Source of the DNA: Lysobacter concretionis Ko07 = DSM 16239
GTDB lineage: Bacteria; Pseudomonadota; Gammaproteobacteria; Xanthomonadales; Xanthomonadaceae
Assembly: GCF_000768345.1 (NCBI RefSeq)
Contig: NZ_AVPS01000001.1
Span: 186,001 to 250,000 of the forward strand
Direction: 5' to 3'
Length of the DNA: 64,000 nucleotides
Positions 1-64,000 of this stretch are shown piece after piece; positions within the stretch are counted from its first letter, which is position 1; each line of letters opens with the position of its first letter. The notes under the pieces are model-generated. The model was not told the origin of the DNA and did no database searches. It worked only from the letters and a program-made list of their open reading frames with translations. A program made the position numbers and the translations under genes.

Positions 1-70
1 CGGCGGCCATCGCAAAGGTGGCAATCGTCAACAGCGCAGCGGTCATCACCGTGCGGATCGGTTTCAACAT
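1..70 (-). CDS. Start of an exported protein, probably LysM-domain (partial)
   Basis: Only the first 23 codons lie in the window; the gene runs off the left edge. Translation from the ATG at 70 gives MLKPIRTVMTAALLTIATFA and then MAA: a basic n-region followed by a hydrophobic stretch, as in a Sec signal peptide. It is divergent from def. In Xanthomonadaceae a LysM peptidoglycan-binding protein gene usually occupies this place beside dprA, so that is the likely identity, but no LysM sequence is visible here and the assignment rests on gene order. Confidence 0.5.
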   Translation of the reverse strand, partial: MLKPIRTVMTAALLTIATFAMAA

Positions 71-238
71 AATTGGATTACCTGATTCCCCGTGCAGGTG
101 CGCCCGGACGTCATAAAGCGACGCGGGCAGGGCACTATAGACCAGAAGAACGGTGCCATTGCAAGCAATTGGCACGCCGGACGACGTTATACTGCGCCGG
201 TATCTTGTGGATGTGATCCACGCCCCCATTTCAGAGCC

Positions 239-751
239 ATGGCCCAGTTACCCATCCTCGAGTTCCCCGATCCGCGCCTGCGGACCGTTGCAGTGGACGT
301 TGATCCGGCCCGGATCGCGTCGGCGGAATTCCAGCAGCTGCTCGATGACATGTTCGAGACCATGTACGACGCGCCCGGCATCGGGCTGGCGGCCAGCCAG
401 GTCGATGTGCACCAACGCTTCATGGTGATCGACGTGTCCGACGAGCATGACGCGCCTATGGTGTTCATCAATCCGGAGATCGTCGCCCGCGATGGCGAGC
501 AGGTCTACCAGGAGGGCTGCCTCTCGGTGCCCGGCATCTTTGCCGACGTGACCCGCGCCAATGCGGTCACGGTGAAGGCGATCGGCCGCGACGGCCAGCC
601 GTTCGAGCTGCAGACCGAAGGTCTGCTGGCGGTCTGCATCCAGCACGAGATGGATCACCTGCTGGGCAAGCTGTTCGTCGACTACCTCTCGCCGCTCAAG
701 CGCGAGATGGTGCGCAAGAAGCTCGCCAAGGCCCGCCGCAACGCCGCCTAG
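239..751 (+). CDS. def: Peptide deformylase
   Basis: This metalloenzyme removes the formyl group from the N-terminal methionine of nascent proteins at the ribosome. All three family motifs are present: GIGLAASQ (residues 47-54), EGCLS (92-96, with metal ligand Cys94) and HEMDH (136-140, with ligands His136 and His140 and catalytic Glu137). The 170-residue length is normal. The frame stays open upstream to about 92, but [15 protein letters not shown] is the canonical start, so 239 was chosen. It is followed after 106 bp by fmt, which catalyses the opposite step (formylation of initiator Met-tRNA), the classic def-fmt pair. Confidence 0.97.
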
Positions 752-857
752 GCATCGCGGGTCGCCCGGTGCAGCGATCCGGTTGATGGGTCCGGCCGGC
801 ACCATGGCTTCGCCGTGGGCCGGCGGGCATCGCAATGCCGGGCTGTAAGATGGCGCG

Positions 858-1781
858 ATGAGAATTGTCTTTGCCGGTACTCCGGATTTCGCCGTGCCCA
901 GCCTGCGCGCGGCAGCGCAGCGCAATGAAGTGGTCGCCGTGTACACCCAGCCCGACCGCCCTGCCGGTCGCGGCCGCGGACTGACGCCGTCGCCGGTCAA
1001 GCGCGAGGCACTGGAACGCGGGATCGAGGTGGTGCAGCCGGAGAACTTCAAGTCGGCGGCCGCGCGCGAGGCATTGGCCGCGTACAAGCCCGACCTGCTG
1101 GTGGTGGTGGCCTACGGGCTGATCCTGCCGCAGGCGGTACTCGACATTCCCGCCCAGGGTTGCTGGAACGTGCATGCGTCCCTGTTGCCGCGCTGGCGCG
1201 GGGCGGCGCCGATCCAGCGCGCGATCCAGGCCAACGACGCACGCACCGGCGTGTGCCTGATGCAGATGGAGAAAGGGCTGGACACCGGCCCGGTGCTGCT
1301 GTCGCAGGCGCTGGATATCGGCAGCGAGGAAACCGGCGGCCAGTTGCACGACCGTCTGGCGGCGCTGGGGGCGCAGGTACTGGCCGATGGGCTTGGACTG
1401 CTGCGCGCCGGCATCCGTCCGATACCGCAGCCGCAGCCGAAGGATGGCGTGACCTACGCGCACAAGCTCGACAAGGCCGAAGCCCGGTTGGACTGGTCGC
1501 GGCCGGCGCTTGAACTGGCCAACAAGGTGCGCGCCTTCAACCCGTGGCCGATGGCCGAGGCGCAGGTCGCCGGCGAGCGGCTGCGGTTGCATTCGGCGGT
1601 GGCACTGCCCGTGTCGCACGATGCCGCGCCGGGAACGTTGCTGGCCGCGGGTCGTGATGGCCTCGATGTCGCCTGCGGCGAAGGTGTCCTGCGCATCCGG
1701 GTGCTGCAGCGTGACGGCGGCAAGGCGATCACGGCCGCCGATTACCTCAACGGCCGGCGGGATCTGTTGGTCGGGGTCTGA
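858..1781 (+). CDS. fmt: Methionyl-tRNA formyltransferase
   Basis: It formylates Met-tRNA(fMet) with 10-formyl-tetrahydrofolate for translation initiation in the cytoplasm. The N-terminal formyltransferase domain opens with [16 protein letters not shown]. The catalytic block [16 protein letters not shown] gives Asn104 and His106, with the catalytic Asp in KGLDTGPVL (Asp142). The C-terminal OB-fold domain (about 205-307) binds tRNA. The 307-residue length is normal. It lies downstream of def and ends 5 bp from the stop of an opposing methyltransferase gene. Confidence 0.97.
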
Positions 1782-1786
1782 CCGCG

Positions 1787-2542
1787 TCAGATTGCTTCAG
1801 CGCGGAGCAGCCACAACTCGCCGCGGCGCGTGCGCGGCAGTCCACTGAGCAACGCACACCAGGGCGCGAGCAGGCGGACGTCCCAGCCGAGCCTGCGCAC
1901 GCGACGGAACGGGCTGGACACCGCGCGCTCGGCACGGATCGCGAACCCGGCCTCCCGCAGTGCCTGCTCCAGCACCCATGGGCTCAGCGGCGTGATGTGG
2001 CCCTGTTCGCGGTAGTCGACATCGCGGAACCACTGGAACTGCCCGCTGCGCAGGAACAACGCCTGCGACACCGGATTGGCGATGTTCGGGGTCGACAGCA
2101 CCAGTTGGCCGCCCACCGGCAGCAGCGCGCGGATCTGCCGCAGGACCTGCCGCGGATTTTCCAGATGCTCGATGATCTCCAGCGCCATCACCGCATCGAA
2201 GCCGCGTGGCCATTGCGCCGCGAACGCGCTGTTGAGGTCGGCGGCCACGAACGGCACGTGCGCGGGCTTGAAGCTCTCGGCGAACAGATCGCTGGCGGTG
2301 ATATCGAAGCCCAGGTCCGACAGCCGCAGCGACATCGCGCCACTGCCGGCGCCGAACTCCAGCACGCGCGCGCCCGTGGCCGCCACCGCGCCGAGCATCG
2401 CCGCCGCGGCCTCATGCAGGCCGGGCGCCGCATAGATCGGCAGGCCCTTGTACTCGCGCATGCGGCGTCCGTCGAAACCGGTACGGAAATTGTCGGCGCG
2501 GGCGGTGGCCTGATCGTCGAGCGGTTCGGGCGGAGCAGGCAT
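1787..2542 (-). CDS. Class I SAM-dependent methyltransferase (UbiG-like fold)
   Basis: A 251-residue Rossmann-fold methyltransferase. Motif I VLEFGAGSG is at residues 60-68, the acidic end of strand 2 at TASDLF (82-87), motif II/post-I in FDAVMALEIIEHLENP (115-130), and motif III LLPVGGQLVLSTPN follows. The pattern is like UbiG and BioC-type enzymes, but length and C-terminus do not match UbiG closely and the substrate is unknown. The gene converges on fmt and starts 115 bp before rsmB in the opposite direction. It is not obviously in an operon. Confidence 0.8.
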   Translation of the reverse strand: MPAPPEPLDDQATARADNFRTGFDGRRMREYKGLPIYAAPGLHEAAAAMLGAVAATGARVLEFGAGSGAMSLRLSDLGFDITASDLFAESFKPAHVPFVAADLNSAFAAQWPRGFDAVMALEIIEHLENPRQVLRQIRALLPVGGQLVLSTPNIANPVSQALFLRSGQFQWFRDVDYREQGHITPLSPWVLEQALREAGFAIRAERAVSSPFRRVRRLGWDVRLLAPWCALLSGLPRTRRGELWLLRAEAI

Positions 2543-2657
2543 CGGCCATGACCGGAATGGGCGACAAGCCCGGAGCTTGCGAGTCTACCGGTCTGCGGAA
2601 AAGGCAAAGCTTCGAAGTCCGATGACCGATCGCCCGCGACTGGCGGACAATGCGGCG

Positions 2658-3983
2658 ATGAAACCCATCACTCCCGGAACCCCGTCCCGTGTCGCCGCCG
2701 CGCGCGTGCTTGACGCGGTGTTGCACCACGGCCGCTCGTTGAAGGCGGAACTGGGCGCCGCCCAGCAGACCCTGCCGGATCCGCGCGACCGCGCGCTGGT
2801 GGAGGCGATCTGCCTGGCGGTTCTGCGCCAGCCGGGCCGGTTCGATGCAGCGCTGGCGGCGTGGCTGCCGCGGCCGCTGGCTCGGCATGATCGCGCGTTG
2901 CGCGCGTTGCTGCTGGCCGGCTTCGCCCAGCTCGATCCGCTCGGCCTGCCTGCGCACGGGGCGGTGGCGGCGACGGTGGAAGCCGCACGCGCACTGGGTC
3001 GCGACCATCAGACGGGGATGGTCAACGCATTGTTGCGGCGCGCACTGCGTGAGGGGCTGCCCGCCTCGCCGCCGCATTCGCACTGGCCGGCGTGGTTGCG
3101 CGAACGGATCGAGCAGGACTGGCCGCAACACTCCGCCGCGATCCTGGAAGCCAGCGAGCAATCTCCGCCGATGTGGCTGCGGGTCAACCGCCAAGTGCAA
3201 ACGCGCGATGCCTATCGCATCGAGCTGGAGGCGATCGGCCTGCACGCGGAGGCCGTCGAAGGCGCGGACGATGCGCTGCTGCTGGTCGAGCCGGTGCCGG
3301 TCGCGGGCTTGCCGGGGTTTGCGGAGGGTGCGGTCTCGGTGCAGGACGGCGCGGCCCAGCTGGTTGTCGACGCGGTGGCCGCGAATCCCGGCGCGCGCGT
3401 GCTGGACGCCTGCGCCGCGCCGGGCGGCAAGGCCGCGCACCTGCTGGAGCGCGACCCGACGCTGAAGCTGACCGCGCTGGATATCGACCGACGTCGCGTG
3501 CGCCACGTGCAGGCCACCTTCGACCGGTTGCACCTGGGCGACGACGCGGTCCTGCTCGCCGCCGATGCGAGCGAGCCGACGGCATGGTGGGATGGTGTGC
3601 CGTTCGACGCGATCCTGCTGGACGCGCCGTGCTCGGCCACCGGGATCATCCGTCGTCAGCCCGATGTGCTGCTGCACCGGCGCGAGTCCGACCTGGTCAC
3701 GTTGGCGGCGACCCAGTCGCGGCTGCTCGATGCACTCTGGTCGACGCTCGCGCCGGATGGCGTGCTGGTGTATGCGACCTGCTCGATCCTGAAAGCAGAG
3801 AACGAGACGCAGGTGGCCGCGTTTCTCGCCCGCACCGCCGATGCGCTCGCCGAACCGCTGGACGAACGCTTCGGCCACGCCGTGATCGTCGATGGCACGG
3901 CCACCGCCCGTCAGCGCCTGCCGGGCGAGGACGGGATGGACGGGTTCTTCTATGCGCGCCTGCGCAAGGTGGCCGGCCGGTAG
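2658..3983 (+). CDS. rsmB: 16S rRNA (cytosine-967-C5)-methyltransferase
   Basis: It methylates C967 of 16S rRNA using SAM. A NusB-like RNA-binding domain occupies the first third, with the signature GRDHQTGMVNALLRRALREG. The methyltransferase domain follows, with motif I VLDACAAPGGKAAHLLE, motif IV DAPCSATGIIRRQPDV and motif VI ATCS, carrying the two cysteines used by m5C enzymes. The start at 2658 gives 441 residues; an in-frame ATG at 2622 would add 12. It completes the conserved def-fmt-rsmB block, here interrupted by the reverse-strand methyltransferase. It converges with the glycosyltransferase ending at 4033. Confidence 0.93.
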   Translation: MKPITPGTPSRVAAARVLDAVLHHGRSLKAELGAAQQTLPDPRDRALVEAICLAVLRQPGRFDAALAAWLPRPLARHDRALRALLLAGFAQLDPLGLPAHGAVAATVEAARALGRDHQTGMVNALLRRALREGLPASPPHSHWPAWLRERIEQDWPQHSAAILEASEQSPPMWLRVNRQVQTRDAYRIELEAIGLHAEAVEGADDALLLVEPVPVAGLPGFAEGAVSVQDGAAQLVVDAVAANPGARVLDACAAPGGKAAHLLERDPTLKLTALDIDRRRVRHVQATFDRLHLGDDAVLLAADASEPTAWWDGVPFDAILLDAPCSATGIIRRQPDVLLHRRESDLVTLAATQSRLLDALWSTLAPDGVLVYATCSILKAENETQVAAFLARTADALAEPLDERFGHAVIVDGTATARQRLPGEDGMDGFFYARLRKVAGR

Positions 3984-4032
3984 CTGGCGTTCGGCTGACG
4001 TGGGCCGGGCCCGGTGCGTGGAGGCGAAACCG

Positions 4033-4950
4033 CTATGGGGCGTCCGCGAAAGCCTGCGTGAGGTCCGGCAATGGCCGCTGGGCGAACTCCGCCAGATGCC
4101 GGTCCAGTCCCTGCGGGCTGCGTATGCGCCCGGAGGCGTGGGTGTCGGCCAGCAAGGCGTCGTTCGGACTGCCGCCTTCCTCGTGCCGTTCGCGGTGGTA
4201 CAGGTGGGTGGCGAGTCCGGCGAACCGCAACGAGCGTCGCTGCAAGCCGGCATGGAACGCGCGCACGGCCAGGTCCTTGTCCTCGCGCCCCCAGCCTTCG
4301 AAACGCTCGTCGAAACCGTTCAGTGCGACCAGGTCGTCGCGCCACCAGCCCTGGTTGCAGGTCTTGATCGCGCGGTCGCTTTGGCCGCGGCTGAGGCGCA
4401 GCGACAGCGCCGCCAGCGCGGGCACGCGCAGGGTGTGGCGACGACGGCCCAGGCCGGGATCGAAAAAGCCCAGCGACGTGACATCGCCCGACAGCAGCCG
4501 CGCGCAGCCCTGCTCGTCGGTCAGCACCCGCATGCCCTGCACGAAACTGCCGCGCCGGGCCGCGCGCAGGTGGTCGTCGACGAACCTCGGGTGGGCGAGC
4601 ATGTCGCCGTCGAGCAGCAGCACGTAATCGCCGCTGCTGGCCGCAATGGCCCGGTTGCGGGCAAGCGCGACGCGGAAGCCGCGGTCCTCGATCCAGCTGT
4701 GCCGCAGCGGCACCGGGTAGTCGCGGGCGGTGGTTTCGATCAGCGCGCGGGTGTCGTCGCCCGAACCGTCGTCGGCGACGATCACCTCGTGGGGCAGCGT
4801 GCGTTGGCGGGCCAGCGCCTCCAGCGCGCGTTGCAGCGCCTGCGGCCAGTTGTAGGTCGTGATGACCACGCTGGCGCGGACGGGCGGGGCCGGGCGGGCC
4901 GGCATCAGTGTGCTGGTGGCCGGGAGACCGGGAGACTCGAGTCCATTCAT
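4033..4950 (-). CDS. Family 2 glycosyltransferase, probably envelope polysaccharide/LPS
   Basis: A 305-residue GT-A enzyme. The nucleotide-sugar site is seen as VVITTYN (28-34), ADDGS (59-63) and the metal-binding DGDM (114-117); the GWGREDKDL block further on is the acceptor/catalytic signature of the chondroitin-synthase-like GT2 subgroup. There is no transmembrane segment. It is the last gene of a three-gene leftward unit (GT2, AsnB-like, GT2) with gaps of 9 and 19 bp, so it is probably co-transcribed and acts on the same glycan. Donor and acceptor cannot be read from the sequence. The first 15 residues may be absent if the ATG at 4905 is used. Confidence 0.85.
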   Translation of the reverse strand: MNGLESPGLPATSTLMPARPAPPVRASVVITTYNWPQALQRALEALARQRTLPHEVIVADDGSGDDTRALIETTARDYPVPLRHSWIEDRGFRVALARNRAIAASSGDYVLLLDGDMLAHPRFVDDHLRAARRGSFVQGMRVLTDEQGCARLLSGDVTSLGFFDPGLGRRRHTLRVPALAALSLRLSRGQSDRAIKTCNQGWWRDDLVALNGFDERFEGWGREDKDLAVRAFHAGLQRRSLRFAGLATHLYHRERHEEGGSPNDALLADTHASGRIRSPQGLDRHLAEFAQRPLPDLTQAFADAP

Positions 4951-4969
4951 CCGGCAGAAGATACCCGCC

Positions 4970-6886
4970 TCAAACTTGATTCAGGGTTTCCCGCCAGGCC
5001 TGGAACATCAGCACGCCCCACAGGTGGGTATGCCACTTGCGCTGGCCGGCGAGGAATTCGGCCCAGATCGCGCGGATCGGTTCGGGCCGGAAGTGGCCTT
5101 CCTCGCGCAGCCGGCGCTCGTCGAGCTGGGCTTCGGCCCAGTCGCGCAGCGGGCCGCGCAGCCAGTCGCCGACCGGTGCGCCGAAGCCGGATTTCGGCCG
5201 GTGCACCAGCTCATCGGGCAGGTAGCGCGACAGCAACTGCTTGGGCAGGTGCTTGAGGGTGCCCTCATGCCACTTCATCGAAAGCGGCAGCGACCAGGCG
5301 AACTCGGCCACGCGCCAGTCCAGCAGCGGCGCGCGCGCCTCCAGCCCCACCGCCATGCTGGCGCGGTCGACCTTGGTCAGGATGTCCTCGGCCAGGTAGC
5401 AGGCGAAGTCCATCTGCATCAGCGCATCCGCGCCGGTGCCGACGCCGGGCATCGCGGCGGGGTCGTCGTAGGCGGTGGATACGCGGCGGGCGCCGATCAC
5501 CACATCCTCGGGGCGGCGCCAGCGGCTGACCCGTTGGCGGGCCAGCCCCTGCAGGTCGCCCGCCGCGAGCTCGGCGCGCAACGCCGCCAGACCGCCCAGG
5601 CGCGCCCGTTCGCCGGGGTCGCCGGCCAGCCGTGCCAGCAGTTGGCGGGGCAACCGGGCCAGGCGCTGCTCGTTGCGCAGCGCCCGTGCGTAGCGGCCGT
5701 AGCCGAAGAACAGTTCGTCGCCGCCGTCGCCGGACAGGGCCACGGTGACGTGCTGCCGCGCCAGCCGGCACAGCAGGGCGGTCGGCACCTGCGAGGAGTC
5801 GGCAAACGGCTCGTCGAAGATCCGCGGCAGTTCCGGCACCAGATCCAGTGCGGCGTGGCCGTCGACATGCAGGCGGGTGTGGTCGGTGCCGAGGTGGCGG
5901 GCGACTGCCGCGGCGTACCCGCTCTCGTCGTGCACCGCGTTGTCGAACCCGATCGAGAAGCTGCGCACCGGCCGCGCGGACTGCGCCTGCATCAGCGCGG
6001 TGACGAGCGAGGAGTCGGTGCCGCCGGACAGGAATGCGCCCAGCGGCACGTCGGCCTGCATGCGCAGCGCGGTGGCATCGCGCAGCAAGGTATCGAGCGT
6101 GGACAGCGCGCTGCCCTCGTCGCCGTCGAAACCCTGCCGGATCGCCGCGCGCTGGCGGTCCAGGCTGCTCCACCACGTTTGCGGCGCGCTGGCCGGGTCG
6201 AACGCCGCGTCGCCGGCGCGCACGAGGGCCTGGTCGACCCGCAACAGGCGGCCGGCGGGCAGCTTGTGCACCCCGCGCAAAATCGCGTGCGGCGCGGGGA
6301 TGTAGTCCAGCCGCAGCAGCAGCGCCAACGCGTCGGGATCGACCTCGGTGCGCAGCGCCGGATGCGCACGCAACGCCGCCAGTTCGCTGCCGAACACGAA
6401 CGTGCCGTCACCGCTCCAGCCGTAGTACAGCGGCTTCTTGCCGACCCGGTCGCGGGCCAGCCACAGCACCCGGTCGCGGCGGTCCCAGGCCGCCAGCGCG
6501 AGCATGCCGTTGCCGCGCTCCAGCGCCGCCTCGACGCCCCATTGCGTGATCGCGGCCAGCAGCACTTCGGTATCGGAATGGCCGCGAAAGCCGTGTCCCA
6601 ATGCCGCCAGTTCGCTGCGCAATGCGGCGTGGTTGTAGATCTCGCCGTTGAACGCGATGACCCAGCGGCCGTCGGGCGAGGCCATCGGCTGGTGGCCCTC
6701 CGGACTCAGGTCGACGATCGCCAGCCGCCGGTGCGCGAGTACCAGCCCGACGCCGGGTTCGACCCAGCTGCCGGCGTCGTCCGGCCCGCGATGGGCGATC
6801 GCGCTGCCCATGCGTGCGCCCAGGGCGCGCAGTTCGTCGGCGCTGTCGCGCGGGGTGGGCGACCAGGCGCCGGCGATTCCACACAT
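4970..6886 (-). CDS. Asparagine synthase-type glutamine amidotransferase
   Basis: It is a 638-residue AsnB-family protein. The N-terminal glutaminase domain begins MCGIAG, so Cys2 becomes the Ntn nucleophile, followed by AHRGPDD, FNGEIYN and GHSDTE. The synthetase domain has the ATP PP-loop SGGTDSS (287-293) and GDGGDELFFGY. Such enzymes amidate a carboxylate using glutamine and ATP. Its place between two glycosyltransferase genes suggests it amidates a sugar acid of a surface glycan rather than making free asparagine, but that is inference; asparagine synthesis remains possible. It starts 9 bp after the stop of the upstream glycosyltransferase gene. Confidence 0.88.
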   Translation of the reverse strand: MCGIAGAWSPTPRDSADELRALGARMGSAIAHRGPDDAGSWVEPGVGLVLAHRRLAIVDLSPEGHQPMASPDGRWVIAFNGEIYNHAALRSELAALGHGFRGHSDTEVLLAAITQWGVEAALERGNGMLALAAWDRRDRVLWLARDRVGKKPLYYGWSGDGTFVFGSELAALRAHPALRTEVDPDALALLLRLDYIPAPHAILRGVHKLPAGRLLRVDQALVRAGDAAFDPASAPQTWWSSLDRQRAAIRQGFDGDEGSALSTLDTLLRDATALRMQADVPLGAFLSGGTDSSLVTALMQAQSARPVRSFSIGFDNAVHDESGYAAAVARHLGTDHTRLHVDGHAALDLVPELPRIFDEPFADSSQVPTALLCRLARQHVTVALSGDGGDELFFGYGRYARALRNEQRLARLPRQLLARLAGDPGERARLGGLAALRAELAAGDLQGLARQRVSRWRRPEDVVIGARRVSTAYDDPAAMPGVGTGADALMQMDFACYLAEDILTKVDRASMAVGLEARAPLLDWRVAEFAWSLPLSMKWHEGTLKHLPKQLLSRYLPDELVHRPKSGFGAPVGDWLRGPLRDWAEAQLDERRLREEGHFRPEPIRAIWAEFLAGQRKWHTHLWGVLMFQAWRETLNQV

Positions 6887-6895
6887 GGTCGGGTC

Positions 6896-7723
6896 TCAGA
6901 GATCGGGGGTGGTGGTGCGCGGTTCGGCAGGGTCGGTACATTCCGGGGTGACCACCGGTTGGCCGTTCTGCAGCAGCCACAGCATGATCGTCTTCTGACG
7001 CACGTAGTTGGCGCGCACGTAGGCGTACACCAGCCCGTGCCAGCCGTCGCGGAAGCCGCCGCGCAGCAGGTAGCCGCGCCAGAACCGCCAGGCCGGCGAC
7101 AGCACCAGCTTGGCCAGCGAAGCGCGCTTGCCGCGGGCGAAATCGTGCTCGGCCATCATCCGTGCGTAGCGCTGGGTCTTGGCCAGTTGCTGCTCGAGCG
7201 AGCGGTACGGGTAGTGGATCAGGTCGCCGGCGAGGGTCTGCACCGCGCCGTCGACGCTGGCCGCCTCGTGGATCTCGCGCTGCCCGCGCCAGCCGCCGCG
7301 GCGGCGGTCGAACAGGCGCAGCACGCGGTCCGGATAGGCGTTGCCATGGCGCAGGAAACGGCCGAAATAGCAGTCCAGCCGGGCAAAACGGTAGCCGGCG
7401 GCGCCGTTGAAGCCGTTGTCACGCGCGGCCTGGATCGACGCGCGCAGTGCGTCGCCGACCCGTTCGTCCGCGTCCAGGCATAGCACCCAGTCGTGGCCGG
7501 CCTGCTCGACGGCAAACTGCTTCTGGCTGCGGAAGCCGTCGAACGGCCGCTGCAGCACCCTGGCGCCCAGCGCGCGGGCGATCTCGACGGTGGCGTCGGT
7601 GGAGTGCGAGTCGACCACCACGATCTCGTCGCAGAACGCCAGTGAGGCGAGGCAGTCGCCAATGCGGTCGGCCTCGTTGAACGTGATAATGCAGGCCGAG
7701 ATGCGGGGCGGCAGCGTGGGCAT
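6896..7723 (-). CDS. Family 2 glycosyltransferase, WaaE/KdtX-like (LPS core)
   Basis: A 275-residue GT2. It begins ISACIITFNEADRIGDCLASL, with DSHSTD (39-44) and a DADE metal motif (84-87), then FRSQKQFAVEQAGHDWVLCLDADE, characteristic of the LPS-core glucosyl/heptosyl-type WaaE/KdtX group. The C-terminal part holds the aromatic, basic stretch WRFWRGYLLRGGFRDGWHGL typical of that group. It is first gene of the leftward glycan unit and is divergent from the CDP-glycerol transferase-like gene across 34 bp, so the two directions probably share a promoter region. Exact sugar unknown. Confidence 0.85.
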   Translation of the reverse strand: MPTLPPRISACIITFNEADRIGDCLASLAFCDEIVVVDSHSTDATVEIARALGARVLQRPFDGFRSQKQFAVEQAGHDWVLCLDADERVGDALRASIQAARDNGFNGAAGYRFARLDCYFGRFLRHGNAYPDRVLRLFDRRRGGWRGQREIHEAASVDGAVQTLAGDLIHYPYRSLEQQLAKTQRYARMMAEHDFARGKRASLAKLVLSPAWRFWRGYLLRGGFRDGWHGLVYAYVRANYVRQKTIMLWLLQNGQPVVTPECTDPAEPRTTTPDL

Positions 7724-7757
7724 GGGTTCGCGCGGCGATGGAACCGAAGGAGCGTTG

Positions 7758-8819
7758 ATGGCGGAGTACCTGTTGTTCGCGACCGAGCGCTACGCGCTGC
7801 CCATCCTGCAGCCGCTGGCGCAGGCGCTGCAAGCCGGCGGCCATGGCGTGCACGCCTGGTTCGTCGATGGCGCGTCAGGCGCGAGCTTGCCGGCACCGGT
7901 GCGCAGGATAGACGACGCCCGCGCCGCGGTCGCGCTGAAACCGCGCGCGGTGTTCAGCGCTGCCAACTGGGTGCCGCCGTTCGTGTCGGGCGCGAAGGTG
8001 CAGCTGTTCCACGGCTTCAATGTCGAAAAACGCGACGCCGCGCGCGGCCACTTCCGCGTGCGCGGGCTGTTCGACCTGTACTGCACCCAGGGGCCGGCGA
8101 CCACGGCACCGTTCCGCGAACTGGCCGCGCAGGCCGGCCATTTCGCGGTGGTCGAGACCGGCTGGCCCAAGCTCGACCCGTTGTTCGGCGAGGCCGATCC
8201 GCTGGCCCGGCAACTGCGCGACGCGGCCGGCGGGCGACCGGTGGTGCTGTTCGCCTCGACCTTCACCGAGCGGCTGAGCGCGGCGCCGCACCTGTTCGAC
8301 GCGATCGCCGCCGAGGTCGCGCGTGGCGATCGCTACTGGCTGCTGACCCTGCACCCGAAGTGCGCGCCGGAGTGGTTCGACCGCTACCGCGCGCTGGCCG
8401 GCGACAACGCCCGTTTCGTGGAGACCGAGCAACTGGTCAGTGCGCAGCGCGCCGCAGACGTGCTGGTCGCGGACACGACCTCGGTGGTGAGCGAGTTCGT
8501 GGTCCAGCGCAAGCCGGTGGTCACCTTCCGCAACCGCGCGCCGAAGCCGCACATGCTGGATTTCGACGATCCGGCCCGGCTGCCGGAGATGCTTGATCAC
8601 GCCTTCTCCCCACCGCCGGCATTGCTGGCTGCGCTGGACGCGTATGCCGAGGCGATCCATCCCTGGCGCGATGGACGCTCCTCGCAACGCGTGATCGCCG
8701 CGACCGATGCCTTGCTCGCCGGCGAACTGGGTCCGCTGCGCCGCAAACCGTGGGGCGCGCTGTTGCGGCGGCTGCAGATCCGCAGGGAGCTCGGCTACTG
8801 GGGCCCTGCCGGCGGCTGA
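7758..8819 (+). CDS. CDP-glycerol:glycerophosphate glycerophosphotransferase family protein
   Basis: A 353-residue GT-B-like protein resembling TagB/TagF catalytic domains. Visible motifs are QLFHGFNVEKRD (HG motif near residues 85-90), GWPKLDPLF, LTLHPKC and DTTSVVSEFVVQRKPVVTF (the D-x-S-S/E motif). These enzymes add polyol-phosphate, so it may decorate LPS or capsule with phosphoglycerol. There is no tag or CDP-glycerol synthesis gene in the window. ATG 7758 was chosen because an AAGGAG ribosome site precedes it and the homologous sequence begins there; the frame stays open upstream to about 7407. It is divergent from the LPS glycosyltransferase. Confidence 0.75.
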   Translation: MAEYLLFATERYALPILQPLAQALQAGGHGVHAWFVDGASGASLPAPVRRIDDARAAVALKPRAVFSAANWVPPFVSGAKVQLFHGFNVEKRDAARGHFRVRGLFDLYCTQGPATTAPFRELAAQAGHFAVVETGWPKLDPLFGEADPLARQLRDAAGGRPVVLFASTFTERLSAAPHLFDAIAAEVARGDRYWLLTLHPKCAPEWFDRYRALAGDNARFVETEQLVSAQRAADVLVADTTSVVSEFVVQRKPVVTFRNRAPKPHMLDFDDPARLPEMLDHAFSPPPALLAALDAYAEAIHPWRDGRSSQRVIAATDALLAGELGPLRRKPWGALLRRLQIRRELGYWGPAGG

Positions 8820-8898
8820 TATCGCATTGCCAGGATCGTTTGTCGCGGCCGCGGCCGCGGCAGAAGCCGCTCTTGCCAGATGCGGGCTTGAGGTTTTG

Positions 8899-9031
8899 TG
8901 TAGGAGCGACGTCAGTCGCGAACGCGCAGAGCTCCCCGTCGCGGTGTTCCTTTCCTTGCTGCCGATGGCGGCACGTTACGGCTGCCGTGTTGGTCCATCG
9001 GAGTGATGGTCAGGTCGCGACTGACGTCGCT
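8899..9031. repeat. Interspersed palindromic repeat pair (REP-like)
   Basis: TGTAGGAGCGACGTCAGTCG starts at 8899 and its inverted partner TCGCGACTGACGTCGCT lies at 9015-9031. The unit is itself partly palindromic (GCGAC-GTC-AGTCGC). Equivalent pairs occur at 20729-20802 and 21828-21973, and a single variant at 60109-60130. It sits in the 285-bp gap between two convergent genes, where nothing else was recognised. Confidence 0.75.
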
Positions 9032-9104
9032 TTCACTCCAAAGCCGCCGGTTTTCGCGCCCAGCCGGTTCCGGGATCAGGGCCGGGCCCACCCATTGCGG
9101 ACCG

Positions 9105-10655
9105 CTACCAGCGCAGCGGACGACGGGCGAGTTCCTGCGACAGCAGGCGGTAGATCGCCTGCGCGTCGGCTTCGGGCAGGTAGCGGATCCGCAGCGGCGA
9201 GCGTGCGCCGGCGGTGTCCAGCCACAGCGTCGCGGTGGCGCAGCGACGGTCGAGCGGTGAACGGGTGAGTTGCAGTGCCTGCAGCTTGTCGATCTCGGCG
9301 AAGCGCCAATGCCGGCTCCACCAGCCCTCGCGCACCGCCAGCAGTTCCGCGCCCACCGCATAGGCCGCCCGTCGGGCCTGGGCCCGCGCCTTGAGCGCCG
9401 CCCAGGGCAGCCACAGCAACGCCAGTGCGCCCCAGTTGCCAAAGCGCCAGACCAGTGCCGCGGTGACCAGCGCCGTCCACGGCAGTGCGGGCACGAACCG
9501 CCGCCACCAGGATTGCAGCGGCAGCGGCCGCCAGAGGAGCTCCGGCCAGCGGGCGTCCGGCAGCAGCCGTTCGATCAGCGCGTCGCAGGCGGCCGGCGTG
9601 GCGATCGGCGCCAGCTCGCGCAGCGCGCGCGATTGCCCGTTCTCCTCGCCTGCGGCGGTATCGACCTCCAGGCTGCGCCGACCCAGCAACCGGTGGGTCA
9701 GTCCTTCGCTGAGCGTCCACGCCTGGATCCGCCGCCGCGACGCGCTGGTGCGCCAGCGCGCCAGCAGGCCGCGCTCGACCGTCAACCGCCGGCCGTCCTG
9801 GCTCAGCACGAAGCCGTGGTACTGCAACACCGCCAGCACGATCGACAGCAGCCGCAGCAAGGCCAGCACAGTGAGCAGAGCCGCCACTCCGCCCAACACG
9901 TACTGGGACGTCCCGAGATGGTGTTGGCCGGACCAGTCCGCTCCGTAACGGGCGACCTGCTCGAACAGATCGGGCCAGACCTGCGAGCCGGTCTGCGAGA
10001 ACGCGGCGATGGCGGCGCCGACCAGGATCATGCCGCGGTTGGACACCAGCCCCAGCCGTAGCAGGTCGGTGGTCGACAGGCGCAGCAGCACCGTGGCGGC
10101 GGGCTGGCTTGCAGGTGAGCCCGGGGTGCTGTCCGGGATTGCATCGGCTGCGGCGGAGGCTGCACCGCGGCGGCGCACCAGGGTTTCCAGTGCCAGCGCG
10201 TCGTCCAGTTTCAGCACCCGCATGTGCGCTTCGGGCTTCTTGCCGCCGGCCGATTCCAGCCGCACCTCGGCCACCCCGAACAACCGGTGCAGCACCGATT
10301 GCTGCACGTCGACGTTGTGGATGCGGGCGAACGGAATCACCCGCAGGCTGCGTTCGAACAAGCCGCTGCGCACCACCAGCGCGTCGGCGCCCACGCCGTA
10401 GCGGTAGGTGAAGTACTGCCATATCGAAGCCACCGCCAGCGCGCCGACGCCGATCAGCGGCCACAGCTCGTTGCGGTCGCCGCGGCCGAACACGAACAGC
10501 GCGAGCAGCGGCACCACGAACTGCCTGAGCTGTGCCAGCAACACGAACAGCCAGGACATCGGGTGCAGGTGCCGCTCGGCGGGCGCGGGGGCGGCCGGCA
10601 AGGGATCGGGCGTGGATGTCTGCGCGGGGGCTGGGGCGGCCGGATCAGTCGTCAT
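9105..10655 (-). CDS. PH-domain membrane protein, YdbT-like
   Basis: A 516-residue protein with paired hydrophobic helices near the N-terminus (MSWLFVLLAQLRQFVVPLLA) followed by a bacterial PH (bPH2) unit, GVGADALVVRSGLFERSLRVIPFARIHNV, and a second similar half further on (QDGRRLTVERGLL...). This is the multi-bPH2 layout of YdbT. The ATG at 10655 overlaps the stop of the upstream PH gene by 11 bp, which fixes the start and indicates translational coupling. YdbS/YdbT pairs are membrane proteins of unresolved function, suspected of a role in membrane maintenance. Confidence 0.8.
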   Translation of the reverse strand: MTTDPAAPAPAQTSTPDPLPAAPAPAERHLHPMSWLFVLLAQLRQFVVPLLALFVFGRGDRNELWPLIGVGALAVASIWQYFTYRYGVGADALVVRSGLFERSLRVIPFARIHNVDVQQSVLHRLFGVAEVRLESAGGKKPEAHMRVLKLDDALALETLVRRRGAASAAADAIPDSTPGSPASQPAATVLLRLSTTDLLRLGLVSNRGMILVGAAIAAFSQTGSQVWPDLFEQVARYGADWSGQHHLGTSQYVLGGVAALLTVLALLRLLSIVLAVLQYHGFVLSQDGRRLTVERGLLARWRTSASRRRIQAWTLSEGLTHRLLGRRSLEVDTAAGEENGQSRALRELAPIATPAACDALIERLLPDARWPELLWRPLPLQSWWRRFVPALPWTALVTAALVWRFGNWGALALLWLPWAALKARAQARRAAYAVGAELLAVREGWWSRHWRFAEIDKLQALQLTRSPLDRRCATATLWLDTAGARSPLRIRYLPEADAQAIYRLLSQELARRPLRW

Positions 10656-11217
10656 CGTCGTGGTCGATCTGGCGTGCGAGCCGGTCGCGCAGGTGTTCCG
10701 CGTCGGCCAGGTCGAGGTGGACGACCTCCACCGCGCTGTGGCGCGTGCCGGCGGTATGCACCACCAGCGTCGCCAGCTGGCGGCGACGTTGCAGTGGCCC
10801 GCGCTTGAGGTCCAGATGCTGGACACGGGTCGCCGGTACCCGCGTCTCGCGCCACCACATCCGGCCACGGCGTACGGCCAGGCCTTCGGAGTCCAGTCGC
10901 CAGAACGTGTAACGGTATCGTTTCAGCCCGAGCCAGAATCCGAATCCGCCGCCGATCAGCAGGCCGCAGGCCGAACCGATCAAGGCCGGCACAAGGGACG
11001 CAAACCCAACGAGGGATTGAAAGCCCAGACCCCCGCCGACCTGGCCGGCGAGGTAGCCGATCACCGCGCCGGGCAGCGCCAGCGAGGGCATCGTGCCGAG
11101 GAGGAACAGCGCACGTGCCCGGATCGGCAACGGTTGCCAGTCGGCGGGTTCCCCGGCGAGGGGCAACGCGGGGCCGGGGTCGGCAGCGGAGGGCGGGGTC
11201 ATGCGGCGATCCTTCAA
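10645..11217 (-). CDS. PH-domain membrane protein, YdbS-like
   Basis: A 190-residue protein with two hydrophobic segments (about 35-55 and 70-95) and a bPH2 domain beginning RYTFWRLDSEGLAVRRGRMW and continuing through TRVPATRVQHLDLKRGPLQRR. The C-terminus is acidic (DHDDDD). The partner YdbT-like gene starts inside its last codons. It begins 19 bp after the acyltransferase gene ends, so lpxL-like, ydbS and ydbT probably form one leftward operon. An ATG five codons in (11202) is an alternative start. Confidence 0.78.
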   Translation of the reverse strand: MKDRRMTPPSAADPGPALPLAGEPADWQPLPIRARALFLLGTMPSLALPGAVIGYLAGQVGGGLGFQSLVGFASLVPALIGSACGLLIGGGFGFWLGLKRYRYTFWRLDSEGLAVRRGRMWWRETRVPATRVQHLDLKRGPLQRRRQLATLVVHTAGTRHSAVEVVHLDLADAEHLRDRLARQIDHDDDD

Positions 11218-11236
11218 GGCCGTTGCGGCGTGTGGC

Positions 11237-12175
11237 TCAGTAGCACTGTGGCCAGTACGGGTTGTCCTCGCCGCGGCCGGAGGGGCGCAGCGAATAGCGT
11301 TTGTAGGTCCATTGGTACTGCGCCGGATCGCGACGTGCGATGCGCTCGATCGCCGCGTTCAGCGCCGCCACCGCGATCCGCGGATCGGCGTCGGCCACGG
11401 CTGCGGGTGTGGACTCCAGGTGCAGCGCGAAACCCGGCCCGGCGCGGTGGCTGTCGATGCGCTCGCAGTACGCCATCAGCACCACGGCTCCGCTGCGTGC
11501 GGCCAGCCGGCCCAGCAGGGTCATCGTCAATGCTTCCTTGCCGAAGAACGGGCCGAACTCGCCGTCGCCCTGTTTGGGTTGCTGGTCGGGCAGGATGCCC
11601 AGCACGCCGCCTGCGGCCAGGCGCTTGAACAGCTGGCGCACGCCGGCGGCCTCGGCGCGGACCTGGGTCACGCGCGGGGGCTGGCCGTCGGTGCGGTCAT
11701 CGGCCCGCACGCGGTTGAGGAAGGCCTCGCCAACCTTCGACTCCGGCGGCGCGTACAGGATCGCCAGCGGCGTGCGCGCGGCCAGCCACTGGTTCAGCAG
11801 TTCCCAGTTGCCGTAATGCGGCGCGGCGATGATCACTCCGCGTCCGCCGGCAATCGCCGCGTCGAGCAGCTCGGTGCCGTGCTGCTCGCGGATCAATGCC
11901 AGGTTCTCGGCATGCGGCCGGGTCCACAGGCGCAGCGTTTCCATCAACTGCCGGGCCGTGGTGCGCAGGATCGCCTGCCGCAACTCGTCGCGCTGGGACG
12001 GGTGCATGTGCGGATAGGCGATCTGCAGGTTGCAGGCCGTCACCCGGCTCTCGCGGCTGCGCGGGCGCAGTACTGCGACCGCCAGCAGATCGCCCAGACG
12101 GTACAGCCAGGGCCACGGCAACCGCGCCAGCAGGGCGGCGAGGGCGTACAGCAGACGGGCGGCGAGGTCGGTCAT
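11237..12175 (-). CDS. Lipid A acyltransferase, LpxL/HtrB family
   Basis: An inner-membrane acyltransferase of about 312 residues that adds a secondary acyl chain to lipid A or a related lipid. The N-terminal hydrophobic anchor is LLYALAALLARLPWPWLYRL; the catalytic H-x4-E motif is in APHYGNWELLNQWLA; PDQQPKQGDGEFGPFFGK and the terminal QWTYKRYSLRP are family blocks. The frame is open to 12247, but MTDLAARLLYAL at 12175 gives the usual N-terminus. Whether it adds laurate, myristate or another chain cannot be told. Confidence 0.88.
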   Translation of the reverse strand: MTDLAARLLYALAALLARLPWPWLYRLGDLLAVAVLRPRSRESRVTACNLQIAYPHMHPSQRDELRQAILRTTARQLMETLRLWTRPHAENLALIREQHGTELLDAAIAGGRGVIIAAPHYGNWELLNQWLAARTPLAILYAPPESKVGEAFLNRVRADDRTDGQPPRVTQVRAEAAGVRQLFKRLAAGGVLGILPDQQPKQGDGEFGPFFGKEALTMTLLGRLAARSGAVVLMAYCERIDSHRAGPGFALHLESTPAAVADADPRIAVAALNAAIERIARRDPAQYQWTYKRYSLRPSGRGEDNPYWPQCY

Positions 12176-12276
12176 CCGTCGCAGTGTAGCCGGCGGCAGG
12201 CACCCCTTCGGCGGGGCCGGGCGAGAGGGCATCCGGGGAACCAGCACCCGCCCGGATCGCCCGTTATGCTCTGCCG

Positions 12277-12717
12277 ATGCTCGCCTTGATCCAGCGCGTT
12301 ACCCAAGCCAGTGTCCGCGTCGACGACAACGTGGTCGGCGAGATCGGCCCGGGCCTGCTGGCGCTGGTCGGCATCGAACCGGGCGATGGCGACGCGCAGG
12401 TTGCGCGGATGGCCCAGCGCCTGCTCGGGTACCGGGTGTTTGCCGACGCCGGGGGACGCATGAACCTGGGCCTGGGGGAAGCCGGCGGGCGCCTGCTGCT
12501 GATCAGCCAGTTCACGCTCGCCGCGGACACCGCCAGCGGCATGCGACCGGGCTTCAGCACCGCCGCGGCGCCGGATCTGGCTGAACCGGTGTTCAACCAG
12601 TTGCTGCAAACCTGCCGGGCCCGGCACCCTGCAGGGGTGGAAACCGGCCGCTTCGGTGCCCATATGGTGGTAAGCCTGGTCAATGATGGCCCGGTCACCT
12701 TCCTTCTACGGGCCTGA
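12277..12717 (+). CDS. dtd: D-aminoacyl-tRNA deacylase
   Basis: It hydrolyses D-aminoacyl-tRNAs (and mischarged Gly-tRNA(Ala)) for chiral proofreading. The 146-residue protein begins [16 protein letters not shown], the standard start, and carries the active-site motif SQFTLAADT and the cross-subunit NDGPVTFLL near the C-terminus. It is divergent from the acyltransferase gene and lies 101 bp before rpoD with its own promoter in between, so it is probably transcribed alone. Confidence 0.96.
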
Positions 12718-12769
12718 GAGTCCGGAAAACCCTTGCCACAGCACGCTTTCGGGTGGGCATGCGGCACAC

Positions 12770-12778
12770 TGGTATAAT
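12770..12778 (+). promoter_or_regulatory. Extended -10 promoter of rpoD
   Basis: TGGTATAAT is a perfect TGn-TATAAT extended -10, 40 bp before the rpoD ATG. No good -35 is present at 16-18 bp upstream, as expected for an extended -10 promoter. A TTGCCA at 12733 is too far away (34 bp) to pair with it. Confidence 0.7.
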
Positions 12779-12818
12779 AGAAGGTTCCCTCCTCCCCATT
12801 ACATGGTGGCGCAGCCGT

Positions 12819-14753
<1,935 letters not shown>

Positions 14754-14777
14754 GCCCGCGGCGAAGCGATGCATGAC

Positions 14778-14812
14778 CCGAAGCCCCGCCCCGTGCGGGG
14801 CTTCGGTTTTTT
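14778..14812 (+). terminator. Rho-independent terminator of rpoD
   Basis: A perfect 12-bp stem (CCGAAGCCCCGC / GCGGGGCTTCGG, 14778-14789 with 14795-14806), a 5-nt loop and six T residues (14807-14812). It lies 25 bp after the rpoD stop and 28 bp before the tRNA. Confidence 0.95.
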
Positions 14813-14839
14813 ACCGGCTACAATTCCCGTCCGCGCTGC

Positions 14840-14912
14840 GGGCCTATAGCTCAATGGTTAGAGCAGAGGACTCATAATCCTTTGGTTCCAGGTTCGAGTC
14901 CTGGTGGGCCCA
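14840..14912 (+). tRNA. tRNA-Ile2 (CAT anticodon, lysidine type)
   Basis: A 73-nt cloverleaf: acceptor GGGCCTA / TGGGCCC with discriminator A, D arm GCTC/GAGC, anticodon stem-loop GAGGA-CTCATAA-TCCTT, T arm CCAGG-TTCGAGT-CCTGG. The anticodon is CAT. The acceptor has C4-G69 and C5-G68, the pairs recognised by TilS in E. coli tRNA-Ile2, whereas elongator Met-tRNA differs there, so Ile2 is favoured over Met. CCA is not encoded. A TACAAT at 14819-14824, just after the rpoD terminator, may be its -10. Confidence 0.85.
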
Positions 14913-15033
14913 GTTCTTGATGGCGGTCTTGCTGCATTGCCGTTGCATCCGCCACGTCTTTGACTTCATTGGCCGACCAGGCAGTGGCTGGTCAAGGCGT
15001 TTCTCGTTTCTTCCCACGTTTCAGTCGGCAGTT

Positions 15034-16446
15034 CTACTGCTGCCGGCCCTTGCGGCTTCGCCCACGTCGCGCGACCTCGCAGGCCGCGGCGATAGCCAGC
15101 GTCAGCGCGAAGGTGGACAGCAGTTGCACCCGTGAGTCGGGCGACAGCAGCGTCAGGGCGAAGATCAGTGTCAGGATCGCCAGGCCCAGCCAGGTCACGT
15201 ACGGGAAGCCGCCCATGCGGAACGGCAACGGCGTGCCGGTGCGGTCCGCGCGCCGGCGCAGGATCAGCTGCGAGACCAGGGTGATCGTCCACACCATCAG
15301 GCAGGTCGAGCCGACCAGGTTGAGCAGCGCGGGCAGTACCCGCTCGGGGAACCACAGCTCCAGCAGGGTGGCGAAGAACCCGAACGTGACGCTCGCCAGC
15401 ACCGCGACCAGCGGCACCATGCGCCGGTTCACCCGGGCCAGGCCGCGGGGTGCCTCGCCGCGTTCGGCCAGCGAGAAGATCATCCGCGAGGCGCCATACA
15501 GGTTGGCGTTGAGCGCCGACAGCAGCGCGATCACCGCGACCAGGGTGATCGCGGTGGCCGCGCCCGGGATCGCGGCGACCTGCAGCACCGCCGCGAACGG
15601 CGACTTCAAGGCGTCGCTGGTCCACGGCACCACTGCGATGATCACCGCGATCGAGCCGATGTAGAACACCAGGATGCGCCAGGCGACGGTGCGGATCGCG
15701 CGGGCGAGGCTGCGTCCTGGCTGCTCGGATTCCGCGGCCGCGATGGCGACGATCTCGGTGCCGCCGAACGCGAACACCACCACCAGCAAGGCCGCGCCGA
15801 TCCCGGCCAGGCCCTTGGGCGCGAAGCCGCCGTGGGCGGTGATGTTGGACAGCCCCGGCGAGGGCGCGGCCGGCAGGAGCCCGAGCAGCAACGCGGCGCC
15901 AATGACGATGAAGGCGAGGATTGCGATCACCTTGATGATCGCGAACCAGAATTCGAACTCGCCGAAGTTGCGCACACCCAGCAGGTTGATCGCGGTGAAG
16001 ACCGCCATGAACAGCAGCGACAGCCACGGCACCGACAGCGAGGGCCAGACCGTGGCCAGCAGTCCGGCGGCCCCGACCGATTCGGCCGCGACCACGACCA
16101 CGATCTGCAGCCACCACAGCCAGCCGACGGTGGCTCCCGCGGTCGGGCCCATCGCGTCGGCGGCATAGACCGAGAACGCGCCGCTGGACGGACGCGCGGC
16201 GGCCATCTCACCCAGCGCGTGCATCACGATGATCACCAGCGCGCCGGCGATCAGATAGGACACCAGCACCGCCGGCCCCGCCGCCTGCACACCCACGCCC
16301 GAACCGAGGAACAGGCCCGCGCCGATGGCGGTGCCCAGGCCCATCATGATCAGCTGGCGGGGCTTCAAGGCATGCTGAAGCCGCGGTTCGCCAGCGGTGG
16401 GAAAGTCGGTGGAGGTGTTGCCGGAGTGCTGCGGAGGAAGGGACAT
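15034..16446 (-). CDS. APC-family amino-acid permease (AAT subgroup)
   Basis: An inner-membrane proton-coupled amino-acid importer of 470 residues. The first helix carries the family signature LIMMGLGTAIGAGLFLGSG, and about 12 hydrophobic segments follow. The next conserved block is GALVIIVMHALGEMAAARP. Overall it resembles AnsP/CycA/AroP-type permeases; the substrate cannot be assigned. ATG 16446 (MSLPPQHSG) was chosen; a start 11 codons earlier is possible. It is divergent from the pirin gene across an unusually AT-rich 180-bp gap (for example 16513-16575), which probably holds both promoters. Confidence 0.88.
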   Translation of the reverse strand: MSLPPQHSGNTSTDFPTAGEPRLQHALKPRQLIMMGLGTAIGAGLFLGSGVGVQAAGPAVLVSYLIAGALVIIVMHALGEMAAARPSSGAFSVYAADAMGPTAGATVGWLWWLQIVVVVAAESVGAAGLLATVWPSLSVPWLSLLFMAVFTAINLLGVRNFGEFEFWFAIIKVIAILAFIVIGAALLLGLLPAAPSPGLSNITAHGGFAPKGLAGIGAALLVVVFAFGGTEIVAIAAAESEQPGRSLARAIRTVAWRILVFYIGSIAVIIAVVPWTSDALKSPFAAVLQVAAIPGAATAITLVAVIALLSALNANLYGASRMIFSLAERGEAPRGLARVNRRMVPLVAVLASVTFGFFATLLELWFPERVLPALLNLVGSTCLMVWTITLVSQLILRRRADRTGTPLPFRMGGFPYVTWLGLAILTLIFALTLLSPDSRVQLLSTFALTLAIAAACEVARRGRSRKGRQQ

Positions 16447-16626
16447 GTGGTGGACAGGCTGCGAGTGGCGAACCCGCAACGATACCTGTCAGTGCGATTG
16501 GCGGGTTGATGTGTCAAATATAGAACGTACATATATAAAAACTGTTGTTTATCCCAATATAGATATCAATCACGCTGTTTGCATCAGGCGACGCACCGTC
16601 GCCCATTGAACACGGAGACCGCCGAC

Positions 16627-17334
16627 ATGATCACTTTGCGCCCCGCCTCGGAACGCGGCCACGCCAACCACGGCTGGCTGGATTCCTGGCACAGCTTCTC
16701 GTTCGCCGGTTACCACGACCCGAACCACATGCACTGGGGCCCGCTGCGGGTCATCAACGAAGACCGGGTGCAGGGTGGCGAGGGCTTCGGTACCCATCCG
16801 CATCAGGATATGGAGATCATCAGCTACGTCCTCGACGGCACATTGGCCCACCGCGACTCCATGGGCACCGGCGCCACCATCGTGCCGGGCGAGGTGCAGC
16901 GGATGAGCGCCGGCACCGGCGTCACCCACTCCGAGTACAACCACGAGCAGGGCAAGACCACGCATTTCCTGCAGATCTGGATCATCCCCTCCGTGCGCGG
17001 CATTCAGCCCGGCTATGAGCAGAAGACGTTCCCGGAGGCCGAGAAGCGCGGCCGCCTGCGCTTGGTGGCCAGCCCGGACAGCGCCGACGGTTCGGTGCTG
17101 ATCCACCAGGACGCACGGATGTACGCCGGACTGTTCGATGCCGGTGAACAGGCCGCTCTGGAGCTGGCGCCGGGCCGCCTGGGCTATGTGCACATGGCCC
17201 GCGGCAGCGCGCTGGTGAATGGCCACGCCGTCTCCGCTGGTGACGCGTTGCTGTATGCCGACGAGTCGCAGGTGCTGATCGAGCGCGGCGAGGGCGCCGA
17301 GATCCTCGTCTTCGACCTGCCGCAGCTGCAATGA
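16627..17334 (+). CDS. Pirin family protein (YhhW-like, quercetinase-type)
   Basis: A 235-residue bicupin of the pirin family. The metal ligands can be read at His57 and His59 in GTHPHQDME and at His101 and Glu103 in GVTHSEYNH, identical in spacing to E. coli YhhW, which has quercetin 2,3-dioxygenase activity in vitro. The frame opens 16 codons earlier, but MITLRPASERGHA is the usual start. Its stop overlaps the start of the cytochrome b561 gene (ATGA), so the two are translationally coupled; a redox or stress role is inferred. Confidence 0.92.
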   Translation: MITLRPASERGHANHGWLDSWHSFSFAGYHDPNHMHWGPLRVINEDRVQGGEGFGTHPHQDMEIISYVLDGTLAHRDSMGTGATIVPGEVQRMSAGTGVTHSEYNHEQGKTTHFLQIWIIPSVRGIQPGYEQKTFPEAEKRGRLRLVASPDSADGSVLIHQDARMYAGLFDAGEQAALELAPGRLGYVHMARGSALVNGHAVSAGDALLYADESQVLIERGEGAEILVFDLPQLQ

Positions 17335-17951
17335 GGCCGGCCGCGATGAACCCCAAGGACAGTACCGGCAAGCGCCGTCCCGACCGCTGGTCGCCGGTGA
17401 GCCAGCTGCTGCACTGGGCCACGCTGGCGCTGATCGTCTGGCTGGCGTGGCGGGGGCTGACGATGGTCGACATGCCCAACACGCCGGCGAAGATCAACGC
17501 CTATGCGCTGCACAAATCGCTGGGACTCACCCTGCTGGCGCTGGTGGTGGTGCGGCTGGCGTGGCGGCTGCTGGCCCGTGCGCCCAGGCCGGTGACTGGC
17601 ACGCCGGCCTGGCAGGAGCGGATCGCATCGCTCACCCATGTCGGGCTCTACGTGCTGCTGTTGGCGATGCCGCTGAGCGGATGGCTGTTCAACTCCGCCT
17701 CCGGTTATCCGCTGCAGTGGTTCAAACAGTTCAACCTGCCCGCGATTGCCGGGCGCGATACCGCGTTGGCGGAGCTGGCGGTCAACGTGCACCGGTGGGG
17801 GTTCTGGCTGCTCGTGCTGCTGGTGGCCCTGCACGCCGGCGCGGCCCTGTACCACCACTTCGTGCAGCGCGATGACACGTTGCTGCGCATGCTGCCGCGT
17901 GCGCCGGGCGGCAAGCAGCGTCCTGCTCCGACTTCCGACCTCAACAACTGA
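17331..17951 (+). CDS. Cytochrome b561 family protein
   Basis: A di-haem inner-membrane electron carrier of 206 residues, four transmembrane helices. The heme ligands are the histidines in SQLLHWATLALIVW, YALHKSLGLTLLALV, AVNVHRWGFW and VALHAGAALYHHF. Cytochrome b561 is often encoded next to YceI, as here. The start overlaps the pirin stop; an internal ATG at 17346 is the alternative. Part of a pirin-b561-YceI unit. Confidence 0.92.
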   Translation: MRPAAMNPKDSTGKRRPDRWSPVSQLLHWATLALIVWLAWRGLTMVDMPNTPAKINAYALHKSLGLTLLALVVVRLAWRLLARAPRPVTGTPAWQERIASLTHVGLYVLLLAMPLSGWLFNSASGYPLQWFKQFNLPAIAGRDTALAELAVNVHRWGFWLLVLLVALHAGAALYHHFVQRDDTLLRMLPRAPGGKQRPAPTSDLNN

Positions 17952-17965
17952 TCTGGACCACTGAC

Positions 17966-18526
17966 ATGACCTTCAAGCACTCCCTGTTGATCCTTTCCCT
18001 CGCCAGCGCCGGCCTGATGGCCGGTTCCGCCAACGCCGCGGACTATGTCCAGTCCTCGGGTGCGTTGACCTTCGCCAGTGAGTACCAGGGCGAGATCTTC
18101 ACCGGGCAGTTTCCCGGCTTCCGCACCACCCTCAGCTTCGACCCGGCCGCCCCGCAGGACGCAAGGCTCGATGTGCTGATTCCTCTGGCCGGGGCGGACA
18201 CCCGGAACCCCGACCGCAACGACACGTTGCGGGGGGCGGACTTCTTCAATGTCGCGAAGTTCGCGCAGGCGCGCTACACCGCCCGCGGCTTCCGCAGCCT
18301 GGGTGGCAACCAGTACGCCGCCGATGGGACGCTCAGTCTGCGCGGCGTGGGCAAGCCGGTCACGCTGACGTTCACCTGGACGCCTGGCGAGGCGCCGGTG
18401 CTGGCGGGCAAGGCAAAGGTCGAGCGCCTGGCGTTCGGGGTCGGCGGCGGTGACTGGGCCGACACCAGCCTCATTCCGGACGAGGTCGCCATCTCGACCC
18501 GCGTCCGGTTCTCTCACGCGCCCTGA
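17966..18526 (+). CDS. YceI family periplasmic protein
   Basis: A 186-residue lipocalin-like protein that binds isoprenoid-type lipids (YceI/TT1927b family). A signal peptide ends at GSANA-ADY (cleavage near residue 25). Family blocks are SGALTFASEYQGEIFTGQF, RGADFFNVAKFAQARYTA and DGTLSLRGVGKPVTLTF. It starts 14 bp after the cytochrome b561 gene, consistent with a shared role such as quinone handling. Confidence 0.92.
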   Translation: MTFKHSLLILSLASAGLMAGSANAADYVQSSGALTFASEYQGEIFTGQFPGFRTTLSFDPAAPQDARLDVLIPLAGADTRNPDRNDTLRGADFFNVAKFAQARYTARGFRSLGGNQYAADGTLSLRGVGKPVTLTFTWTPGEAPVLAGKAKVERLAFGVGGGDWADTSLIPDEVAISTRVRFSHAP

Positions 18527-18578
18527 ACTTTGCCGGAATAAAGTAGGCCGCAACCATCCAGCACACGAGGAAAATGAC

Positions 18579-19151
18579 ATGACGACGTACAACGTGGGGT
18601 ACCTGATCGGCAGCCTGGCGAAACACTCGATCAACCGCCAGTTGGCCCAGGCATTGTTCAAGCTGGCGCCACGGGAACTCAAGTTTCATGAGATTCCGTA
18701 CAAGGACCTTCCGCTCTACAGCTACGACTACGACGAGAGCTACCCCGAGGTCGCGACAGCGTTCAAGAAGGCGATCGAAGGTTCCGACGCGGTCCTGTTT
18801 GTCACGCCCGAGTACAACCGTTCCATTCCCGGCGGACTGAAGAACGCGATCGACTGGGCCAGCCGCCCGTGGGGAACGAACTCGTTCGCGAACATCCCGT
18901 CCGGCGTGATCGGCACCTCGCCCGGCGCGATCGGTACGGCCGTGGCGCAGCAGCAATTGCGCAGCGTGCTCGGCTTCCTCAACTCGCCGCAGATGAACGC
19001 GCCCGAGGCCTACATCCAGTTCAAGCCGGGCATGATCAGCGAGTCCGGCGAGATCAACGACCCGGCCACGGCCGAGTTCCTGGGCAACTACCTGTCGGAG
19101 TTCCACCAGTTCATCGCCCGCGTGCTCACGGTGCTGCCGCGAAACGCATGA
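18579..19151 (+). CDS. NAD(P)H-dependent FMN reductase / quinone reductase
   Basis: A 190-residue flavodoxin-fold enzyme of the ChrR/YieF group. The FMN phosphate loop is GSLAKHSINRQLAQAL (residues 11-26), and TPEYNRSIPGGLKNAIDWAS is the family signature that binds the isoalloxazine ring and dimer partner. Such enzymes reduce quinones or chromate with NAD(P)H. A GAGGAAA ribosome site precedes ATG 18579. It lies 52 bp after the YceI gene and extends the redox theme of the cluster. Confidence 0.92.
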   Translation: MTTYNVGYLIGSLAKHSINRQLAQALFKLAPRELKFHEIPYKDLPLYSYDYDESYPEVATAFKKAIEGSDAVLFVTPEYNRSIPGGLKNAIDWASRPWGTNSFANIPSGVIGTSPGAIGTAVAQQQLRSVLGFLNSPQMNAPEAYIQFKPGMISESGEINDPATAEFLGNYLSEFHQFIARVLTVLPRNA

Positions 19152-19214
19152 GCACCGCCGGGCGGGAGGTTCCAGCCGCTGGCCCCGCCCGGCCGCAGCG
19201 GCGACAATGGGCGG

Positions 19215-19898
19215 ATGAACAAAGACGCTGCTTTGCTTGAGGCGGTCGAGCACGAGACCCGGTCTGTGCCGACCTGGGCGGTCATCTGGTTGCATGGGCT
19301 GGGGGCGGACGGCAACGATTTCGCGCCGATCGTGCCCGAGCTGGTGCGCAAGGAATGGCCGGGGCTGCGGTTCGTGTTTCCGCATGCGCCGGTGCGCGCA
19401 GTCACCGTCAACAACGGCGCGCGCATGCGGGCCTGGTACGACATCAAGGATTTCGACCTGGCCAACCGCGCCGACGAGGCCGGCGTCGAGGAATCGATCG
19501 TGCAGGTGGAGGCGCTGATCGCGCGCGAACTCGAACGCGGCATTCCGGCGTCGCGGATCCTGCTGGCGGGTTTTTCGCAGGGCGGGGCAATCACCCTGGC
19601 GGCGGGCCTGCGGCGCCGGGTGCCGTTGGGCGGGCTGGTGGCGCTGTCGACCTACCTGCCGATGGCGCATCGCGCGGCCGGGTTGCTGCAGCCTGGCGCG
19701 ACGGCGCAGCCGGTGTTCATGGCGCACGGCAGCCACGACCCGGTAGTGCCGTTCCAGGCCGGCCAGCGCAGCGCCGCGGTGCTGGGCGAGCTGGGCTTCA
19801 AGGTCGACTGGCACAGTTATCCGATGGCCCACCAGGTGTGCGCCGAGCAGATCCGGGATCTCGGTGACTGGATGTCGGTGCGTTTCACGGCGGAGTGA
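19215..19898 (+). CDS. Carboxylesterase/phospholipase, alpha/beta hydrolase
   Basis: A 227-residue cytoplasmic esterase of the EstB/acyl-protein-thioesterase-like group. The oxyanion loop is WLHGLGADGNDF, the nucleophile Ser121 lies in GFSQGG, and the triad is completed by Asp175 (GSHDPVVP) and His206 (YPMAHQV). Carboxylic esters or lysophospholipids are the usual substrates. It starts 63 bp after the flavin reductase gene. Confidence 0.9.
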   Translation: MNKDAALLEAVEHETRSVPTWAVIWLHGLGADGNDFAPIVPELVRKEWPGLRFVFPHAPVRAVTVNNGARMRAWYDIKDFDLANRADEAGVEESIVQVEALIARELERGIPASRILLAGFSQGGAITLAAGLRRRVPLGGLVALSTYLPMAHRAAGLLQPGATAQPVFMAHGSHDPVVPFQAGQRSAAVLGELGFKVDWHSYPMAHQVCAEQIRDLGDWMSVRFTAE

Positions 19899-19994
19899 GC
19901 GGTCTGGCGGGAGCAGCTGCGTGGCCGCGCGACCGTGTAGATGCCGCGCGTCCACGCGTGTGATAGCTGCAGTCATGAACGGAGGGGCGGGTCG

Positions 19995-20732
19995 ATGAGG
20001 GTCGTGATTGCCGACGATGAGCCGCTCGCGCTGGCGCGCCTGCGCGGGTTGCTGAAGGATCTGCCGGGCATCGAGGTGGTTGCCGAGGCGGGCGATGGAC
20101 AGCAGGCGCTGCAGGCCTGCGCCGAGCACGAGCCGGACCTCGTGCTGCTGGATATCGCGATGCCGGGCATCGACGGGCTGGAGGCGGCGCGGCACCTGGC
20201 GGCGTTCGAGCCGCGGCCGGCGGTGGTGTTCTGCACCGCCTACGACGCCCATGCGCTGTCGGCATTCGAGGCCGAGGCGATCGACTACCTGGTCAAGCCG
20301 GTGCGCGCCGAACGCCTGGCAGCGGCGCTGGAGCGCGTGCGCACGTTCGCCGCCGGGCGCGAGCGCAATGCCGGCAGCGCAACGGATCGCAAGACCGGCC
20401 CGCGCAGCCATCTCTGCGCCCGCCTGCGCGGCAGCCTGCGGCTGATCCCGGTCGAGGACGTGCGTTACCTGTATGCCGACGAGAAGTACGTCGTCGTCCA
20501 CCATGCGCGCGGCGAGGACCTGATCGAGGAGTCGCTGAAGTCGCTGGAGGACGAGTTCGGTGAGCGCTTCCTGCGGATCCACCGCAATTGCCTGGTCGCC
20601 CGCCACGAAATCACCGAGTTGCGCCGCAGCCCGGACGGACAGGTGACGGTGGTCTTGCGGCATGTCGTCCAGCCGCTGGAAGTGAGCCGGCGCTGCGTGG
20701 CCGGCGTGCGGGAAGTCCTCCGGCACCTGTAG
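19995..20732 (+). CDS. LytTR response regulator, AlgR-like
   Basis: A 245-residue two-component regulator. The receiver domain has the acidic pair in ADDEP (7-11), the phospho-acceptor in [15 protein letters not shown], and the conserved Lys in DYLVKPV. The C-terminal LytTR DNA-binding domain (about 140-245) contains [20 protein letters not shown] and [12 protein letters not shown] good GGAGG precedes ATG 19995. It sits directly before hemC, as algR does in Pseudomonas, but no AlgZ-type sensor kinase gene lies beside it in this window. Confidence 0.9.
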
Positions 20733-20802
20733 GAGCGACGTTAGTCGCGAATTCACTGAGGCCCGGTTTCGGCGCGCTATCGCGACTGACATCGCTCCTG
20801 CA
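20729..20802. repeat. Interspersed palindromic repeat pair overlapping the regulator stop codon
   Basis: TGTAGGAGCGACGTTAGTCG starts at 20729, so the TAG stop of the LytTR gene lies inside the repeat. The inverted partner TCGCGACTGACATCGCTCCT begins at 20780. The pair can fold into one hairpin of about 74 nt between the regulator and hemC and may act as an attenuator or mRNA stabiliser. Confidence 0.75.
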
Positions 20803-20871
20803 AAAAAGTGCGTGCCGTTTGATAAAGACAGTTGCTCCTGCAGACCCGCCAGCACCTGCGATAATCGCCGG

Positions 20872-21792
20872 ATGAGCCAGATCCTCCGCATCGCCACCCG
20901 CAAAAGTCCGCTTGCCCTGTGGCAGAGCGAACACGTCGCCGCCGCCCTGCGCGACGCCCATCCCGGCCTGCACATCGAACTGGTGCCGATGAGCACGCGC
21001 GGCGACGAGGTGCTGGATCGTTCGCTGGCAGCCATCGGCGGCAAGGGGTTGTTCCTCAAGGAACTCGAAATCGCGATGCAGCGCGGCGAAGCCGACTGCG
21101 CGGTGCACTCATTGAAGGACGTGCCGATGGAGCTGGAGCCGGGCTTCGCGCTGCCGGCGATCCTGGCGCGTGCCGACTACGCCGATGCGTTCATCAGCAA
21201 CCGTTTCGACGACATCGCCAGCCTGCCCGAGGAGGCCGTGGTCGGTACTTCGTCGCTGCGGCGGCAGGCGCAGCTGCGCGCGTTGCGGCCGGACCTGCAG
21301 TTGCGCGACCTGCGCGGCAACGTCAATACCCGCCTGGCCAAGCTGGATGCCGGCGACTACGACGCGATCGTGCTCGCGTGCGCCGGTTTGCAGCGGCTGG
21401 GGCTGGATGCGCGGATCCGTTCGCGCATGCAGGCGCCGGACTGGCTGCCCGCCCCGGCGCAGGGCGCGATCGCGATCGAGTGCCGCGACGACGATGCCGC
21501 CACCGCGGCCCTGTGCGCGGCGCTGGACCATGCCGATACCCGCACCTGCGTGGAGGCCGAGCGGGCGATGAACCGCGCCCTGCATGGCAGCTGCCATGTG
21601 CCGGTGGCGGGTTTCGCCACGCTGGAAGGCGCGCGTCTGCGGCTGCACGGGCTGGTCGGCTCGGCGAGCGATGGCCGTGCCGTGCGCGCGCACGCCGAGG
21701 GCCCCGCCGATGCACCGGAAGCACTCGGCGTGGAGGTTGCACAGGCCCTGCTGGCACAGGGCGCGGGTGATTTCCTGGCGCCGCTGTCGTAG
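20872..21792 (+). CDS. hemC: Porphobilinogen deaminase (hydroxymethylbilane synthase)
   Basis: It polymerises four porphobilinogens into hydroxymethylbilane in heme synthesis. The 306-residue protein has the usual opening [19 protein letters not shown], catalytic Asp83 in HSLKDVP, substrate-binding arginines in [12 protein letters not shown] and LRGNVNTRL, and Cys241 in [10 protein letters not shown], which carries the dipyrromethane cofactor. ATG 20872 fits the family start. hemD, a frequent neighbour, does not follow; the next gene is on the other strand. Confidence 0.96.
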
Positions 21793-21827
21793 CCGCGCCT
21801 TTTACCCGTCATTCCAGCGAATGCCGG

Positions 21828-21973
21828 AGCGACGTGGGTCGCGGCCGTTACTCCTCTCCCGCGATCGAGTTGCCTCACATGGTGTGACGACAGCGGACCG
21901 CTTTCCGCCCGCCGAGGTGGACGCACCCGGCAAGTGACGTTTCTGCGCGTTCGCGACTGACGTCGCTCCTGCG
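21828..21973. repeat. Interspersed palindromic repeat pair after hemC
   Basis: GGAGCGACGTGGGTCGCG near 21826-21843 and the inverted TCGCGACTGACGTCGCTCCT from 21951 belong to the same family as the copies at 8899 and 20729. The 247-bp stretch between hemC and the convergent outer-membrane gene holds nothing else recognised, apart from a GTCATTCCAGCGAATGC-type short repeat at about 21808. Confidence 0.65.
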
Positions 21974-22039
21974 CCAGCCCTCAGGCCACATCGACAGGGG
22001 CGGCCTGGCCGCTATCCGCCTGGTCCGGCCACGTATTGC

Positions 22040-22768
22040 CTAGAACCGCCGTCGCAACTGCAATGACGATTCCGCCGATTCGGTGCCGGTGCGGCCGGTT
22101 TCGTTGTGGCGGATCTCGAAGTCGGTTTCCAGCGTCCACGAAGGCCATAACGTGACGTCGAGGCCGAAGGACTGCTTGACGAACGTGGTGCCGTGGCCGG
22201 TCTCGAACTGGATGCGCTGGTTCCATTTCGCGCGGTCGCCGATCTGGTGACCGAAGTCCAGCTCGCCGCGCAGCACCGCGCCCGGCCGGCCGATGCCGTC
22301 GTCATACAGCGGCGCCAGCCGGTAGCCGGCGCCGACCTGCACGCCCAGCCGGGTCGGTCCGTCGCGCAGCGCCTGCAGGTGGTAGCGGGTGCCGATGCGC
22401 CAGTTGTTGGAATAGCTGGCGGTCGCGTCGCGCGGGCGTGCGGGTGCGCGCAGTCCGATCCACGGCTGGCTGCCGGGCAAGGCCGGACGTGCGCGGGGTT
22501 TTGCGTCGAATGCCAGATGAGAAGCCACCGGCGAGTTGCGCTGCCATTCCTCGTCGCCGCAACGGGTCGAGTAGCAGAACAGCCGCAACTGCGCGGGGTC
22601 GCTGCCGAGCGCCATCAGCGCCGGGTCGCCATCGACGGCGGGCATCGGCAAGGTAAGGAACGGGCCGGTGAGCAGGACCAGCCCCAGGGTGCCAAGCATG
22701 GTCGTCCCGAGGGTGGAGGCAAGGGCGGCAAGTATGCCAATGAATGCGGGTGCCCCCAAATCCCCCAT
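22040..22768 (-). CDS. Small outer-membrane beta-barrel protein, DUF481/YdiY-like (tentative)
   Basis: A 242-residue protein of uncertain identity. The second half alternates short amphipathic strands (TRLGVQVGAGYRLAP, AVLRGELDFGHQIGD, SFGLDVTLWPSWTLETDFEI) and ends in ...SLQLRRRF, with the C-terminal Phe typical of outer-membrane barrels; this resembles DUF481 proteins. The N-terminus is a long hydrophobic run with several possible starts (22768 or 22699), probably a signal peptide. Two cysteines (FCYSTRCGDE) lie in the N-terminal half. It is divergent from the WYL regulator gene. Confidence 0.55.
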   Translation of the reverse strand: MGDLGAPAFIGILAALASTLGTTMLGTLGLVLLTGPFLTLPMPAVDGDPALMALGSDPAQLRLFCYSTRCGDEEWQRNSPVASHLAFDAKPRARPALPGSQPWIGLRAPARPRDATASYSNNWRIGTRYHLQALRDGPTRLGVQVGAGYRLAPLYDDGIGRPGAVLRGELDFGHQIGDRAKWNQRIQFETGHGTTFVKQSFGLDVTLWPSWTLETDFEIRHNETGRTGTESAESSLQLRRRF

Positions 22769-22891
22769 TCAGCTGGGGTAACCCGATGCGGCCACAGTGG
22801 CGGCGCTCCAGACCCGATGCGATGCTTGGCCGCGATGTCGGCGCCACCGATCGACGTGCCGGCCGTCCCTCCCTCATTACGTGTGCCCGCC

Positions 22892-23869
22892 ATGGAACGC
22901 ATCGAACGCATCCACGCCCTGCATCGGATCCTCTCCGCTGCGCGCTATCCGGTCACGCTGCAGCGCCTGCAGGACGAGCTGGAGTGCTCGCGCGCGACGG
23001 TGTACCGCGACCTGGCATATCTGCGTGACCAGTTGATGGCGCCGGTGACGGGCAGTGGCGAGGGCGGCTTTCGCTACGACCCCGAGGAGAACGACCGCTT
23101 CGAGCTGCCGGGCCTGTGGCTGAGCTCGGACGAATTGCACTCGTTGCTCGCCGCCCAGCAGGTGATGAAGCACAGCGGCGGCGGGGTGCTGTCGAACGCG
23201 CTGGCGCCGCTGCAGCACCGTATCGAGAAACTGCTCGATGACCATGCCGGCGGCCGGCGGGTGCCGGTCGAGCGGGTGCGGGTGGTCGCCCATCGGACCC
23301 GTCGGCTCGACGAGACCGCGTTCCGGCACGTCGCCACCGCGGTGCTGGACCGCCGGCAGCTCACGTTCGAATACCGGGCACGCTCCACCGACCTGCACAC
23401 CCGGCGCACGGTCTCGCCGCAGCGGCTGACCCATTACCGCGACAACTGGTACCTGGATGCCTGGGACCACGACCGCGAGGCGCTGCGCAGCTTCGCCGTC
23501 GACCGCATCACCGCCGCGCGCGCGCTGGACGAGGTCGCGCGCGATGTGCCGGACGAGGAGCTCGACCGCCAGCTGGCGTCCAGCTACGGCATTTTTTCCG
23601 GAACGCCGAAGGGCTGGGCGACGATCCTGTTCAGCGCCAAGGCCGCGCGCTGGGTCGCCGACGAGCACTGGCATTCGCAGCAGCGCGGACGCTTCCTCCC
23701 CGATGGCCGGTATGAGCTGAAAGTGCCTTTCAGCTCCGGCCGCGAGCTGCTGATGGACGTGATGCATTACGGCAGCGACGCCGAGATCACCGAGCCGCCG
23801 GTGCTGCGCGAGCAGGCGCGTGCGCTGCTGTCGCTGGCGATCAGCAATTACGAGCGGGAACCGGGGTGA
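22892..23869 (+). CDS. WYL-domain transcriptional regulator
   Basis: A 325-residue regulator. The N-terminal DeoR/HTH_11-type helix-turn-helix (about 1-58) reads MERIERIHALHRILSAARYP then LQDELECSRATVYRDLAYL. The WYL domain (about 140-215) contains HYRDNWYLDAWDHDREALRSF, followed by a WCX-type C-terminal part. WYL domains sense ligands, often nucleic acids or nucleotides. An in-frame ATG at 22832 is an alternative start. Its stop overlaps the start of the patatin gene, so the two are co-translated and the regulator may respond to that enzyme's products. Confidence 0.9.
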   Translation: MERIERIHALHRILSAARYPVTLQRLQDELECSRATVYRDLAYLRDQLMAPVTGSGEGGFRYDPEENDRFELPGLWLSSDELHSLLAAQQVMKHSGGGVLSNALAPLQHRIEKLLDDHAGGRRVPVERVRVVAHRTRRLDETAFRHVATAVLDRRQLTFEYRARSTDLHTRRTVSPQRLTHYRDNWYLDAWDHDREALRSFAVDRITAARALDEVARDVPDEELDRQLASSYGIFSGTPKGWATILFSAKAARWVADEHWHSQQRGRFLPDGRYELKVPFSSGRELLMDVMHYGSDAEITEPPVLREQARALLSLAISNYEREPG

Positions 23870-24807
23870 TGGCACCGGCCGATGCGCCACGGATCGGCCG
23901 GGGCGAGCCGGTGGCGTTGGTGCTGGGTGCCGGCGGCGCGCGTGGCTTCGCCCAGATCGGCGTGATCATGGCGTTGCAGGAGCGTGGGCTGAACATCGTC
24001 GCCGTGGCCGGTTCGTCCTGCGGCGCGCTGGTCGGCGGCATGTTCGCGGCCGGGCGGTTGGCCGAGTTCAGCCAATGGCTGCTGGGCCTGGGCCGTACCG
24101 ACATGCTGCGGATGCTCGACCCGGTGTTCGGCCAGCCGGCGCTGTTTGAAGGCAACCGGCTGATGGCGGCGCTGCGCGCGCGTACCGGCGACCTGCAGAT
24201 CGAGGACATGGCGATCGACTTCACCGCCGTGGCGGTGGACCTGCAGCGCCAGCGCGTGGTTTGGATGCGACGCGGCGACCTGTGGGATGCGGTGCGCGCG
24301 TCGATCGCCATCCCCGGCATATTCACCCCGCACCGGGTGGACGGTCGCGACCTGGTCGACGGTGGACTGCTGTCGCCGTTGCCGATCGCCGCGACCCGGC
24401 TGTCGGGCGCGCATCGGCTGATTGCGGTCGACATGAACAGTTGGCCGGTCAGTCCGCCGGGCATGCCGGCCGAGCCGCGGCCCGAACCCGTCGAGCCGCG
24501 CCGCGGCGACGAGGAGCCGGCCCACTCGCGCCTGCTGGACTGGATCGAGCGGCGAATCCATCGCAGCGAGGCGGCGCTGCCGGAGGACGAGGCCGACCGC
24601 CAGTACGGCTTCACCGAGCTGATGTCGCGTTCGCTGGACACCATGCAGGCGCAGATCGCGCGCGTGCAGTTGGCGCTGGACCCGCCGGAACTGGTGATCC
24701 GGATTCCGCGCGATGCCTGCCAGTTCTACGAGTTCTGGCGCGCGCGCGAGCTCATCGCGATCGGCCGTGCCGAGGCCGATCGGGCGCTGGATGCGGCGGG
24801 ATACTGA
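23869..24807 (+). CDS. Patatin-like phospholipase
   Basis: A 312-residue acyl hydrolase of the RssA/patatin group. The oxyanion loop is LGAGGARGFAQIGV, the nucleophile Ser lies in AGSSCGALVGG (G-x-S-x-G), and the Asp of the catalytic dyad lies in LVDGGLLSPLP. There is no signal peptide, so it is cytoplasmic or membrane-associated. The ATG overlaps the WYL regulator's TGA (TGATG). It probably hydrolyses phospholipids; targets unknown. Confidence 0.92.
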   Translation: MAPADAPRIGRGEPVALVLGAGGARGFAQIGVIMALQERGLNIVAVAGSSCGALVGGMFAAGRLAEFSQWLLGLGRTDMLRMLDPVFGQPALFEGNRLMAALRARTGDLQIEDMAIDFTAVAVDLQRQRVVWMRRGDLWDAVRASIAIPGIFTPHRVDGRDLVDGGLLSPLPIAATRLSGAHRLIAVDMNSWPVSPPGMPAEPRPEPVEPRRGDEEPAHSRLLDWIERRIHRSEAALPEDEADRQYGFTELMSRSLDTMQAQIARVQLALDPPELVIRIPRDACQFYEFWRARELIAIGRAEADRALDAAGY

Positions 24808-24926
24808 GAGGGTCGGATCGGAGCCGCATGCCGGTTTGGTGAGTGGAACCGGAAATCGCATTCACGAGTCGCAGCCCCTGAGATGCCCGCGCGCAATGCT
24901 CGGCTCCCGATCATCAGGAGTGCGCC

Positions 24927-25256
24927 ATGAATCCGTTTACCGCCGAATCCATCGCCGCATCGCATGCGATCGAGCCGTTCGAAGTGCGTCTTGAAGCGGT
25001 GCTGCGCTACGCCGTCGCGATCGGCGCCGTGCTGGTTGTCCTGCTGCCGGATGCCCGCGGCAGCAGCGAGTTGATCGGCTGGTTGCCGCTGTGGCTGCTG
25101 GGAATGCCGTCGGTTGCATGGTGGGTGGTACACCGCTTCAGCCGGGGTGGTCGCGCGTTGCGGGGACGTGCCGATGGCATTCGCCGTCGGCCGCAGCCGC
25201 AAGCCCGCCGTCGAGTGCGCGGGCAGGGCCGACCTGCGCTGCCCAGAGTTGCGTGA
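24927..25256 (+). CDS. Hypothetical small membrane protein
   Basis: Not recognised. It is 109 residues, with two predicted membrane helices (about 27-42, AVAIGAVLVVLLPD, and 50-68, IGWLPLWLLGMPSVAWWVVH) and a strongly basic tail rich in Arg. A good ribosome site (AGGAG, 24917) precedes the ATG and codon usage is like the neighbours. It follows the patatin gene after 119 bp; the function is unknown. Confidence 0.6.
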   Translation: MNPFTAESIAASHAIEPFEVRLEAVLRYAVAIGAVLVVLLPDARGSSELIGWLPLWLLGMPSVAWWVVHRFSRGGRALRGRADGIRRRPQPQARRRVRGQGRPALPRVA

Positions 25257-25602
25257 ATCCGTTTCCGCGGGAGAGTCGTGCAGTCGAGCATGCGATAAAG
25301 GTCATGGATGCCGCCGGCCCGAGGTGCCCGGTGGGCGCCTTCGCCTGTCTTTCCTTCCATTGGGGTCGTGCTGGGCCAACGTGGTGCTGGGTGACGCCTG
25401 GCTCAATCGGTGACCGGCTGCGATTGCCGCCGCGATCCAATTGATCAGCACGGCGATCGAGCGCGAATGCTTGTGCGCTTTCACTGGTGCTGTGCCAGGC
25501 GCGCTTGGCGGATCGGATACAGGCGTGCGGCGAAGGCGCCGGCGGCAAGTCATCGCCGGATGAATAGCCGCCCATCGGGAATCAGGGTGCGGCAGCTCAC
25601 AT
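25257..25602. other. Gene-free stretch before the ABC-transporter operator
   Basis: No convincing gene on either strand. The open frames lack ribosome sites and recognisable sequence. It ends at a long perfect palindrome. Confidence 0.5.
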
Positions 25603-25646
25603 GCGGCTTGATTGTATACAAAAATCATTGTATACAATCAAGCCGC
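25603..25646. promoter_or_regulatory. Palindromic operator of the ABC-transporter operon (probable GntR site)
   Basis: A perfect inverted repeat with 19-bp arms (25603-25621 and 25628-25646) and a 6-nt centre. Each arm contains its own palindrome TTGTATACAA (25612-25621 and 25628-25637), centres 16 bp apart. Such AT-centred boxes are typical of FadR-subfamily GntR regulators, one of which is the fifth gene of this operon. A matching but less perfect site precedes the TonB receptor gene at 34364. Confidence 0.8.
25608..25636 (+). promoter_or_regulatory. Promoter of the amino-acid ABC transporter operon
   Basis: TTGATT (25608-25613), a 17-nt spacer and TATACA (25631-25636) form a plausible sigma-70 promoter, 70 bp before the first start codon and lying wholly within the operator. 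Because the operator is a perfect palindrome, an identical promoter exists on the minus strand. A bound regulator would block polymerase. Confidence 0.7.
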
Positions 25647-25705
25647 GCAGTGCCGGACTGACCGTCCGGAAGAAAGCGCTGTTTCCCTCCGAAGGACCAT
25701 AGTAC

Positions 25706-26734
25706 GTGCCTGATCGCAGCACCAGCGCCGTGGCAGGTGGCCGTTTCGGCCCCACTCCCTTGACGCGCTCCAGTAGCACCCCGGCCGGCTCGTCGCAGGC
25801 GAATGGGGGCTGGAGCCGGCTCGGAATGCTGGGTGTGCTGTTTGCCATCGCGGTGGCCGTGGTCCTGATACTCGTCATTCGGTCCTCAAGGTTCGATGCG
25901 GCCGACACCCGGCAAACGACCCTCGAGAAGATCCGGCAGACGGGAACGATCACCCTGGGTCATCGCGAGAACAGCATTCCCTTCTCCTACTTCGACAACC
26001 AGCAGAAGGTCGTCGGCTACGCCAATGACATCTCATTGGCGATCGCGCGCGAGGTGGAGCAGGCGCTCGGTCTGGACGGGCTCAAGGTCAAGCTGGTTCC
26101 GGTGACCTCGCAGACGCGCATTCCGCTGCTGATCAACAACACCATCGATCTGGAGTGCGGCACCACCACCAACAATTCGGTACGTGGGCGGCAGGTCGGC
26201 TTCTCGACCAACTATTTCATTTCCGGGACGCGCTTTCTGGTGCGCAAGGACAGCGGCATCGTCGACCTGCCGGATCTGGCCGGGCGCAACGTGGTCGTCT
26301 CTGCCGGGACCACCTCCGAGATCGTGCTGCGACGGCTGAACGCCGAGCGCAAGCTGGGGATGCGGATCGTCGCCGCCCGCGATCACGGCGATGCTTTCGT
26401 CGCGCTCGAGTTCGGCAAGGTCGTGGCCTTCATGAGCGACGACGCCATACTTTTTGGCGAGATCTCCAAGGCCAAGAACCCGGCCGAATGGCATGTGGTC
26501 GGCACGCCGCTGACCAAGGAGGTGTATGCCTGCGCGATGCGCAAGGGCGATGCCACCTTCAAGCAGGTGACCGACCGCGCGATCGAAGGGATGATGCGTG
26601 CCGGCGAGATGCGCGCGCTCTATGCACGCTGGTTCCAGTCGCCGATTCCGCCGCGCCAGGTGAATCTCGAGGTGCCGCTGGATCGGGAGCTCGCCGAGCT
26701 CTTTGAGCACCCCCACGACCGGCCGCTGCAATGA
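25706..26734 (+). CDS. Amino-acid ABC transporter substrate-binding protein, GltI-like, membrane-anchored
   Basis: A 342-residue type-3 solute-binding protein. After a 40-residue cytoplasmic-type stretch there is one membrane helix (about 41-59, MLGVLFAIAVAVVLILVI) with no lipobox or clear cleavage site, so it appears anchored rather than free in the periplasm. The binding domain reads GTITLGHRENSIPFSYF, DLECGTTTNN and FMSDDAILFGE, as in glutamate/aspartate binders. The start is GTG with GAAGGA upstream. It is followed by two permeases and an ATPase. Confidence 0.88.
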   Translation: MPDRSTSAVAGGRFGPTPLTRSSSTPAGSSQANGGWSRLGMLGVLFAIAVAVVLILVIRSSRFDAADTRQTTLEKIRQTGTITLGHRENSIPFSYFDNQQKVVGYANDISLAIAREVEQALGLDGLKVKLVPVTSQTRIPLLINNTIDLECGTTTNNSVRGRQVGFSTNYFISGTRFLVRKDSGIVDLPDLAGRNVVVSAGTTSEIVLRRLNAERKLGMRIVAARDHGDAFVALEFGKVVAFMSDDAILFGEISKAKNPAEWHVVGTPLTKEVYACAMRKGDATFKQVTDRAIEGMMRAGEMRALYARWFQSPIPPRQVNLEVPLDRELAELFEHPHDRPLQ

Positions 26735-26780
26735 CCGCAATGACGACCGCGATGCCGACCAGCCACGTGAGGGCGCAGGC

Positions 26781-27521
26781 ATGAACTACGACTGGAACTG
26801 GGGCATTTTCGCCGCCACCACGATCACCGGTGCCGAGCGTTATTACGACTGGATGCTGGTCGGTCTGTCACTCACCGTCGGCATCGCCTTGCTGGCCTGG
26901 GCATTGGCGCTGCTGGTCGGGGTGATGCTCGGCATCGCGCGCACGCTGCCGTCCCGCCCGCTGCGGATGGCGGTCGGCGTGTACGTCGAGGTGTTCCGCA
27001 ACATTCCGCTGCTGGTGCAGTTGTTTTTCTGGTACTACATCGCGCCGGTGTTCCTGCCGATGACGATGCAGGACGCGATCAACCAGGCGCATCCGGTGCT
27101 GGTCCAGAGTCTGACCGCGGCCATGTGTCTGGGCCTGTTCACCGCGGCGCGCGTTTGCGAGCAGGTGCGTGCGGGTATCGAGGCGCAGCCGCCGGGCCAG
27201 TTCGCCGCGGCATTGGCGCTGGGCCTGAAGCGTCGCCAGGTGTATCGCTACGTGACCCTGCCGATGGCCTTCCGCGTGATCATCCCGCCTATGACCTCGG
27301 AGTTCCTCAACGTCTTCAAGAACACCGCGGTGGCGTTGACCATCGGGCTGATGGAGTTGACGGCGCAGAGCCGGCAGATGGGCGAGTTCACCGGCCATAT
27401 CTTCGAGGCGTTCATCGTGGCCACGGGGCTGTACTTCCTGATCGCGCAGGTCACCACGCGCCTGATGGAGCGGCTGGAAAGGCGGTTGATGATTCCGGGC
27501 GAAGCGGGGGCGACGCGATGA
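26781..27521 (+). CDS. Amino-acid ABC transporter permease, GltJ-like
   Basis: A 246-residue inner-membrane permease of the His/Glu/Gln (HEAA) type. It has about five helices and the EAA loop ALALGLKRRQVYRYVTLPMA that contacts the ATPase. ATG 26781 (MNYDWNWGIFA) matches GltJ proteins. Its stop overlaps the start of the second permease (ATGA). It forms a heterodimeric channel with the next gene product. Confidence 0.93.
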   Translation: MNYDWNWGIFAATTITGAERYYDWMLVGLSLTVGIALLAWALALLVGVMLGIARTLPSRPLRMAVGVYVEVFRNIPLLVQLFFWYYIAPVFLPMTMQDAINQAHPVLVQSLTAAMCLGLFTAARVCEQVRAGIEAQPPGQFAAALALGLKRRQVYRYVTLPMAFRVIIPPMTSEFLNVFKNTAVALTIGLMELTAQSRQMGEFTGHIFEAFIVATGLYFLIAQVTTRLMERLERRLMIPGEAGATR

Positions 27522-28198
27522 ACCTGTCCCTCGACTGGAGCGTGCTGCCGGATGCGCTGCCCTTCCTGCTTCAGGGCATGGGCTTCTCGCTGGCGCTGCT
27601 GATCGTCTCCCTGCTCGGTGGGCTGGGATTGGGCACGGTGCTCGCGTTGATGCGCCTGTCCTCCAACCGGCTGGTGTCGGCCTCGGCCGGCGCCTACGTG
27701 ACCGTGTTCCGTTCGATTCCACTGGTGCTGGCGATCTTCTGGTTCTACCTGCTGGTGCCGACGGTGATCGAGGCGGTGCGCGGCGTGCACACGCCGATCG
27801 GGCCGATGTACTCGGCCTTCATCGCCTTCGTGTTCTTCGAGGCGGCGTATTTCTGCGAGGTCATCCGCGCCGGCATCCTCAGCGTGCGCCGCGGTCAGAC
27901 CAGTGCCGCGCTGGCGCTGGGCCTGACGAAAGTTCAAACGATGCGCCACATCATCCTGCCGCAGGCTTTGCGCACGATGATGCCGCTGATCCTGACCAAG
28001 GCGATCATCATTTTCCAGGACACCTCGCTGGTCTATGTCATCAGCGTCAGCGACTTTCTCGGCGCGGCGACCAAGATCGGCCAGCGCGACAGCCGCCTGA
28101 TCGAGCTGTACCTGTTCGCGGGGGCGGTCTATTTCATCATGTGTTTCGCAGCATCGAAGTTCGTCGAAGCCCGCACGGGCAGGAAGGTCGCGGCATGA
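27518..28198 (+). CDS. Amino-acid ABC transporter permease, GltK-like
   Basis: A 226-residue partner permease. It contains TVFRSIPLVLAIFWFYLLVP and the EAA loop ALALGLTKVQTMRHIILPQA. Coupled by ATGA overlaps at both ends (to gltJ-like at 27518 and to the ATPase gene at 28195), implying stoichiometric synthesis of the transporter subunits. Confidence 0.93.
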   Translation: MNLSLDWSVLPDALPFLLQGMGFSLALLIVSLLGGLGLGTVLALMRLSSNRLVSASAGAYVTVFRSIPLVLAIFWFYLLVPTVIEAVRGVHTPIGPMYSAFIAFVFFEAAYFCEVIRAGILSVRRGQTSAALALGLTKVQTMRHIILPQALRTMMPLILTKAIIIFQDTSLVYVISVSDFLGAATKIGQRDSRLIELYLFAGAVYFIMCFAASKFVEARTGRKVAA

Positions 28199-28929
28199 TC
28201 AGCATCGAGAACGTTTCCAAGTGGTATGGCCAGACCCAGGTGCTGCATGACTGCAGCACCAAGGTCGCCGCTGGCGAGGTGGTCGTGGTGTGCGGGCCGT
28301 CCGGCTCGGGCAAGTCGACGCTGGTGAAGTGCATCAATGCGCTGGAGCGGATCCAGCAGGGCCGCATCGTGATCGGCGACGACGTGATCCCGGCGCCTGC
28401 CTCCAGGCTGAGCGCGATCCGCGCGCGCGTGGGCATGGTGTTCCAGCACTTCGAACTGTTCCCGCACATGACGGTTCTGCAGAACCTGATGTTCGCGCAG
28501 ATGAAGGTGCTCAGGCGCGGAGAAGAGGACGCGCAGGCGCGTGCGCGCGGCTATCTGGAGCGCGTGGGCCTGAGCAGTTTCGCCGCCAAGTACCCTGGCC
28601 AGCTGTCCGGCGGCCAGCAGCAGCGCGTGGCGATCGCGCGCGCGCTGTGCATGGATCCGTCATGCATGTTGTTCGACGAGCCGACCTCGGCGCTCGACCC
28701 GGAGATGGTCAACGAAGTACTCGAAGTCATGATCGAGCTGGCCGGGGAGGGAATGACCATGATGTGCGTCACCCATGAAATGGGGTTTGCCAGCAAGGTG
28801 GCGGACCGGGTCATCTTCATGGACGAGGGGCGGATCGTCGACGACTGCACCCGCGAACAGTTCTTCGGGACGACTGCCCAGTGCTCCGAGCGTGCGCAGC
28901 GTTTCCTGTCCAAGATCATCAGCCATTGA
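28195..28929 (+). CDS. Amino-acid ABC transporter ATP-binding protein, GltL-like
   Basis: A 244-residue ATPase that energises the importer. Walker A is GPSGSGKST, the Q-loop MVFQHFELFPHMTVLQN, the ABC signature LSGGQQQR, Walker B CMLFDEPTSALDPE and the H-loop MCVTHEM. Best fits the GltL/GlnQ polar amino-acid group. Its first codon lies in the permease stop. Confidence 0.95.
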   Translation: MISIENVSKWYGQTQVLHDCSTKVAAGEVVVVCGPSGSGKSTLVKCINALERIQQGRIVIGDDVIPAPASRLSAIRARVGMVFQHFELFPHMTVLQNLMFAQMKVLRRGEEDAQARARGYLERVGLSSFAAKYPGQLSGGQQQRVAIARALCMDPSCMLFDEPTSALDPEMVNEVLEVMIELAGEGMTMMCVTHEMGFASKVADRVIFMDEGRIVDDCTREQFFGTTAQCSERAQRFLSKIISH

Positions 28930-28945
28930 ACGGAAGGAGTCTGCA

Positions 28946-29614
28946 ATGAACGACAAGGGCCCCATGGACCAGCCGGTGTCGCTGATGTCGCGACTCGCGG
29001 ACTGGATCGCCATGCCGGAGCAGATGCATGGCACCTCGATCACCGAGGTGGAGCTGGCGGCGATCTTCGGCGTCAGCCGCACGCCGCTGCGCGAGGCGCT
29101 GAACTTCGCCAGCGCGATCGGCCTGCTGCGACGCGAGCGCAACCGCTCGATCCAGATCCCGCCGCTGTCGGGCGAGGACATGCTGCAGCTCTCGCTCACG
29201 CGTGAGGCGCTCGAAGCGTTGGTGACCTTCCAGACGGCCAGTCGGATCGTCGCCGGCGAGGTCTCGATCGAAGGATTGGAGAAGCTCAACCAGCGCATGA
29301 ACGCCTTGGCGGCGATCGGCGATACCGGCGTTCTGCTCGGCACGGGCCTGGATTTCCACGAATTCATCCGCGTGCACTCCGGCAATCATGTCGCGGCGGG
29401 GCTGCTCAGGCAGCTGATGCTGCGCATGGAACGTTACCGGCAGTGCATCCGCACGCTGGAAGGCCGCTCCAGCCACATCGTCCACGAACACGACGGGATC
29501 CTGGATGCCATCCGCAATGGCGATCCGGAAGGCGCCGCGAAGGCGGCGCGCGAGCACGTTGCGAACGCACGCGAGTCCTATCGCGTTGAACTGGCAAAAC
29601 ACGGTTTGTTCTGA
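28946..29614 (+). CDS. GntR family regulator, FCD (FadR) subfamily
   Basis: A 222-residue regulator. The winged helix (about 12-70) contains ITEVELAAIFGVSRTPLREALN and a wing GLLRRERNRSIQIPPL. The FCD all-helical effector domain follows, with DFHEFIRVHSGN and the metal-type HEHDGILDAIRNGD near the C-terminus. A GGAAGGAG ribosome site precedes the ATG, 16 bp after the ATPase gene. It most probably binds the palindromes at 25603 and 34364, regulating transporter and receptor together; effector unknown. Confidence 0.92.
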   Translation: MNDKGPMDQPVSLMSRLADWIAMPEQMHGTSITEVELAAIFGVSRTPLREALNFASAIGLLRRERNRSIQIPPLSGEDMLQLSLTREALEALVTFQTASRIVAGEVSIEGLEKLNQRMNALAAIGDTGVLLGTGLDFHEFIRVHSGNHVAAGLLRQLMLRMERYRQCIRTLEGRSSHIVHEHDGILDAIRNGDPEGAAKAAREHVANARESYRVELAKHGLF

Positions 29615-29682
29615 CCGACAGTTGTAAATCCGGCGGTCTGTACCGCCCCCGTTTCCGGCAACACCCCAGGGGAGTAGATGTG

Positions 29683-31263
29683 ATGACCTGTAGCAAGACC
29701 CGAACGATCCTCCGCGGCTCGCTGAAGCTGGTCGCCACCGCGTTGCTGGCGATGGCGGCGACCGGGGTTGTGATGGCCGCGCCGAAATCCGCGCCGCTGT
29801 CGCAGTTCAAGCTCTATGACCTCGGCCGCAACGATCTGGGCGCCAAAGACGGCGACAGCACCATCAGCCGGCAGCAGGCGATGGAGGACCTGGACGCGCT
29901 GGGGGATGCCATCGAGGGCAACAGCTCCTATATCTGGTCCACCACCTTCCCTTATCGCGATGTGATCGAAGGCATGAAGGCGCAACTGCCGGGCAAGGTC
30001 TCGGTCAATGGTCTTTCGACGCAGATCAACAAGTTCGTGCGCCTGTTCGGCGACGATCATGCGCAGGTGGTCGAGTGGACCAAACGCATTCCTCAGGGCA
30101 GCCTGCCCTTCCAGTTCGGCAAGGCCGACACCCGGTACTTTTTGTTCACGCTGGATCCGGCGGGGTTCGTCAATCCGGACTACCCGTATGTGCGTTCGAT
30201 CGACGGCGTGCTGATCGATGAATGGGTGCGCGTGGCCGGCGACATCGGGCAGGGTCCCTACAGCGCCACCGCGGCGCGCGAATCGCGCGGCTACCGCCTG
30301 CTGCCATACGTGGATTACCTGCGCCGCGAGATGGGTCTGCCGGTCAAGCCCGAAGCCGTGCTGGAAATGGTGTCGGAGAACGGCCGTGAATCCACCCGCA
30401 TGACGGTGCCGGTGGCCAAGGCGCCCGTTGAGCGGGATCTGGGTACGTTCCGCCTGCCCGATGAAAGCCGCTTGCTGGAAGGCAATGTCGGCTACCTGCG
30501 CGTGCCGGCGCACACGGGCGAGAAGGCCAAACAGTTCATCGCCACGGTCGACACGACGATGGCAGGCTTTCGCGACACCGACGCGCTGATCATCGACGCG
30601 CGCATGAGCGGCGGCGGCGCGCGGCGTGTTCTCAACTCGCTTTTCCCGTACCTCATGAAGCCGGACGACAAGCCGTACGTCTTCAACCTCGTCAAGCTGC
30701 GCCTGCCCGAGCACGATCCCGACTTCGGTCCGTTGGCGGTGTTCGATGACGACGCCAAGCGCTTCCTCTACGTGCCCAACCCGGCCAATCCGGAAAATGA
30801 GGCCGAAGCCTACCGCGAGTTCGCCGGGTCCTTCCATCCGGTATGGAACCCGCCGGCAGAGAAGTTCACTGACTGGTACTTCATGACCCAGCGTCCGCGC
30901 GCCGACAAGCCGCACTACGACAAGCCGGTGTACATGCTGGTGGACTGGGGCGTAGGCAGCGCGGGCGATATCTTCGCCTCGGCCTTCAAGGGCTGGCGCA
31001 ACGTGACCATGCTCGGCACGCCGACCATGGGCCGCAGCGGACAGGGCGTGGTGTTCCCGTTGCCCCACAGCAAGCTGGGCGTGAACCTGTCGACGATGGC
31101 GTCCTTCCAGAAGACCGGTGAGCGTTACGACACGGCCGGTATCCGCCCGGACATCCTGGTCGAACCGGTCCCGACCGACTGGTTTGGCGCCAGCGACACC
31201 ATGCTCGACCGCACCCGGGCAATGATCGCCGCCAGACTGGCGGACGAGGCTGCAGCCAGATGA
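29683..31263 (+). CDS. Secreted S41 (C-terminal-processing-like) peptidase
   Basis: An exported serine hydrolase of 526 residues. The signal peptide is SLKLVATALLAMAATGVVMA, cut near AAP. The S41 core includes GNVGYLRVPAHTGEKAKQ, ALIIDARMSGGGARRVLNS and the nucleophile block VDWGVGSAGDIFASAF with Ser426. The residue 25 positions on, Lys in the Tsp/CtpA dyad, is Arg451 here. A PDZ domain is not obvious. The ribosome site AGGGGAG lies before ATG 29683 (a GTG one codon earlier is possible). Its last codon overlaps the M20 gene. Confidence 0.85.
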   Translation: MTCSKTRTILRGSLKLVATALLAMAATGVVMAAPKSAPLSQFKLYDLGRNDLGAKDGDSTISRQQAMEDLDALGDAIEGNSSYIWSTTFPYRDVIEGMKAQLPGKVSVNGLSTQINKFVRLFGDDHAQVVEWTKRIPQGSLPFQFGKADTRYFLFTLDPAGFVNPDYPYVRSIDGVLIDEWVRVAGDIGQGPYSATAARESRGYRLLPYVDYLRREMGLPVKPEAVLEMVSENGRESTRMTVPVAKAPVERDLGTFRLPDESRLLEGNVGYLRVPAHTGEKAKQFIATVDTTMAGFRDTDALIIDARMSGGGARRVLNSLFPYLMKPDDKPYVFNLVKLRLPEHDPDFGPLAVFDDDAKRFLYVPNPANPENEAEAYREFAGSFHPVWNPPAEKFTDWYFMTQRPRADKPHYDKPVYMLVDWGVGSAGDIFASAFKGWRNVTMLGTPTMGRSGQGVVFPLPHSKLGVNLSTMASFQKTGERYDTAGIRPDILVEPVPTDWFGASDTMLDRTRAMIAARLADEAAAR

Positions 31264-32741
31264 GCCATCGTGGTTTGTCGCGTCGGAATGGTCGCGCCAT
31301 CGGCAGTCGGCGTCTGGTCCTGATATCGGCCCTGGCGGTTGCGTCGTCCGTGTGGGCGGGAGATGCCACCCTGCCGGTCGTGCCCGGGCCAACGGACGCC
31401 GACCGCCTGCAGGCGCGCGAATTGATCGAGCAACTGATCCGTCTCCCGACCGCCAAGGGCAACGGCCAGGTGCCGGTGCTCGCGGAATTGCTCTCGCAGC
31501 GCTTCCTCGACGCGGGCTTCGCCGCGGGTGACATACAGATCGTGCCGGTTGACAGCGATGTCGACACCACGGCTGCGCTGATCGTGCGCTATCCGGGCCG
31601 TGCCCGCAGCACGCTGCGTCCGGTGGCGATACTGGGGCACATGGACGTGGTCGGCGCCGTGGCATCCAATTGGTCGGTCGATCCGTTCGCGCCGGTCGAG
31701 AAGGACGGCTATCTGTACGGGCGCGGCAGCATCGACAACAAGGCGCAGCTGGCGCTGGTCGCCACCACCTTCATCCGCCTGAAGCGGGCCGACTGGGTGC
31801 CGGAGCGCGATCTGGTGCTGGCGCTGTCGGGCGACGAGGAATCCGGGAGCCAGACCACGCAGCTGCTGACCAGGCACCCCTGGATCCGGTCCGCTGAGTT
31901 CGCGCTCAACGCCGACTCGGGCACCGGCGACATGGATGCCGATGGTTCGAACAAGGCCTTCTATATCCAGGCGGCGGAGAAGACCTCCGTCAGCTACAGG
32001 GTGGACACCCGCAACAGCGGCGGCCACAGCTCGGTGCCGCGTCCGGACAACGCGCTCTACGACATGGCCGTGGCCATCCGCGCGTTGCAGGCGCTGCGCT
32101 TCCCGGTGCAGTTCAACGAGATCAACCGCGCCATGGTGGCCGAGCTGGTCGCCAAGCGCGGCGGCGATCTCGGCCGGGCGTTCCAGACCTTGCTGGATGA
32201 CCCCGGCGATGCCGCGGCGCGTGCCGTCGTGGAGCAGTCGCCGGAGGACGCCCACGTGCTGTGGACGACCTGCGTGCCGACGATGATCGAGGGCGGCAAT
32301 GCGCGCAACGCGTTGCCGCAGAACGCCAGTCTCACCGTGCATTGCCGGATATTCCCCGGCGTGTCGCCCGACTCGGTGCGCGAGACCCTGGCCGCCGCGG
32401 TCGCGCCCGCGGACGCCGAGGTCAGCATTGATGCCGCGCGCGCATCCAGCCCGGCCTCACCCATCCATCCGGCGTTGTTCAACGCGGTGCGCAAGGCGGT
32501 GGACGCCAACTACCCGGGCGCCACGCTCACGCCCCAGATGTCGTCCGGCGGCACCGATGGGCGCTATTTCCGCATAGCCGGTATTCCGACCTACGGGGTC
32601 GGCAGCCTGGTGCAGGTGGATCCCGACGACGATCGGGCGCACGGCATCGACGAGCGCGTCCGGCTGGATTCGTTCGCGCGGGAACTCGATTTCTGGGACG
32701 TGCTGCTGAAGGACATCGCAGGCCCCCGGTCACATCCCTAG
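31260..32741 (+). CDS. Exported M20 family metallopeptidase
   Basis: A 493-residue zinc peptidase with an N-terminal signal sequence (VLISALAVASSVWA). Metal and catalytic residues are His127 and Asp129 in LGHMDVVG, Asp159 in GRGSIDNKAQ, Glu193/Glu194 in GDEESGS, the Asp in LNADSG and a late His in RAHGIDERV. The dimerisation 'lid' lies between. M20 enzymes trim dipeptides or N-acyl amino acids. Start and stop overlap the S41 gene (ATGA), implying the two enzymes act on one substrate in the periplasm. Confidence 0.9.
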   Translation: MSHRGLSRRNGRAIGSRRLVLISALAVASSVWAGDATLPVVPGPTDADRLQARELIEQLIRLPTAKGNGQVPVLAELLSQRFLDAGFAAGDIQIVPVDSDVDTTAALIVRYPGRARSTLRPVAILGHMDVVGAVASNWSVDPFAPVEKDGYLYGRGSIDNKAQLALVATTFIRLKRADWVPERDLVLALSGDEESGSQTTQLLTRHPWIRSAEFALNADSGTGDMDADGSNKAFYIQAAEKTSVSYRVDTRNSGGHSSVPRPDNALYDMAVAIRALQALRFPVQFNEINRAMVAELVAKRGGDLGRAFQTLLDDPGDAAARAVVEQSPEDAHVLWTTCVPTMIEGGNARNALPQNASLTVHCRIFPGVSPDSVRETLAAAVAPADAEVSIDAARASSPASPIHPALFNAVRKAVDANYPGATLTPQMSSGGTDGRYFRIAGIPTYGVGSLVQVDPDDDRAHGIDERVRLDSFARELDFWDVLLKDIAGPRSHP

Positions 32742-32795
32742 GATCCGCGCAGCGGGCCCGGGGCAAGCAGTCACAGCATCAACGGAGCAAGAACA

Positions 32796-34091
32796 TTGCA
32801 GCAACACAACACGATGCCGGAAACGGCTGAATCCACGCGCATGGTGGAATGCCCGGTATCGCGGGTCGGCGACGGCAGCGCGCACCACTTCTTCGGTTAC
32901 TACAACAAGCCGGTCTGGAGCGCCGACGGAACCCGCATGTTGGCCAACCGCGTCGACGTGATGCAGGGCGAGCTGGGCGTGCACTTTGCGGCCCAGGTCG
33001 GCTATTTCGACATGGCCGATGGCGGCACCTTCCACGCCTTAGGCGAAACCACCACCTGGAACTTCCAGATGGGCTGCCAACTGCAGTGGCTGGAGAACAC
33101 GCCCTCCAGCGTGATCTTCAATACCCGCAGCTTCGACACCAAGGACGTCTACCCGGATTTCGGCTCGACCATCGTCGATCTCGAGACCGGCGTGCGCCGC
33201 ACGTTGCCGTTGCCCGTATACGTGGTGGCGCCCAGCGGCGAATACGCGCTGTGCATCGACTACGACCGCCTGCAGCAGGCGCACCCGACCATTGGCTATT
33301 TTCCGCACACGCCGCGCCTGCCGCTGCCGCTGGCGCCGGCCGACGAGGGCATCCGCCGGATGGATCTGGGCACGGGTGAGCACACCCTCATTGTGACGAT
33401 GGAGCAGCTGCGCAGCTTCCAGCCGGTCGGCTCCATGGAAAACGCCTTCCACTGGGTCACACACCTGGAGATCGCGCCGGGGTCGGAGCGCTTCCTGTTC
33501 CTGCACCGCTGGACGGAGTGCTTCGAGGACGAGATGCGCTGGTTGCACCGCCTGTTCACGGTCAACACCGATGGCAGCGGATTGCGGCTGCTCGAGTGCG
33601 GTGACCACCCGCTGCCGCCGCTGGGCGCTCCGCCGGCCGGCATCTTCGATTACGAGAAGGCGATCTGGCAGCTCTCGCATCCGACTTGGCGCGACGATCA
33701 CCACGTGATGATCTGGGGCCCGCACGACGCACAGGCCAATTACCACCTCTACGACGACCGTACCGGTCAGGTGGAGGTGGTCGGCCGCGGCGTGCTGACC
33801 GAGAACGGGCACATGACGTACTCGCCGGACAAGCGCTGGATCCTCTCGGACACCTATCCGGACGACGAGGACCATCGCCTGCTGATCCTGTTCGACACGC
33901 AGACCGGGCAGCGCATCGACATCGGGCGTTTCTACACCGATCCGGCGCTGGGCAAGATCAACCGCTGCGACCTGCATCCGCGCTGGAGCCGTTGCGGCGG
34001 CATGGTCTGCATCGACTCGGTGCACGACAGGGAGCGGCAACTGTACGTCGTGGATGTGCGCGCCGTGGTCGGCAACACCGGGAACGGCTGA
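32796..34091 (+). CDS. Beta-propeller-like protein of unknown function
   Basis: A 431-residue protein, not confidently recognised. Repeated blade-like units can be seen (HHFFGYYNKPVWSADGTRML, GSTIVDLETGVRRTLPLP, YHLYDDRTGQVEVVG, LILFDTQTGQRIDIG), resembling TolB/oligogalacturonate-lyase-type propellers. Conserved-looking histidines occur in AFHWVTHLE, TENGHMTYSP and RCDLHPRWSRCGG. There is no signal peptide, so it is probably cytoplasmic. The start is TTG at 32796, which has GGAG 8 nt upstream; the first ATG (32814) lacks a site. It follows the M20 gene by 54 bp. Confidence 0.6.
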   Translation: MQQHNTMPETAESTRMVECPVSRVGDGSAHHFFGYYNKPVWSADGTRMLANRVDVMQGELGVHFAAQVGYFDMADGGTFHALGETTTWNFQMGCQLQWLENTPSSVIFNTRSFDTKDVYPDFGSTIVDLETGVRRTLPLPVYVVAPSGEYALCIDYDRLQQAHPTIGYFPHTPRLPLPLAPADEGIRRMDLGTGEHTLIVTMEQLRSFQPVGSMENAFHWVTHLEIAPGSERFLFLHRWTECFEDEMRWLHRLFTVNTDGSGLRLLECGDHPLPPLGAPPAGIFDYEKAIWQLSHPTWRDDHHVMIWGPHDAQANYHLYDDRTGQVEVVGRGVLTENGHMTYSPDKRWILSDTYPDDEDHRLLILFDTQTGQRIDIGRFYTDPALGKINRCDLHPRWSRCGGMVCIDSVHDRERQLYVVDVRAVVGNTGNG

Positions 34092-34363
34092 TTCCGGACC
34101 GGCCTCGCGCCGGACGCTGTCGGGTGGCTGCAGGCCGGCTGCCCGATGGCTCTTCCTTTCCGTCCGGAGGGCCCGGCGGATATCGATATCGACTGCGTGC
34201 CGCAAGGACGCCGCGCTGGGGAAACTCCGGCGCACAACGTGCGCCTACGGAGCCGTCTGCCGGTAGCGCGCATGACTGCGCCGCACGTGGCCCGCCTCAT
34301 CCCTCGTTGCAAATGCCCATCGCGACAGGGCGCCGGAACAGGTGCCATGTCTCCTTCGGCCTA
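34092..34363. other. Intergenic region before the TonB receptor promoter
   Basis: No gene seen. It contains a short palindrome GATATCGATATC at 34178-34189 but no terminator with a T-run. Confidence 0.5.
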
Positions 34364-34393
34364 TTGATTGTATGCCAGTATATTTGTATACAT
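34364..34393 (+). promoter_or_regulatory. Promoter and GntR-type operator of the TonB receptor gene
   Basis: TTGATT (34364-34369), 17 nt, TATACA (34387-34392): the same hexamers and spacing as the ABC-operon promoter. Two boxes overlie it, TTGTATGCCA (34368-34377) and TTGTATACAT (34384-34393), centres 16 bp apart as at 25612/25628. The leader to the ATG is about 80 nt. Confidence 0.72.
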
Positions 34394-34476
34394 TCGATCC
34401 GGGACGACAAAACCACCCCTGCCGCGTTGCCGTCAGGGTCCTGTACGCGACACAAATTCAATTGAAGGGGAGTGTG

Positions 34477-37400
34477 ATGGGACGCAAGACCAGCAAGCTG
34501 TTTGAGGCCATTTCCGTTGCGTTGATCATCGGCGTGGGCGCGCCGGCGATGGCGATTGCCGCGCCGCAGGATCAGGGCGCCGCTCCCGCGAAGCCCGCCA
34601 AGTCGGACGTCACCTATCTGGATGGCGTCTCGGTCACCGGTTCACGCATCCGCCAGGTGGATACCGAAACCGCCCAGCCGATCCAGCTCATCAGCCGCGA
34701 AGACATCGAGAAGCAGGGCTTCCAGAGCGTCGGCGACATCCTCCAGAACATCACCGCGACCGGCAATCCGCCGCTCAGCCGCGCCAGCCCCAGCAGCTCC
34801 GGCCCGAACGCCGGCGGTACCTACATCAGCTTGCGTGACCTGGGTGCCGAGCGCACCTTGGTGCTGCTCAACGGCAAGCGCATGGGCGTGGGTGTCAACG
34901 GTCGCGCGGACCTGTCGCTGATCCCCGTTGCGGCGGTGCAAAGCATCGAGGTGCTGAAGGACGGTGCCTCGTCGACCTATGGTTCCGATGCCATCGCCGG
35001 CGTGATCAACATCATCACCCGCAGCAACTTCGATGGCAGCTCCATCAGCGCCTACTACGGCCAGTACGATGAAGGCGATGGCGCGGTGAAGAAGGTCGAG
35101 TTCGTCACCGGCATCAAGGGCGAGCGCAGCGCGCTGACGTTTGCCGCCGAGTGGGCGGAGGAAGACCGCGTGGCGGCGGCGGATCGTCCGTGGAGCCGTT
35201 TCCCGCGCTCGCACCTGCACCCCGACCGCGACTGGAGCACCACCAGCGACCAGGGCGGCTTCGTGAGCCGTCCGTCGCAGGCGCTTCCCAATGTGAAGTA
35301 CAGCGGCAACACCCGGGTGATGCTGCGTCCGGGCGGTGATCCGATGAACCCGACCGACTACATCAACCAGAACACCGACACCGGCCGCTGTGCGCCGAAC
35401 TCGCTGGCCAACCCGGGCCCCGGCACCTGCACTCCCGGATCCATCGAAGGCAAGCACAACTCCCAGGAACTGGCCGACACGCTGATTCCGCGCAACTGGC
35501 ATTCGGTCTATGCCGACGGCATCTTCGAGTTGACCGACCGGCTGCGCCTGACCAGCAACGTGCTGTACACCGAGCGCTCCAGCACACGCTTGACCTCCGG
35601 ACGTCCGCTGCAGGCCAACCGCTACGGCATCCCGGTTTCCGGGGACAGCTACTTCAACCCTGTCGGCGAAGACATCGACAACTGGTGGCGCCGTACCCAG
35701 GAGGTTCCCCGAGAGACCCGCAACGACCTGCGGACCGTGCGGTTCGCGGCGGCGCTGGAAGGCAGCTTCGAAATCGGCGAGCGCTGGTTCGATTGGGACG
35801 TCTCCCACGTCCACAACAAGAACAACCTCGAGATGTCGAGCGGGTCGGACATGGGGCTGGACCGCATCGCCGCCGCAGTCGGCCCGTCCTTCCGTGACCC
35901 GGCCAGCGGCAAGCTGGTCTGCGGTACCCCGACCGCACCGATCGCCGGCTGCGTGCCGTGGAACCCGTTCATCCACTACGGCACCGTTGCCGAGGGCGGC
36001 CTGACCGGCAACCAGGCGTTGCAGGACTACCTGTTCCACATCGAGCAGGACCGCGGCTCGACCGCCACGTCGGTGCTGTCGGCCAACCTCTCCGGCAGCC
36101 TGATGGAGTTGCCGGCGGGCGAGCTGGGCTTCGCGGTCGGCGTCGAGCGCCGCAAGGAGAGCGGCTCGTTCGTCCCCGACGCGATGTCGGTCAGCGGACT
36201 TTCGACCAACCAGGGTGACAACCCGACCCGCGGCGAATACTCGGTCCAGGAACTGTATGCCGAGCTCCAGCTGCCGGTGCTGGCCGAGTTGCCGTTCGCG
36301 AAGGAGCTGACGCTCAACCTGGCCACGCGTTACTCGGACTACGACACCTTCGGCAGCACGAGCAACCACAAGCTAGGCCTGAAGTGGAAGCCGATCGATC
36401 AGCTGCTGCTGCGCGCCACGATTGCCGACGGCTTCCGCGCCCCGACCATCGCCGACATGTTCGGAGGCACTGCCGAGACCGCATCGGTGTTCACCGATCC
36501 CTGCGACGTGGTGTACGGCAGCTCGGCGACCAACCCGACGACCCGCGCCAACTGCCGCGCCGATCTGGGCACGGCGGCGGACACCTTCCGCCAGCTCAAC
36601 TCGGCGGGCAATCCGGTGACTTCGCCGAACTCCAACTCGCCCACGCCGTTCTTCTCCGGCTCCAACCCGTCGCTGGATCCTGAGATGTCGCGCTCCAAGA
36701 CCATTGGTGTGGTCTGGAGCCCGTCGTTCCTAAAGGGCTTCAACGTCGCCCTGGACTGGTGGAACATCCGCATCACCGACACCATCGTCAGCGACACCCC
36801 CAAGGCGATGCTGGATGACTGCTACGTGCTCGGCATCGCCGATCGTTGTGGCATGCGTCCGGGCAACGGCTTTGGTCGCGATCCGGTCAACGGCACGGTC
36901 ACCAGCATGTACTTCGGCGACACCAACGCCGGCTTCCGCGACGTGGAAGGTTACGACCTGGACCTCTCCTACCGTTTCAGCGTGGGCGACTACGGTGATT
37001 TTCGCGTGCAATCCAGTTCGACCTACATGGTCCAGGACCTGCGCACCAGCACCAACCTGCCTCAGCTTCCCCTGTCCACCATCGGCTGGGGGCCGGATTT
37101 CCGCCTTCGCTCGAACCTGAGCGTGGGTTGGGAGAAGGGCGCCTACGGTGCGAGCTTCAGCAGCCGCTACTTCTCGTCGATGCGTGAGACCTGCATCTTC
37201 TTCACCCCGAGTCCGGCCGGTGTGCCGCCGGTGACCGAGCCGCACCTGGAGTGCAACGAGATCGTTTGGGCGCCGACCGGCGTGATCGGGGCCGATGGCG
37301 TCCCCCAGAGCCAGATCTCGCGTCGCCGCAAGGTGGGCTCCAACACTTTCCACGACGTGCAGTTCCGCTACCAGACGCCGTGGGACGCAAGAATCACCTT

Positions 37401-37527
37401 GGGCGTGAACAACGTGTTCAAGAAGGAAGGCCCGGTCATGTACTCGTTCCCCTCTTCGGGCTCGGCGTACTACGGCGGCTTCGACCAAGGCCGGTTCCTG
37501 TACGCGCGCTACACCCAGTCGTTCTGA
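34477..37527 (+). CDS. TonB-dependent outer-membrane receptor
   Basis: A 1016-residue receptor. The signal peptide ends near AMAIA-APQD; a TonB-box-like segment precedes GVSVTGSRI. The plug domain carries QPIQLISREDIEKQGFQSVG, LRDLGAERTLVLLNGKR and VEVLKDGASSTYGSDAIAGV-type blocks. The 22-strand barrel includes GFRAPTIADMFGG and ends in ...YTQSF with terminal Phe. No N-terminal signalling extension. A GAAGGGGA ribosome site precedes the ATG. The shared promoter layout with the ABC operon and the neighbouring peptidases suggest a peptide or amino-acid conjugate ligand. Confidence 0.95.
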   Translation: MGRKTSKLFEAISVALIIGVGAPAMAIAAPQDQGAAPAKPAKSDVTYLDGVSVTGSRIRQVDTETAQPIQLISREDIEKQGFQSVGDILQNITATGNPPLSRASPSSSGPNAGGTYISLRDLGAERTLVLLNGKRMGVGVNGRADLSLIPVAAVQSIEVLKDGASSTYGSDAIAGVINIITRSNFDGSSISAYYGQYDEGDGAVKKVEFVTGIKGERSALTFAAEWAEEDRVAAADRPWSRFPRSHLHPDRDWSTTSDQGGFVSRPSQALPNVKYSGNTRVMLRPGGDPMNPTDYINQNTDTGRCAPNSLANPGPGTCTPGSIEGKHNSQELADTLIPRNWHSVYADGIFELTDRLRLTSNVLYTERSSTRLTSGRPLQANRYGIPVSGDSYFNPVGEDIDNWWRRTQEVPRETRNDLRTVRFAAALEGSFEIGERWFDWDVSHVHNKNNLEMSSGSDMGLDRIAAAVGPSFRDPASGKLVCGTPTAPIAGCVPWNPFIHYGTVAEGGLTGNQALQDYLFHIEQDRGSTATSVLSANLSGSLMELPAGELGFAVGVERRKESGSFVPDAMSVSGLSTNQGDNPTRGEYSVQELYAELQLPVLAELPFAKELTLNLATRYSDYDTFGSTSNHKLGLKWKPIDQLLLRATIADGFRAPTIADMFGGTAETASVFTDPCDVVYGSSATNPTTRANCRADLGTAADTFRQLNSAGNPVTSPNSNSPTPFFSGSNPSLDPEMSRSKTIGVVWSPSFLKGFNVALDWWNIRITDTIVSDTPKAMLDDCYVLGIADRCGMRPGNGFGRDPVNGTVTSMYFGDTNAGFRDVEGYDLDLSYRFSVGDYGDFRVQSSSTYMVQDLRTSTNLPQLPLSTIGWGPDFRLRSNLSVGWEKGAYGASFSSRYFSSMRETCIFFTPSPAGVPPVTEPHLECNEIVWAPTGVIGADGVPQSQISRRRKVGSNTFHDVQFRYQTPWDARITLGVNNVFKKEGPVMYSFPSSGSAYYGGFDQGRFLYARYTQSF

Positions 37528-37713
37528 CCGCTGCCCCTCCCCTCCGCCAGCCGGCCTCATCCCATTGAGGCCCGGCTGATGGCGGTGGCCACCAAAACCG
37601 GCTTGCCGGAGAGCCGGCCATCGACTCCCGAGCCGGGCGGTCGGCGGGGAAAGGGAATGGCCGTGCCGGCCGGCGGGTAACCTAGAACATTCGTCGATCA
37701 CCCCGGAGCGTCC

Positions 37714-39825
37714 ATGCCCCCGAAGTCCCGTCAAATCGCCCTGCTCATCGCCGGCCTTATCGTTGCCACGGGCTCCCTGCATGCCCGGGAGACTGTCGCC
37801 ACCTCCGATCCCTACCTGTGGCTGGAGGAGGTCGAAGGCGCGAAAGCACTCGACTGGGTCAAGGCCCGCAATGCCGAGTCCGAGGGCGAGCTGACCGCTG
37901 CGCCCGCGTTCAAGCAACTGGAAGCGCAGATCCTTGAGGTGCTGGACTCGGACGCCCGGATCCCGGGCGTGGGCAAGATCGGCGACCACTACTACAACTT
38001 CTGGAAGGACGCCCAGCACCAGCGCGGCATCTGGCGCCGCACCACGCTGGCCGAGTACCGCAAGGACGCGCCGCAGTGGGAGACCGTGATCGACCTGGAT
38101 GCGGTGAACCAGGCCGAAGGCACTGCCTGGGTATGGAAGCGCGCGGAGTGCCTGGCGCCGGAATACCGTCGTTGCCTGATTGCGCTGTCACCGGGCGGCT
38201 CCGACGCCGACGTCACGCGCGAGTTCGATCTCGTCACCAAACAGTTTGTGCAGGACGGCTTCTTCCGTCCCCAGGCCAAGGGCCGACTGAGCTGGATCGA
38301 CCAGAACACCGTGTACGCGGTCACCGACTTCGGTCCGGATTCGTCCAACAAGGCCGGCTACTCGCGCTTCGTCAAGGAGTGGAAGCGCGACACGCCGATG
38401 GCGTCGGCGACCACGGTATTCGAAGGCCCCGCCGACAACATCGGCTACGGTCTGGTGGCCACCCGCGATCAGACGCCGGGTTTCGTGCGTGACTTCATCC
38501 TGCACTACCTCGACAGCCGCGACACCGCGCTGTACCTGCGCGACGACGCCGGTAAGCTGCACAAAATCGACGCCCCCGATACCGCCAACAAGGGCGTGCA
38601 TCGTGAATGGCTGACCATCGAACTGCGCGAGCCGTGGCAGGTGGGCGGCAAGACCTATGCGGCCGGCTCGCTGCTCGCCGCGAAATTCGATGACTACATG
38701 GCCGGCAAGCGTGTCTTGGACGTGCTGTTCGAGCCGACTGAAAGCGCGTCGCTGAGCGCGTACACCTGGACCCGTTCGCACCTCGTCCTCAATGTGCTGG
38801 AGGACGTCAAGAATCGCCTGAGCGTGCTGACTCCGGGTGACGGGGGCTGGGCCCGCAGCGCCTTCGCCGCTGCGCCGGCAATGGGCAACGTGGCCGTGCG
38901 CGCTGTCGACGACGTCGACAGCGATGCGGTGTGGATGACCAGCACCGACTTCCTTACCCCGACGGCACTGTCGCTGGCGGAGATCGGCCGCGCGCCTGAA
39001 GTGCTCAAGACCATGCCGGCGTTCTTCGACGCCTCCAAGGGCGTAGTCGAGCAGCACTTCGCCACCAGCAAGGACGGCACCAGGATCCCGTACTTCGTGG
39101 TCCGCCCCAGGGACATGCCGCTGGACGGCAGCACGCCGACCCTCATGACCGGCTATGGCGGCTTCGAGATCTCCCGCCTGCCCAACTATTCGGGTGCGGT
39201 CGGCAAGGGCTGGCTGGAGCAGGGCGGCGCCTATGTGGTCGCCAACATCCGTGGCGGCGGCGAGTACGGCCCGCGCTGGCATCAAGCCGCATTGAAAGCC
39301 AATCGTCACAAGGCCTATGAGGACTTCGCCGCGGTCGCGCAGGACCTGGTCGCGCGCAAGATCACGTCGGCCAAACATCTGGGCATCCAGGGCGGCAGCA
39401 ATGGTGGCCTGCTGATGGGCAACATGCTGACCCAGTACCCGGAGCTGTTCGGTGCCATCGTGGTGCAGGTGCCGCTGCTGGACATGCAGCGCTATCACAA
39501 GCTGCTGGCCGGCGCGTCGTGGATGGCCGAGTACGGCGACCCGGACAAGGTGGACGAGTGGGCGTTCATCCAGAGCTTCTCGCCGTACCACCTGTTCGAT
39601 GCCGACAAGACCTACCCGCCGACCCTGTTCACCACCTCCACCCGCGATGACCGCGTCCATCCGGGCCACGCGCGCAAGATGATGGCGAAGATGCTGGAAG
39701 CCGGAAAGGATGTGCGCTACTACGAGAACATCGAAGGCGGTCACGGTGGCTCGGCCAACAACAAGCAGGCCGCGCACATGAGCGCGCTGGCCTATACGTT
39801 CCTGTGGAACCAGTTGGCTGATTGA
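37714..39825 (+). CDS. Secreted prolyl oligopeptidase (S9A), copy 1
   Basis: A 703-residue serine peptidase with a signal peptide (IALLIAGLIVATGSLHA). The N-terminal seven-bladed propeller starts SDPYLWLEEVEGAKALDWV; the hydrolase domain contains ANIRGGGEYGPRWHQAA, the nucleophile Ser562 in GGSNGGLLMGN, an Asp in TRDDRVHPGHARKM and His in EGGHGGS. Cuts short peptides after proline. It is one of two tandem paralogues of identical length, 186 bp downstream of the TonB receptor. Only a weak hairpin without a T-run separates it from copy 2. Confidence 0.93.
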   Translation: MPPKSRQIALLIAGLIVATGSLHARETVATSDPYLWLEEVEGAKALDWVKARNAESEGELTAAPAFKQLEAQILEVLDSDARIPGVGKIGDHYYNFWKDAQHQRGIWRRTTLAEYRKDAPQWETVIDLDAVNQAEGTAWVWKRAECLAPEYRRCLIALSPGGSDADVTREFDLVTKQFVQDGFFRPQAKGRLSWIDQNTVYAVTDFGPDSSNKAGYSRFVKEWKRDTPMASATTVFEGPADNIGYGLVATRDQTPGFVRDFILHYLDSRDTALYLRDDAGKLHKIDAPDTANKGVHREWLTIELREPWQVGGKTYAAGSLLAAKFDDYMAGKRVLDVLFEPTESASLSAYTWTRSHLVLNVLEDVKNRLSVLTPGDGGWARSAFAAAPAMGNVAVRAVDDVDSDAVWMTSTDFLTPTALSLAEIGRAPEVLKTMPAFFDASKGVVEQHFATSKDGTRIPYFVVRPRDMPLDGSTPTLMTGYGGFEISRLPNYSGAVGKGWLEQGGAYVVANIRGGGEYGPRWHQAALKANRHKAYEDFAAVAQDLVARKITSAKHLGIQGGSNGGLLMGNMLTQYPELFGAIVVQVPLLDMQRYHKLLAGASWMAEYGDPDKVDEWAFIQSFSPYHLFDADKTYPPTLFTTSTRDDRVHPGHARKMMAKMLEAGKDVRYYENIEGGHGGSANNKQAAHMSALAYTFLWNQLAD

Positions 39826-40004
39826 TGCGCAACCACGGGCCGGGGCCGCTTGCGCGGCCCTGATTCTGTAGCGGTGTTGAAGCAGGCCGGGTCCAAAGCC
39901 CGGTCTGCTATTGCCAACATGACTTCGGACACGCCGGGCTGCATACCCCGCTGTGTTAGCGTGCGGGTTTGCTTTTTCCCGCCCAAATCCAATCCGGAGT
40001 GCCC

Positions 40005-42116
40005 ATGTCCCACATGCTGAAGGCCCGCCAGGCCGCCATTCTTGTCGCCGGCCTCGCGGTGGCCTTGGGCGCCGCGCATGCCCAGGAGCCCACCGCCGTG
40101 TCCGATCCCTACCTCTGGCTGGAGGATGTCGAAGGCACGAAGGCGCTTGACTGGGTCAAGGCCCGCAACGCCGAGGCCGAACTGGCGTCCACGCCCGCGT
40201 TCAAGCAGCTGGAAGCGCAGATCCTGGCAATCCTCGATTCCGACGCCAAGATCCCTTACGTCGGCAAGATCGGCGACTACTACTACAACTTCTGGAAGGA
40301 CGCCCAGCACCAGCGCGGCATCTGGCGGCGCACCACGCTGGCGGAGTTCCGCAAGGACCAGCCGCAGTGGGAAACCGTGATCGACCTGGATGCGCTGAAC
40401 AAGGCCGAGGGCGAAAACTGGGTCTGGCACGGCGCCGATTGCCTCAAGCCCGAATACCAGCGCTGCCTGGTCGCGCTGTCGCGCGGCGGCGCCGACGCCG
40501 ATGTCACCCGCGAGTTCGACCTGACCACGCAGTCGTGGGTCAAGGACGGCTTCTTCCGCGACGAGGCCAAGGGCGGCCTGGGCTGGATCGACCGCGACAA
40601 CGTCTACGTGTTCACCGATTTCGGCCCCGGCTCGATGACCGAGTCCGGCTACCCGCGCATCGTCAAGCAGTGGACCCGCGGCACCCCGATGAGCGCGGCG
40701 ACGGTGGTCTACGAAGGCCAGCCGACCGACATGTACATCGCCGCCGGTCACGACCACACGCCGGGTTACGAGCGTGATTTCGTCTCCCGCACGCTCGCGT
40801 TCTACAACGACGAGCTGTACCTGCGCGGCGCCGACGGCACGCTGACCAAGGTTGACGCGCCGAATTCGGCCAACAAGTCGGTGCACAAGGACTGGCTGGT
40901 GCTCGAGCTGCGTGACCCGTACACCGCCGGCGGCAGGACCTGGCCGGCCGGCAGCCTGATCGCGAGCAATTTCGATGCGTTCATGGCCGGCAAGCGCGAG
41001 TTCACCGCCCTGTTCGAGCCGTCCGAGACCACCTCGCTGGCCAGCTCCAGCTGGACCGCGAACCACCTCGTGCTGAACGTGCTGGATGACGTCAAGAACC
41101 GCCTCAGCGTGTTGACGCCGCCGAAGGACGGACAGGGCGAATGGACCCGCAGCGCGTTCGTGGGCCAGCCCGAGGGCAGCGTCAGTGTGTCGGCGGTGGA
41201 TGCCGACCACAGCGACGAGGTCTGGCTCAACGCCACCGGCTACCTCAACCCGCAAACCCTCTCGCTGGCGACCATCGGCCAGGCGCCGGAGGTGCTGAAG
41301 ACGATGCCGGCGTTCTTCGACGCCTCCAACGATGAGGTCGAGCAGCACTTCGCCACCAGCAAGGACGGCACCCGCGTGCCGTATTTCCTGGTCCGGCCGA
41401 AGGACATGCCACTCGATGGCAGCACCCCGACCCTGCTGTACGGCTACGGCGGTTTCGAGATCTCGCTGACCCCGAACTATTCCGGCGCGGTCGGCAAGGG
41501 CTGGCTGGAGAAGGGCGGCGCGTATGCGGTCGCCAACATCCGCGGCGGCGGCGAGTACGGTCCGCGCTGGCATCAGGCGGCGCTGAAGGCGAACCGCCAC
41601 AAGGCCTATGAGGACTTCGCCGCGGTCGCCCGCGACCTGGTCGCGCGCAAGATCACGTCGGCCAGGCATCTGGGCATCCAGGGCGGCAGCAACGGCGGCC
41701 TGCTGACCGGCAACATGCTGACCCAGTACCCGGAGCTGTTCGGCGCGGTGGTGATCCAGGTGCCGTTGCTGGACATGCAGCGCTACCACAAGCTGCTGGC
41801 CGGCGCGTCGTGGATGGCCGAGTACGGCGACCCGGACAAGGCGGCGGAGTGGGAGTTCATCCAGACCTTCTCGCCGTACCACCTGTTCGATCCCAACAAG
41901 ACCTACCCGCCGACCCTGTTCACCACCTCCACCCGCGACGACCGCGTCCACCCCGGCCACGCGCGCAAGATGATGGCGAAGATGCTCGATGCCGGTAAGG
42001 ACGTGCGCTACTACGAGAACATCGAAGGCGGCCACGGCGGCTCGGCCAACAACCGGCAGGCCGCGCACATGAGCGCGCTGGCGTACACGTTCCTGTGGAA
42101 CCAGTTGGCCGACTGA
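40005..42116 (+). CDS. Secreted prolyl oligopeptidase (S9A), copy 2
   Basis: A 703-residue paralogue of the preceding gene, nucleophile again Ser562 (GGSNGGLLTGN). The two align without visible gaps in the hydrolase domain, with long identical blocks such as HKAYEDFAAVA and MQRYHKLLAGASWMAEYGDP, and differ mostly in the propeller and signal peptide. The signal peptide ends LGAAHA-QEP. ATG 40005 has CCGGAG upstream. It is followed by a good terminator. The pair is a tandem duplication; divergence in the propeller may give different substrate access. Confidence 0.93.
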   Translation: MSHMLKARQAAILVAGLAVALGAAHAQEPTAVSDPYLWLEDVEGTKALDWVKARNAEAELASTPAFKQLEAQILAILDSDAKIPYVGKIGDYYYNFWKDAQHQRGIWRRTTLAEFRKDQPQWETVIDLDALNKAEGENWVWHGADCLKPEYQRCLVALSRGGADADVTREFDLTTQSWVKDGFFRDEAKGGLGWIDRDNVYVFTDFGPGSMTESGYPRIVKQWTRGTPMSAATVVYEGQPTDMYIAAGHDHTPGYERDFVSRTLAFYNDELYLRGADGTLTKVDAPNSANKSVHKDWLVLELRDPYTAGGRTWPAGSLIASNFDAFMAGKREFTALFEPSETTSLASSSWTANHLVLNVLDDVKNRLSVLTPPKDGQGEWTRSAFVGQPEGSVSVSAVDADHSDEVWLNATGYLNPQTLSLATIGQAPEVLKTMPAFFDASNDEVEQHFATSKDGTRVPYFLVRPKDMPLDGSTPTLLYGYGGFEISLTPNYSGAVGKGWLEKGGAYAVANIRGGGEYGPRWHQAALKANRHKAYEDFAAVARDLVARKITSARHLGIQGGSNGGLLTGNMLTQYPELFGAVVIQVPLLDMQRYHKLLAGASWMAEYGDPDKAAEWEFIQTFSPYHLFDPNKTYPPTLFTTSTRDDRVHPGHARKMMAKMLDAGKDVRYYENIEGGHGGSANNRQAAHMSALAYTFLWNQLAD

Positions 42117-42156
42117 GGCGCGGTCGGGTGGCGAGCGTGATGCCACCGCGTTGAAG

Positions 42157-42186
42157 GAGGCCGGACCTGTCGCCCGGCCTCTTTTT
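42157..42186 (+). terminator. Rho-independent terminator after the prolyl oligopeptidase pair
   Basis: Stem GAGGCCGG / CCGGCCTC (42157-42164 with 42174-42181), 9-nt loop, then TTTTT (42182-42186), 40 bp after the stop codon of copy 2. Confidence 0.88.
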
Positions 42187-42555
42187 CATGGAATTCCGGG
42201 AAGAACGGTTTCGCTGTTGGCGTAAGGATTGGCGTCTGCTGTTTCTGACTGACCTGGGGCGTCCCTTCGTGGCCGGCAGACCTTCTCCGCTCATGTCCTC
42301 CGGCCTACGCCTGCCGGCGCAGGCCTCCTCCCTGACTTCGCTGCGAAGGCCCGCCGGCCACGACAGGACCCGATTGCGAGGACGTGTAACGAAAGTCCGC
42401 CGCACTCCCACACGTCGGGTGCCGGTCAGCCGAGACCCGCACGGCGATTTTGATCTGCATACTTCCGGGGACCACCTTCTTGTCCGCCTGCGGGCAAGCT
42501 GTCCGCCGACCTCCAGCCGCCACGCCGTTGCCCTTTCTCCCCGGAGCCCCCATCC
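42187..42555. other. Long untranslated stretch before oligopeptidase B
   Basis: 369 bp with no convincing gene; a 123-codon open frame here has no ribosome site and no recognisable sequence. The promoter of the oligopeptidase B gene must lie within it but no clear hexamers stand out. Confidence 0.5.
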
Positions 42556-44745
42556 ATGAAGCCCGCCTTGCTGTTTGCCGTCCTGATGACCGCCGCCACG
42601 CCGACCCTCGCCTCGAGTCCCTCCATGCCTGTCGATTCCGCACCGTCCCCCGCCGCCTCCATCACCCCGCCCGATGTCGAGAAGCGGCCGCACACAGTCA
42701 CCGCGCCGCACGGCGCGCAGCGGCAGGACGAGTACTACTGGCTGCGCGACGACACCCGCCAGGACCCGGCGATGCTGGCCTACCTCAACGCCGAGAACGC
42801 CTACGTCGACACGGTGATGGCGCCGCTGAAAGCGGTCGAGGACACCCTGTACGAGGAGATCGTCGGGCGCATCAAGCAGGACGACAGCTCGGTGCCGTAC
42901 CGCCAGCGCGGCTGGTGGTACTACACCCGCTTCGAGACCGGCCAGGACTATCCGGTCCACGCCCGTCGCAACGGCTCGATGGAGGCCGCCGAACAGGTGC
43001 TGCTCGACGTCAACGCGATGGCCGCCGGCAAGGACTACTTCAGCGTCGGTGATTTCGAGGTCAGCCAGGACAACCGCCTGCTGGCCTGGGCCGAGGACGA
43101 TGTCGGCCGTCGCCAGTACGTGATCCGTTTCAAGGACCTGGACACCGGCAAGGTGCTGGATGACGTGATCTCCGGCGTCTCGGCCAACATCGTCTGGGCC
43201 GACGACAACCGGACCGTGCTGTATGTCGAGAACGATCCGGAAACCCTGCTGACCGTGCGGGTCAAGAAGCACGTTCTCGGCACCCCGGCCAGCGACGACG
43301 TGCTGGTGTACGAGGAGCATGACGACAGTTTCTACATGGGCATCGGCCGCACCCGCGACGACAAGTTCATCTGCATCGGCGTGGAGAGCACGGTATCGAG
43401 CGAATCGCGTTGCGCCCCGGCCGGCGACCCGCGCGAGTTCGTCGTGCTGGCGCCGCGCGAGCGCGATGTCGAGTACGACGCCGACCACCACGACGGCCGC
43501 TGGGTGATCCGCACCAACGCACCGGGCCCGGACGGCAAGGCGGCCGACAACTTCAAGCTCATGACCGCGCCCAGCGATGCGACCTCGCGCGCGCAGTGGC
43601 AGGAGTGGATCGGCGTCGACGAGGACGTGTTCATCGACGGCTTCGAGCTGTTCGACGGCTTCACCGCGGTGGCCGAGCGCTCCGGTGGTCTGGAGCGCAT
43701 TCGTCTGCTGCGCGGCGAAGCCGGCCAGCCCGGCACGGCGGCGGAGTACGTCAAGGCCGACGAGTCCGCTTACTCGATGGGGCTGTCCACCAACGCCGAG
43801 CCCGACACCGACTGGCTGCGCTACAGCTACACCTCGCTGACCACCCCGGCGACCACCTACGAGCTGAATACGAAAACCGGCGAGCGCCGTCTGCTCAAGC
43901 AGCAGCCGGTGATCGGCTACGACCCGGAGCGTTACGTGACCGAGCGCGTGTGGGCGACCGCGCGCGACGGCGCGAAGGTGCCGGTGTCGCTGGTCTACAA
44001 AAAGGGCTTCGAGAAGAACGGCCAGGCGGCGTTGCTGCAGTACGCCTACGGCAGCTACGGCTACTCGATGGACCCGGCCTTCAACCTGCCGGTGGTGAGC
44101 CTGCTCGACCGCGGCATGGTCTACGCGATCGCCCACGTCCGCGGCGGCCAGGAGATGGGCCGCAAGTGGTACGACGCCGGCAAGCTGATGCACAAGCAGA
44201 ACACCTTCTCCGACTTCATCGACGTGACCCGTTTCCTGGTCGGCGAAGGCTACGCGGCGAAGGACCGCGTGGCGGCCTACGGCGGCAGCGCCGGCGGCCT
44301 GCTGATGGGCGCGATCTCCAACCAGGCGCCGGCCGACTACCGGGTGATCCTGTCGCAGGTGCCGTTCGTCGATGTGGTCACCACCATGCTCGATGCGAGC
44401 ATCCCGCTGACCACCAACGAGTACGACCAGTGGGGTAATCCGGAAGACAGGGCGTTCTACGACGTCATGCTGGCCTACTCGCCATACGACAACCTGGTCG
44501 CGCAGGACTACCCGGCGATGTTCATCGGCACCGGCCTGTGGGATTCGCAGGTGCAGTACTGGGAGCCGGCCAAGTACGTCGCCCGCCTGCGCGACCTGGA
44601 CACCAGCGCCGCGCCGGTCCTGTTCCGCATCAACATGGACGCCGGCCACGGCGGCAAGTCCGGCCGCTTCCGCCGCTACCGCGAACTGGCCGAGATGTAC
44701 GCGTTCATGCTCGACCAGTTGGGAGTAGCGCCGGCCGGCGAGTGA
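42556..44745 (+). CDS. Oligopeptidase B (S9A), with signal peptide
   Basis: A 729-residue serine peptidase that cuts short peptides after Arg and Lys. The propeller begins KRPHTVTAPHGAQRQDEYYW; the catalytic domain shows AHVRGGQEMGRKWYDAGKL, a signature of oligopeptidase B, the nucleophile Ser578 in GGSAGGLLMG, the Asp in WDSQVQYWEP and His in DAGHGGKSGRF. Unlike the cytosolic E. coli enzyme it starts with a signal-like sequence (LLFAVLMTAATPTLAS), so it is probably periplasmic. It adds a basic-residue specificity to the two prolyl oligopeptidases. Confidence 0.92.
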   Translation: MKPALLFAVLMTAATPTLASSPSMPVDSAPSPAASITPPDVEKRPHTVTAPHGAQRQDEYYWLRDDTRQDPAMLAYLNAENAYVDTVMAPLKAVEDTLYEEIVGRIKQDDSSVPYRQRGWWYYTRFETGQDYPVHARRNGSMEAAEQVLLDVNAMAAGKDYFSVGDFEVSQDNRLLAWAEDDVGRRQYVIRFKDLDTGKVLDDVISGVSANIVWADDNRTVLYVENDPETLLTVRVKKHVLGTPASDDVLVYEEHDDSFYMGIGRTRDDKFICIGVESTVSSESRCAPAGDPREFVVLAPRERDVEYDADHHDGRWVIRTNAPGPDGKAADNFKLMTAPSDATSRAQWQEWIGVDEDVFIDGFELFDGFTAVAERSGGLERIRLLRGEAGQPGTAAEYVKADESAYSMGLSTNAEPDTDWLRYSYTSLTTPATTYELNTKTGERRLLKQQPVIGYDPERYVTERVWATARDGAKVPVSLVYKKGFEKNGQAALLQYAYGSYGYSMDPAFNLPVVSLLDRGMVYAIAHVRGGQEMGRKWYDAGKLMHKQNTFSDFIDVTRFLVGEGYAAKDRVAAYGGSAGGLLMGAISNQAPADYRVILSQVPFVDVVTTMLDASIPLTTNEYDQWGNPEDRAFYDVMLAYSPYDNLVAQDYPAMFIGTGLWDSQVQYWEPAKYVARLRDLDTSAAPVLFRINMDAGHGGKSGRFRRYRELAEMYAFMLDQLGVAPAGE

Positions 44746-44763
44746 CGCCGCGACTACGCATCC

Positions 44764-45168
44764 ATGCCTGATCTTCCACCACCGCCTGCTCCCCGGCCCG
44801 GTCGCCTGCGCTGGGTCTGGTGGCTGGTGGCCTATCTCGCGCTGGGGCTGGGCGTGGTCGGCGTCGTGGTGCCGGGACTGCCGACCGTCCCGTTCGTCCT
44901 GCTGTCCGCCTACGCCGCTGCTCGCGGTTCGCAGCGCCTGCACGACCGGCTGCAGGCGCACCGCGTGTTCGGGCCGATGATCCGGGACTGGCAGCGCTTC
45001 GGTGCCGTCGCGCGCCGGGCCAAGTGGCTGGCCAGCGGCTCGATGGCAGTGTGCGCGGCGATCCTGTTCCTGACCGCGCCGCGCTGGTGGATGGCGGCCA
45101 CCGGCACAGCGATCATGGCGGTGGTCGCATTGTGGCTGTGGCTGCGACCGGAGCCGGCGCAGTCATGA
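44764..45168 (+). CDS. YbaN/DUF454 inner-membrane protein
   Basis: A 134-residue membrane protein with three hydrophobic segments. The family motif is LGLGVVGVVVPGLPTVPFVLLSAYAAARGS-like (split here at residues 27-56), followed by SQRLHDRLQAHRVFGPMIRDW. The molecular role is unknown. It begins 18 bp after the peptidase gene and its stop overlaps the start of a small repetitive ORF (ATGA). Confidence 0.87.
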   Translation: MPDLPPPPAPRPGRLRWVWWLVAYLALGLGVVGVVVPGLPTVPFVLLSAYAAARGSQRLHDRLQAHRVFGPMIRDWQRFGAVARRAKWLASGSMAVCAAILFLTAPRWWMAATGTAIMAVVALWLWLRPEPAQS

Positions 45169-45269
45169 AGGTCGCGGCACCGGACTTCGCTCCCCCGGAC
45201 TTGGCGACCCCGGACTTCGCCACCCCGGACTTCGCAGCCCCCGCCGCCGCCGTTACACTTCGGCGATGA
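45165..45269 (+). CDS. Possible 34-residue peptide with PDFAT repeats
   Basis: A small ORF that exactly fills the gap between the YbaN gene and lptM: its ATG overlaps the YbaN stop (ATGA, 45165) and its TGA overlaps the lptM start (ATGA, 45266). It begins MKVAAPDFAPPDLATPDFAT and contains four copies of PDF/LA-x-P. No ribosome site of its own is apparent apart from the overlap. It may be translated by reinitiation, or the repeat may be non-coding and the overlaps chance. Not a recognised family. Confidence 0.35.
   Translation: MKVAAPDFAPPDLATPDFATPDFAAPAAAVTLRR
45181..45240 (+). repeat. Four tandem 15-bp repeats
   Basis: Units CGGACTTCGCTCCCC, CGGACTTGGCGACCC, CGGACTTCGCCACCC and CGGACTTCGCAGCCC run head to tail just before lptM. 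The 15-bp period keeps reading frame, and differences fall mostly in the last five bases. Confidence 0.9.
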
Positions 45270-45499
45270 ACACACGACTCCCGCTTTGCCTGGCGTCCCT
45301 CCTCGTTGCGCTGCCGTTGATGCTTGCCGGTTGCGGCAACAGCGGCCCGCTGGTGATGCCCGACGCCGTCCCGGCGGCCGATACCGACGCGGAGTCGGAT
45401 ATCGATGCCGATCAGTTGCTGCCGGTCGACGATGACGCCCCCGAACCGGACGCCATTCCCGACGATGTCGACCCCGGCGCCGACGACGGGAATGGCTGA
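45266..45499 (+). CDS. lptM: LPS translocon maturation chaperone LptM (YifL-like lipoprotein)
   Basis: A 77-residue lipoprotein. The signal peptide ends in the lipobox LAGC (Cys at residue 23), and the mature end [10 protein letters not shown] matches the LptM consensus CGxxGPLxxP that inserts into the LptD barrel. The rest is an acidic, low-complexity tail. LptM assists assembly of LptD/LptE in the outer membrane. It overlaps dapF by 8 bp; this lptM-dapF order is widely conserved. Confidence 0.88.
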
Positions 45500-46358
45500 A
45501 CCCGCCAACCCCGCGGCCGGTCCCGTGCTGCGTTTCAGCAAGATGCACGGCGCAGGCAACGACTTCGTCGTGCTGGACCTGCGCGGTGGCATCGCGGCCC
45601 CGAGCCCCGAAAAGTGCCGCGCATTGGGCGATCGCCACCGCGGTGTCGGTTGCGACCAGATCCTCACCGTCGAGGACCCGCGCGAACCTGGCTCGGTCGC
45701 CAGCTATGGCATCTGGAATGCCGATGGCTCGCCGGCCGGACAATGCGGCAACGGTGCGCGCTGCATCGCCGCCTGGCTGGTCCGCGATGGTGCCGCGCCG
45801 GCCACCGGTGCGTTCAACCTCGACAGCCCGAACGGCACCCATGTCGTGGACCGGCACGACGACGGCGGCGTCCGGGTGGTCATGGGCGTTCCCGAGTTCG
45901 AACCGGAGCGCATTCCACTGCGTGGTTTCGATGCCGTGCGCGAGGCGTACGTGCTGCCGGTGCGCGGCTCGATCATCTCGGTCGGTGCGGTGTCGATGGG
46001 CAACCCGCATGCGCTGATCGAGGTCGATGACGTCGGGACCGTAACGGTCGAATTGATGGGGCAGGGCCTGCAGCAGCACGCGGCCTTCCCGCAATCGGTC
46101 AATGTCGGCTTTGCCCAGGTGGTCGCGCGCGACCACATCCGCCTGCGCGTGTACGAGCGCGGTGTCGGCGAGACCCTGGCCTGCGGCAGCGGCGCCTGTG
46201 CGGCGGTCGCGATCCTGGGCCGCCGTGGCCGGGTCGATCGCGAGGTGCGGGTGTCCCTGCCCGGTGGTGACCTGTGCATCGCCTGGCCGGCCGACGACGC
46301 CCCGATGACGATGACCGGCCCGGCGACATTCGTGTTTGAAGGAGAGTGGATGGCATGA
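45492..46358 (+). CDS. dapF: Diaminopimelate epimerase
   Basis: It converts LL- to meso-diaminopimelate for lysine and peptidoglycan synthesis. The 288-residue protein has [13 protein letters not shown] near the start and the two catalytic cysteines Cys85 (GQCGNGARC) and Cys231 (ACGSGACA). ATG 45492 gives the standard N-terminus plus about ten residues. It overlaps lptM upstream and the DUF484 gene downstream (ATGA at 46355). Confidence 0.97.
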
Positions 46359-47029
46359 GCGAGACAATCGAGACCCTGGGTGCCCACGACGTCGCGGCCT
46401 GGCTGCGTCGCCATCCCACATTCCTGCAGCAGTTCCCCGACCTGTCGCTGACCCTGGTGGTGCCGCGCGAGGAGGGCTCGGCGGCGTCGCTGGCGAGCTA
46501 CCAGCTGGAAGTGCTGCGCGACAAGAACCGCGAACTGTCCAAGCGGCTGCGCGAGCTGTTCGGCAACGCGCAGGAGAACGAGCGCCTCGCGGTACGCACC
46601 CACCAGTTGGCCCTGGCCCTGATGCGGCAGGACAACGCCGCCGACACCGTGCGCGCAATGGCCGCCACGCTGGCGGAGGATTTCAACGGCGACCTGGTGC
46701 GGCTGGTGCTGTTCAAGCCGATCGATGGCCTGGACGAGGGCGACTGGCTGCAGGTGGTCGATGCCGCCGACATCCGCCTGCAGGCATTCCGCGATTGCCT
46801 GGCCGATGGCGAGCCCCTGTGCGGCCGGTTGCAGCCGGAAAAGCACGACCTGCTGTACGGCCTGCGTGCCGGGGAAGTGCAGTCGACCGCCTTGCTGCCG
46901 CTGCCGAACCTGGGCCTGATCGCGGTGGGCAGCCACGACCCGAACCGGTTCTTCCCGGGCATGGGCACGCTGTTCCTGCGGATGATGGGCGAGGCGCTGG
47001 AAACGGCGCTGGCGAGGTATGCGCGCTAG
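46355..47029 (+). CDS. DUF484 (YigA-like) protein
   Basis: A 224-residue protein with an N-terminal [23 protein letters not shown] block, a heptad-like helical stretch around residues 50-80 ([20 protein letters not shown]) and a C-terminal GAF-like domain. It is conserved between dapF and xerC in gammaproteobacteria; the function is not established. The start overlaps the dapF stop. Confidence 0.92.
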
Positions 47030-47410
47030 TTGCCATGACCGCGACCGTGTCGGCAACGGCAACGGCAACGGCAAGAGCGGATTCCCGGCTCTGGCGGGGG
47101 CGGCGCCCTGTCGGGGGTTTGCTACCCGGCTCGGTCAGGCCATCCCTGGCCTGACTCGCCGCCGCAGACCATCCATGGCCTGCTGTCCGCAAACTCCCGA
47201 CAGGACGCCACGTCGCCGTTCAATTGACCACACCCAGGCTGCTATCGGTCGCCCGTTGCCCGCTACCGGCCCCGCCACCTGTCGTCATCCCCGCGAAGGC
47301 GGGGGTGAGATCAGGCGCTTGCGAGCCGCTGGCTCGCGCCTGATTGAACGCACGAGCGCTACGCGCGAGAGCCGGGGATCGCAAGATCCAGGGACTTTCG
47401 CTCCGTGGCC
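47030..47410. other. Intergenic region with short repeats before xerC
   Basis: 381 bp without a gene. It holds four CGGCAA hexamers (47051-47074) and a GTCATCCCCGCGAAGGCGGG repeat near 47284 that recurs at 51779. This gap separates xerC from its usual upstream partners, so xerC may have its own promoter here. Confidence 0.6.
47284..47305. repeat. Short palindromic repeat, ATCCCCGCGAAGGCGGGG type
   Basis: Contains the palindrome CCCCGCGAAGGCGGGG. A second copy occurs at 51779. It resembles the small inverted repeats scattered in many proteobacterial genomes. Confidence 0.6.
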
Positions 47411-48298
47411 ATGAGCACACCAGTCGAGGACTTCCTGTCCCATCTGGCGGTGGAGCGGAGGATGTCGCCGCACACGCTCGACGCGTACCGGCGTGACCTG
47501 ACCGCGCTGGCGCAGTGGGCGGACGCGCAGCAACTGGATCTGGTCGGCCTGCAAACCGAATCGCTGCGCGCATTCATCGCCGCCGAGCACCGCCGCAAGC
47601 TGTCGCCCAAAAGCCTCCAGCGACGCCTGTCCGCGTGCCGGAGTTTCTACGGCTGGCTGCTGAAGCACGGCCGCATCGAGGCCAGCCCGGCCGCCGCGAT
47701 CCGTGCCCCGAAAGCGCCGAGAAAACTGCCGCAGGTGCTCGACGCCGACGAGGTCAAGGTGCTGGTCGAGGTGCCCACCGACGCGCCGTTGGGCCTGCGC
47801 GACCGCGCATTGCTGGAGCTGTTCTATTCCTCCGGCCTGCGCCTGGGCGAGCTGTGTGCCCTGCGCTGGCATGATCTCGATCTGGACGACGGCCTGGTCA
47901 CCGTGCTCGGCAAGGGCGGCAAGCAGCGCAGCGTGCCGCTGGGCTCGTTCGCCCGCGCGGCATTGGCCGAATGGCGCGCCTCCACCGGCGCCGCCAACGA
48001 CAGCCCGGTATTCCCCGGCCGCAACGGCCCGATCACCCCGCGCGCGGTGCAGTACCGCCTGGGTCAGCTGGCCCTGCGGCAAGGCCTTTCCAAACGCGTC
48101 CACCCGCACATGCTCCGCCACAGTTTCGCCAGCCACATCCTGGAGTCCTCCGGCGACCTGCGTGGCGTGCAGGAACTGCTCGGCCACGCCGATATTGCGA
48201 CCACCCAGATCTACACCCACCTCGACTTCCAGCACCTGGCCAGCGTTTACGACGCGACCCATCCGCGCGCGAAGCGGAAGTCTGCGGACGAAGACTGA
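47411..48298 (+). CDS. xerC: Tyrosine recombinase XerC
   Basis: It resolves chromosome dimers at dif together with XerD. The 295-residue protein has an N-terminal SAM-like domain (about 1-95) and a catalytic domain with Arg144 (GLRLGEL), Lys168 (GKGGKQR), His233 and Arg236 (HPHMLRHSF), His259 (LGHADIATT) and nucleophile Tyr268 (IYTHLD). ATG 47411 is two codons inside a GTG frame at 47405. The position after dapF and DUF484 is the conserved xerC locus. Confidence 0.96.
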   Translation: MSTPVEDFLSHLAVERRMSPHTLDAYRRDLTALAQWADAQQLDLVGLQTESLRAFIAAEHRRKLSPKSLQRRLSACRSFYGWLLKHGRIEASPAAAIRAPKAPRKLPQVLDADEVKVLVEVPTDAPLGLRDRALLELFYSSGLRLGELCALRWHDLDLDDGLVTVLGKGGKQRSVPLGSFARAALAEWRASTGAANDSPVFPGRNGPITPRAVQYRLGQLALRQGLSKRVHPHMLRHSFASHILESSGDLRGVQELLGHADIATTQIYTHLDFQHLASVYDATHPRAKRKSADED

Positions 48299-48313
48299 AC
48301 AAAGTTACGCGCG

Positions 48314-48380
48314 GCGAGCCGGGCATCCGGCTCAAGTTGCTCAACGGATATCCGCCTGGTTGAACCGGGCTCCCACTTCG
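48314..48380 (+). repeat. Hairpin repeat, copy C (degenerate)
   Basis: An imperfect stem (GAGCCGGGCATCCGGCTCA near 48315 with TGAACCGGGCTCCC near 48361) encloses AGTTGCTCAACGGATATCCG and CCTGGTTG, related to the loop of the two better copies at 48438 and 48616. Confidence 0.5.
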
Positions 48381-48437
48381 CTCTGAAGGGAACGTCGAGG
48401 CTCGTTGTATGACATCGACGCTGATGCCGCGTGGACA

Positions 48438-48506
48438 GGTCGTGCCGGGTATCCATTCCAGTCGCTCCCCGATACTCGCTTGGTGGAATGGACACCCGGC
48501 ACGACC
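48438..48506 (+). repeat. Hairpin repeat, copy A
   Basis: Arms 48438-48460 and 48484-48506 pair at 22 of 23 positions (GGTCGTGCCGGGT.. / ..ACCCGGCACGACC). The loop reads CAGTCGCTCCCCGATACTCG and then CTTGGTG, 27 nt counting the closing pairs. Confidence 0.85.
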
Positions 48507-48615
48507 TCCGCAGAAATGTCGCACGACGCGACAGGAGCAGCCCGCAGTCCGGAGTGCGGCAATCCGTCGCAGCAGATCAGCACCTGGCTCCAACAACCGC
48601 CCTGAACGCAGGTAG

Positions 48616-48682
48616 CGGCCGTCGGGTGCCGTTTTCACCAAGCGAATATCGTGGAGCGACTGAAAACGGCACCCGATGGCCG
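48616..48682 (-). repeat. Hairpin repeat, copy B (inverted orientation)
   Basis: Arms 48616-48635 and 48663-48682 pair at 19 of 20 positions. Read on the minus strand, the 27-nt loop (48636-48662) matches copy A at 25 of 27 positions although the stem sequences differ. Confidence 0.85.
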
Positions 48683-48710
48683 CCCCCAATCTGTATCCGC
48701 CGCTACCGTC

Positions 48711-48776
<66 letters not shown>

Positions 48777-48855
48777 GCCTCCAGGCAGCAACACCCCCCA
48801 ACCTTGAACCCGCCGCCCGCGAACCCCACCTCTTGCGGACACCAACGGAGGCCAC

Positions 48856-49407
48856 ATGGACCCCAGCCAGAACCCCCACGTGTTCCACGCCACCACCATC
48901 GTCTCGGTGCGTCGCGACGGCCGCGTTGCCATCGCCGGCGACGGCCAGGTGACACTCGGCAACACGGTGATGAAATCCAACGCCCGCAAGGTGCGCCGGC
49001 TCGGCCGCGACGGCCAGGTCATCGCCGGTTTCGCCGGCGCCGCCGCCGATGCCTTCACCCTGTTCGAAGTCTTCGAAGCCAAGCTCGAAAAGCACGGCCA
49101 ACTGACCCGCGCCGCCGTCGAGATGGCCAAGGACTGGCGCACCGAACGCCGCTTCGGAAAGCTCGAAGCCCTGCTGGTCGTCGCCGACAAGGAGACCTCG
49201 CTGGTCATCAGCGGCACCGGCGACGTGATCGAGTCCGACGACGGCATCCTCGCGATCGGCTCCGGCGGCATGTTCGCCCTGTCCGCCGCGCGCGCGCTGA
49301 TGGCGCACTCCCAACTGGACGCCAAAGCCATCGCCACCGAAGCCATCAACATCGCCGGCGATGTCTGTATCTACACCAACCGCAACGTCGTGGTGGAAGA
49401 ACTGTGA
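48856..49407 (+). CDS. hslV: ATP-dependent protease HslUV, peptidase subunit HslV
   Basis: A proteasome-like threonine protease that forms double hexamer rings with HslU. The protein is 183 residues. The catalytic Thr corresponds to Thr13 in [13 protein letters not shown], preceded by a 12-residue leader, whereas E. coli HslV begins MTTIVSVRR. Other blocks are [15 protein letters not shown] and [26 protein letters not shown] ribosome site precedes ATG 48856. It is followed by hslU after 2 bp. Confidence 0.96.
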
Positions 49408-49409
49408 GC

Positions 49410-50789
<1,380 letters not shown>

Positions 50790-50813
50790 CCGTCGACCAA
50801 CGAGGAGACTTTC

Positions 50814-51761
50814 ATGGGATTGCTGGTTGACGGTGAGTGGCAGGACAAGTGGTACGACACGGCCGGTGACGGCAAGTTCCGGCGCGAGGAAGCGGGCTTC
50901 CGCGACTGGCTGAGCGCCGACGGCGGCCCGGGTCCGGATGGGCAGGCCGGCCATCGCGCCGAGCCCGGCCGCTACCGGCTGTACGTCAGCTACGCCTGCC
51001 CATGGGCGCATCGCACCTTGATCGTGCGCGTGCTGAAGGGACTGGAGGATCTGGTGCCGGTCTCGGCCGTGCACTGGCGGATGCGCGACCATGGCTGGAC
51101 TTTCGAGGACGCCCCCGGTGTCATCCCCGACCCGGTGATGGGCGCGATGTACATGCACCAGCTGTATGCCCGTGCCCGCCCCGGCATGACCGGCCGGGTG
51201 ACGGTGCCGCTGCTGTGGGACCAGGCCACGGACACGATCGTCAACAACGAATCGTCCGAGATCATCCGCATGTTCAACACCGCCTATGACGGGCTGGGCG
51301 CGAAGCCGAGCAACTTCTATCCCGAGGCATTGCGGGGGCAGATCGACGCGATCAACACCCGCGTCTATCGGGACGTCAACAACGGCGTGTACCGCGCCGG
51401 CTTCGCGACCACCCAGGCCGCCTACGAAGAGGCCGTGCGGCCCCTGTTCGACACCCTCGACTGGCTGGAGTCGCGACTGGCGGCAGAGCATTGGCTGGTC
51501 GGTAGCCGGCTGACCGAGGCGGACATCCGCCTGTTCACCACTCTGGTGCGCTTCGATGCCGTCTACCACGGCCACTTCAAATGCAACCTGCGACGGATCG
51601 CCGACTACCCCGCACTGCACGCATTCACCGCGCGGATGATGGAACTTCCCGGCGTCCGCGATACGGTGCACTTCGACCACATCAAGCGGCATTACTACGA
51701 GAGTCATCCGACCATCAACCCGACCGGCATCGTGCCGCTGGGGCCGGTGGAGATGTATTAG
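50814..51761 (+). CDS. Glutathionyl-hydroquinone reductase (YqjG/PcpF-like GST)
   Basis: A 315-residue Xi-class glutathione transferase that reduces glutathionyl-hydroquinones. The thioredoxin-like domain has catalytic Cys62 in YACPWAHR; NNESSEIIRMFN binds glutathione; the helical domain contains GSRLTEADIRLFTTLVRFDAVY; NPTGIVPLGP closes the protein. It follows hslU by 24 bp and has an AACGAGGAGA ribosome site; it may be co-transcribed. Confidence 0.94.
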   Translation: MGLLVDGEWQDKWYDTAGDGKFRREEAGFRDWLSADGGPGPDGQAGHRAEPGRYRLYVSYACPWAHRTLIVRVLKGLEDLVPVSAVHWRMRDHGWTFEDAPGVIPDPVMGAMYMHQLYARARPGMTGRVTVPLLWDQATDTIVNNESSEIIRMFNTAYDGLGAKPSNFYPEALRGQIDAINTRVYRDVNNGVYRAGFATTQAAYEEAVRPLFDTLDWLESRLAAEHWLVGSRLTEADIRLFTTLVRFDAVYHGHFKCNLRRIADYPALHAFTARMMELPGVRDTVHFDHIKRHYYESHPTINPTGIVPLGPVEMY

Positions 51762-51778
51762 GCGGCTCGCGTCTGATC

Positions 51779-51802
51779 GTCATCCCCGCGAAGGCGTGGA
51801 TC
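51779..51802. repeat. Short repeat, second copy of GTCATCCCCGCGAAGGCG
   Basis: Shares GTCATCCCCGCGAAGGCG with 47284. Here the 3' half is GTGGATCC, so the palindrome is less perfect. Confidence 0.6.
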
Positions 51803-52023
51803 CATGCCGTTAGAGGCGCCCGGTAGCCCCTCTACACATTGGGAGCGGCACGCGACGCGATCTCACCCAGGAGATGTCGTTGGCGGTATGAAGGCGCTGC
51901 CGGTCTATCGCGGTGACGGCGCATTGAAAGCATTTCCGCAACCACCTGGGAGCAGGCGGTTCCACAAGCCACTGTTTTCACGCTGATTTAGCGTAAGTCC
52001 GGCAATGCTGCAGCGCAAGATGC

Positions 52024-52050
52024 ACAACTGTATTGTTTGTGTACAGTTGT
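52024..52050. promoter_or_regulatory. Inverted repeat, possible operator of the secreted-protein gene
   Basis: ACAACTGTA (52024-52032) and TACAGTTGT (52042-52050) are perfect inverted 9-mers with a 9-nt spacer, 127 bp before the start codon at 52177. The regulator is unknown; the nearest regulator gene is the TetR/FabR-like one at 53696. Confidence 0.5.
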
Positions 52051-52176
52051 CCTTGAGCGGCCACAAGCCATTGTCCGGTGCCTGCCACAGGGGGGTATTT
52101 CAGGTCGGTCCCGGGATCGGTTGCTCATGTTGTTCGGGTTTTCTTATCCAGCGAAACAACCTCGGGGAATACCGAT

Positions 52177-53616
52177 ATGAAATACAAAGGAATGTTCGTG
52201 GGAGGCATCGCGATGGCCATTGCAATGGCCTTTGCGGGTAACGCCGCCGCCGCTCCCTCTGATGGAGCCCAACTGTCCAATGGCAAGATCAAGTTCTTCC
52301 TGGCCGATCCGGAGCTCGGGTTGGCCGGTGTCTACAACGCCAATGGGGTCGATCTCTACTTCGAAGCCCGCCGGTCGGTGGACGAAGTGAGCGGCGCGCC
52401 GGGTGCGCTCAGCCTCCGGGTGGTGGACGGCGAGGCGCGCACCGTGGCGCTTGGCGGCGAGTCGTATGCCACGAACTGGGTTCCACAGCAGGGAGAGTTC
52501 ACAGCCAGGGAGGGCTTTTCCTATGCGCGATCACTGACCGGACTGGGCAAGGCGCTGGAGGCCGCCGATCTGCATGTGTCGTTGTCGGCCGAGAAATCCG
52601 GTCTGGCCGACCTCGCCCGGCAGGCGTCGACCACGTCGGCGGGCAGCTACCCCGCCCGTGCCACCGAGCGCATGCGGGCGTCGTTCACTCCCGATGTCAT
52701 GCAGGTGGTCGACTTCTATCGGCAATCGGCAAGGGACATCCAGATGACCCGTACCCGCGACGGCATGCTGGAGGCGAAGCTGGGCAACGGCATCGCGTTC
52801 GTGAGCTCGCAGCAGTTTGTCGTCGACGAGCCGGATCCGGTGACGGGTGAGATGGGTCGTATCGACGCCTACTCGATGGTGAAGGCCGTCGACGGTTACG
52901 TCTTGGCCAGCGAGCTGGGCGGCGATCTGGTACCGGAGGGCTGGGCGGATGAGATGGAACTCGAGACCGCGCGGGACCCGGATGCCATCGCGGCGGACTT
53001 CGGTCGTGCGGCAACGGCGTTGAATGCTCTGGCATATAACTCCGGCTCGACTTCGGGCGTGACGCTGGGCAATCCGGCCGAACTGGCGGCGATGCACCGC
53101 TTGGCGCAGACGATGGTGACCCACCTGTTGCCGGTGCGCGACACCACACCTCAGCCGCTACTGGGTGGGCCGGACAACCAGATTGCCGCCGGTGGCCGTT
53201 ATCAGACCTATATCCAGGTCTGGAGCAAACCGTTCGTGCTTATCGCCCAACACTCGGGAACCCGCGTTGGCCATTGGCTTTACAACAGCACCACGTCCAG
53301 CGTTAAAACGCATGCGGGCTGGCGCAGTTTCTGTAACCACGGTACCTGCGCCACCGTGTCTCCAATGACGCACAGGTGCACCTATACCGGGCCGCGCCTG
53401 ACCTATTACCGCCGTCCAACCATCCGGACAGACGCGGGTGGACATACCTGCTCAACGCAGTACAACGTGTTCAGCACGGCGGGTGGCCACAACTGCCACG
53501 ACGATTCATCGGTGCAGGTCCGTGCGGTGCGCGGGCAGTCCTACAGCACCACCGGCGGGCGCTGCGGTAACGATGGGTACTTCTCGGGCTACGCGCCCAG
53601 CTGCGGCGTGCAGTAA
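52177..53616 (+). CDS. Secreted cysteine-rich protein of unknown function
   Basis: Not recognised. It is 479 residues with a clear signal peptide (GGIAMAIAMAFAGNAAAA, cut before PSDG). Residues 27-325 lack cysteine and look like a globular or helical region. The C-terminal third is Gly/Ser/Thr/Tyr-rich with about eight cysteines (FCNHGTCATVSP, RCTYTGPR, HTCSTQYNV, NCHDDSS, RCGNDGYFSG, SCGVQ), suggesting a disulfide-bonded surface or substrate-binding domain. A CTCGGGGAA ribosome site is present. No protease motif was seen. Confidence 0.6.
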   Translation: MKYKGMFVGGIAMAIAMAFAGNAAAAPSDGAQLSNGKIKFFLADPELGLAGVYNANGVDLYFEARRSVDEVSGAPGALSLRVVDGEARTVALGGESYATNWVPQQGEFTAREGFSYARSLTGLGKALEAADLHVSLSAEKSGLADLARQASTTSAGSYPARATERMRASFTPDVMQVVDFYRQSARDIQMTRTRDGMLEAKLGNGIAFVSSQQFVVDEPDPVTGEMGRIDAYSMVKAVDGYVLASELGGDLVPEGWADEMELETARDPDAIAADFGRAATALNALAYNSGSTSGVTLGNPAELAAMHRLAQTMVTHLLPVRDTTPQPLLGGPDNQIAAGGRYQTYIQVWSKPFVLIAQHSGTRVGHWLYNSTTSSVKTHAGWRSFCNHGTCATVSPMTHRCTYTGPRLTYYRRPTIRTDAGGHTCSTQYNVFSTAGGHNCHDDSSVQVRAVRGQSYSTTGGRCGNDGYFSGYAPSCGVQ

Positions 53617-53623
53617 CTGACGT

Positions 53624-53649
53624 CACCCCGGCGCTGACGCGTCGGGGTG
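53624..53649 (+). terminator. Terminator-like hairpin after the secreted-protein gene
   Basis: CACCCCG (53624-53630) pairs with CGGGGTG (53643-53649), followed only by TTTGG. A second perfect hairpin, CGCCGGAC-ATTG-GTCCGGCG at 53673-53692, lies just before the convergent regulator gene and may serve it. Confidence 0.6.
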
Positions 53650-53695
53650 TTTGGCTCTTGTTGAAATGGCAGCGCCGGACATTGGTCCGGCGTTG

Positions 53696-54376
53696 TCATT
53701 TGGCCTGCGGATGCATCCGCTGCGCGCCAACGACGATCATCTTGACCATCGTGGTCAGCTGGTCGATCTGCTCCGGGTCGCTCGAGCGCGGGAGGTCGAT
53801 CGCGCTGCCGCCAACCGCAAACACCAGGCGGGTAATGGCACGGGCCACCAGTTCAGGTTCGTGCAGCGGTATGCCGCTACTTGTTGCCAGGCGGATGAGG
53901 TCTTCTTGCAGCTCCTCCTCGAAGAAGCTGAGCTGCCGATCGACCGCCTGCTTGTATGCGTTCGAGCCGGCCAGACCCTCGCGCAGCAGCAGGTGCAGGT
54001 ACCTGTCGTCGGCGCGCAGGCGGTCAAAGAAGGCCTCCACCGAGCTGCGGACCACGCCGCGCCCCGTGCTCGCGCGATTGCGCGCCTGGCCGATGATCGT
54101 GCGCAACGAGCTGCCGGCCCGATCGATCAAGACCACCGCCAGTTCGTCGATATCGCGGAAATGACGATAGAAGCTGTTGGGGGCGATGTTCGCCTCGCGC
54201 GCCACCTCGCGCAGACCCAGCGTGGAAACGCTGCGGTTCGGCCCAAGCAGTGCGAGCGCGGCAGTGAGCAGATCCTCGCGCGTGATCGAAGGCCGACGAC
54301 CAAGGCGGGACGGGGAGGCGGGTTGGGAGTGGGGCACGAATGACGCCGGCATCGCAGATGGGATCGCGCCCATCAT
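53696..54376 (-). CDS. TetR family regulator, FabR/DesT-like
   Basis: A TetR repressor of about 226 residues. The DNA-binding block LREVAREANIAPNSFYRHFRD and following IDELAVVLIDRAG match FabR of E. coli almost word for word; FabR represses unsaturated fatty-acid synthesis in response to acyl-CoA/ACP. The C-terminal domain has LHLLLREGLAGSNAYKQAV. The start is uncertain: ATGs at 54376, 54373 and 54352 all lack strong ribosome sites. No desaturase or fab gene adjoins it here. It lies 110 bp after the restriction gene, same direction. Confidence 0.85.
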   Translation of the reverse strand: MMGAIPSAMPASFVPHSQPASPSRLGRRPSITREDLLTAALALLGPNRSVSTLGLREVAREANIAPNSFYRHFRDIDELAVVLIDRAGSSLRTIIGQARNRASTGRGVVRSSVEAFFDRLRADDRYLHLLLREGLAGSNAYKQAVDRQLSFFEEELQEDLIRLATSSGIPLHEPELVARAITRLVFAVGGSAIDLPRSSDPEQIDQLTTMVKMIVVGAQRMHPQAK

Positions 54377-54486
54377 GACGCAAAGCGGGATGGTTCTCTC
54401 GCTATTTGCGGCACTGCGGCCCAGATCGGTGGGCAACTGGTTTGACTACGTCGCGCTTTCACTCGCTACGGCGACCGAGGCGTTCG

Positions 54487-57201
54487 CTAATCACGTCGAT
54501 CGGATGAATGATTGCTACCTCCCCGGGTTGGGATTTGTGGGGCGGCCGGCGTGCCGTTTGTAGGGTCACCTTGCAGGCCCTTGCTGGCGATACGCGTTCC
54601 AGCCTCCTTGATCGCATCCCAATCGCCTCGCTCGACCCAGGCGAATGCGCAGTTCTTGCTGCGACGTTCCCACAGCTGGCCGATGCGCTTTTTCTCCTGG
54701 CTGTCGCCGGCATCGGCGAGGTGGCCACCCTTGTATTCCACCGCGACGATGCCGCCGTTCTCCAGTCCGACGAGGAAATCCGGATAGAAGCGATCCGACG
54801 CCGTCTGCAATGAGAACGAGGTCGGCTTGCGCTCGACGTTCCGTATCCACCATGCAACGCCGGGCAACTGGTTCGCGATGTACTCGGCGCACTCGAACTC
54901 CTCGCCCCGATCCTTGAGGTTGCCGATCACCGGGAAGAAGTGCCGCTTCAGCGGGATCAGGCCGGTATACGGCGTGTCGTAGGCGTAGCGGCCCTGCTTG
55001 ATCAGCAGCGCCTTGTCGTCTGAGGTCTGGAAGCGGAATTCGTCGCTGAGCAGGGCATCAAACACCGTCTGCTTGGCGACTTTCAAGCCTGCGACCAGCT
55101 TCCGCTCCACCGCGCCGCGCAGGCGGTATTTGCGATAAGCCAGTTCGGCGATGGTGAACTGCGGTTGGCGTCGTTCGAGCAGCCACGTCACCACCGCATT
55201 GATCCAGGCCACCTTCTGGTCGCGGTCGGCGTAGGGGAAGTGGATGTTGGCATCGAGCCAGTGCACCAGTTCGGTCGCGCTCCAGTCGTCCTCCACCGAG
55301 AACAGCGCCAGTTGACTGTCCAGCCGGTCGTAGATGCCGCACTCCACTTTTTCCAGCTCGGAGATCGAGAGTTGCGCGCGGCGCATGGCTTCAAGGTCAT
55401 GGGCGAACTCGCCTTCGGTCAGCTCCGGATCGAAGCTGTCGATCTCCCAATCCGCGTCCAGCAACGCGGTCTCATTGAATATCCCGAAGAAGCTGCCCTG
55501 TTTCAGGACAAGCTGCGGGATCCGTGCTTCCTCACCACGTTCGGCTGGCGTCCGCTCCGCAGGCGATGGCGAAATCCGGGCCGCCAGCGCGGCATCCAGT
55601 CCGTGCTGTACTGCCATCGCAGCACTCGATAGGGAGAAGGTCGCGGCAATCTTCCGGATGTCCTGTGCTGTCGTGTCGCCCTTGATCGTCAGCGTGCCGG
55701 TCTCAGGGGATACCTCCACGCGCTTGCGCAGCGAGGCGGACAGGTTGGCGATCGCGTCCGGGTCGGGCAGCACGACGGCGTTGTCCGCTTCCGGGAGCGG
55801 CACGGTCACGTCCTGCGAAAACACGTTGCCGGTTGATACCACGTCATCCGGCAACCGGATCAGCTGCTTCGTGTCCAACCGCTCGAAGCCGCTTTGTACC
55901 AGTCCATCGCGCAGCCCCTGCACGGTGGCGGCCAGTTCGCTGGACACCACGTAGGCGTAGCTGCGGTTCAAGCTCTCGTGCTGCTTGCGCTTCACGCTCG
56001 GCATGCGCAGCACGCGGCCGAGTATCTGCTCCACCGCCGTGGCCGAGGTCGTGTTGCGGAAGGTGAACAGCACATAGGCGTTGGGGCAATCCCAGCCTTC
56101 GCGCAGCTTGTCGACGGTGATGATGAATTGCGGATAGTCCGGGTCGCCAACGCGCTTGCCGGACAGCTCGTCCAGCTCGCCGGTGGCGATGGCGATGGAC
56201 TCGGCCGGAACCTGGAAGTCGGCGATCAGGTGCTGCTTCACCACGTCCGGAGTGAAGGTTGCCGTGTGCGCGCTCCTGCGTTCGGCCTGGATCAGCATCA
56301 CGACCGGATGGATGATTTCGCCGGTCTGCGCGGTTTCAGCGGCGGCGTCCTGCTCCAGCGCACGCAGCCGCGCGATGGCCTCGGTCAGGGTGACACGCCA
56401 TTCCGCGTGCACGGCCAGTTCCAGCGGCAGCTTGAGCATGTCCTCGCCCTGCAGGGTGGAGGCGGACACGCTGCGCAGGACGTTGGATGGATGGTGGTTG
56501 CGGTCTGGCGTGGCAGTCAGTTCCAGTACACAGCTCGGGCCGAGCTTCACCAGCGTTTCCATCGCCAGCGGCGCGCCCTGACTGTGTGCTTCGTCGACCA
56601 CGATGAAGGGGCGGCGCATACGGATGACATCCACCAGCGACTGTTCGCCGCGCAGTTGCTCCGGCACATCGGTGAAGTGCGCCATCAGGCTGCCGTTCTG
56701 GCGGTTTACGCGCAGGCCCTCGGCGCTTTCGCGCTTGAATGACTGCATTGTGGTGACGACGATGGTTGGCGCGGTATCCAGCGTGGCCGGTTGGACGGAC
56801 AGGGCCTGGTCGATATTCAGGACGTTGACGCCACCGAACAGCGAGCGCATGTCTTCGTAAAGCAACTCGCCCGGCGTGGTCAGCGCATACAGCGTCTGTT
56901 CGCGGATGGGATCCGAAGGCACCAGCCAGATCACCAGCGGAAAGTCTGCCGACAGGAAAGTACGACGCACGCAATCGATCGCCTGTCCGGCCAGCCGGGT
57001 CTTGCCGCCACCCGTCGGCACGCGCAGGCAGACATAGGGAACGGACGCCGCGTCGGGCAGCGGGTGATACGGAAGCGAATGGCCGAAGGCCTGCAGCGTG
57101 CTTTCGGCGAAGGCCCGCGCCGGGTCGCCCAGTTCACGGGTACGCGACAGGAAGGACTCGTAGTCGTCGAGCAGGCGTTGCTGATAGTCCTTCAGGCCCA
57201 C
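54487..57201 (-). CDS. Type III restriction endonuclease, Res subunit
   Basis: A 904-residue superfamily 2 translocase plus nuclease. Walker A PTGGGKT is at 62-68, DEAH at 203-206, TATP at 229-232, and the helicase motif VI QILGRVLRMP near residue 420. The C-terminal nuclease shows YPDFLVG and EYKGG (about 807-826), a PD-(D/E)XK site. The start is taken as GTG 57201, which overlaps the mod stop by 10 bp and has GAGAGA upstream. It works as a complex with Mod, cutting when two inversely oriented unmethylated sites occur. Confidence 0.92.
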   Translation of the reverse strand: MGLKDYQQRLLDDYESFLSRTRELGDPARAFAESTLQAFGHSLPYHPLPDAASVPYVCLRVPTGGGKTRLAGQAIDCVRRTFLSADFPLVIWLVPSDPIREQTLYALTTPGELLYEDMRSLFGGVNVLNIDQALSVQPATLDTAPTIVVTTMQSFKRESAEGLRVNRQNGSLMAHFTDVPEQLRGEQSLVDVIRMRRPFIVVDEAHSQGAPLAMETLVKLGPSCVLELTATPDRNHHPSNVLRSVSASTLQGEDMLKLPLELAVHAEWRVTLTEAIARLRALEQDAAAETAQTGEIIHPVVMLIQAERRSAHTATFTPDVVKQHLIADFQVPAESIAIATGELDELSGKRVGDPDYPQFIITVDKLREGWDCPNAYVLFTFRNTTSATAVEQILGRVLRMPSVKRKQHESLNRSYAYVVSSELAATVQGLRDGLVQSGFERLDTKQLIRLPDDVVSTGNVFSQDVTVPLPEADNAVVLPDPDAIANLSASLRKRVEVSPETGTLTIKGDTTAQDIRKIAATFSLSSAAMAVQHGLDAALAARISPSPAERTPAERGEEARIPQLVLKQGSFFGIFNETALLDADWEIDSFDPELTEGEFAHDLEAMRRAQLSISELEKVECGIYDRLDSQLALFSVEDDWSATELVHWLDANIHFPYADRDQKVAWINAVVTWLLERRQPQFTIAELAYRKYRLRGAVERKLVAGLKVAKQTVFDALLSDEFRFQTSDDKALLIKQGRYAYDTPYTGLIPLKRHFFPVIGNLKDRGEEFECAEYIANQLPGVAWWIRNVERKPTSFSLQTASDRFYPDFLVGLENGGIVAVEYKGGHLADAGDSQEKKRIGQLWERRSKNCAFAWVERGDWDAIKEAGTRIASKGLQGDPTNGTPAAPQIPTRGGSNHSSDRRD

Positions 57202-58886
57202 GACAGTTCTCTCAGCCGGTAGGGCAGCAACTTGAAGTCGATCTCCAGCTGGTTGAGCCGGACCGGGTCGAAGCGGGTACGGGCGCCATACACCACCCAT
57301 GGGCCTTCGAAGTCGCCGACCTCTTCCTGCAGCAATTCCAGCGTGCGGCCATTGAGCACGTTGCCGCCCGGGTCGCTGCGGTCACCGAGGATGCCGTTGT
57401 AGAGCAGGAAGATCGCCTTGCCATTGGCAGTACCGAGCAGCGGGGAGTTCGATTTATGTCGCTTGTTGCGCACGCGGCCCGATCCGGTTTCGGCGAACCA
57501 GACGAACTCGGCGAGTTCGGCGAAGCGCACGTCTTCGCGAATCCGGCCGTCGGCGGTGAACAGTGGCTCCTTGCTCAGGCGGCAGAACTGGAAGCCGCCG
57601 CCAAGGCCTTTGACGCGCTCGCCTTTTGCATTGGTGTAGCCGTGTGCGACGCGTGTGACTCGCTCGGACGTGACGTTTCGGGCGATGTCTTCATCCATTT
57701 CGACCAGGATGAAGCGCCGTTTGCCTCTGTCTTGGGCGTTCTGCTTCAGGACGGCGTGGGCGGTAGTGCCAGAGCCGGCGAAGCTGTCGAGGACAATGGC
57801 ATCCCGGTCGGCAAAAGTCGCTGCCCGGACAAGGGTCTGGATCAGGTTTGCCGGCTTCGAATACTGGAAGACGGAGTTGAGATCCACGCCGAGTATTTCG
57901 GCCAACTCAGACGAGGCGTCCTCGTTGGTCCCGACTTCCTTCGTGAGCAGGCTACTCAGGCCCTTTTGACCCTGGCTCGCCGCGGCCTTAACCGCGCGCA
58001 GAGACATGTTCTTGGTGCGAAGGAAGCACCTGCCGCCTTTTCCCAGCTCATCGTCCAGGTTTGACTGGGTCCAGACGAATGGTCCTCTCAGGTGGACATC
58101 GGACACGAAGTTGCCGCCCTTGACCGTCGCCTCCGTCAACAACTCCACCGCCGTACCACCGCGCCCATAGCGACCTCGCGGATAGATGCCGTCTTGAAGT
58201 TTGGTTGGGCCCAGATACTCGGCCGGGATCTTGAGTTCCTTTACCGCATTCGTCCGCTTTACCAAGGGGAAGTCCTCGTCCTCCCCCACGTCTTCGCCGA
58301 CCAACTCGATATCGTTGGATTTCCCGCTCAGGACAACGATGTACTCGGTTTTCTTTGTCAGCTTCTTGGACAGATGGGAACCTTTCCTCTTGCGCTCCCA
58401 TACGATGCAACCAACAAAGGAAAGCTGGCCGATCTCTTTGGCAACGGATCGAAGATGGTGGATCTCGTTGTCGTCGATCGAAACGAAAATTACGCCGTCA
58501 TCCCGCAGAAACTGCCGCAGCAGCACCAGCCGCGGATACATCATGCAGAGCCAGCGGTCGTGGCGGTCGAGCGTCTCACCTTCCTTGCCCACCACCTCGC
58601 CCAGCCACCGGCGGATTTCCGGGCTGTTGACGTTGTCGTTGTAGGCCCAGCCCTCGTTGCCGGTGTTGTACGGCGGGTCGATGTAGATGCATTTCACCTG
58701 TCCCGCGTAGCGCGGCAGAAGCGCCTTCAGGGCGTGCAGGTTGTCGCCCTGGATGATCAGGTTTCCGCTGTCAGTACCGTCATCCGCACTGCAGCTCAAC
58801 GCGGGCACCGGTTCGAGCAGCCGGTAGGGCACGTCCTTGTGGTGCTTGACCACAGCAGACTTCCCGATCCAGTCCAGTACCGGCAT
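57192..58886 (-). CDS. Type III DNA methyltransferase, Mod subunit
   Basis: A 564-residue beta-class N6-adenine methyltransferase. DPPY (70-73, in IYIDPPYNTGNEGWAYND) precedes FAGSG (369-373, in VLDSFAGSGTTAHAV). The central region (about 160-340) is the target-recognition domain that sets the sequence specificity; it has no obvious family resemblance. An in-frame TAG directly before the ATG fixes the start. Coupled to Res by overlap. Divergent from the XRE regulator gene. Confidence 0.95.
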   Translation of the reverse strand: MPVLDWIGKSAVVKHHKDVPYRLLEPVPALSCSADDGTDSGNLIIQGDNLHALKALLPRYAGQVKCIYIDPPYNTGNEGWAYNDNVNSPEIRRWLGEVVGKEGETLDRHDRWLCMMYPRLVLLRQFLRDDGVIFVSIDDNEIHHLRSVAKEIGQLSFVGCIVWERKRKGSHLSKKLTKKTEYIVVLSGKSNDIELVGEDVGEDEDFPLVKRTNAVKELKIPAEYLGPTKLQDGIYPRGRYGRGGTAVELLTEATVKGGNFVSDVHLRGPFVWTQSNLDDELGKGGRCFLRTKNMSLRAVKAAASQGQKGLSSLLTKEVGTNEDASSELAEILGVDLNSVFQYSKPANLIQTLVRAATFADRDAIVLDSFAGSGTTAHAVLKQNAQDRGKRRFILVEMDEDIARNVTSERVTRVAHGYTNAKGERVKGLGGGFQFCRLSKEPLFTADGRIREDVRFAELAEFVWFAETGSGRVRNKRHKSNSPLLGTANGKAIFLLYNGILGDRSDPGGNVLNGRTLELLQEEVGDFEGPWVVYGARTRFDPVRLNQLEIDFKLLPYRLRELSWA

Positions 58887-59015
58887 CTAGCGGTTCCCCG
58901 CCGAGGAATCCCACAGCACGTGCCGCCTGCGCGCCCACACGCACTCGCGCCCGCGCTTGGCAGCGATGTCCAGTAGTGGTTCGAGCAGGGACTTGGGCAT
59001 GAGCGTATCGAGCAA

Positions 59016-59059
59016 ATTAGCCCGATACGCTAATTCAAATAAGCCCGATAAGCGAATTC
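59016..59059. promoter_or_regulatory. Two tandem palindromic operators between mod and the XRE gene
   Basis: Site 1 is AATTAGC-CCGATAC-GCTAATT (59016-59036), a perfect palindrome apart from its 7-nt spacer. Site 2 is AATAAGC-CCGATAA-GCGAATT (59039-59059). They repeat every 23 bp in an AT-rich patch that stands out from the GC-rich surroundings, 32 bp before the XRE start. A third partial element GAGCGTATCGAGC lies at 59002-59014. Confidence 0.7.
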
Positions 59060-59090
59060 TCAGCGGCCCGCGTCCGTACCTTCAACGGCC

Positions 59091-59486
59091 ATGGGCGATG
59101 AGCGACACGAGTTCTCTTTACGGCTGGCCGCGGCGATGCGCGGAAAGGGCTATGCGCCCAGGCCGGGGGTGCTGCACAAGCTCTTCAACAGTCATTACGA
59201 GGGGCAGTCGGTCGCTTTCTCGACAGCCTCCAAGTGGCTGAGCGGACAGGCGCTCCCGCGGCAGGACAGGCTGCAGGTGCTGGCGGCGCTGTTCAATGTC
59301 GAGCCGCATGTGCTGCGGTTCGGCGGAAAGCTGCGGGTCGGGGAGGCAAGGTTGGATTGGACCGCGCAGCTGGGGCCTCAGGATCGCGAGATGATCCAGG
59401 CTTTCGTCGGCCTGCCGTCGACACAGCGCAAGCTGGTGCGAGAGTTGGTTTCAACGCTGGCCGAGGCCGTCAAGACGGGAGCCTGA
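59091..59486 (+). CDS. XRE-like helix-turn-helix regulator next to the Type III system
   Basis: A 131-residue protein. The HTH part reads VLHKLFNSHYEGQSVAFSTA then SKWLSGQALPRQDRLQVLAA, the layout of the phage-repressor-like regulators common in Proteobacteria, and VEPHVLRFGGKLRVGE follows. The C-terminal helices (about 95-131) may dimerise. Placed divergently to mod with tandem palindromes between, it probably controls its own gene and perhaps mod. Converges with the deaminase gene (7 bp). Confidence 0.8.
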   Translation: MGDERHEFSLRLAAAMRGKGYAPRPGVLHKLFNSHYEGQSVAFSTASKWLSGQALPRQDRLQVLAALFNVEPHVLRFGGKLRVGEARLDWTAQLGPQDREMIQAFVGLPSTQRKLVRELVSTLAEAVKTGA

Positions 59487-59492
59487 GCAGCC

Positions 59493-59948
59493 TCACCCCT
59501 CGCCGATATCCTCATTCCACACGTCCGGATTCGCGGCGATATACCCCTGCATCATCTCGATGCATTCGCGATCCGCGAGGTCGATGACCGTGACGCCGGC
59601 TTCGCGCAGCCAGTCGATGCCGCCGCGGAAGGTCTCCGATTCGCCGACCACCACGGTGCCGATGTTGAACTGCCGCACCAGGCCGCTGCAGTACCAGCAC
59701 GGGGCCAGCGTGGTGACCATGATGGTGTCGCGGTAGCTGCGCTGGCGGCCGGCCTTGCGGAAGGCGTCGGTCTCGCCGTGGATCGAGGGGTCGTTTTCCT
59801 GCACGCGGCGGTTGTGGCCGCAGCCGAGCAGGCGGCCGTCGGCGTGGTACAGCGCGGCGCCGATCGGAATGCCGCCTTCGGCCAGCCCCTGGCGGGCTTC
59901 GGCGACGGCGGTGGCGAGCAGGGCGCGGTAGTCGGGGGTGGCGATCAT
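59493..59948 (-). CDS. Cytosine/nucleoside deaminase, yeast FCY1-like
   Basis: A 151-residue zinc deaminase. Zinc ligands and the catalytic Glu are in SIHGETDAF (His and Glu) and APCWYCSG (two Cys). The C-terminus NPDVWNEDIGEG closely resembles the end of Saccharomyces cytosine deaminase Fcy1 (PQDWFEDIGE), which is more specific than the general CDA/guanine deaminase pattern. The likely reaction is cytosine to uracil (pyrimidine salvage). ATG 59948 gives the usual start MIATPDYRALLATAV; the frame runs on upstream to 60230. Confidence 0.87.
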   Translation of the reverse strand: MIATPDYRALLATAVAEARQGLAEGGIPIGAALYHADGRLLGCGHNRRVQENDPSIHGETDAFRKAGRQRSYRDTIMVTTLAPCWYCSGLVRQFNIGTVVVGESETFRGGIDWLREAGVTVIDLADRECIEMMQGYIAANPDVWNEDIGEG

Positions 59949-60108
59949 CCGGATGGGTCCGTAAGGAATGGATGGGTTGATCGTCGTCGTGGTGATGCGG
60001 GATGTCGAGGATGGGTGACGCGACCCTGTATGGAGCGGGAAAGAGCATGGCTCCGGCGTTGTCTTCCAGTTGGTCAAAGCACGCCGGACGGTGGCCACTA
60101 TGTACAGG

Positions 60109-60130
60109 TCGCGGCTGAAGCCGCTCCTAC
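60109..60130. repeat. Interspersed palindrome, GCGGCTGAAGCCGC type
   Basis: TCGCGGCTGAAGCCGCTCCT, a variant of the TAGGAGCGnC family seen at 8899, 20729 and 21951, in the 262-bp gap between the deaminase and ubiE genes. Confidence 0.65.
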
Positions 60131-60210
60131 GTCTGGGAAGTCCCTGTAGGCAAAAGGTCGGTACTGAGGGAGCGGCGACGCGGCCGGCGGGCCGGTGCGA
60201 TAATCGGCAC

Positions 60211-61026
60211 ATGAACGATCCGACTCCCAACGATCACCGCAGCCCCGATCAGTCCGGCGCTTCCGCGGCCCCGGACGCCAACCGGAACGGCACCACCCAC
60301 TTCGGTTTCCGCGACGTTCCCACCGGGGACAAGCAGAAGCTGGTGGCCGAGGTGTTCTCTTCGGTGGCCGGCAGCTACGACCTGATGAACGACCTGATGT
60401 CGCTGGGCATCCACCGGGTCTGGAAGCGCTACTTCGTCGCCACCGCGCAGGTGCGGCGCGGCGACCGGGTGCTTGATCTGGCCGGTGGCACCGGGGATAT
60501 CGCGCTGCTGCTGAAGGACCGCGTCGGCGATACCGGCTCGATCGTGCTGGGCGACATCAACGGTTCGATGCTGCGTGTCGGCCGCGACCGGATGACCGAC
60601 AGGGGCAAGGTCGGCGGCTTCGAATACGTGCAGATGAACGCCGAGAAGCTGCCGTTCCCGGATGCGACCTTCGACCTGGTCACCATCGCGTTCGGCCTGC
60701 GCAACGTCACCGACAAGGACGCGGCGTTGGCCGAGATGCACCGGGTGCTGAAGGTCGGCGGGCAGGCGCGGGTGCTGGAGTTCTCGGAAGTGAAGTACGA
60801 CTGGTTCAAGCCGATCTACGACTTCCACTCGTTCAAGGTCCTGCCGCGGCTGGGCAAGCTGTTCGCCAACGATGCGGACAGCTACCAGTACCTGGCCGAG
60901 AGCATCCGCAAGCATCCACCGCAGGACGAGCTGAAGGCGATGATGCAGGCGGCCGGTTTCGCGCGTTGCGACTACCGCAACCTGTCGGGCGGCATCGTCG
61001 CGGTGCATACCGGCTACAAGGTGTAG
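60211..61026 (+). CDS. ubiE: Ubiquinone/menaquinone C-methyltransferase
   Basis: It methylates carbon in demethylmenaquinone/2-octaprenyl-benzoquinol using SAM. The 271-residue protein opens with a polar 30-residue extension, then [21 protein letters not shown], motif [17 protein letters not shown], and the UbiE signature [18 protein letters not shown]. It ends in [16 protein letters not shown], a typical C-terminus. ATG 60211 was chosen by homology. It is followed by the M1 peptidase after 73 bp. Confidence 0.96.
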
Positions 61027-61099
61027 GAAAGGCGGCACTTCGCGCGCGTGGCCGGTCGCGGCTACACTCGCGGGCTCACCTGAAACTGTGGGCCCGCCA

Positions 61100-63043
61100 A
61101 TGCGTTCCTCGATCCTGACCCTGTGTTTTGCCGCCGCCGTCGTGCTCGGCGGTTGCTCGCGCGATGCCGCGCCGGCCGCCGACACCGCCGCCAAATCCGA
61201 CGCCGTCACCGCGCCGGGTGCCGAATACGATTCGCTGTCCTATGCCGAGCCCGACAAGGTCCGGATCAGGGACCTCGCGCTCGCGCTGGATGTCGATTTC
61301 AACGACAAGCAGATCAGCGGCAGCGCCACCTACGACCTGGACTGGGTCGATCCCGAGGCCACCGAGCTGGTGCTGGACACCCGTGACCTGACCATCGAGA
61401 AAGTGGTCGGCGAGCGCAGCGACGGCAAGTGGGTCGACCTGAAGTACGAGCTGGCCGACGCCGACAAGCTGCTGGGCAGCAAGCTCAGCATCCAGGCCCC
61501 GGAGCGCAACGGGCGCATCCGCGTGACCTACCACACCGCGCCGCAGGCCTCGGGCCTGCAGTGGCTGACCCCGGCAATGACCGAGGGTGGCAAGCAGCCC
61601 TTCATGTTCAGCCAGTCGCAGCAGATCCACGCCCGTTCCTGGGTGCCGCTGCAGGACACTCCGCGGGTGCGTTTCACCTACACCGCGCACGTGACCAGCC
61701 CGAAGGACGTGATGGTGTTGATGAGCGCCGACAACGATCCCAAGGCCGTGCGTGACGGCGATTACACCTTCGAGATGCCGCAGGCGATCCCGTCCTACCT
61801 GCTCGCGATCGCCGCCGGCGACCTGGTGTTCAAGCCGATTTCCGACCGCAGCGGCGTGTGGGCCGAGCCGGCGATGGTCGACAAGGCCACGGCCGAGTTC
61901 GCCGATACCGAGAAGATGATCGAGGCCACCGAAGCCATGTACGGCCCGTACCGCTGGGGCCGCTACGACATCCTCGTGCTGCCGCCGTCGTTCCCTTACG
62001 GCGGCATGGAAAACCCGCGCATCACCTTCGCCACCCCGACCGTGATCGTCGGCGACAAGTCGCTGGTGTCGCTGATCGCGCACGAGCTGGCGCACAGCTG
62101 GGCCGGCAACCTGGTGACCTTCTCCAGCCCGAAAGACCAGTGGATGAACGAGGGCATCACCAGCTACGTCGAGAACCGCATCATCGAGGCGCTGTACGGC
62201 AAGGACTTCGCCAACATGGAAGCGGCGATCGCGCAGAACGAACTGCGCAAGACCATCGGTGACATGGAGCCGCAGGCGCAGGCGCTGGCGATCCGTCCCG
62301 ACATCCACGTCAAGGCCGGCGACACCCTGACCGAGGTGGCGTACGACAAGGGCGCGTGGTTCATGATGTTCCTGGAGCACCGTTTCGGCCGCGAGGACTT
62401 CGACCCGTTCCTGCGCGGCTACTTCGACCACTTCGCGTTCCAGTCGATCCCGACCACCACCTTCGTGCAGTACGCCAAGGACAATCTGCTGGCCAAGCAT
62501 CCCGGCAAGGTCACCGAGGCCGAGCTGGACGAGTGGATCTACGGCCCGGGCATCCCGGAGTCGGCGCCGGTCACCGTTTCGCCGCAGTTCGATGCGGTCG
62601 ATGCCGTGCGCCAGGCCTGGATCGATGGCGGTGCGCTGCCGTCCACGGAGGTCACCGCGAAGTGGAGCACCCAGGAATGGCTGCACTTCCTGGAAGGCAT
62701 GCCGGCCACGCTGAGCCATGACCAGCTCGCAGCGCTGGATGCCGCGTACGCATTCACCGGCACGCCGAACGGCGAAATCGCGATGCGCTGGTACCCGCTG
62801 ACCGTGCGCAGCGGCTATCCGGAAGCGAACGAGGCGATCGCCGAGTTCCTCGAGCGCGTCGGCCGCCGCAAGCTGATCATGCCGACCTATGCCGAGCTGG
62901 TGAAAAGCCCGGCCGGTCTGGCGATGGCCGAGACGATCCTGGAGAAGGCGCGACCGGGCTATCACCCGATCACCACCGGCTCGGTCGAGTCGGTGATCGC
63001 CAAGGCCAAGGGTGATGACACGGTGGTCAAGCCGGTCGACTGA
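61100..63043 (+). CDS. M1 family aminopeptidase, lipoprotein
   Basis: A 647-residue zinc aminopeptidase resembling the leukotriene-A4-hydrolase branch. The lipobox VLGGC puts the lipid on Cys19. The exopeptidase motif GGMENP is present; HELAH (328-332) and Glu351 in MNEGITSY form the HExxH-x18-E zinc site. A C-terminal helical domain follows. It probably trims N-terminal residues from peptides at the periplasmic face of the envelope. ATG 61100 is preferred over the GTG at 61088. Confidence 0.92.
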   Translation: MRSSILTLCFAAAVVLGGCSRDAAPAADTAAKSDAVTAPGAEYDSLSYAEPDKVRIRDLALALDVDFNDKQISGSATYDLDWVDPEATELVLDTRDLTIEKVVGERSDGKWVDLKYELADADKLLGSKLSIQAPERNGRIRVTYHTAPQASGLQWLTPAMTEGGKQPFMFSQSQQIHARSWVPLQDTPRVRFTYTAHVTSPKDVMVLMSADNDPKAVRDGDYTFEMPQAIPSYLLAIAAGDLVFKPISDRSGVWAEPAMVDKATAEFADTEKMIEATEAMYGPYRWGRYDILVLPPSFPYGGMENPRITFATPTVIVGDKSLVSLIAHELAHSWAGNLVTFSSPKDQWMNEGITSYVENRIIEALYGKDFANMEAAIAQNELRKTIGDMEPQAQALAIRPDIHVKAGDTLTEVAYDKGAWFMMFLEHRFGREDFDPFLRGYFDHFAFQSIPTTTFVQYAKDNLLAKHPGKVTEAELDEWIYGPGIPESAPVTVSPQFDAVDAVRQAWIDGGALPSTEVTAKWSTQEWLHFLEGMPATLSHDQLAALDAAYAFTGTPNGEIAMRWYPLTVRSGYPEANEAIAEFLERVGRRKLIMPTYAELVKSPAGLAMAETILEKARPGYHPITTGSVESVIAKAKGDDTVVKPVD

Positions 63044-63070
63044 TCGCTGTCATCGGTTGAAAGCCTGCTT

Positions 63071-63094
63071 CGCGACCGCCTCCGGGCGGTCGCG
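63071..63094 (+). terminator. Strong hairpin after the M1 peptidase gene, no T-tract
   Basis: CGCGACCGCC-TCCG-GGCGGTCGCG, a perfect 10-bp stem with a 4-nt loop, 28 bp after the stop. It lacks a following T-run, so it may be an mRNA-stabilising or imperfect terminator. Confidence 0.5.
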
Positions 63095-63161
63095 TCGTAT
63101 CCAGCTTGTGCGTCCGCACCCATCCGGGCTGGTGCCTGGGCGCGACCTGTACGCCTTCCGG

Positions 63162-63371
63162 GCGAATGTCCCCCGGCCCCGCCTGCGGCGGGTGCCTCCT
63201 CCTTTATTTCGCCCCGAAGACATACAGGACACGCCTGTGTTGGTGGATTTGCGCTTCTACAACCACCGTCATGCTGGAACGACGGGGGTGAATGCTCTTG
63301 GTGCGAAATAAAGGAGGAGGCACCGGCTTCATCGGTGCCGGGGGACATTCGCACCAAGGGCATTCACCCCC
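63162..63371. repeat. Complex of nested inverted repeats
   Basis: Arms 63162-63212 and 63303-63352 are inverted copies, perfect over 22 bp (63191-63212 with 63303-63324) and over the outer 16 bp, with a variable middle. A second pair, 63284-63306 and 63349-63371, matches at 22 of 23 bp and overlaps the first. It occupies most of the 446-bp gap before the last gene. Confidence 0.85.
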
Positions 63372-63543
63372 TGCGCCCCGGAGGCGCCACCCCGCCCACA
63401 CCACCCCTGCGACGCTCCCCCCCTTCGGATCGGAGAAGAACCATTAAGATTCAGACAGGCTTGAACCCGACATCCAAGAGAACCCCGCAATGACCCTTAC
63501 GCGTACCCGGACCGCCGCCCATCCATCGCAACTCGATCGGCGA

Positions 63544-64000
63544 ATGGTGCGGGCGGGATCACCGCTGCTCGTTGCCCTGGTATGCGCGATGGTGCTTGGC
63601 GGCTGCGAGCCGGCACCGGATCCGGAGGTCGTCCGCGCCGAACAGGCTGCCGCGGCCGAACGGAAGGCCGAGGCGATGGCGCAACAGTTCGACGAGCAGT
63701 TCGCGGCGGAGAACTGGGACCTGGCCAAGGCGCACGGCGATGTGTTGCTTGCCGAGTATCCCGACAGCCGGGCCGCCGAGCGCATCAAGGCGCAGCATGA
63801 GCAGGCCGCAGAAAAGGCCCGCGCCATCCGGGAAGCGCGCCGCACGGCGGCGTTGTGGGCCTATCAGACCCAGCCGGTTGGCAAGAAACAGCAGTTGTCG
63901 GCCGCCATCTATGCGCGCGAGAACGTCGAGACCGATGGCAAGGTCGCGCGGCCGGTGCGGCTGATCTTCCGCGACCATCCGGAGTGGGGCCGCAGCAGCT
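63544..64000 (+). CDS. Lipoprotein of unknown function (partial)
   Basis: The gene runs off the right edge; 152 codons are visible from ATG 63544, or 170 from an in-frame ATG at 63490. The signal peptide MVRAGSPLLVALVCAMVLGG ends at a lipobox LGGC. The mature part is helical and Ala/Glu-rich (EQAAAAERKAEAMAQQFDEQ) with an NWDLAKAHGDVLLAEYPDS segment resembling a TPR-like helix pair, then a region near LSAAIYARENVETDG. No assigned family. Confidence 0.75.
   Translation, partial: MVRAGSPLLVALVCAMVLGGCEPAPDPEVVRAEQAAAAERKAEAMAQQFDEQFAAENWDLAKAHGDVLLAEYPDSRAAERIKAQHEQAAEKARAIREARRTAALWAYQTQPVGKKQQLSAAIYARENVETDGKVARPVRLIFRDHPEWGRSS

Follow-up and report, generated by a model that had tools for sequence, protein, structure and literature searches.

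The ends of IS200/IS605 elements are single-stranded DNA hairpins that are read on one strand, and integron attC sites are likewise single-strand hairpins of one polarity, with a variable self-complementary stem whose base is constant, as are the extrahelical bases. Rickettsia palindromic elements are palindromic repeats that are able to sit in frame inside protein-coding genes. Closest in habit to the hairpins described here are the REP/BIME sequences. Di Nocera et al. (2013, PMC3733652) describe GTAG REPs as palindromes of 20–40 bp, with exceptional loops of 9–15 nt or, where self-complementary inside, of up to 27 nt. Recognition by TnpAREP is known as strand-specific and loop-dependent, and the REPs of Marinomonas, 38–42 nt in length, have large loops (PMC8266576).

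Here we describe hairpins from a 64,000-nt stretch of the Lysobacter concretionis genome (the window). Two of them, A and B, are mutually inverted and both lie in the gap between xerC, an ordinary housekeeping gene, and hslV:

47405–48298, plus strand: xerC (tyrosine recombinase XerC), the upstream neighbour; NCBIfam TIGR02224 above cut-off
48313–48382, minus strand: degenerate hairpin C; covariance-model match of 27.3 bits, E = 0.0011
48437–48507, minus strand as the folded strand: hairpin A; loop at 48461–48483, CCAAGCGAGTATCGGGGAGCGAC on the minus strand
48612–48615, plus strand: REP-like GTAG at the 5′ base of B on the folded strand; not constant in the hairpin family
48615–48683, plus strand as the folded strand: hairpin B; loop at 48638–48660, CCAAGCGAATATCGTGGAGCGAC on the plus strand
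48856–49407, plus strand: hslV (HslVU peptidase), the downstream neighbour; NCBIfam NF003964 above cut-off

The arms of A (48437–48460 and 48484–48507) are 24 nt long and those of B (48615–48637 and 48661–48683) 23 nt; both pairs are 96% complementary across a 23-nt spacer. The first-pass annotation had described near-identical loops in A and B (25 of 27 nt) on different stems that each pair with themselves, and a third, degenerate copy at 48314. All of this is borne out: the 27 nt comprise the 23-nt unpaired loop and two closing pairs, and the third copy is hairpin C. Pairing in B extends to 22 of 23 positions on the minus strand and is complete on the plus strand, with one G.T pair. A scan of the window with a covariance model of 29 hairpins scores B at 88.4 bits and A at 83.3 bits; both are part of the model, so that of the three only the match to C, which has several broken pairs and one inserted loop base, is independent. 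A weak fourth match at 20729–20801 (18 bits, E = 0.11) has a different loop. A chance origin of the window hairpins is excluded by three analyses. The loop pattern with up to 3 mismatches occurs twice in the window against 0.07 expected, and 0 of 100 shuffles reach 2; DNA folding of the folded strand gives z-scores of −9.3 for B and −8.6 for A, with 0 of 200 shuffles equally good; and a loop-blind scan of the 64 kb (arms matching at 17 of 20 or better, loops of 17–33 nt) returns three inverted repeats, A and B among them. Hairpin C folds as DNA no better than shuffles (z = −0.8) and as RNA with z = −2.9.

Several other repeats lie in the same part of the window. Positions 47086–47209 are part of a second dispersed repeat (minus strand, TTTGCGGACAGCAGGCCATGGATGG), which also flanks many hairpins of the L. 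concretionis genome, often just past the hairpin unit, and 47285–47309 hold a palindrome, CCCCGCGAAGGCGGGG, similar to one (CCCCGCGAAAGCGGGG) that adjoins a hairpin elsewhere in the genome (C20:455606). CAACGG repeats occupy 47052–47073, and a short GTTGCT tandem array lies at 48708–48746, between hairpin B and hslV.

The search by covariance model that had been proposed for A and B returned further copies in L. concretionis and in related genomes, and their stems pair. With 150 candidates scored per genome, the counts are lower bounds: at least 35 copies in L. concretionis, at least 76 in Pseudohaliea rubra (Cellvibrionales, Halieaceae), at least 48 in a Halioglobus metagenome-assembled genome (MAG) and at least 9 in Novilysobacter antarcticus. 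BLAST gives 53 matches in the L. concretionis genome, and a loop scan of 17 of its stretches plus the window gives 35 hairpins. Across 17 hairpin-poor or other genomes, the same search found no copies in 15; two genomes classed as hairpin-poor in the transposase comparison below, G243 and G255, have 2 and 3 copies. The exact 23-nt loop occurs with differing stems in at least 50 stretches from seven genomes of a species-level collection, namely two named Lysobacter (one now Novilysobacter antarcticus), Pseudohaliea rubra, the Halioglobus MAG, a Halieaceae MAG and two unclassified gammaproteobacterial MAGs. Within the family Lysobacteraceae, the loop at up to 2 mismatches is present in 36 of 395 genomes (backward control, 0 of 395), and in a sample of the class in 1 of 369, that of L. 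concretionis (backward control, 1 of 369). Viral contigs yielded no exact loop, and plasmids and phages gave no match.

Most copies lie outside genes. Among 111 hairpins that have a called gene on each side, the flanking genes are tandem for 73, convergent for 24 and divergent for 12 (109 in all), and 2 hairpins lie within a short-chain dehydrogenase gene. The view that the hairpins have something other than a coding role needs amending for a few copies inside that gene, which are translated in either direction. The alternating orientation noted at first is also common, 43 of 60 pairs of neighbouring hairpins less than 300 nt apart being convergent and 6 divergent, and is not general, 11 being tandem (the A–B pair is counted twice). 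Groups of like stems in the L. concretionis genome suggest, from sequence comparison, recent spread. Some copies carry additions: in two Pseudohaliea loci (L059 and L064) the loop is longer by about 15 nt ahead of the constant part, with model matches of 83–84 nt, and at L010, L011, L017 and others a small hairpin, CCACCGG...CCGGTGG, lies directly 5′ of the main hairpin on the strand termed F below and marks a subfamily that has multiplied in L. concretionis.

A typical hairpin is 69 nt long, with 23 pairs and a 23-nt loop. We refer to the strand whose loop reads 5′-ACCAAGCGANTNNCGNGGAGCGACT-3′ as F, to the genus of L. concretionis as g1, and to other Lysobacteraceae genera as g51, g28, g3 and g5. 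For comparison of stems and loops we assembled 211 rows: all 35 hairpins found in L. concretionis, 63 distinct of 64 from Halieaceae and MAGs (which exclude 8 Lysobacter loci) and 113 distinct of 118 from other Lysobacteraceae; A and B enter twice through locus L098, leaving 209 different hairpins. The 23-nt loop and its closing A–T pair are near-invariant across two orders, Lysobacterales and Cellvibrionales. The loop, the complement of which reads GTCGCTCCNCGNNANTCGCTTGG, varies mostly at positions 9, 12, 13, 15 and 22, and the closing pair is kept in 113 of 113 rows from other Lysobacteraceae, 62 of 63 from Halieaceae and MAGs and 33 of 35 from L. concretionis. Mean identity within groups is 0.93–0.97 for the loop versus 0.47–0.70 for the stem, the constancy of the loop being partly ascertained because copies were found mostly by their loop. 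A loop-blind scan addresses this for loci that already hold a copy: among long inverted repeats with loops of 17–33 nt, the consensus loop is present in 26 of 32 at L. concretionis loci, 70 of 75 at loci of the exact-loop genomes and 22 of 28 at g51 loci, versus 1 of 16 in 119 kb of control loci, and four of the remainder have the same loop with wider bounds. It follows that, at least in the vicinity of known copies, few hairpins of this size have a decayed loop.

The stems change while pairing is retained, as the first-pass annotation had claimed from two copies. On average, 19.6–20.7 of 22 positions form Watson–Crick pairs between the arms of the same hairpin, versus 10.4–14.7 between arms of different hairpins. 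In 36 distinct g51 hairpins (37 rows, with the poorly paired copy L173 retained), 96.1% of cells are paired and 22 of 23 pairs have two-sided changes; 300 cells are changed on both sides, versus 91 when shuffled. The mixed set of 29 hairpins gives 97.9% of cells paired and again two-sided changes at 22 of 23 pairs, and covariation scores are 0.961 (g51) and 1.071 (mixed set), versus 0.20 and 0.24 when shuffled. Hairpin B and its four orthologues, which make up four distinct sequences, are 98.9% paired with three two-sided changes; in this small set the number of further pair types is not above the shuffled number.

Departures from pairing reveal which strand folds. On the strand read GTCGCTCC..., A.C/C.A departures outnumber G.T/T.G at positions 1–22 by 58 to 7 in L. 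concretionis, 61 to 14 in Halieaceae and MAGs and 99 to 16 in other Lysobacteraceae; on the opposite strand, F, the A.C/C.A departures are G.T or G.U wobbles. The filter used to accept hairpins treated G.T on the read strand as a pair, a bias that runs counter to this result. When stems are grouped by complete linkage at 25% distance, 74 clusters divide 33 versus 7, with 34 ties (p = 4 × 10−5), and at distances of 35% and 45% the polarity persists over 52 and 33 clusters (p = 0.0015 and 0.0074). Under single linkage, chaining reduces the stems to 9 clusters, among which there is no cluster-level polarity (5 versus 2, p = 0.45), and the polarity is weak in g51 (18 to 8). The strand-polar mismatches point to F, with the loop ACCAAGCGAATATCGTGGAGCGACT, as the strand that must fold, and reinforce the earlier suggestion of selection on a folded single strand.

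Copies persist at shared sites. The xerC–hslV hairpin pair is present in 5 of 10 genomes examined in the genus of L. concretionis. Four related genomes carry an orthologue of B at this site, and C is the counterpart, by place and sequence, of the left hairpin of the pair in these four; A is extra and, by reading, was not seen at the site in the four related genomes with the pair. The gap seems to attract palindromic repeats. In two other genomes (G116 and G090; L108 and L104) it is without hairpins and contains two mutually inverted copies of another repeat, which is GTAGGAGCGGCTTCAGCCGCGATC-like in G116 and related but less regular in G090, and in a third (G012, L109) the left hairpin is degenerate and another palindromic repeat is apparently inserted in its loop. 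BLAST identifies at least six further sites common to different species of the genus, and at one shared site the hairpin is kept while the DNA around it is unalignable. The g51 hairpins adjoin infC–rpmI, lpxA–lpxB, adk–mpl, purF–DUF455 and IMP dehydrogenase–FolD-like genes, and also ferritin-like (Dps)–RecQ-like, hemE and AAA ATPase (HslU by reading)–hslV genes.

Stems at g51 sites that are common to several species were compared in eight pairings. At lpxA, 11 of 22 pairs differ between G276 and G157, every one of them on both arms and paired in both genomes, while the loop matches at 23 of 23 positions and the flanking genes are 93–95% identical. Over the six non-repeating pairings (lpxA-1 G276/G157, lpxA-2, dps, SDR and purF twice), 32 changes affect both arms and 2 affect one; in two of the six the loop differs too, at 3 and 4 of 23 positions. 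The concerted changes reflect either strong selection against intermediates or single events that rewrite both arms.

Both g51 hairpins within called open reading frames sit in one gene, for a short-chain dehydrogenase, the orthologue of which was examined in 13 of 15 g51 genomes (G231 and G329 gave distant matches only). Hairpins that are in frame and free of stop codons occur at the same position in 4 of the 13. Two of these (G219 and G296) have F as the sense strand; a third (G286) has the complement of F as sense and a loop with a few changes; and the fourth (G276) has a degenerate F-sense and an intact F-antisense hairpin about 110 nt apart (L241/L253). Seven of the 13 (G255, G243, G266, G190, G206, G138 and G058) have a short uninterrupted junction instead, and G157 and G174 (L242 and L243) have a longer linker without a hairpin, conceivably the footprint of a lost copy. 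The in-frame copies together with their empty relatives indicate that the element inserts, and along with the dispersal of copies and the frequency of inverted pairs they support the mobility suspected at first. The constant loop is translated in two quite different ways, and this places the constraint on the nucleic acid rather than on the protein.

A partner enzyme was sought among candidates suggested by known systems and among the neighbours of the hairpins. A REP-associated tyrosine transposase (RAYT), the partner proposed by the first-pass annotation for a REPtron-type element, shows no association with the hairpins. Its Y1 transposase domain, PF01797, is present in 24 of 36 carriers versus 13 of 21 hairpin-poor genomes of the family, 13 of which were re-searched by covariance model; moving G243 and G255 to the carriers gives 26 of 38 versus 11 of 19. 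Two of 7 named carriers have the domain; none was found in Pseudohaliea rubra, with its at least 76 copies, and none of 13 RAYT genes inspected (up to 1.5 kb on each side, 3 kb for one) has an adjoining loop. Integron integrase is likewise rejected, TIGR02249 being above cut-off in 31 of 38 genome sets (two genomes entered twice), including hairpin-poor ones, and not in Pseudohaliea, as is reverse transcriptase, RVT_1 being found without association in 6 of 38 genome sets, 5 of them above cut-off. A gene flanked by two hairpins was also considered: in the L. concretionis genome, two intervals between convergent hairpins, 4.1 and 5.3 kb long, contain genes of ordinary appearance. Two of these genes were scanned; the first is a ketoacyl synthase, and the second is without a Pfam match. 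All-against-all BLAST of open reading frames from 67 loci gives 71 clusters, the largest of those listed consisting mostly of frames over the repeats themselves; one member each of six others is an ABC transporter, a TonB receptor, an HrpB helicase, a histidine kinase, an acyl-CoA dehydrogenase and a short-chain dehydrogenase. No transposase stood out near the hairpins of the 67 loci, a result that covers the minority of recurrent clusters to which a name was given, and a partner may lie nearby. No loop-reading factor was found among RAYTs, integron integrases, reverse transcriptases and the named recurrent neighbours.

The orientation of F with respect to genes bears on whether DNA or RNA is the working form. 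Were F to work within the mRNA of a neighbouring gene, it would be expected on the sense strand, and the polarity would be expected to disappear in antisense copies. For the 97 hairpins that adjoin a gene end, single copies have F as the sense strand in 20 cases and as the antisense strand in 24. The mismatch polarity is similar in the two orientations (antisense, 62 to 14; sense, 32 to 9; related copies are not independent), and reversed in the few single sense copies of g51 (1 to 4). Different species have the loop in opposite directions at the g51 sites adk and infC. Hexamers resembling TATAAT show no enrichment on the 5′ side of F (8 of 207, versus 21 of 207 on the 3′ side), and 4 of 207 hairpins are followed by a T-run. 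With Rfam 15, a tRNA is the only match in the window above the gathering score; A and B have weak matches to microRNA models below it. Together, the absence of a sense preference, the similar polarity in both orientations, the opposite loop directions and the lack of promoter or T-run signals favour single-stranded DNA. A lagging-strand bias might be expected of a single-stranded DNA element that is coupled to replication, such as IS200/IS605; F has no bias to the lagging-strand template in eight single-contig genomes (16 versus 17; single copies, 11 versus 12), which counts against the single-stranded DNA reading. Within species, no polymorphism of copies was seen.

We lean towards the interpretation that A and B belong to a newly found family of mobile hairpins, located mostly outside genes and acting as single-stranded DNA. 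Strand F would fold, and the stem would do no more than present the loop, which would leave its sequence free for as long as pairing holds; the constant loop would be the signal for a putative trans-acting factor. The element would spread as a small non-autonomous unit, often of two hairpins about 100–210 nt apart with their F strands pointing apart, would settle mostly between genes and would then stay, with both arms changing together. We infer three of these points, namely DNA rather than RNA, the existence of the factor and its role in moving the element, and hold single-stranded DNA as the working form with moderate confidence. More tentatively, the hairpins could represent a class of element defined by its loop, in which a 25-nt single-stranded signal, present in two gammaproteobacterial orders, is served by a putative strand-specific reader unrelated to RAYTs and integron integrases while the stem is rewritten on both arms at once.

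Other explanations account for parts of these observations. F might be transcribed as a small RNA or an untranslated-region hairpin, the loop binding a protein or RNA and G.U wobbles being tolerated. The polarity is compatible with G.U wobble, RNA folds of F are more stable than those of its complement (−49.4 versus −44.9 and −49.1 versus −44.0 kcal/mol), and a constant loop on a variable stem, as found here, is typical of protein-bound RNA. We regard an RNA element as rather unlikely, however, given the orientation of F, which is not preferentially sense, and the polarity, which is alike in sense and antisense copies; given a loop that runs in opposite directions between species at adk, infC and the dehydrogenase gene; and given the lack of promoter or terminator signals and of an Rfam family. 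The small-RNA family proposed initially likewise finds no support. A true REP/BIME of a RAYT (a Y1 HUH transposase), with an unusual stem and loop and the transposase since lost in many lineages, would explain the inverted pairs in intergenic regions and the folded-strand polarity. It would be in keeping with the strand-specific, loop-dependent recognition by TnpAREP and the large-loop Marinomonas REPs reported in PMC8266576, and it gains from GTAG at the 5′ base of B, the only hairpin in the window to have it, from GTAG in 12 of 20 Pseudohaliea rows and from GTAG or GTGG in 17 of 35 L. concretionis rows versus 7 of 35 at the other base. Yet GTAG is present in 18 of 211 rows overall: 12 of 20 in Pseudohaliea, 4 of 35 in L. 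concretionis, 0 of 43 in other Halieaceae and MAGs, 1 of 37 in g51, 0 of 31 in g28, 1 of 38 elsewhere in g1 and 0 of 7 in g3 and g5, with GTAG or GTGG in 37 of 211. The distribution of RAYT genes and the short stems and loops of published GTAG REPs (see below) also speak against this origin, which we consider unlikely.

The hairpins might instead be host-maintained sites, that is, cruciforms or hairpins in fixed places, immobile and bound by a chromosome-structure, repair or replication protein. The g51 copies beside infC, lpxA, adk, purF, hemE, dps and hslV, at several sites common to at least two species, would fit such a role, as would the 14 of 22 g51 hairpins within 37 nt of a stop codon and the retention of the loop, wholly or mostly, in orthologous copies. 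This explanation is improbable in light of copy numbers that range from none found to 35 within one genus, the patchy occurrence (36 of 395 genomes in the family; L. concretionis alone among 369 in the class sample), the insertion into a gene with empty relatives and the groups of like stems, which suggest recent spread. Functionless mutational palindromes, their arms kept alike by template switching (quasipalindrome correction) and their loop merely inherited, would yield concerted arms, and 32 double versus 2 single changes are what template-directed rewriting would give; a constant loop beside drifting stems and the strand polarity are left unexplained, and we give this reading very little credence.

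The near-constancy of a 25-nt sequence between Lysobacterales and Cellvibrionales, on stems that may share little but complementarity, implies a conserved reader. Such a reader, if found, could be a new protein acting on single-stranded DNA, and the concerted arms make the upkeep of palindrome arms (by selection or by template switching) directly testable in hundreds of natural copies. Searched on both strands, 17-nt cores taken from the two main loop forms are absent from a full-text collection of 5.39 million papers, which lacks most subscription papers, and a search for palindromic repeats together with Lysobacter, Xanthomonadales or conserved loops found nothing on this family among the papers listed.

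Compared with known systems, the hairpins have the habit of REP/BIME sequences: many copies, extragenic positions and inverted pairs. Like the GTAG and CGTC families, as portrayed by Di Nocera et al. (2013, PMC3733652), they are palindromic and mostly extragenic, with some copies in genes, and they number in the tens, often as inverted pairs between tandem or convergent genes, with a patchy distribution between species. They differ in a stem of about 23 bp, often unrelated between copies, where that study gives REP stems of 6–13 bp; in a constant loop of 23–25 nt, where most REP loops are of 2–5 nt; and, unlike REPs, they have neither a constant GTAG tag nor an association with RAYTs. The habit is thus REP-like, but the tag, the size of stem and loop and the link to a transposase all fail, and the family works like REP without being a standard REP. 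Recognition of a hairpin on one strand, with loop or stem irregularities as determinants, is described for REPtrons and TnpAREP in PMC8266576, and we propose the same here; unlike in REPtrons, these hairpins were not found to flank any transposase gene. With IS200/IS605 ends the contrast lies in a much larger loop, no lagging-strand bias and no transposase gene found. The in-frame habit is shared with Rickettsia palindromic elements; the present family is constant in its loop and mostly intergenic. Integron attC sites resemble the hairpins in polarity and in their variable stem; unlike the partner of attC, the integron integrase occurs independently of the hairpins, and the constant part is here the loop.
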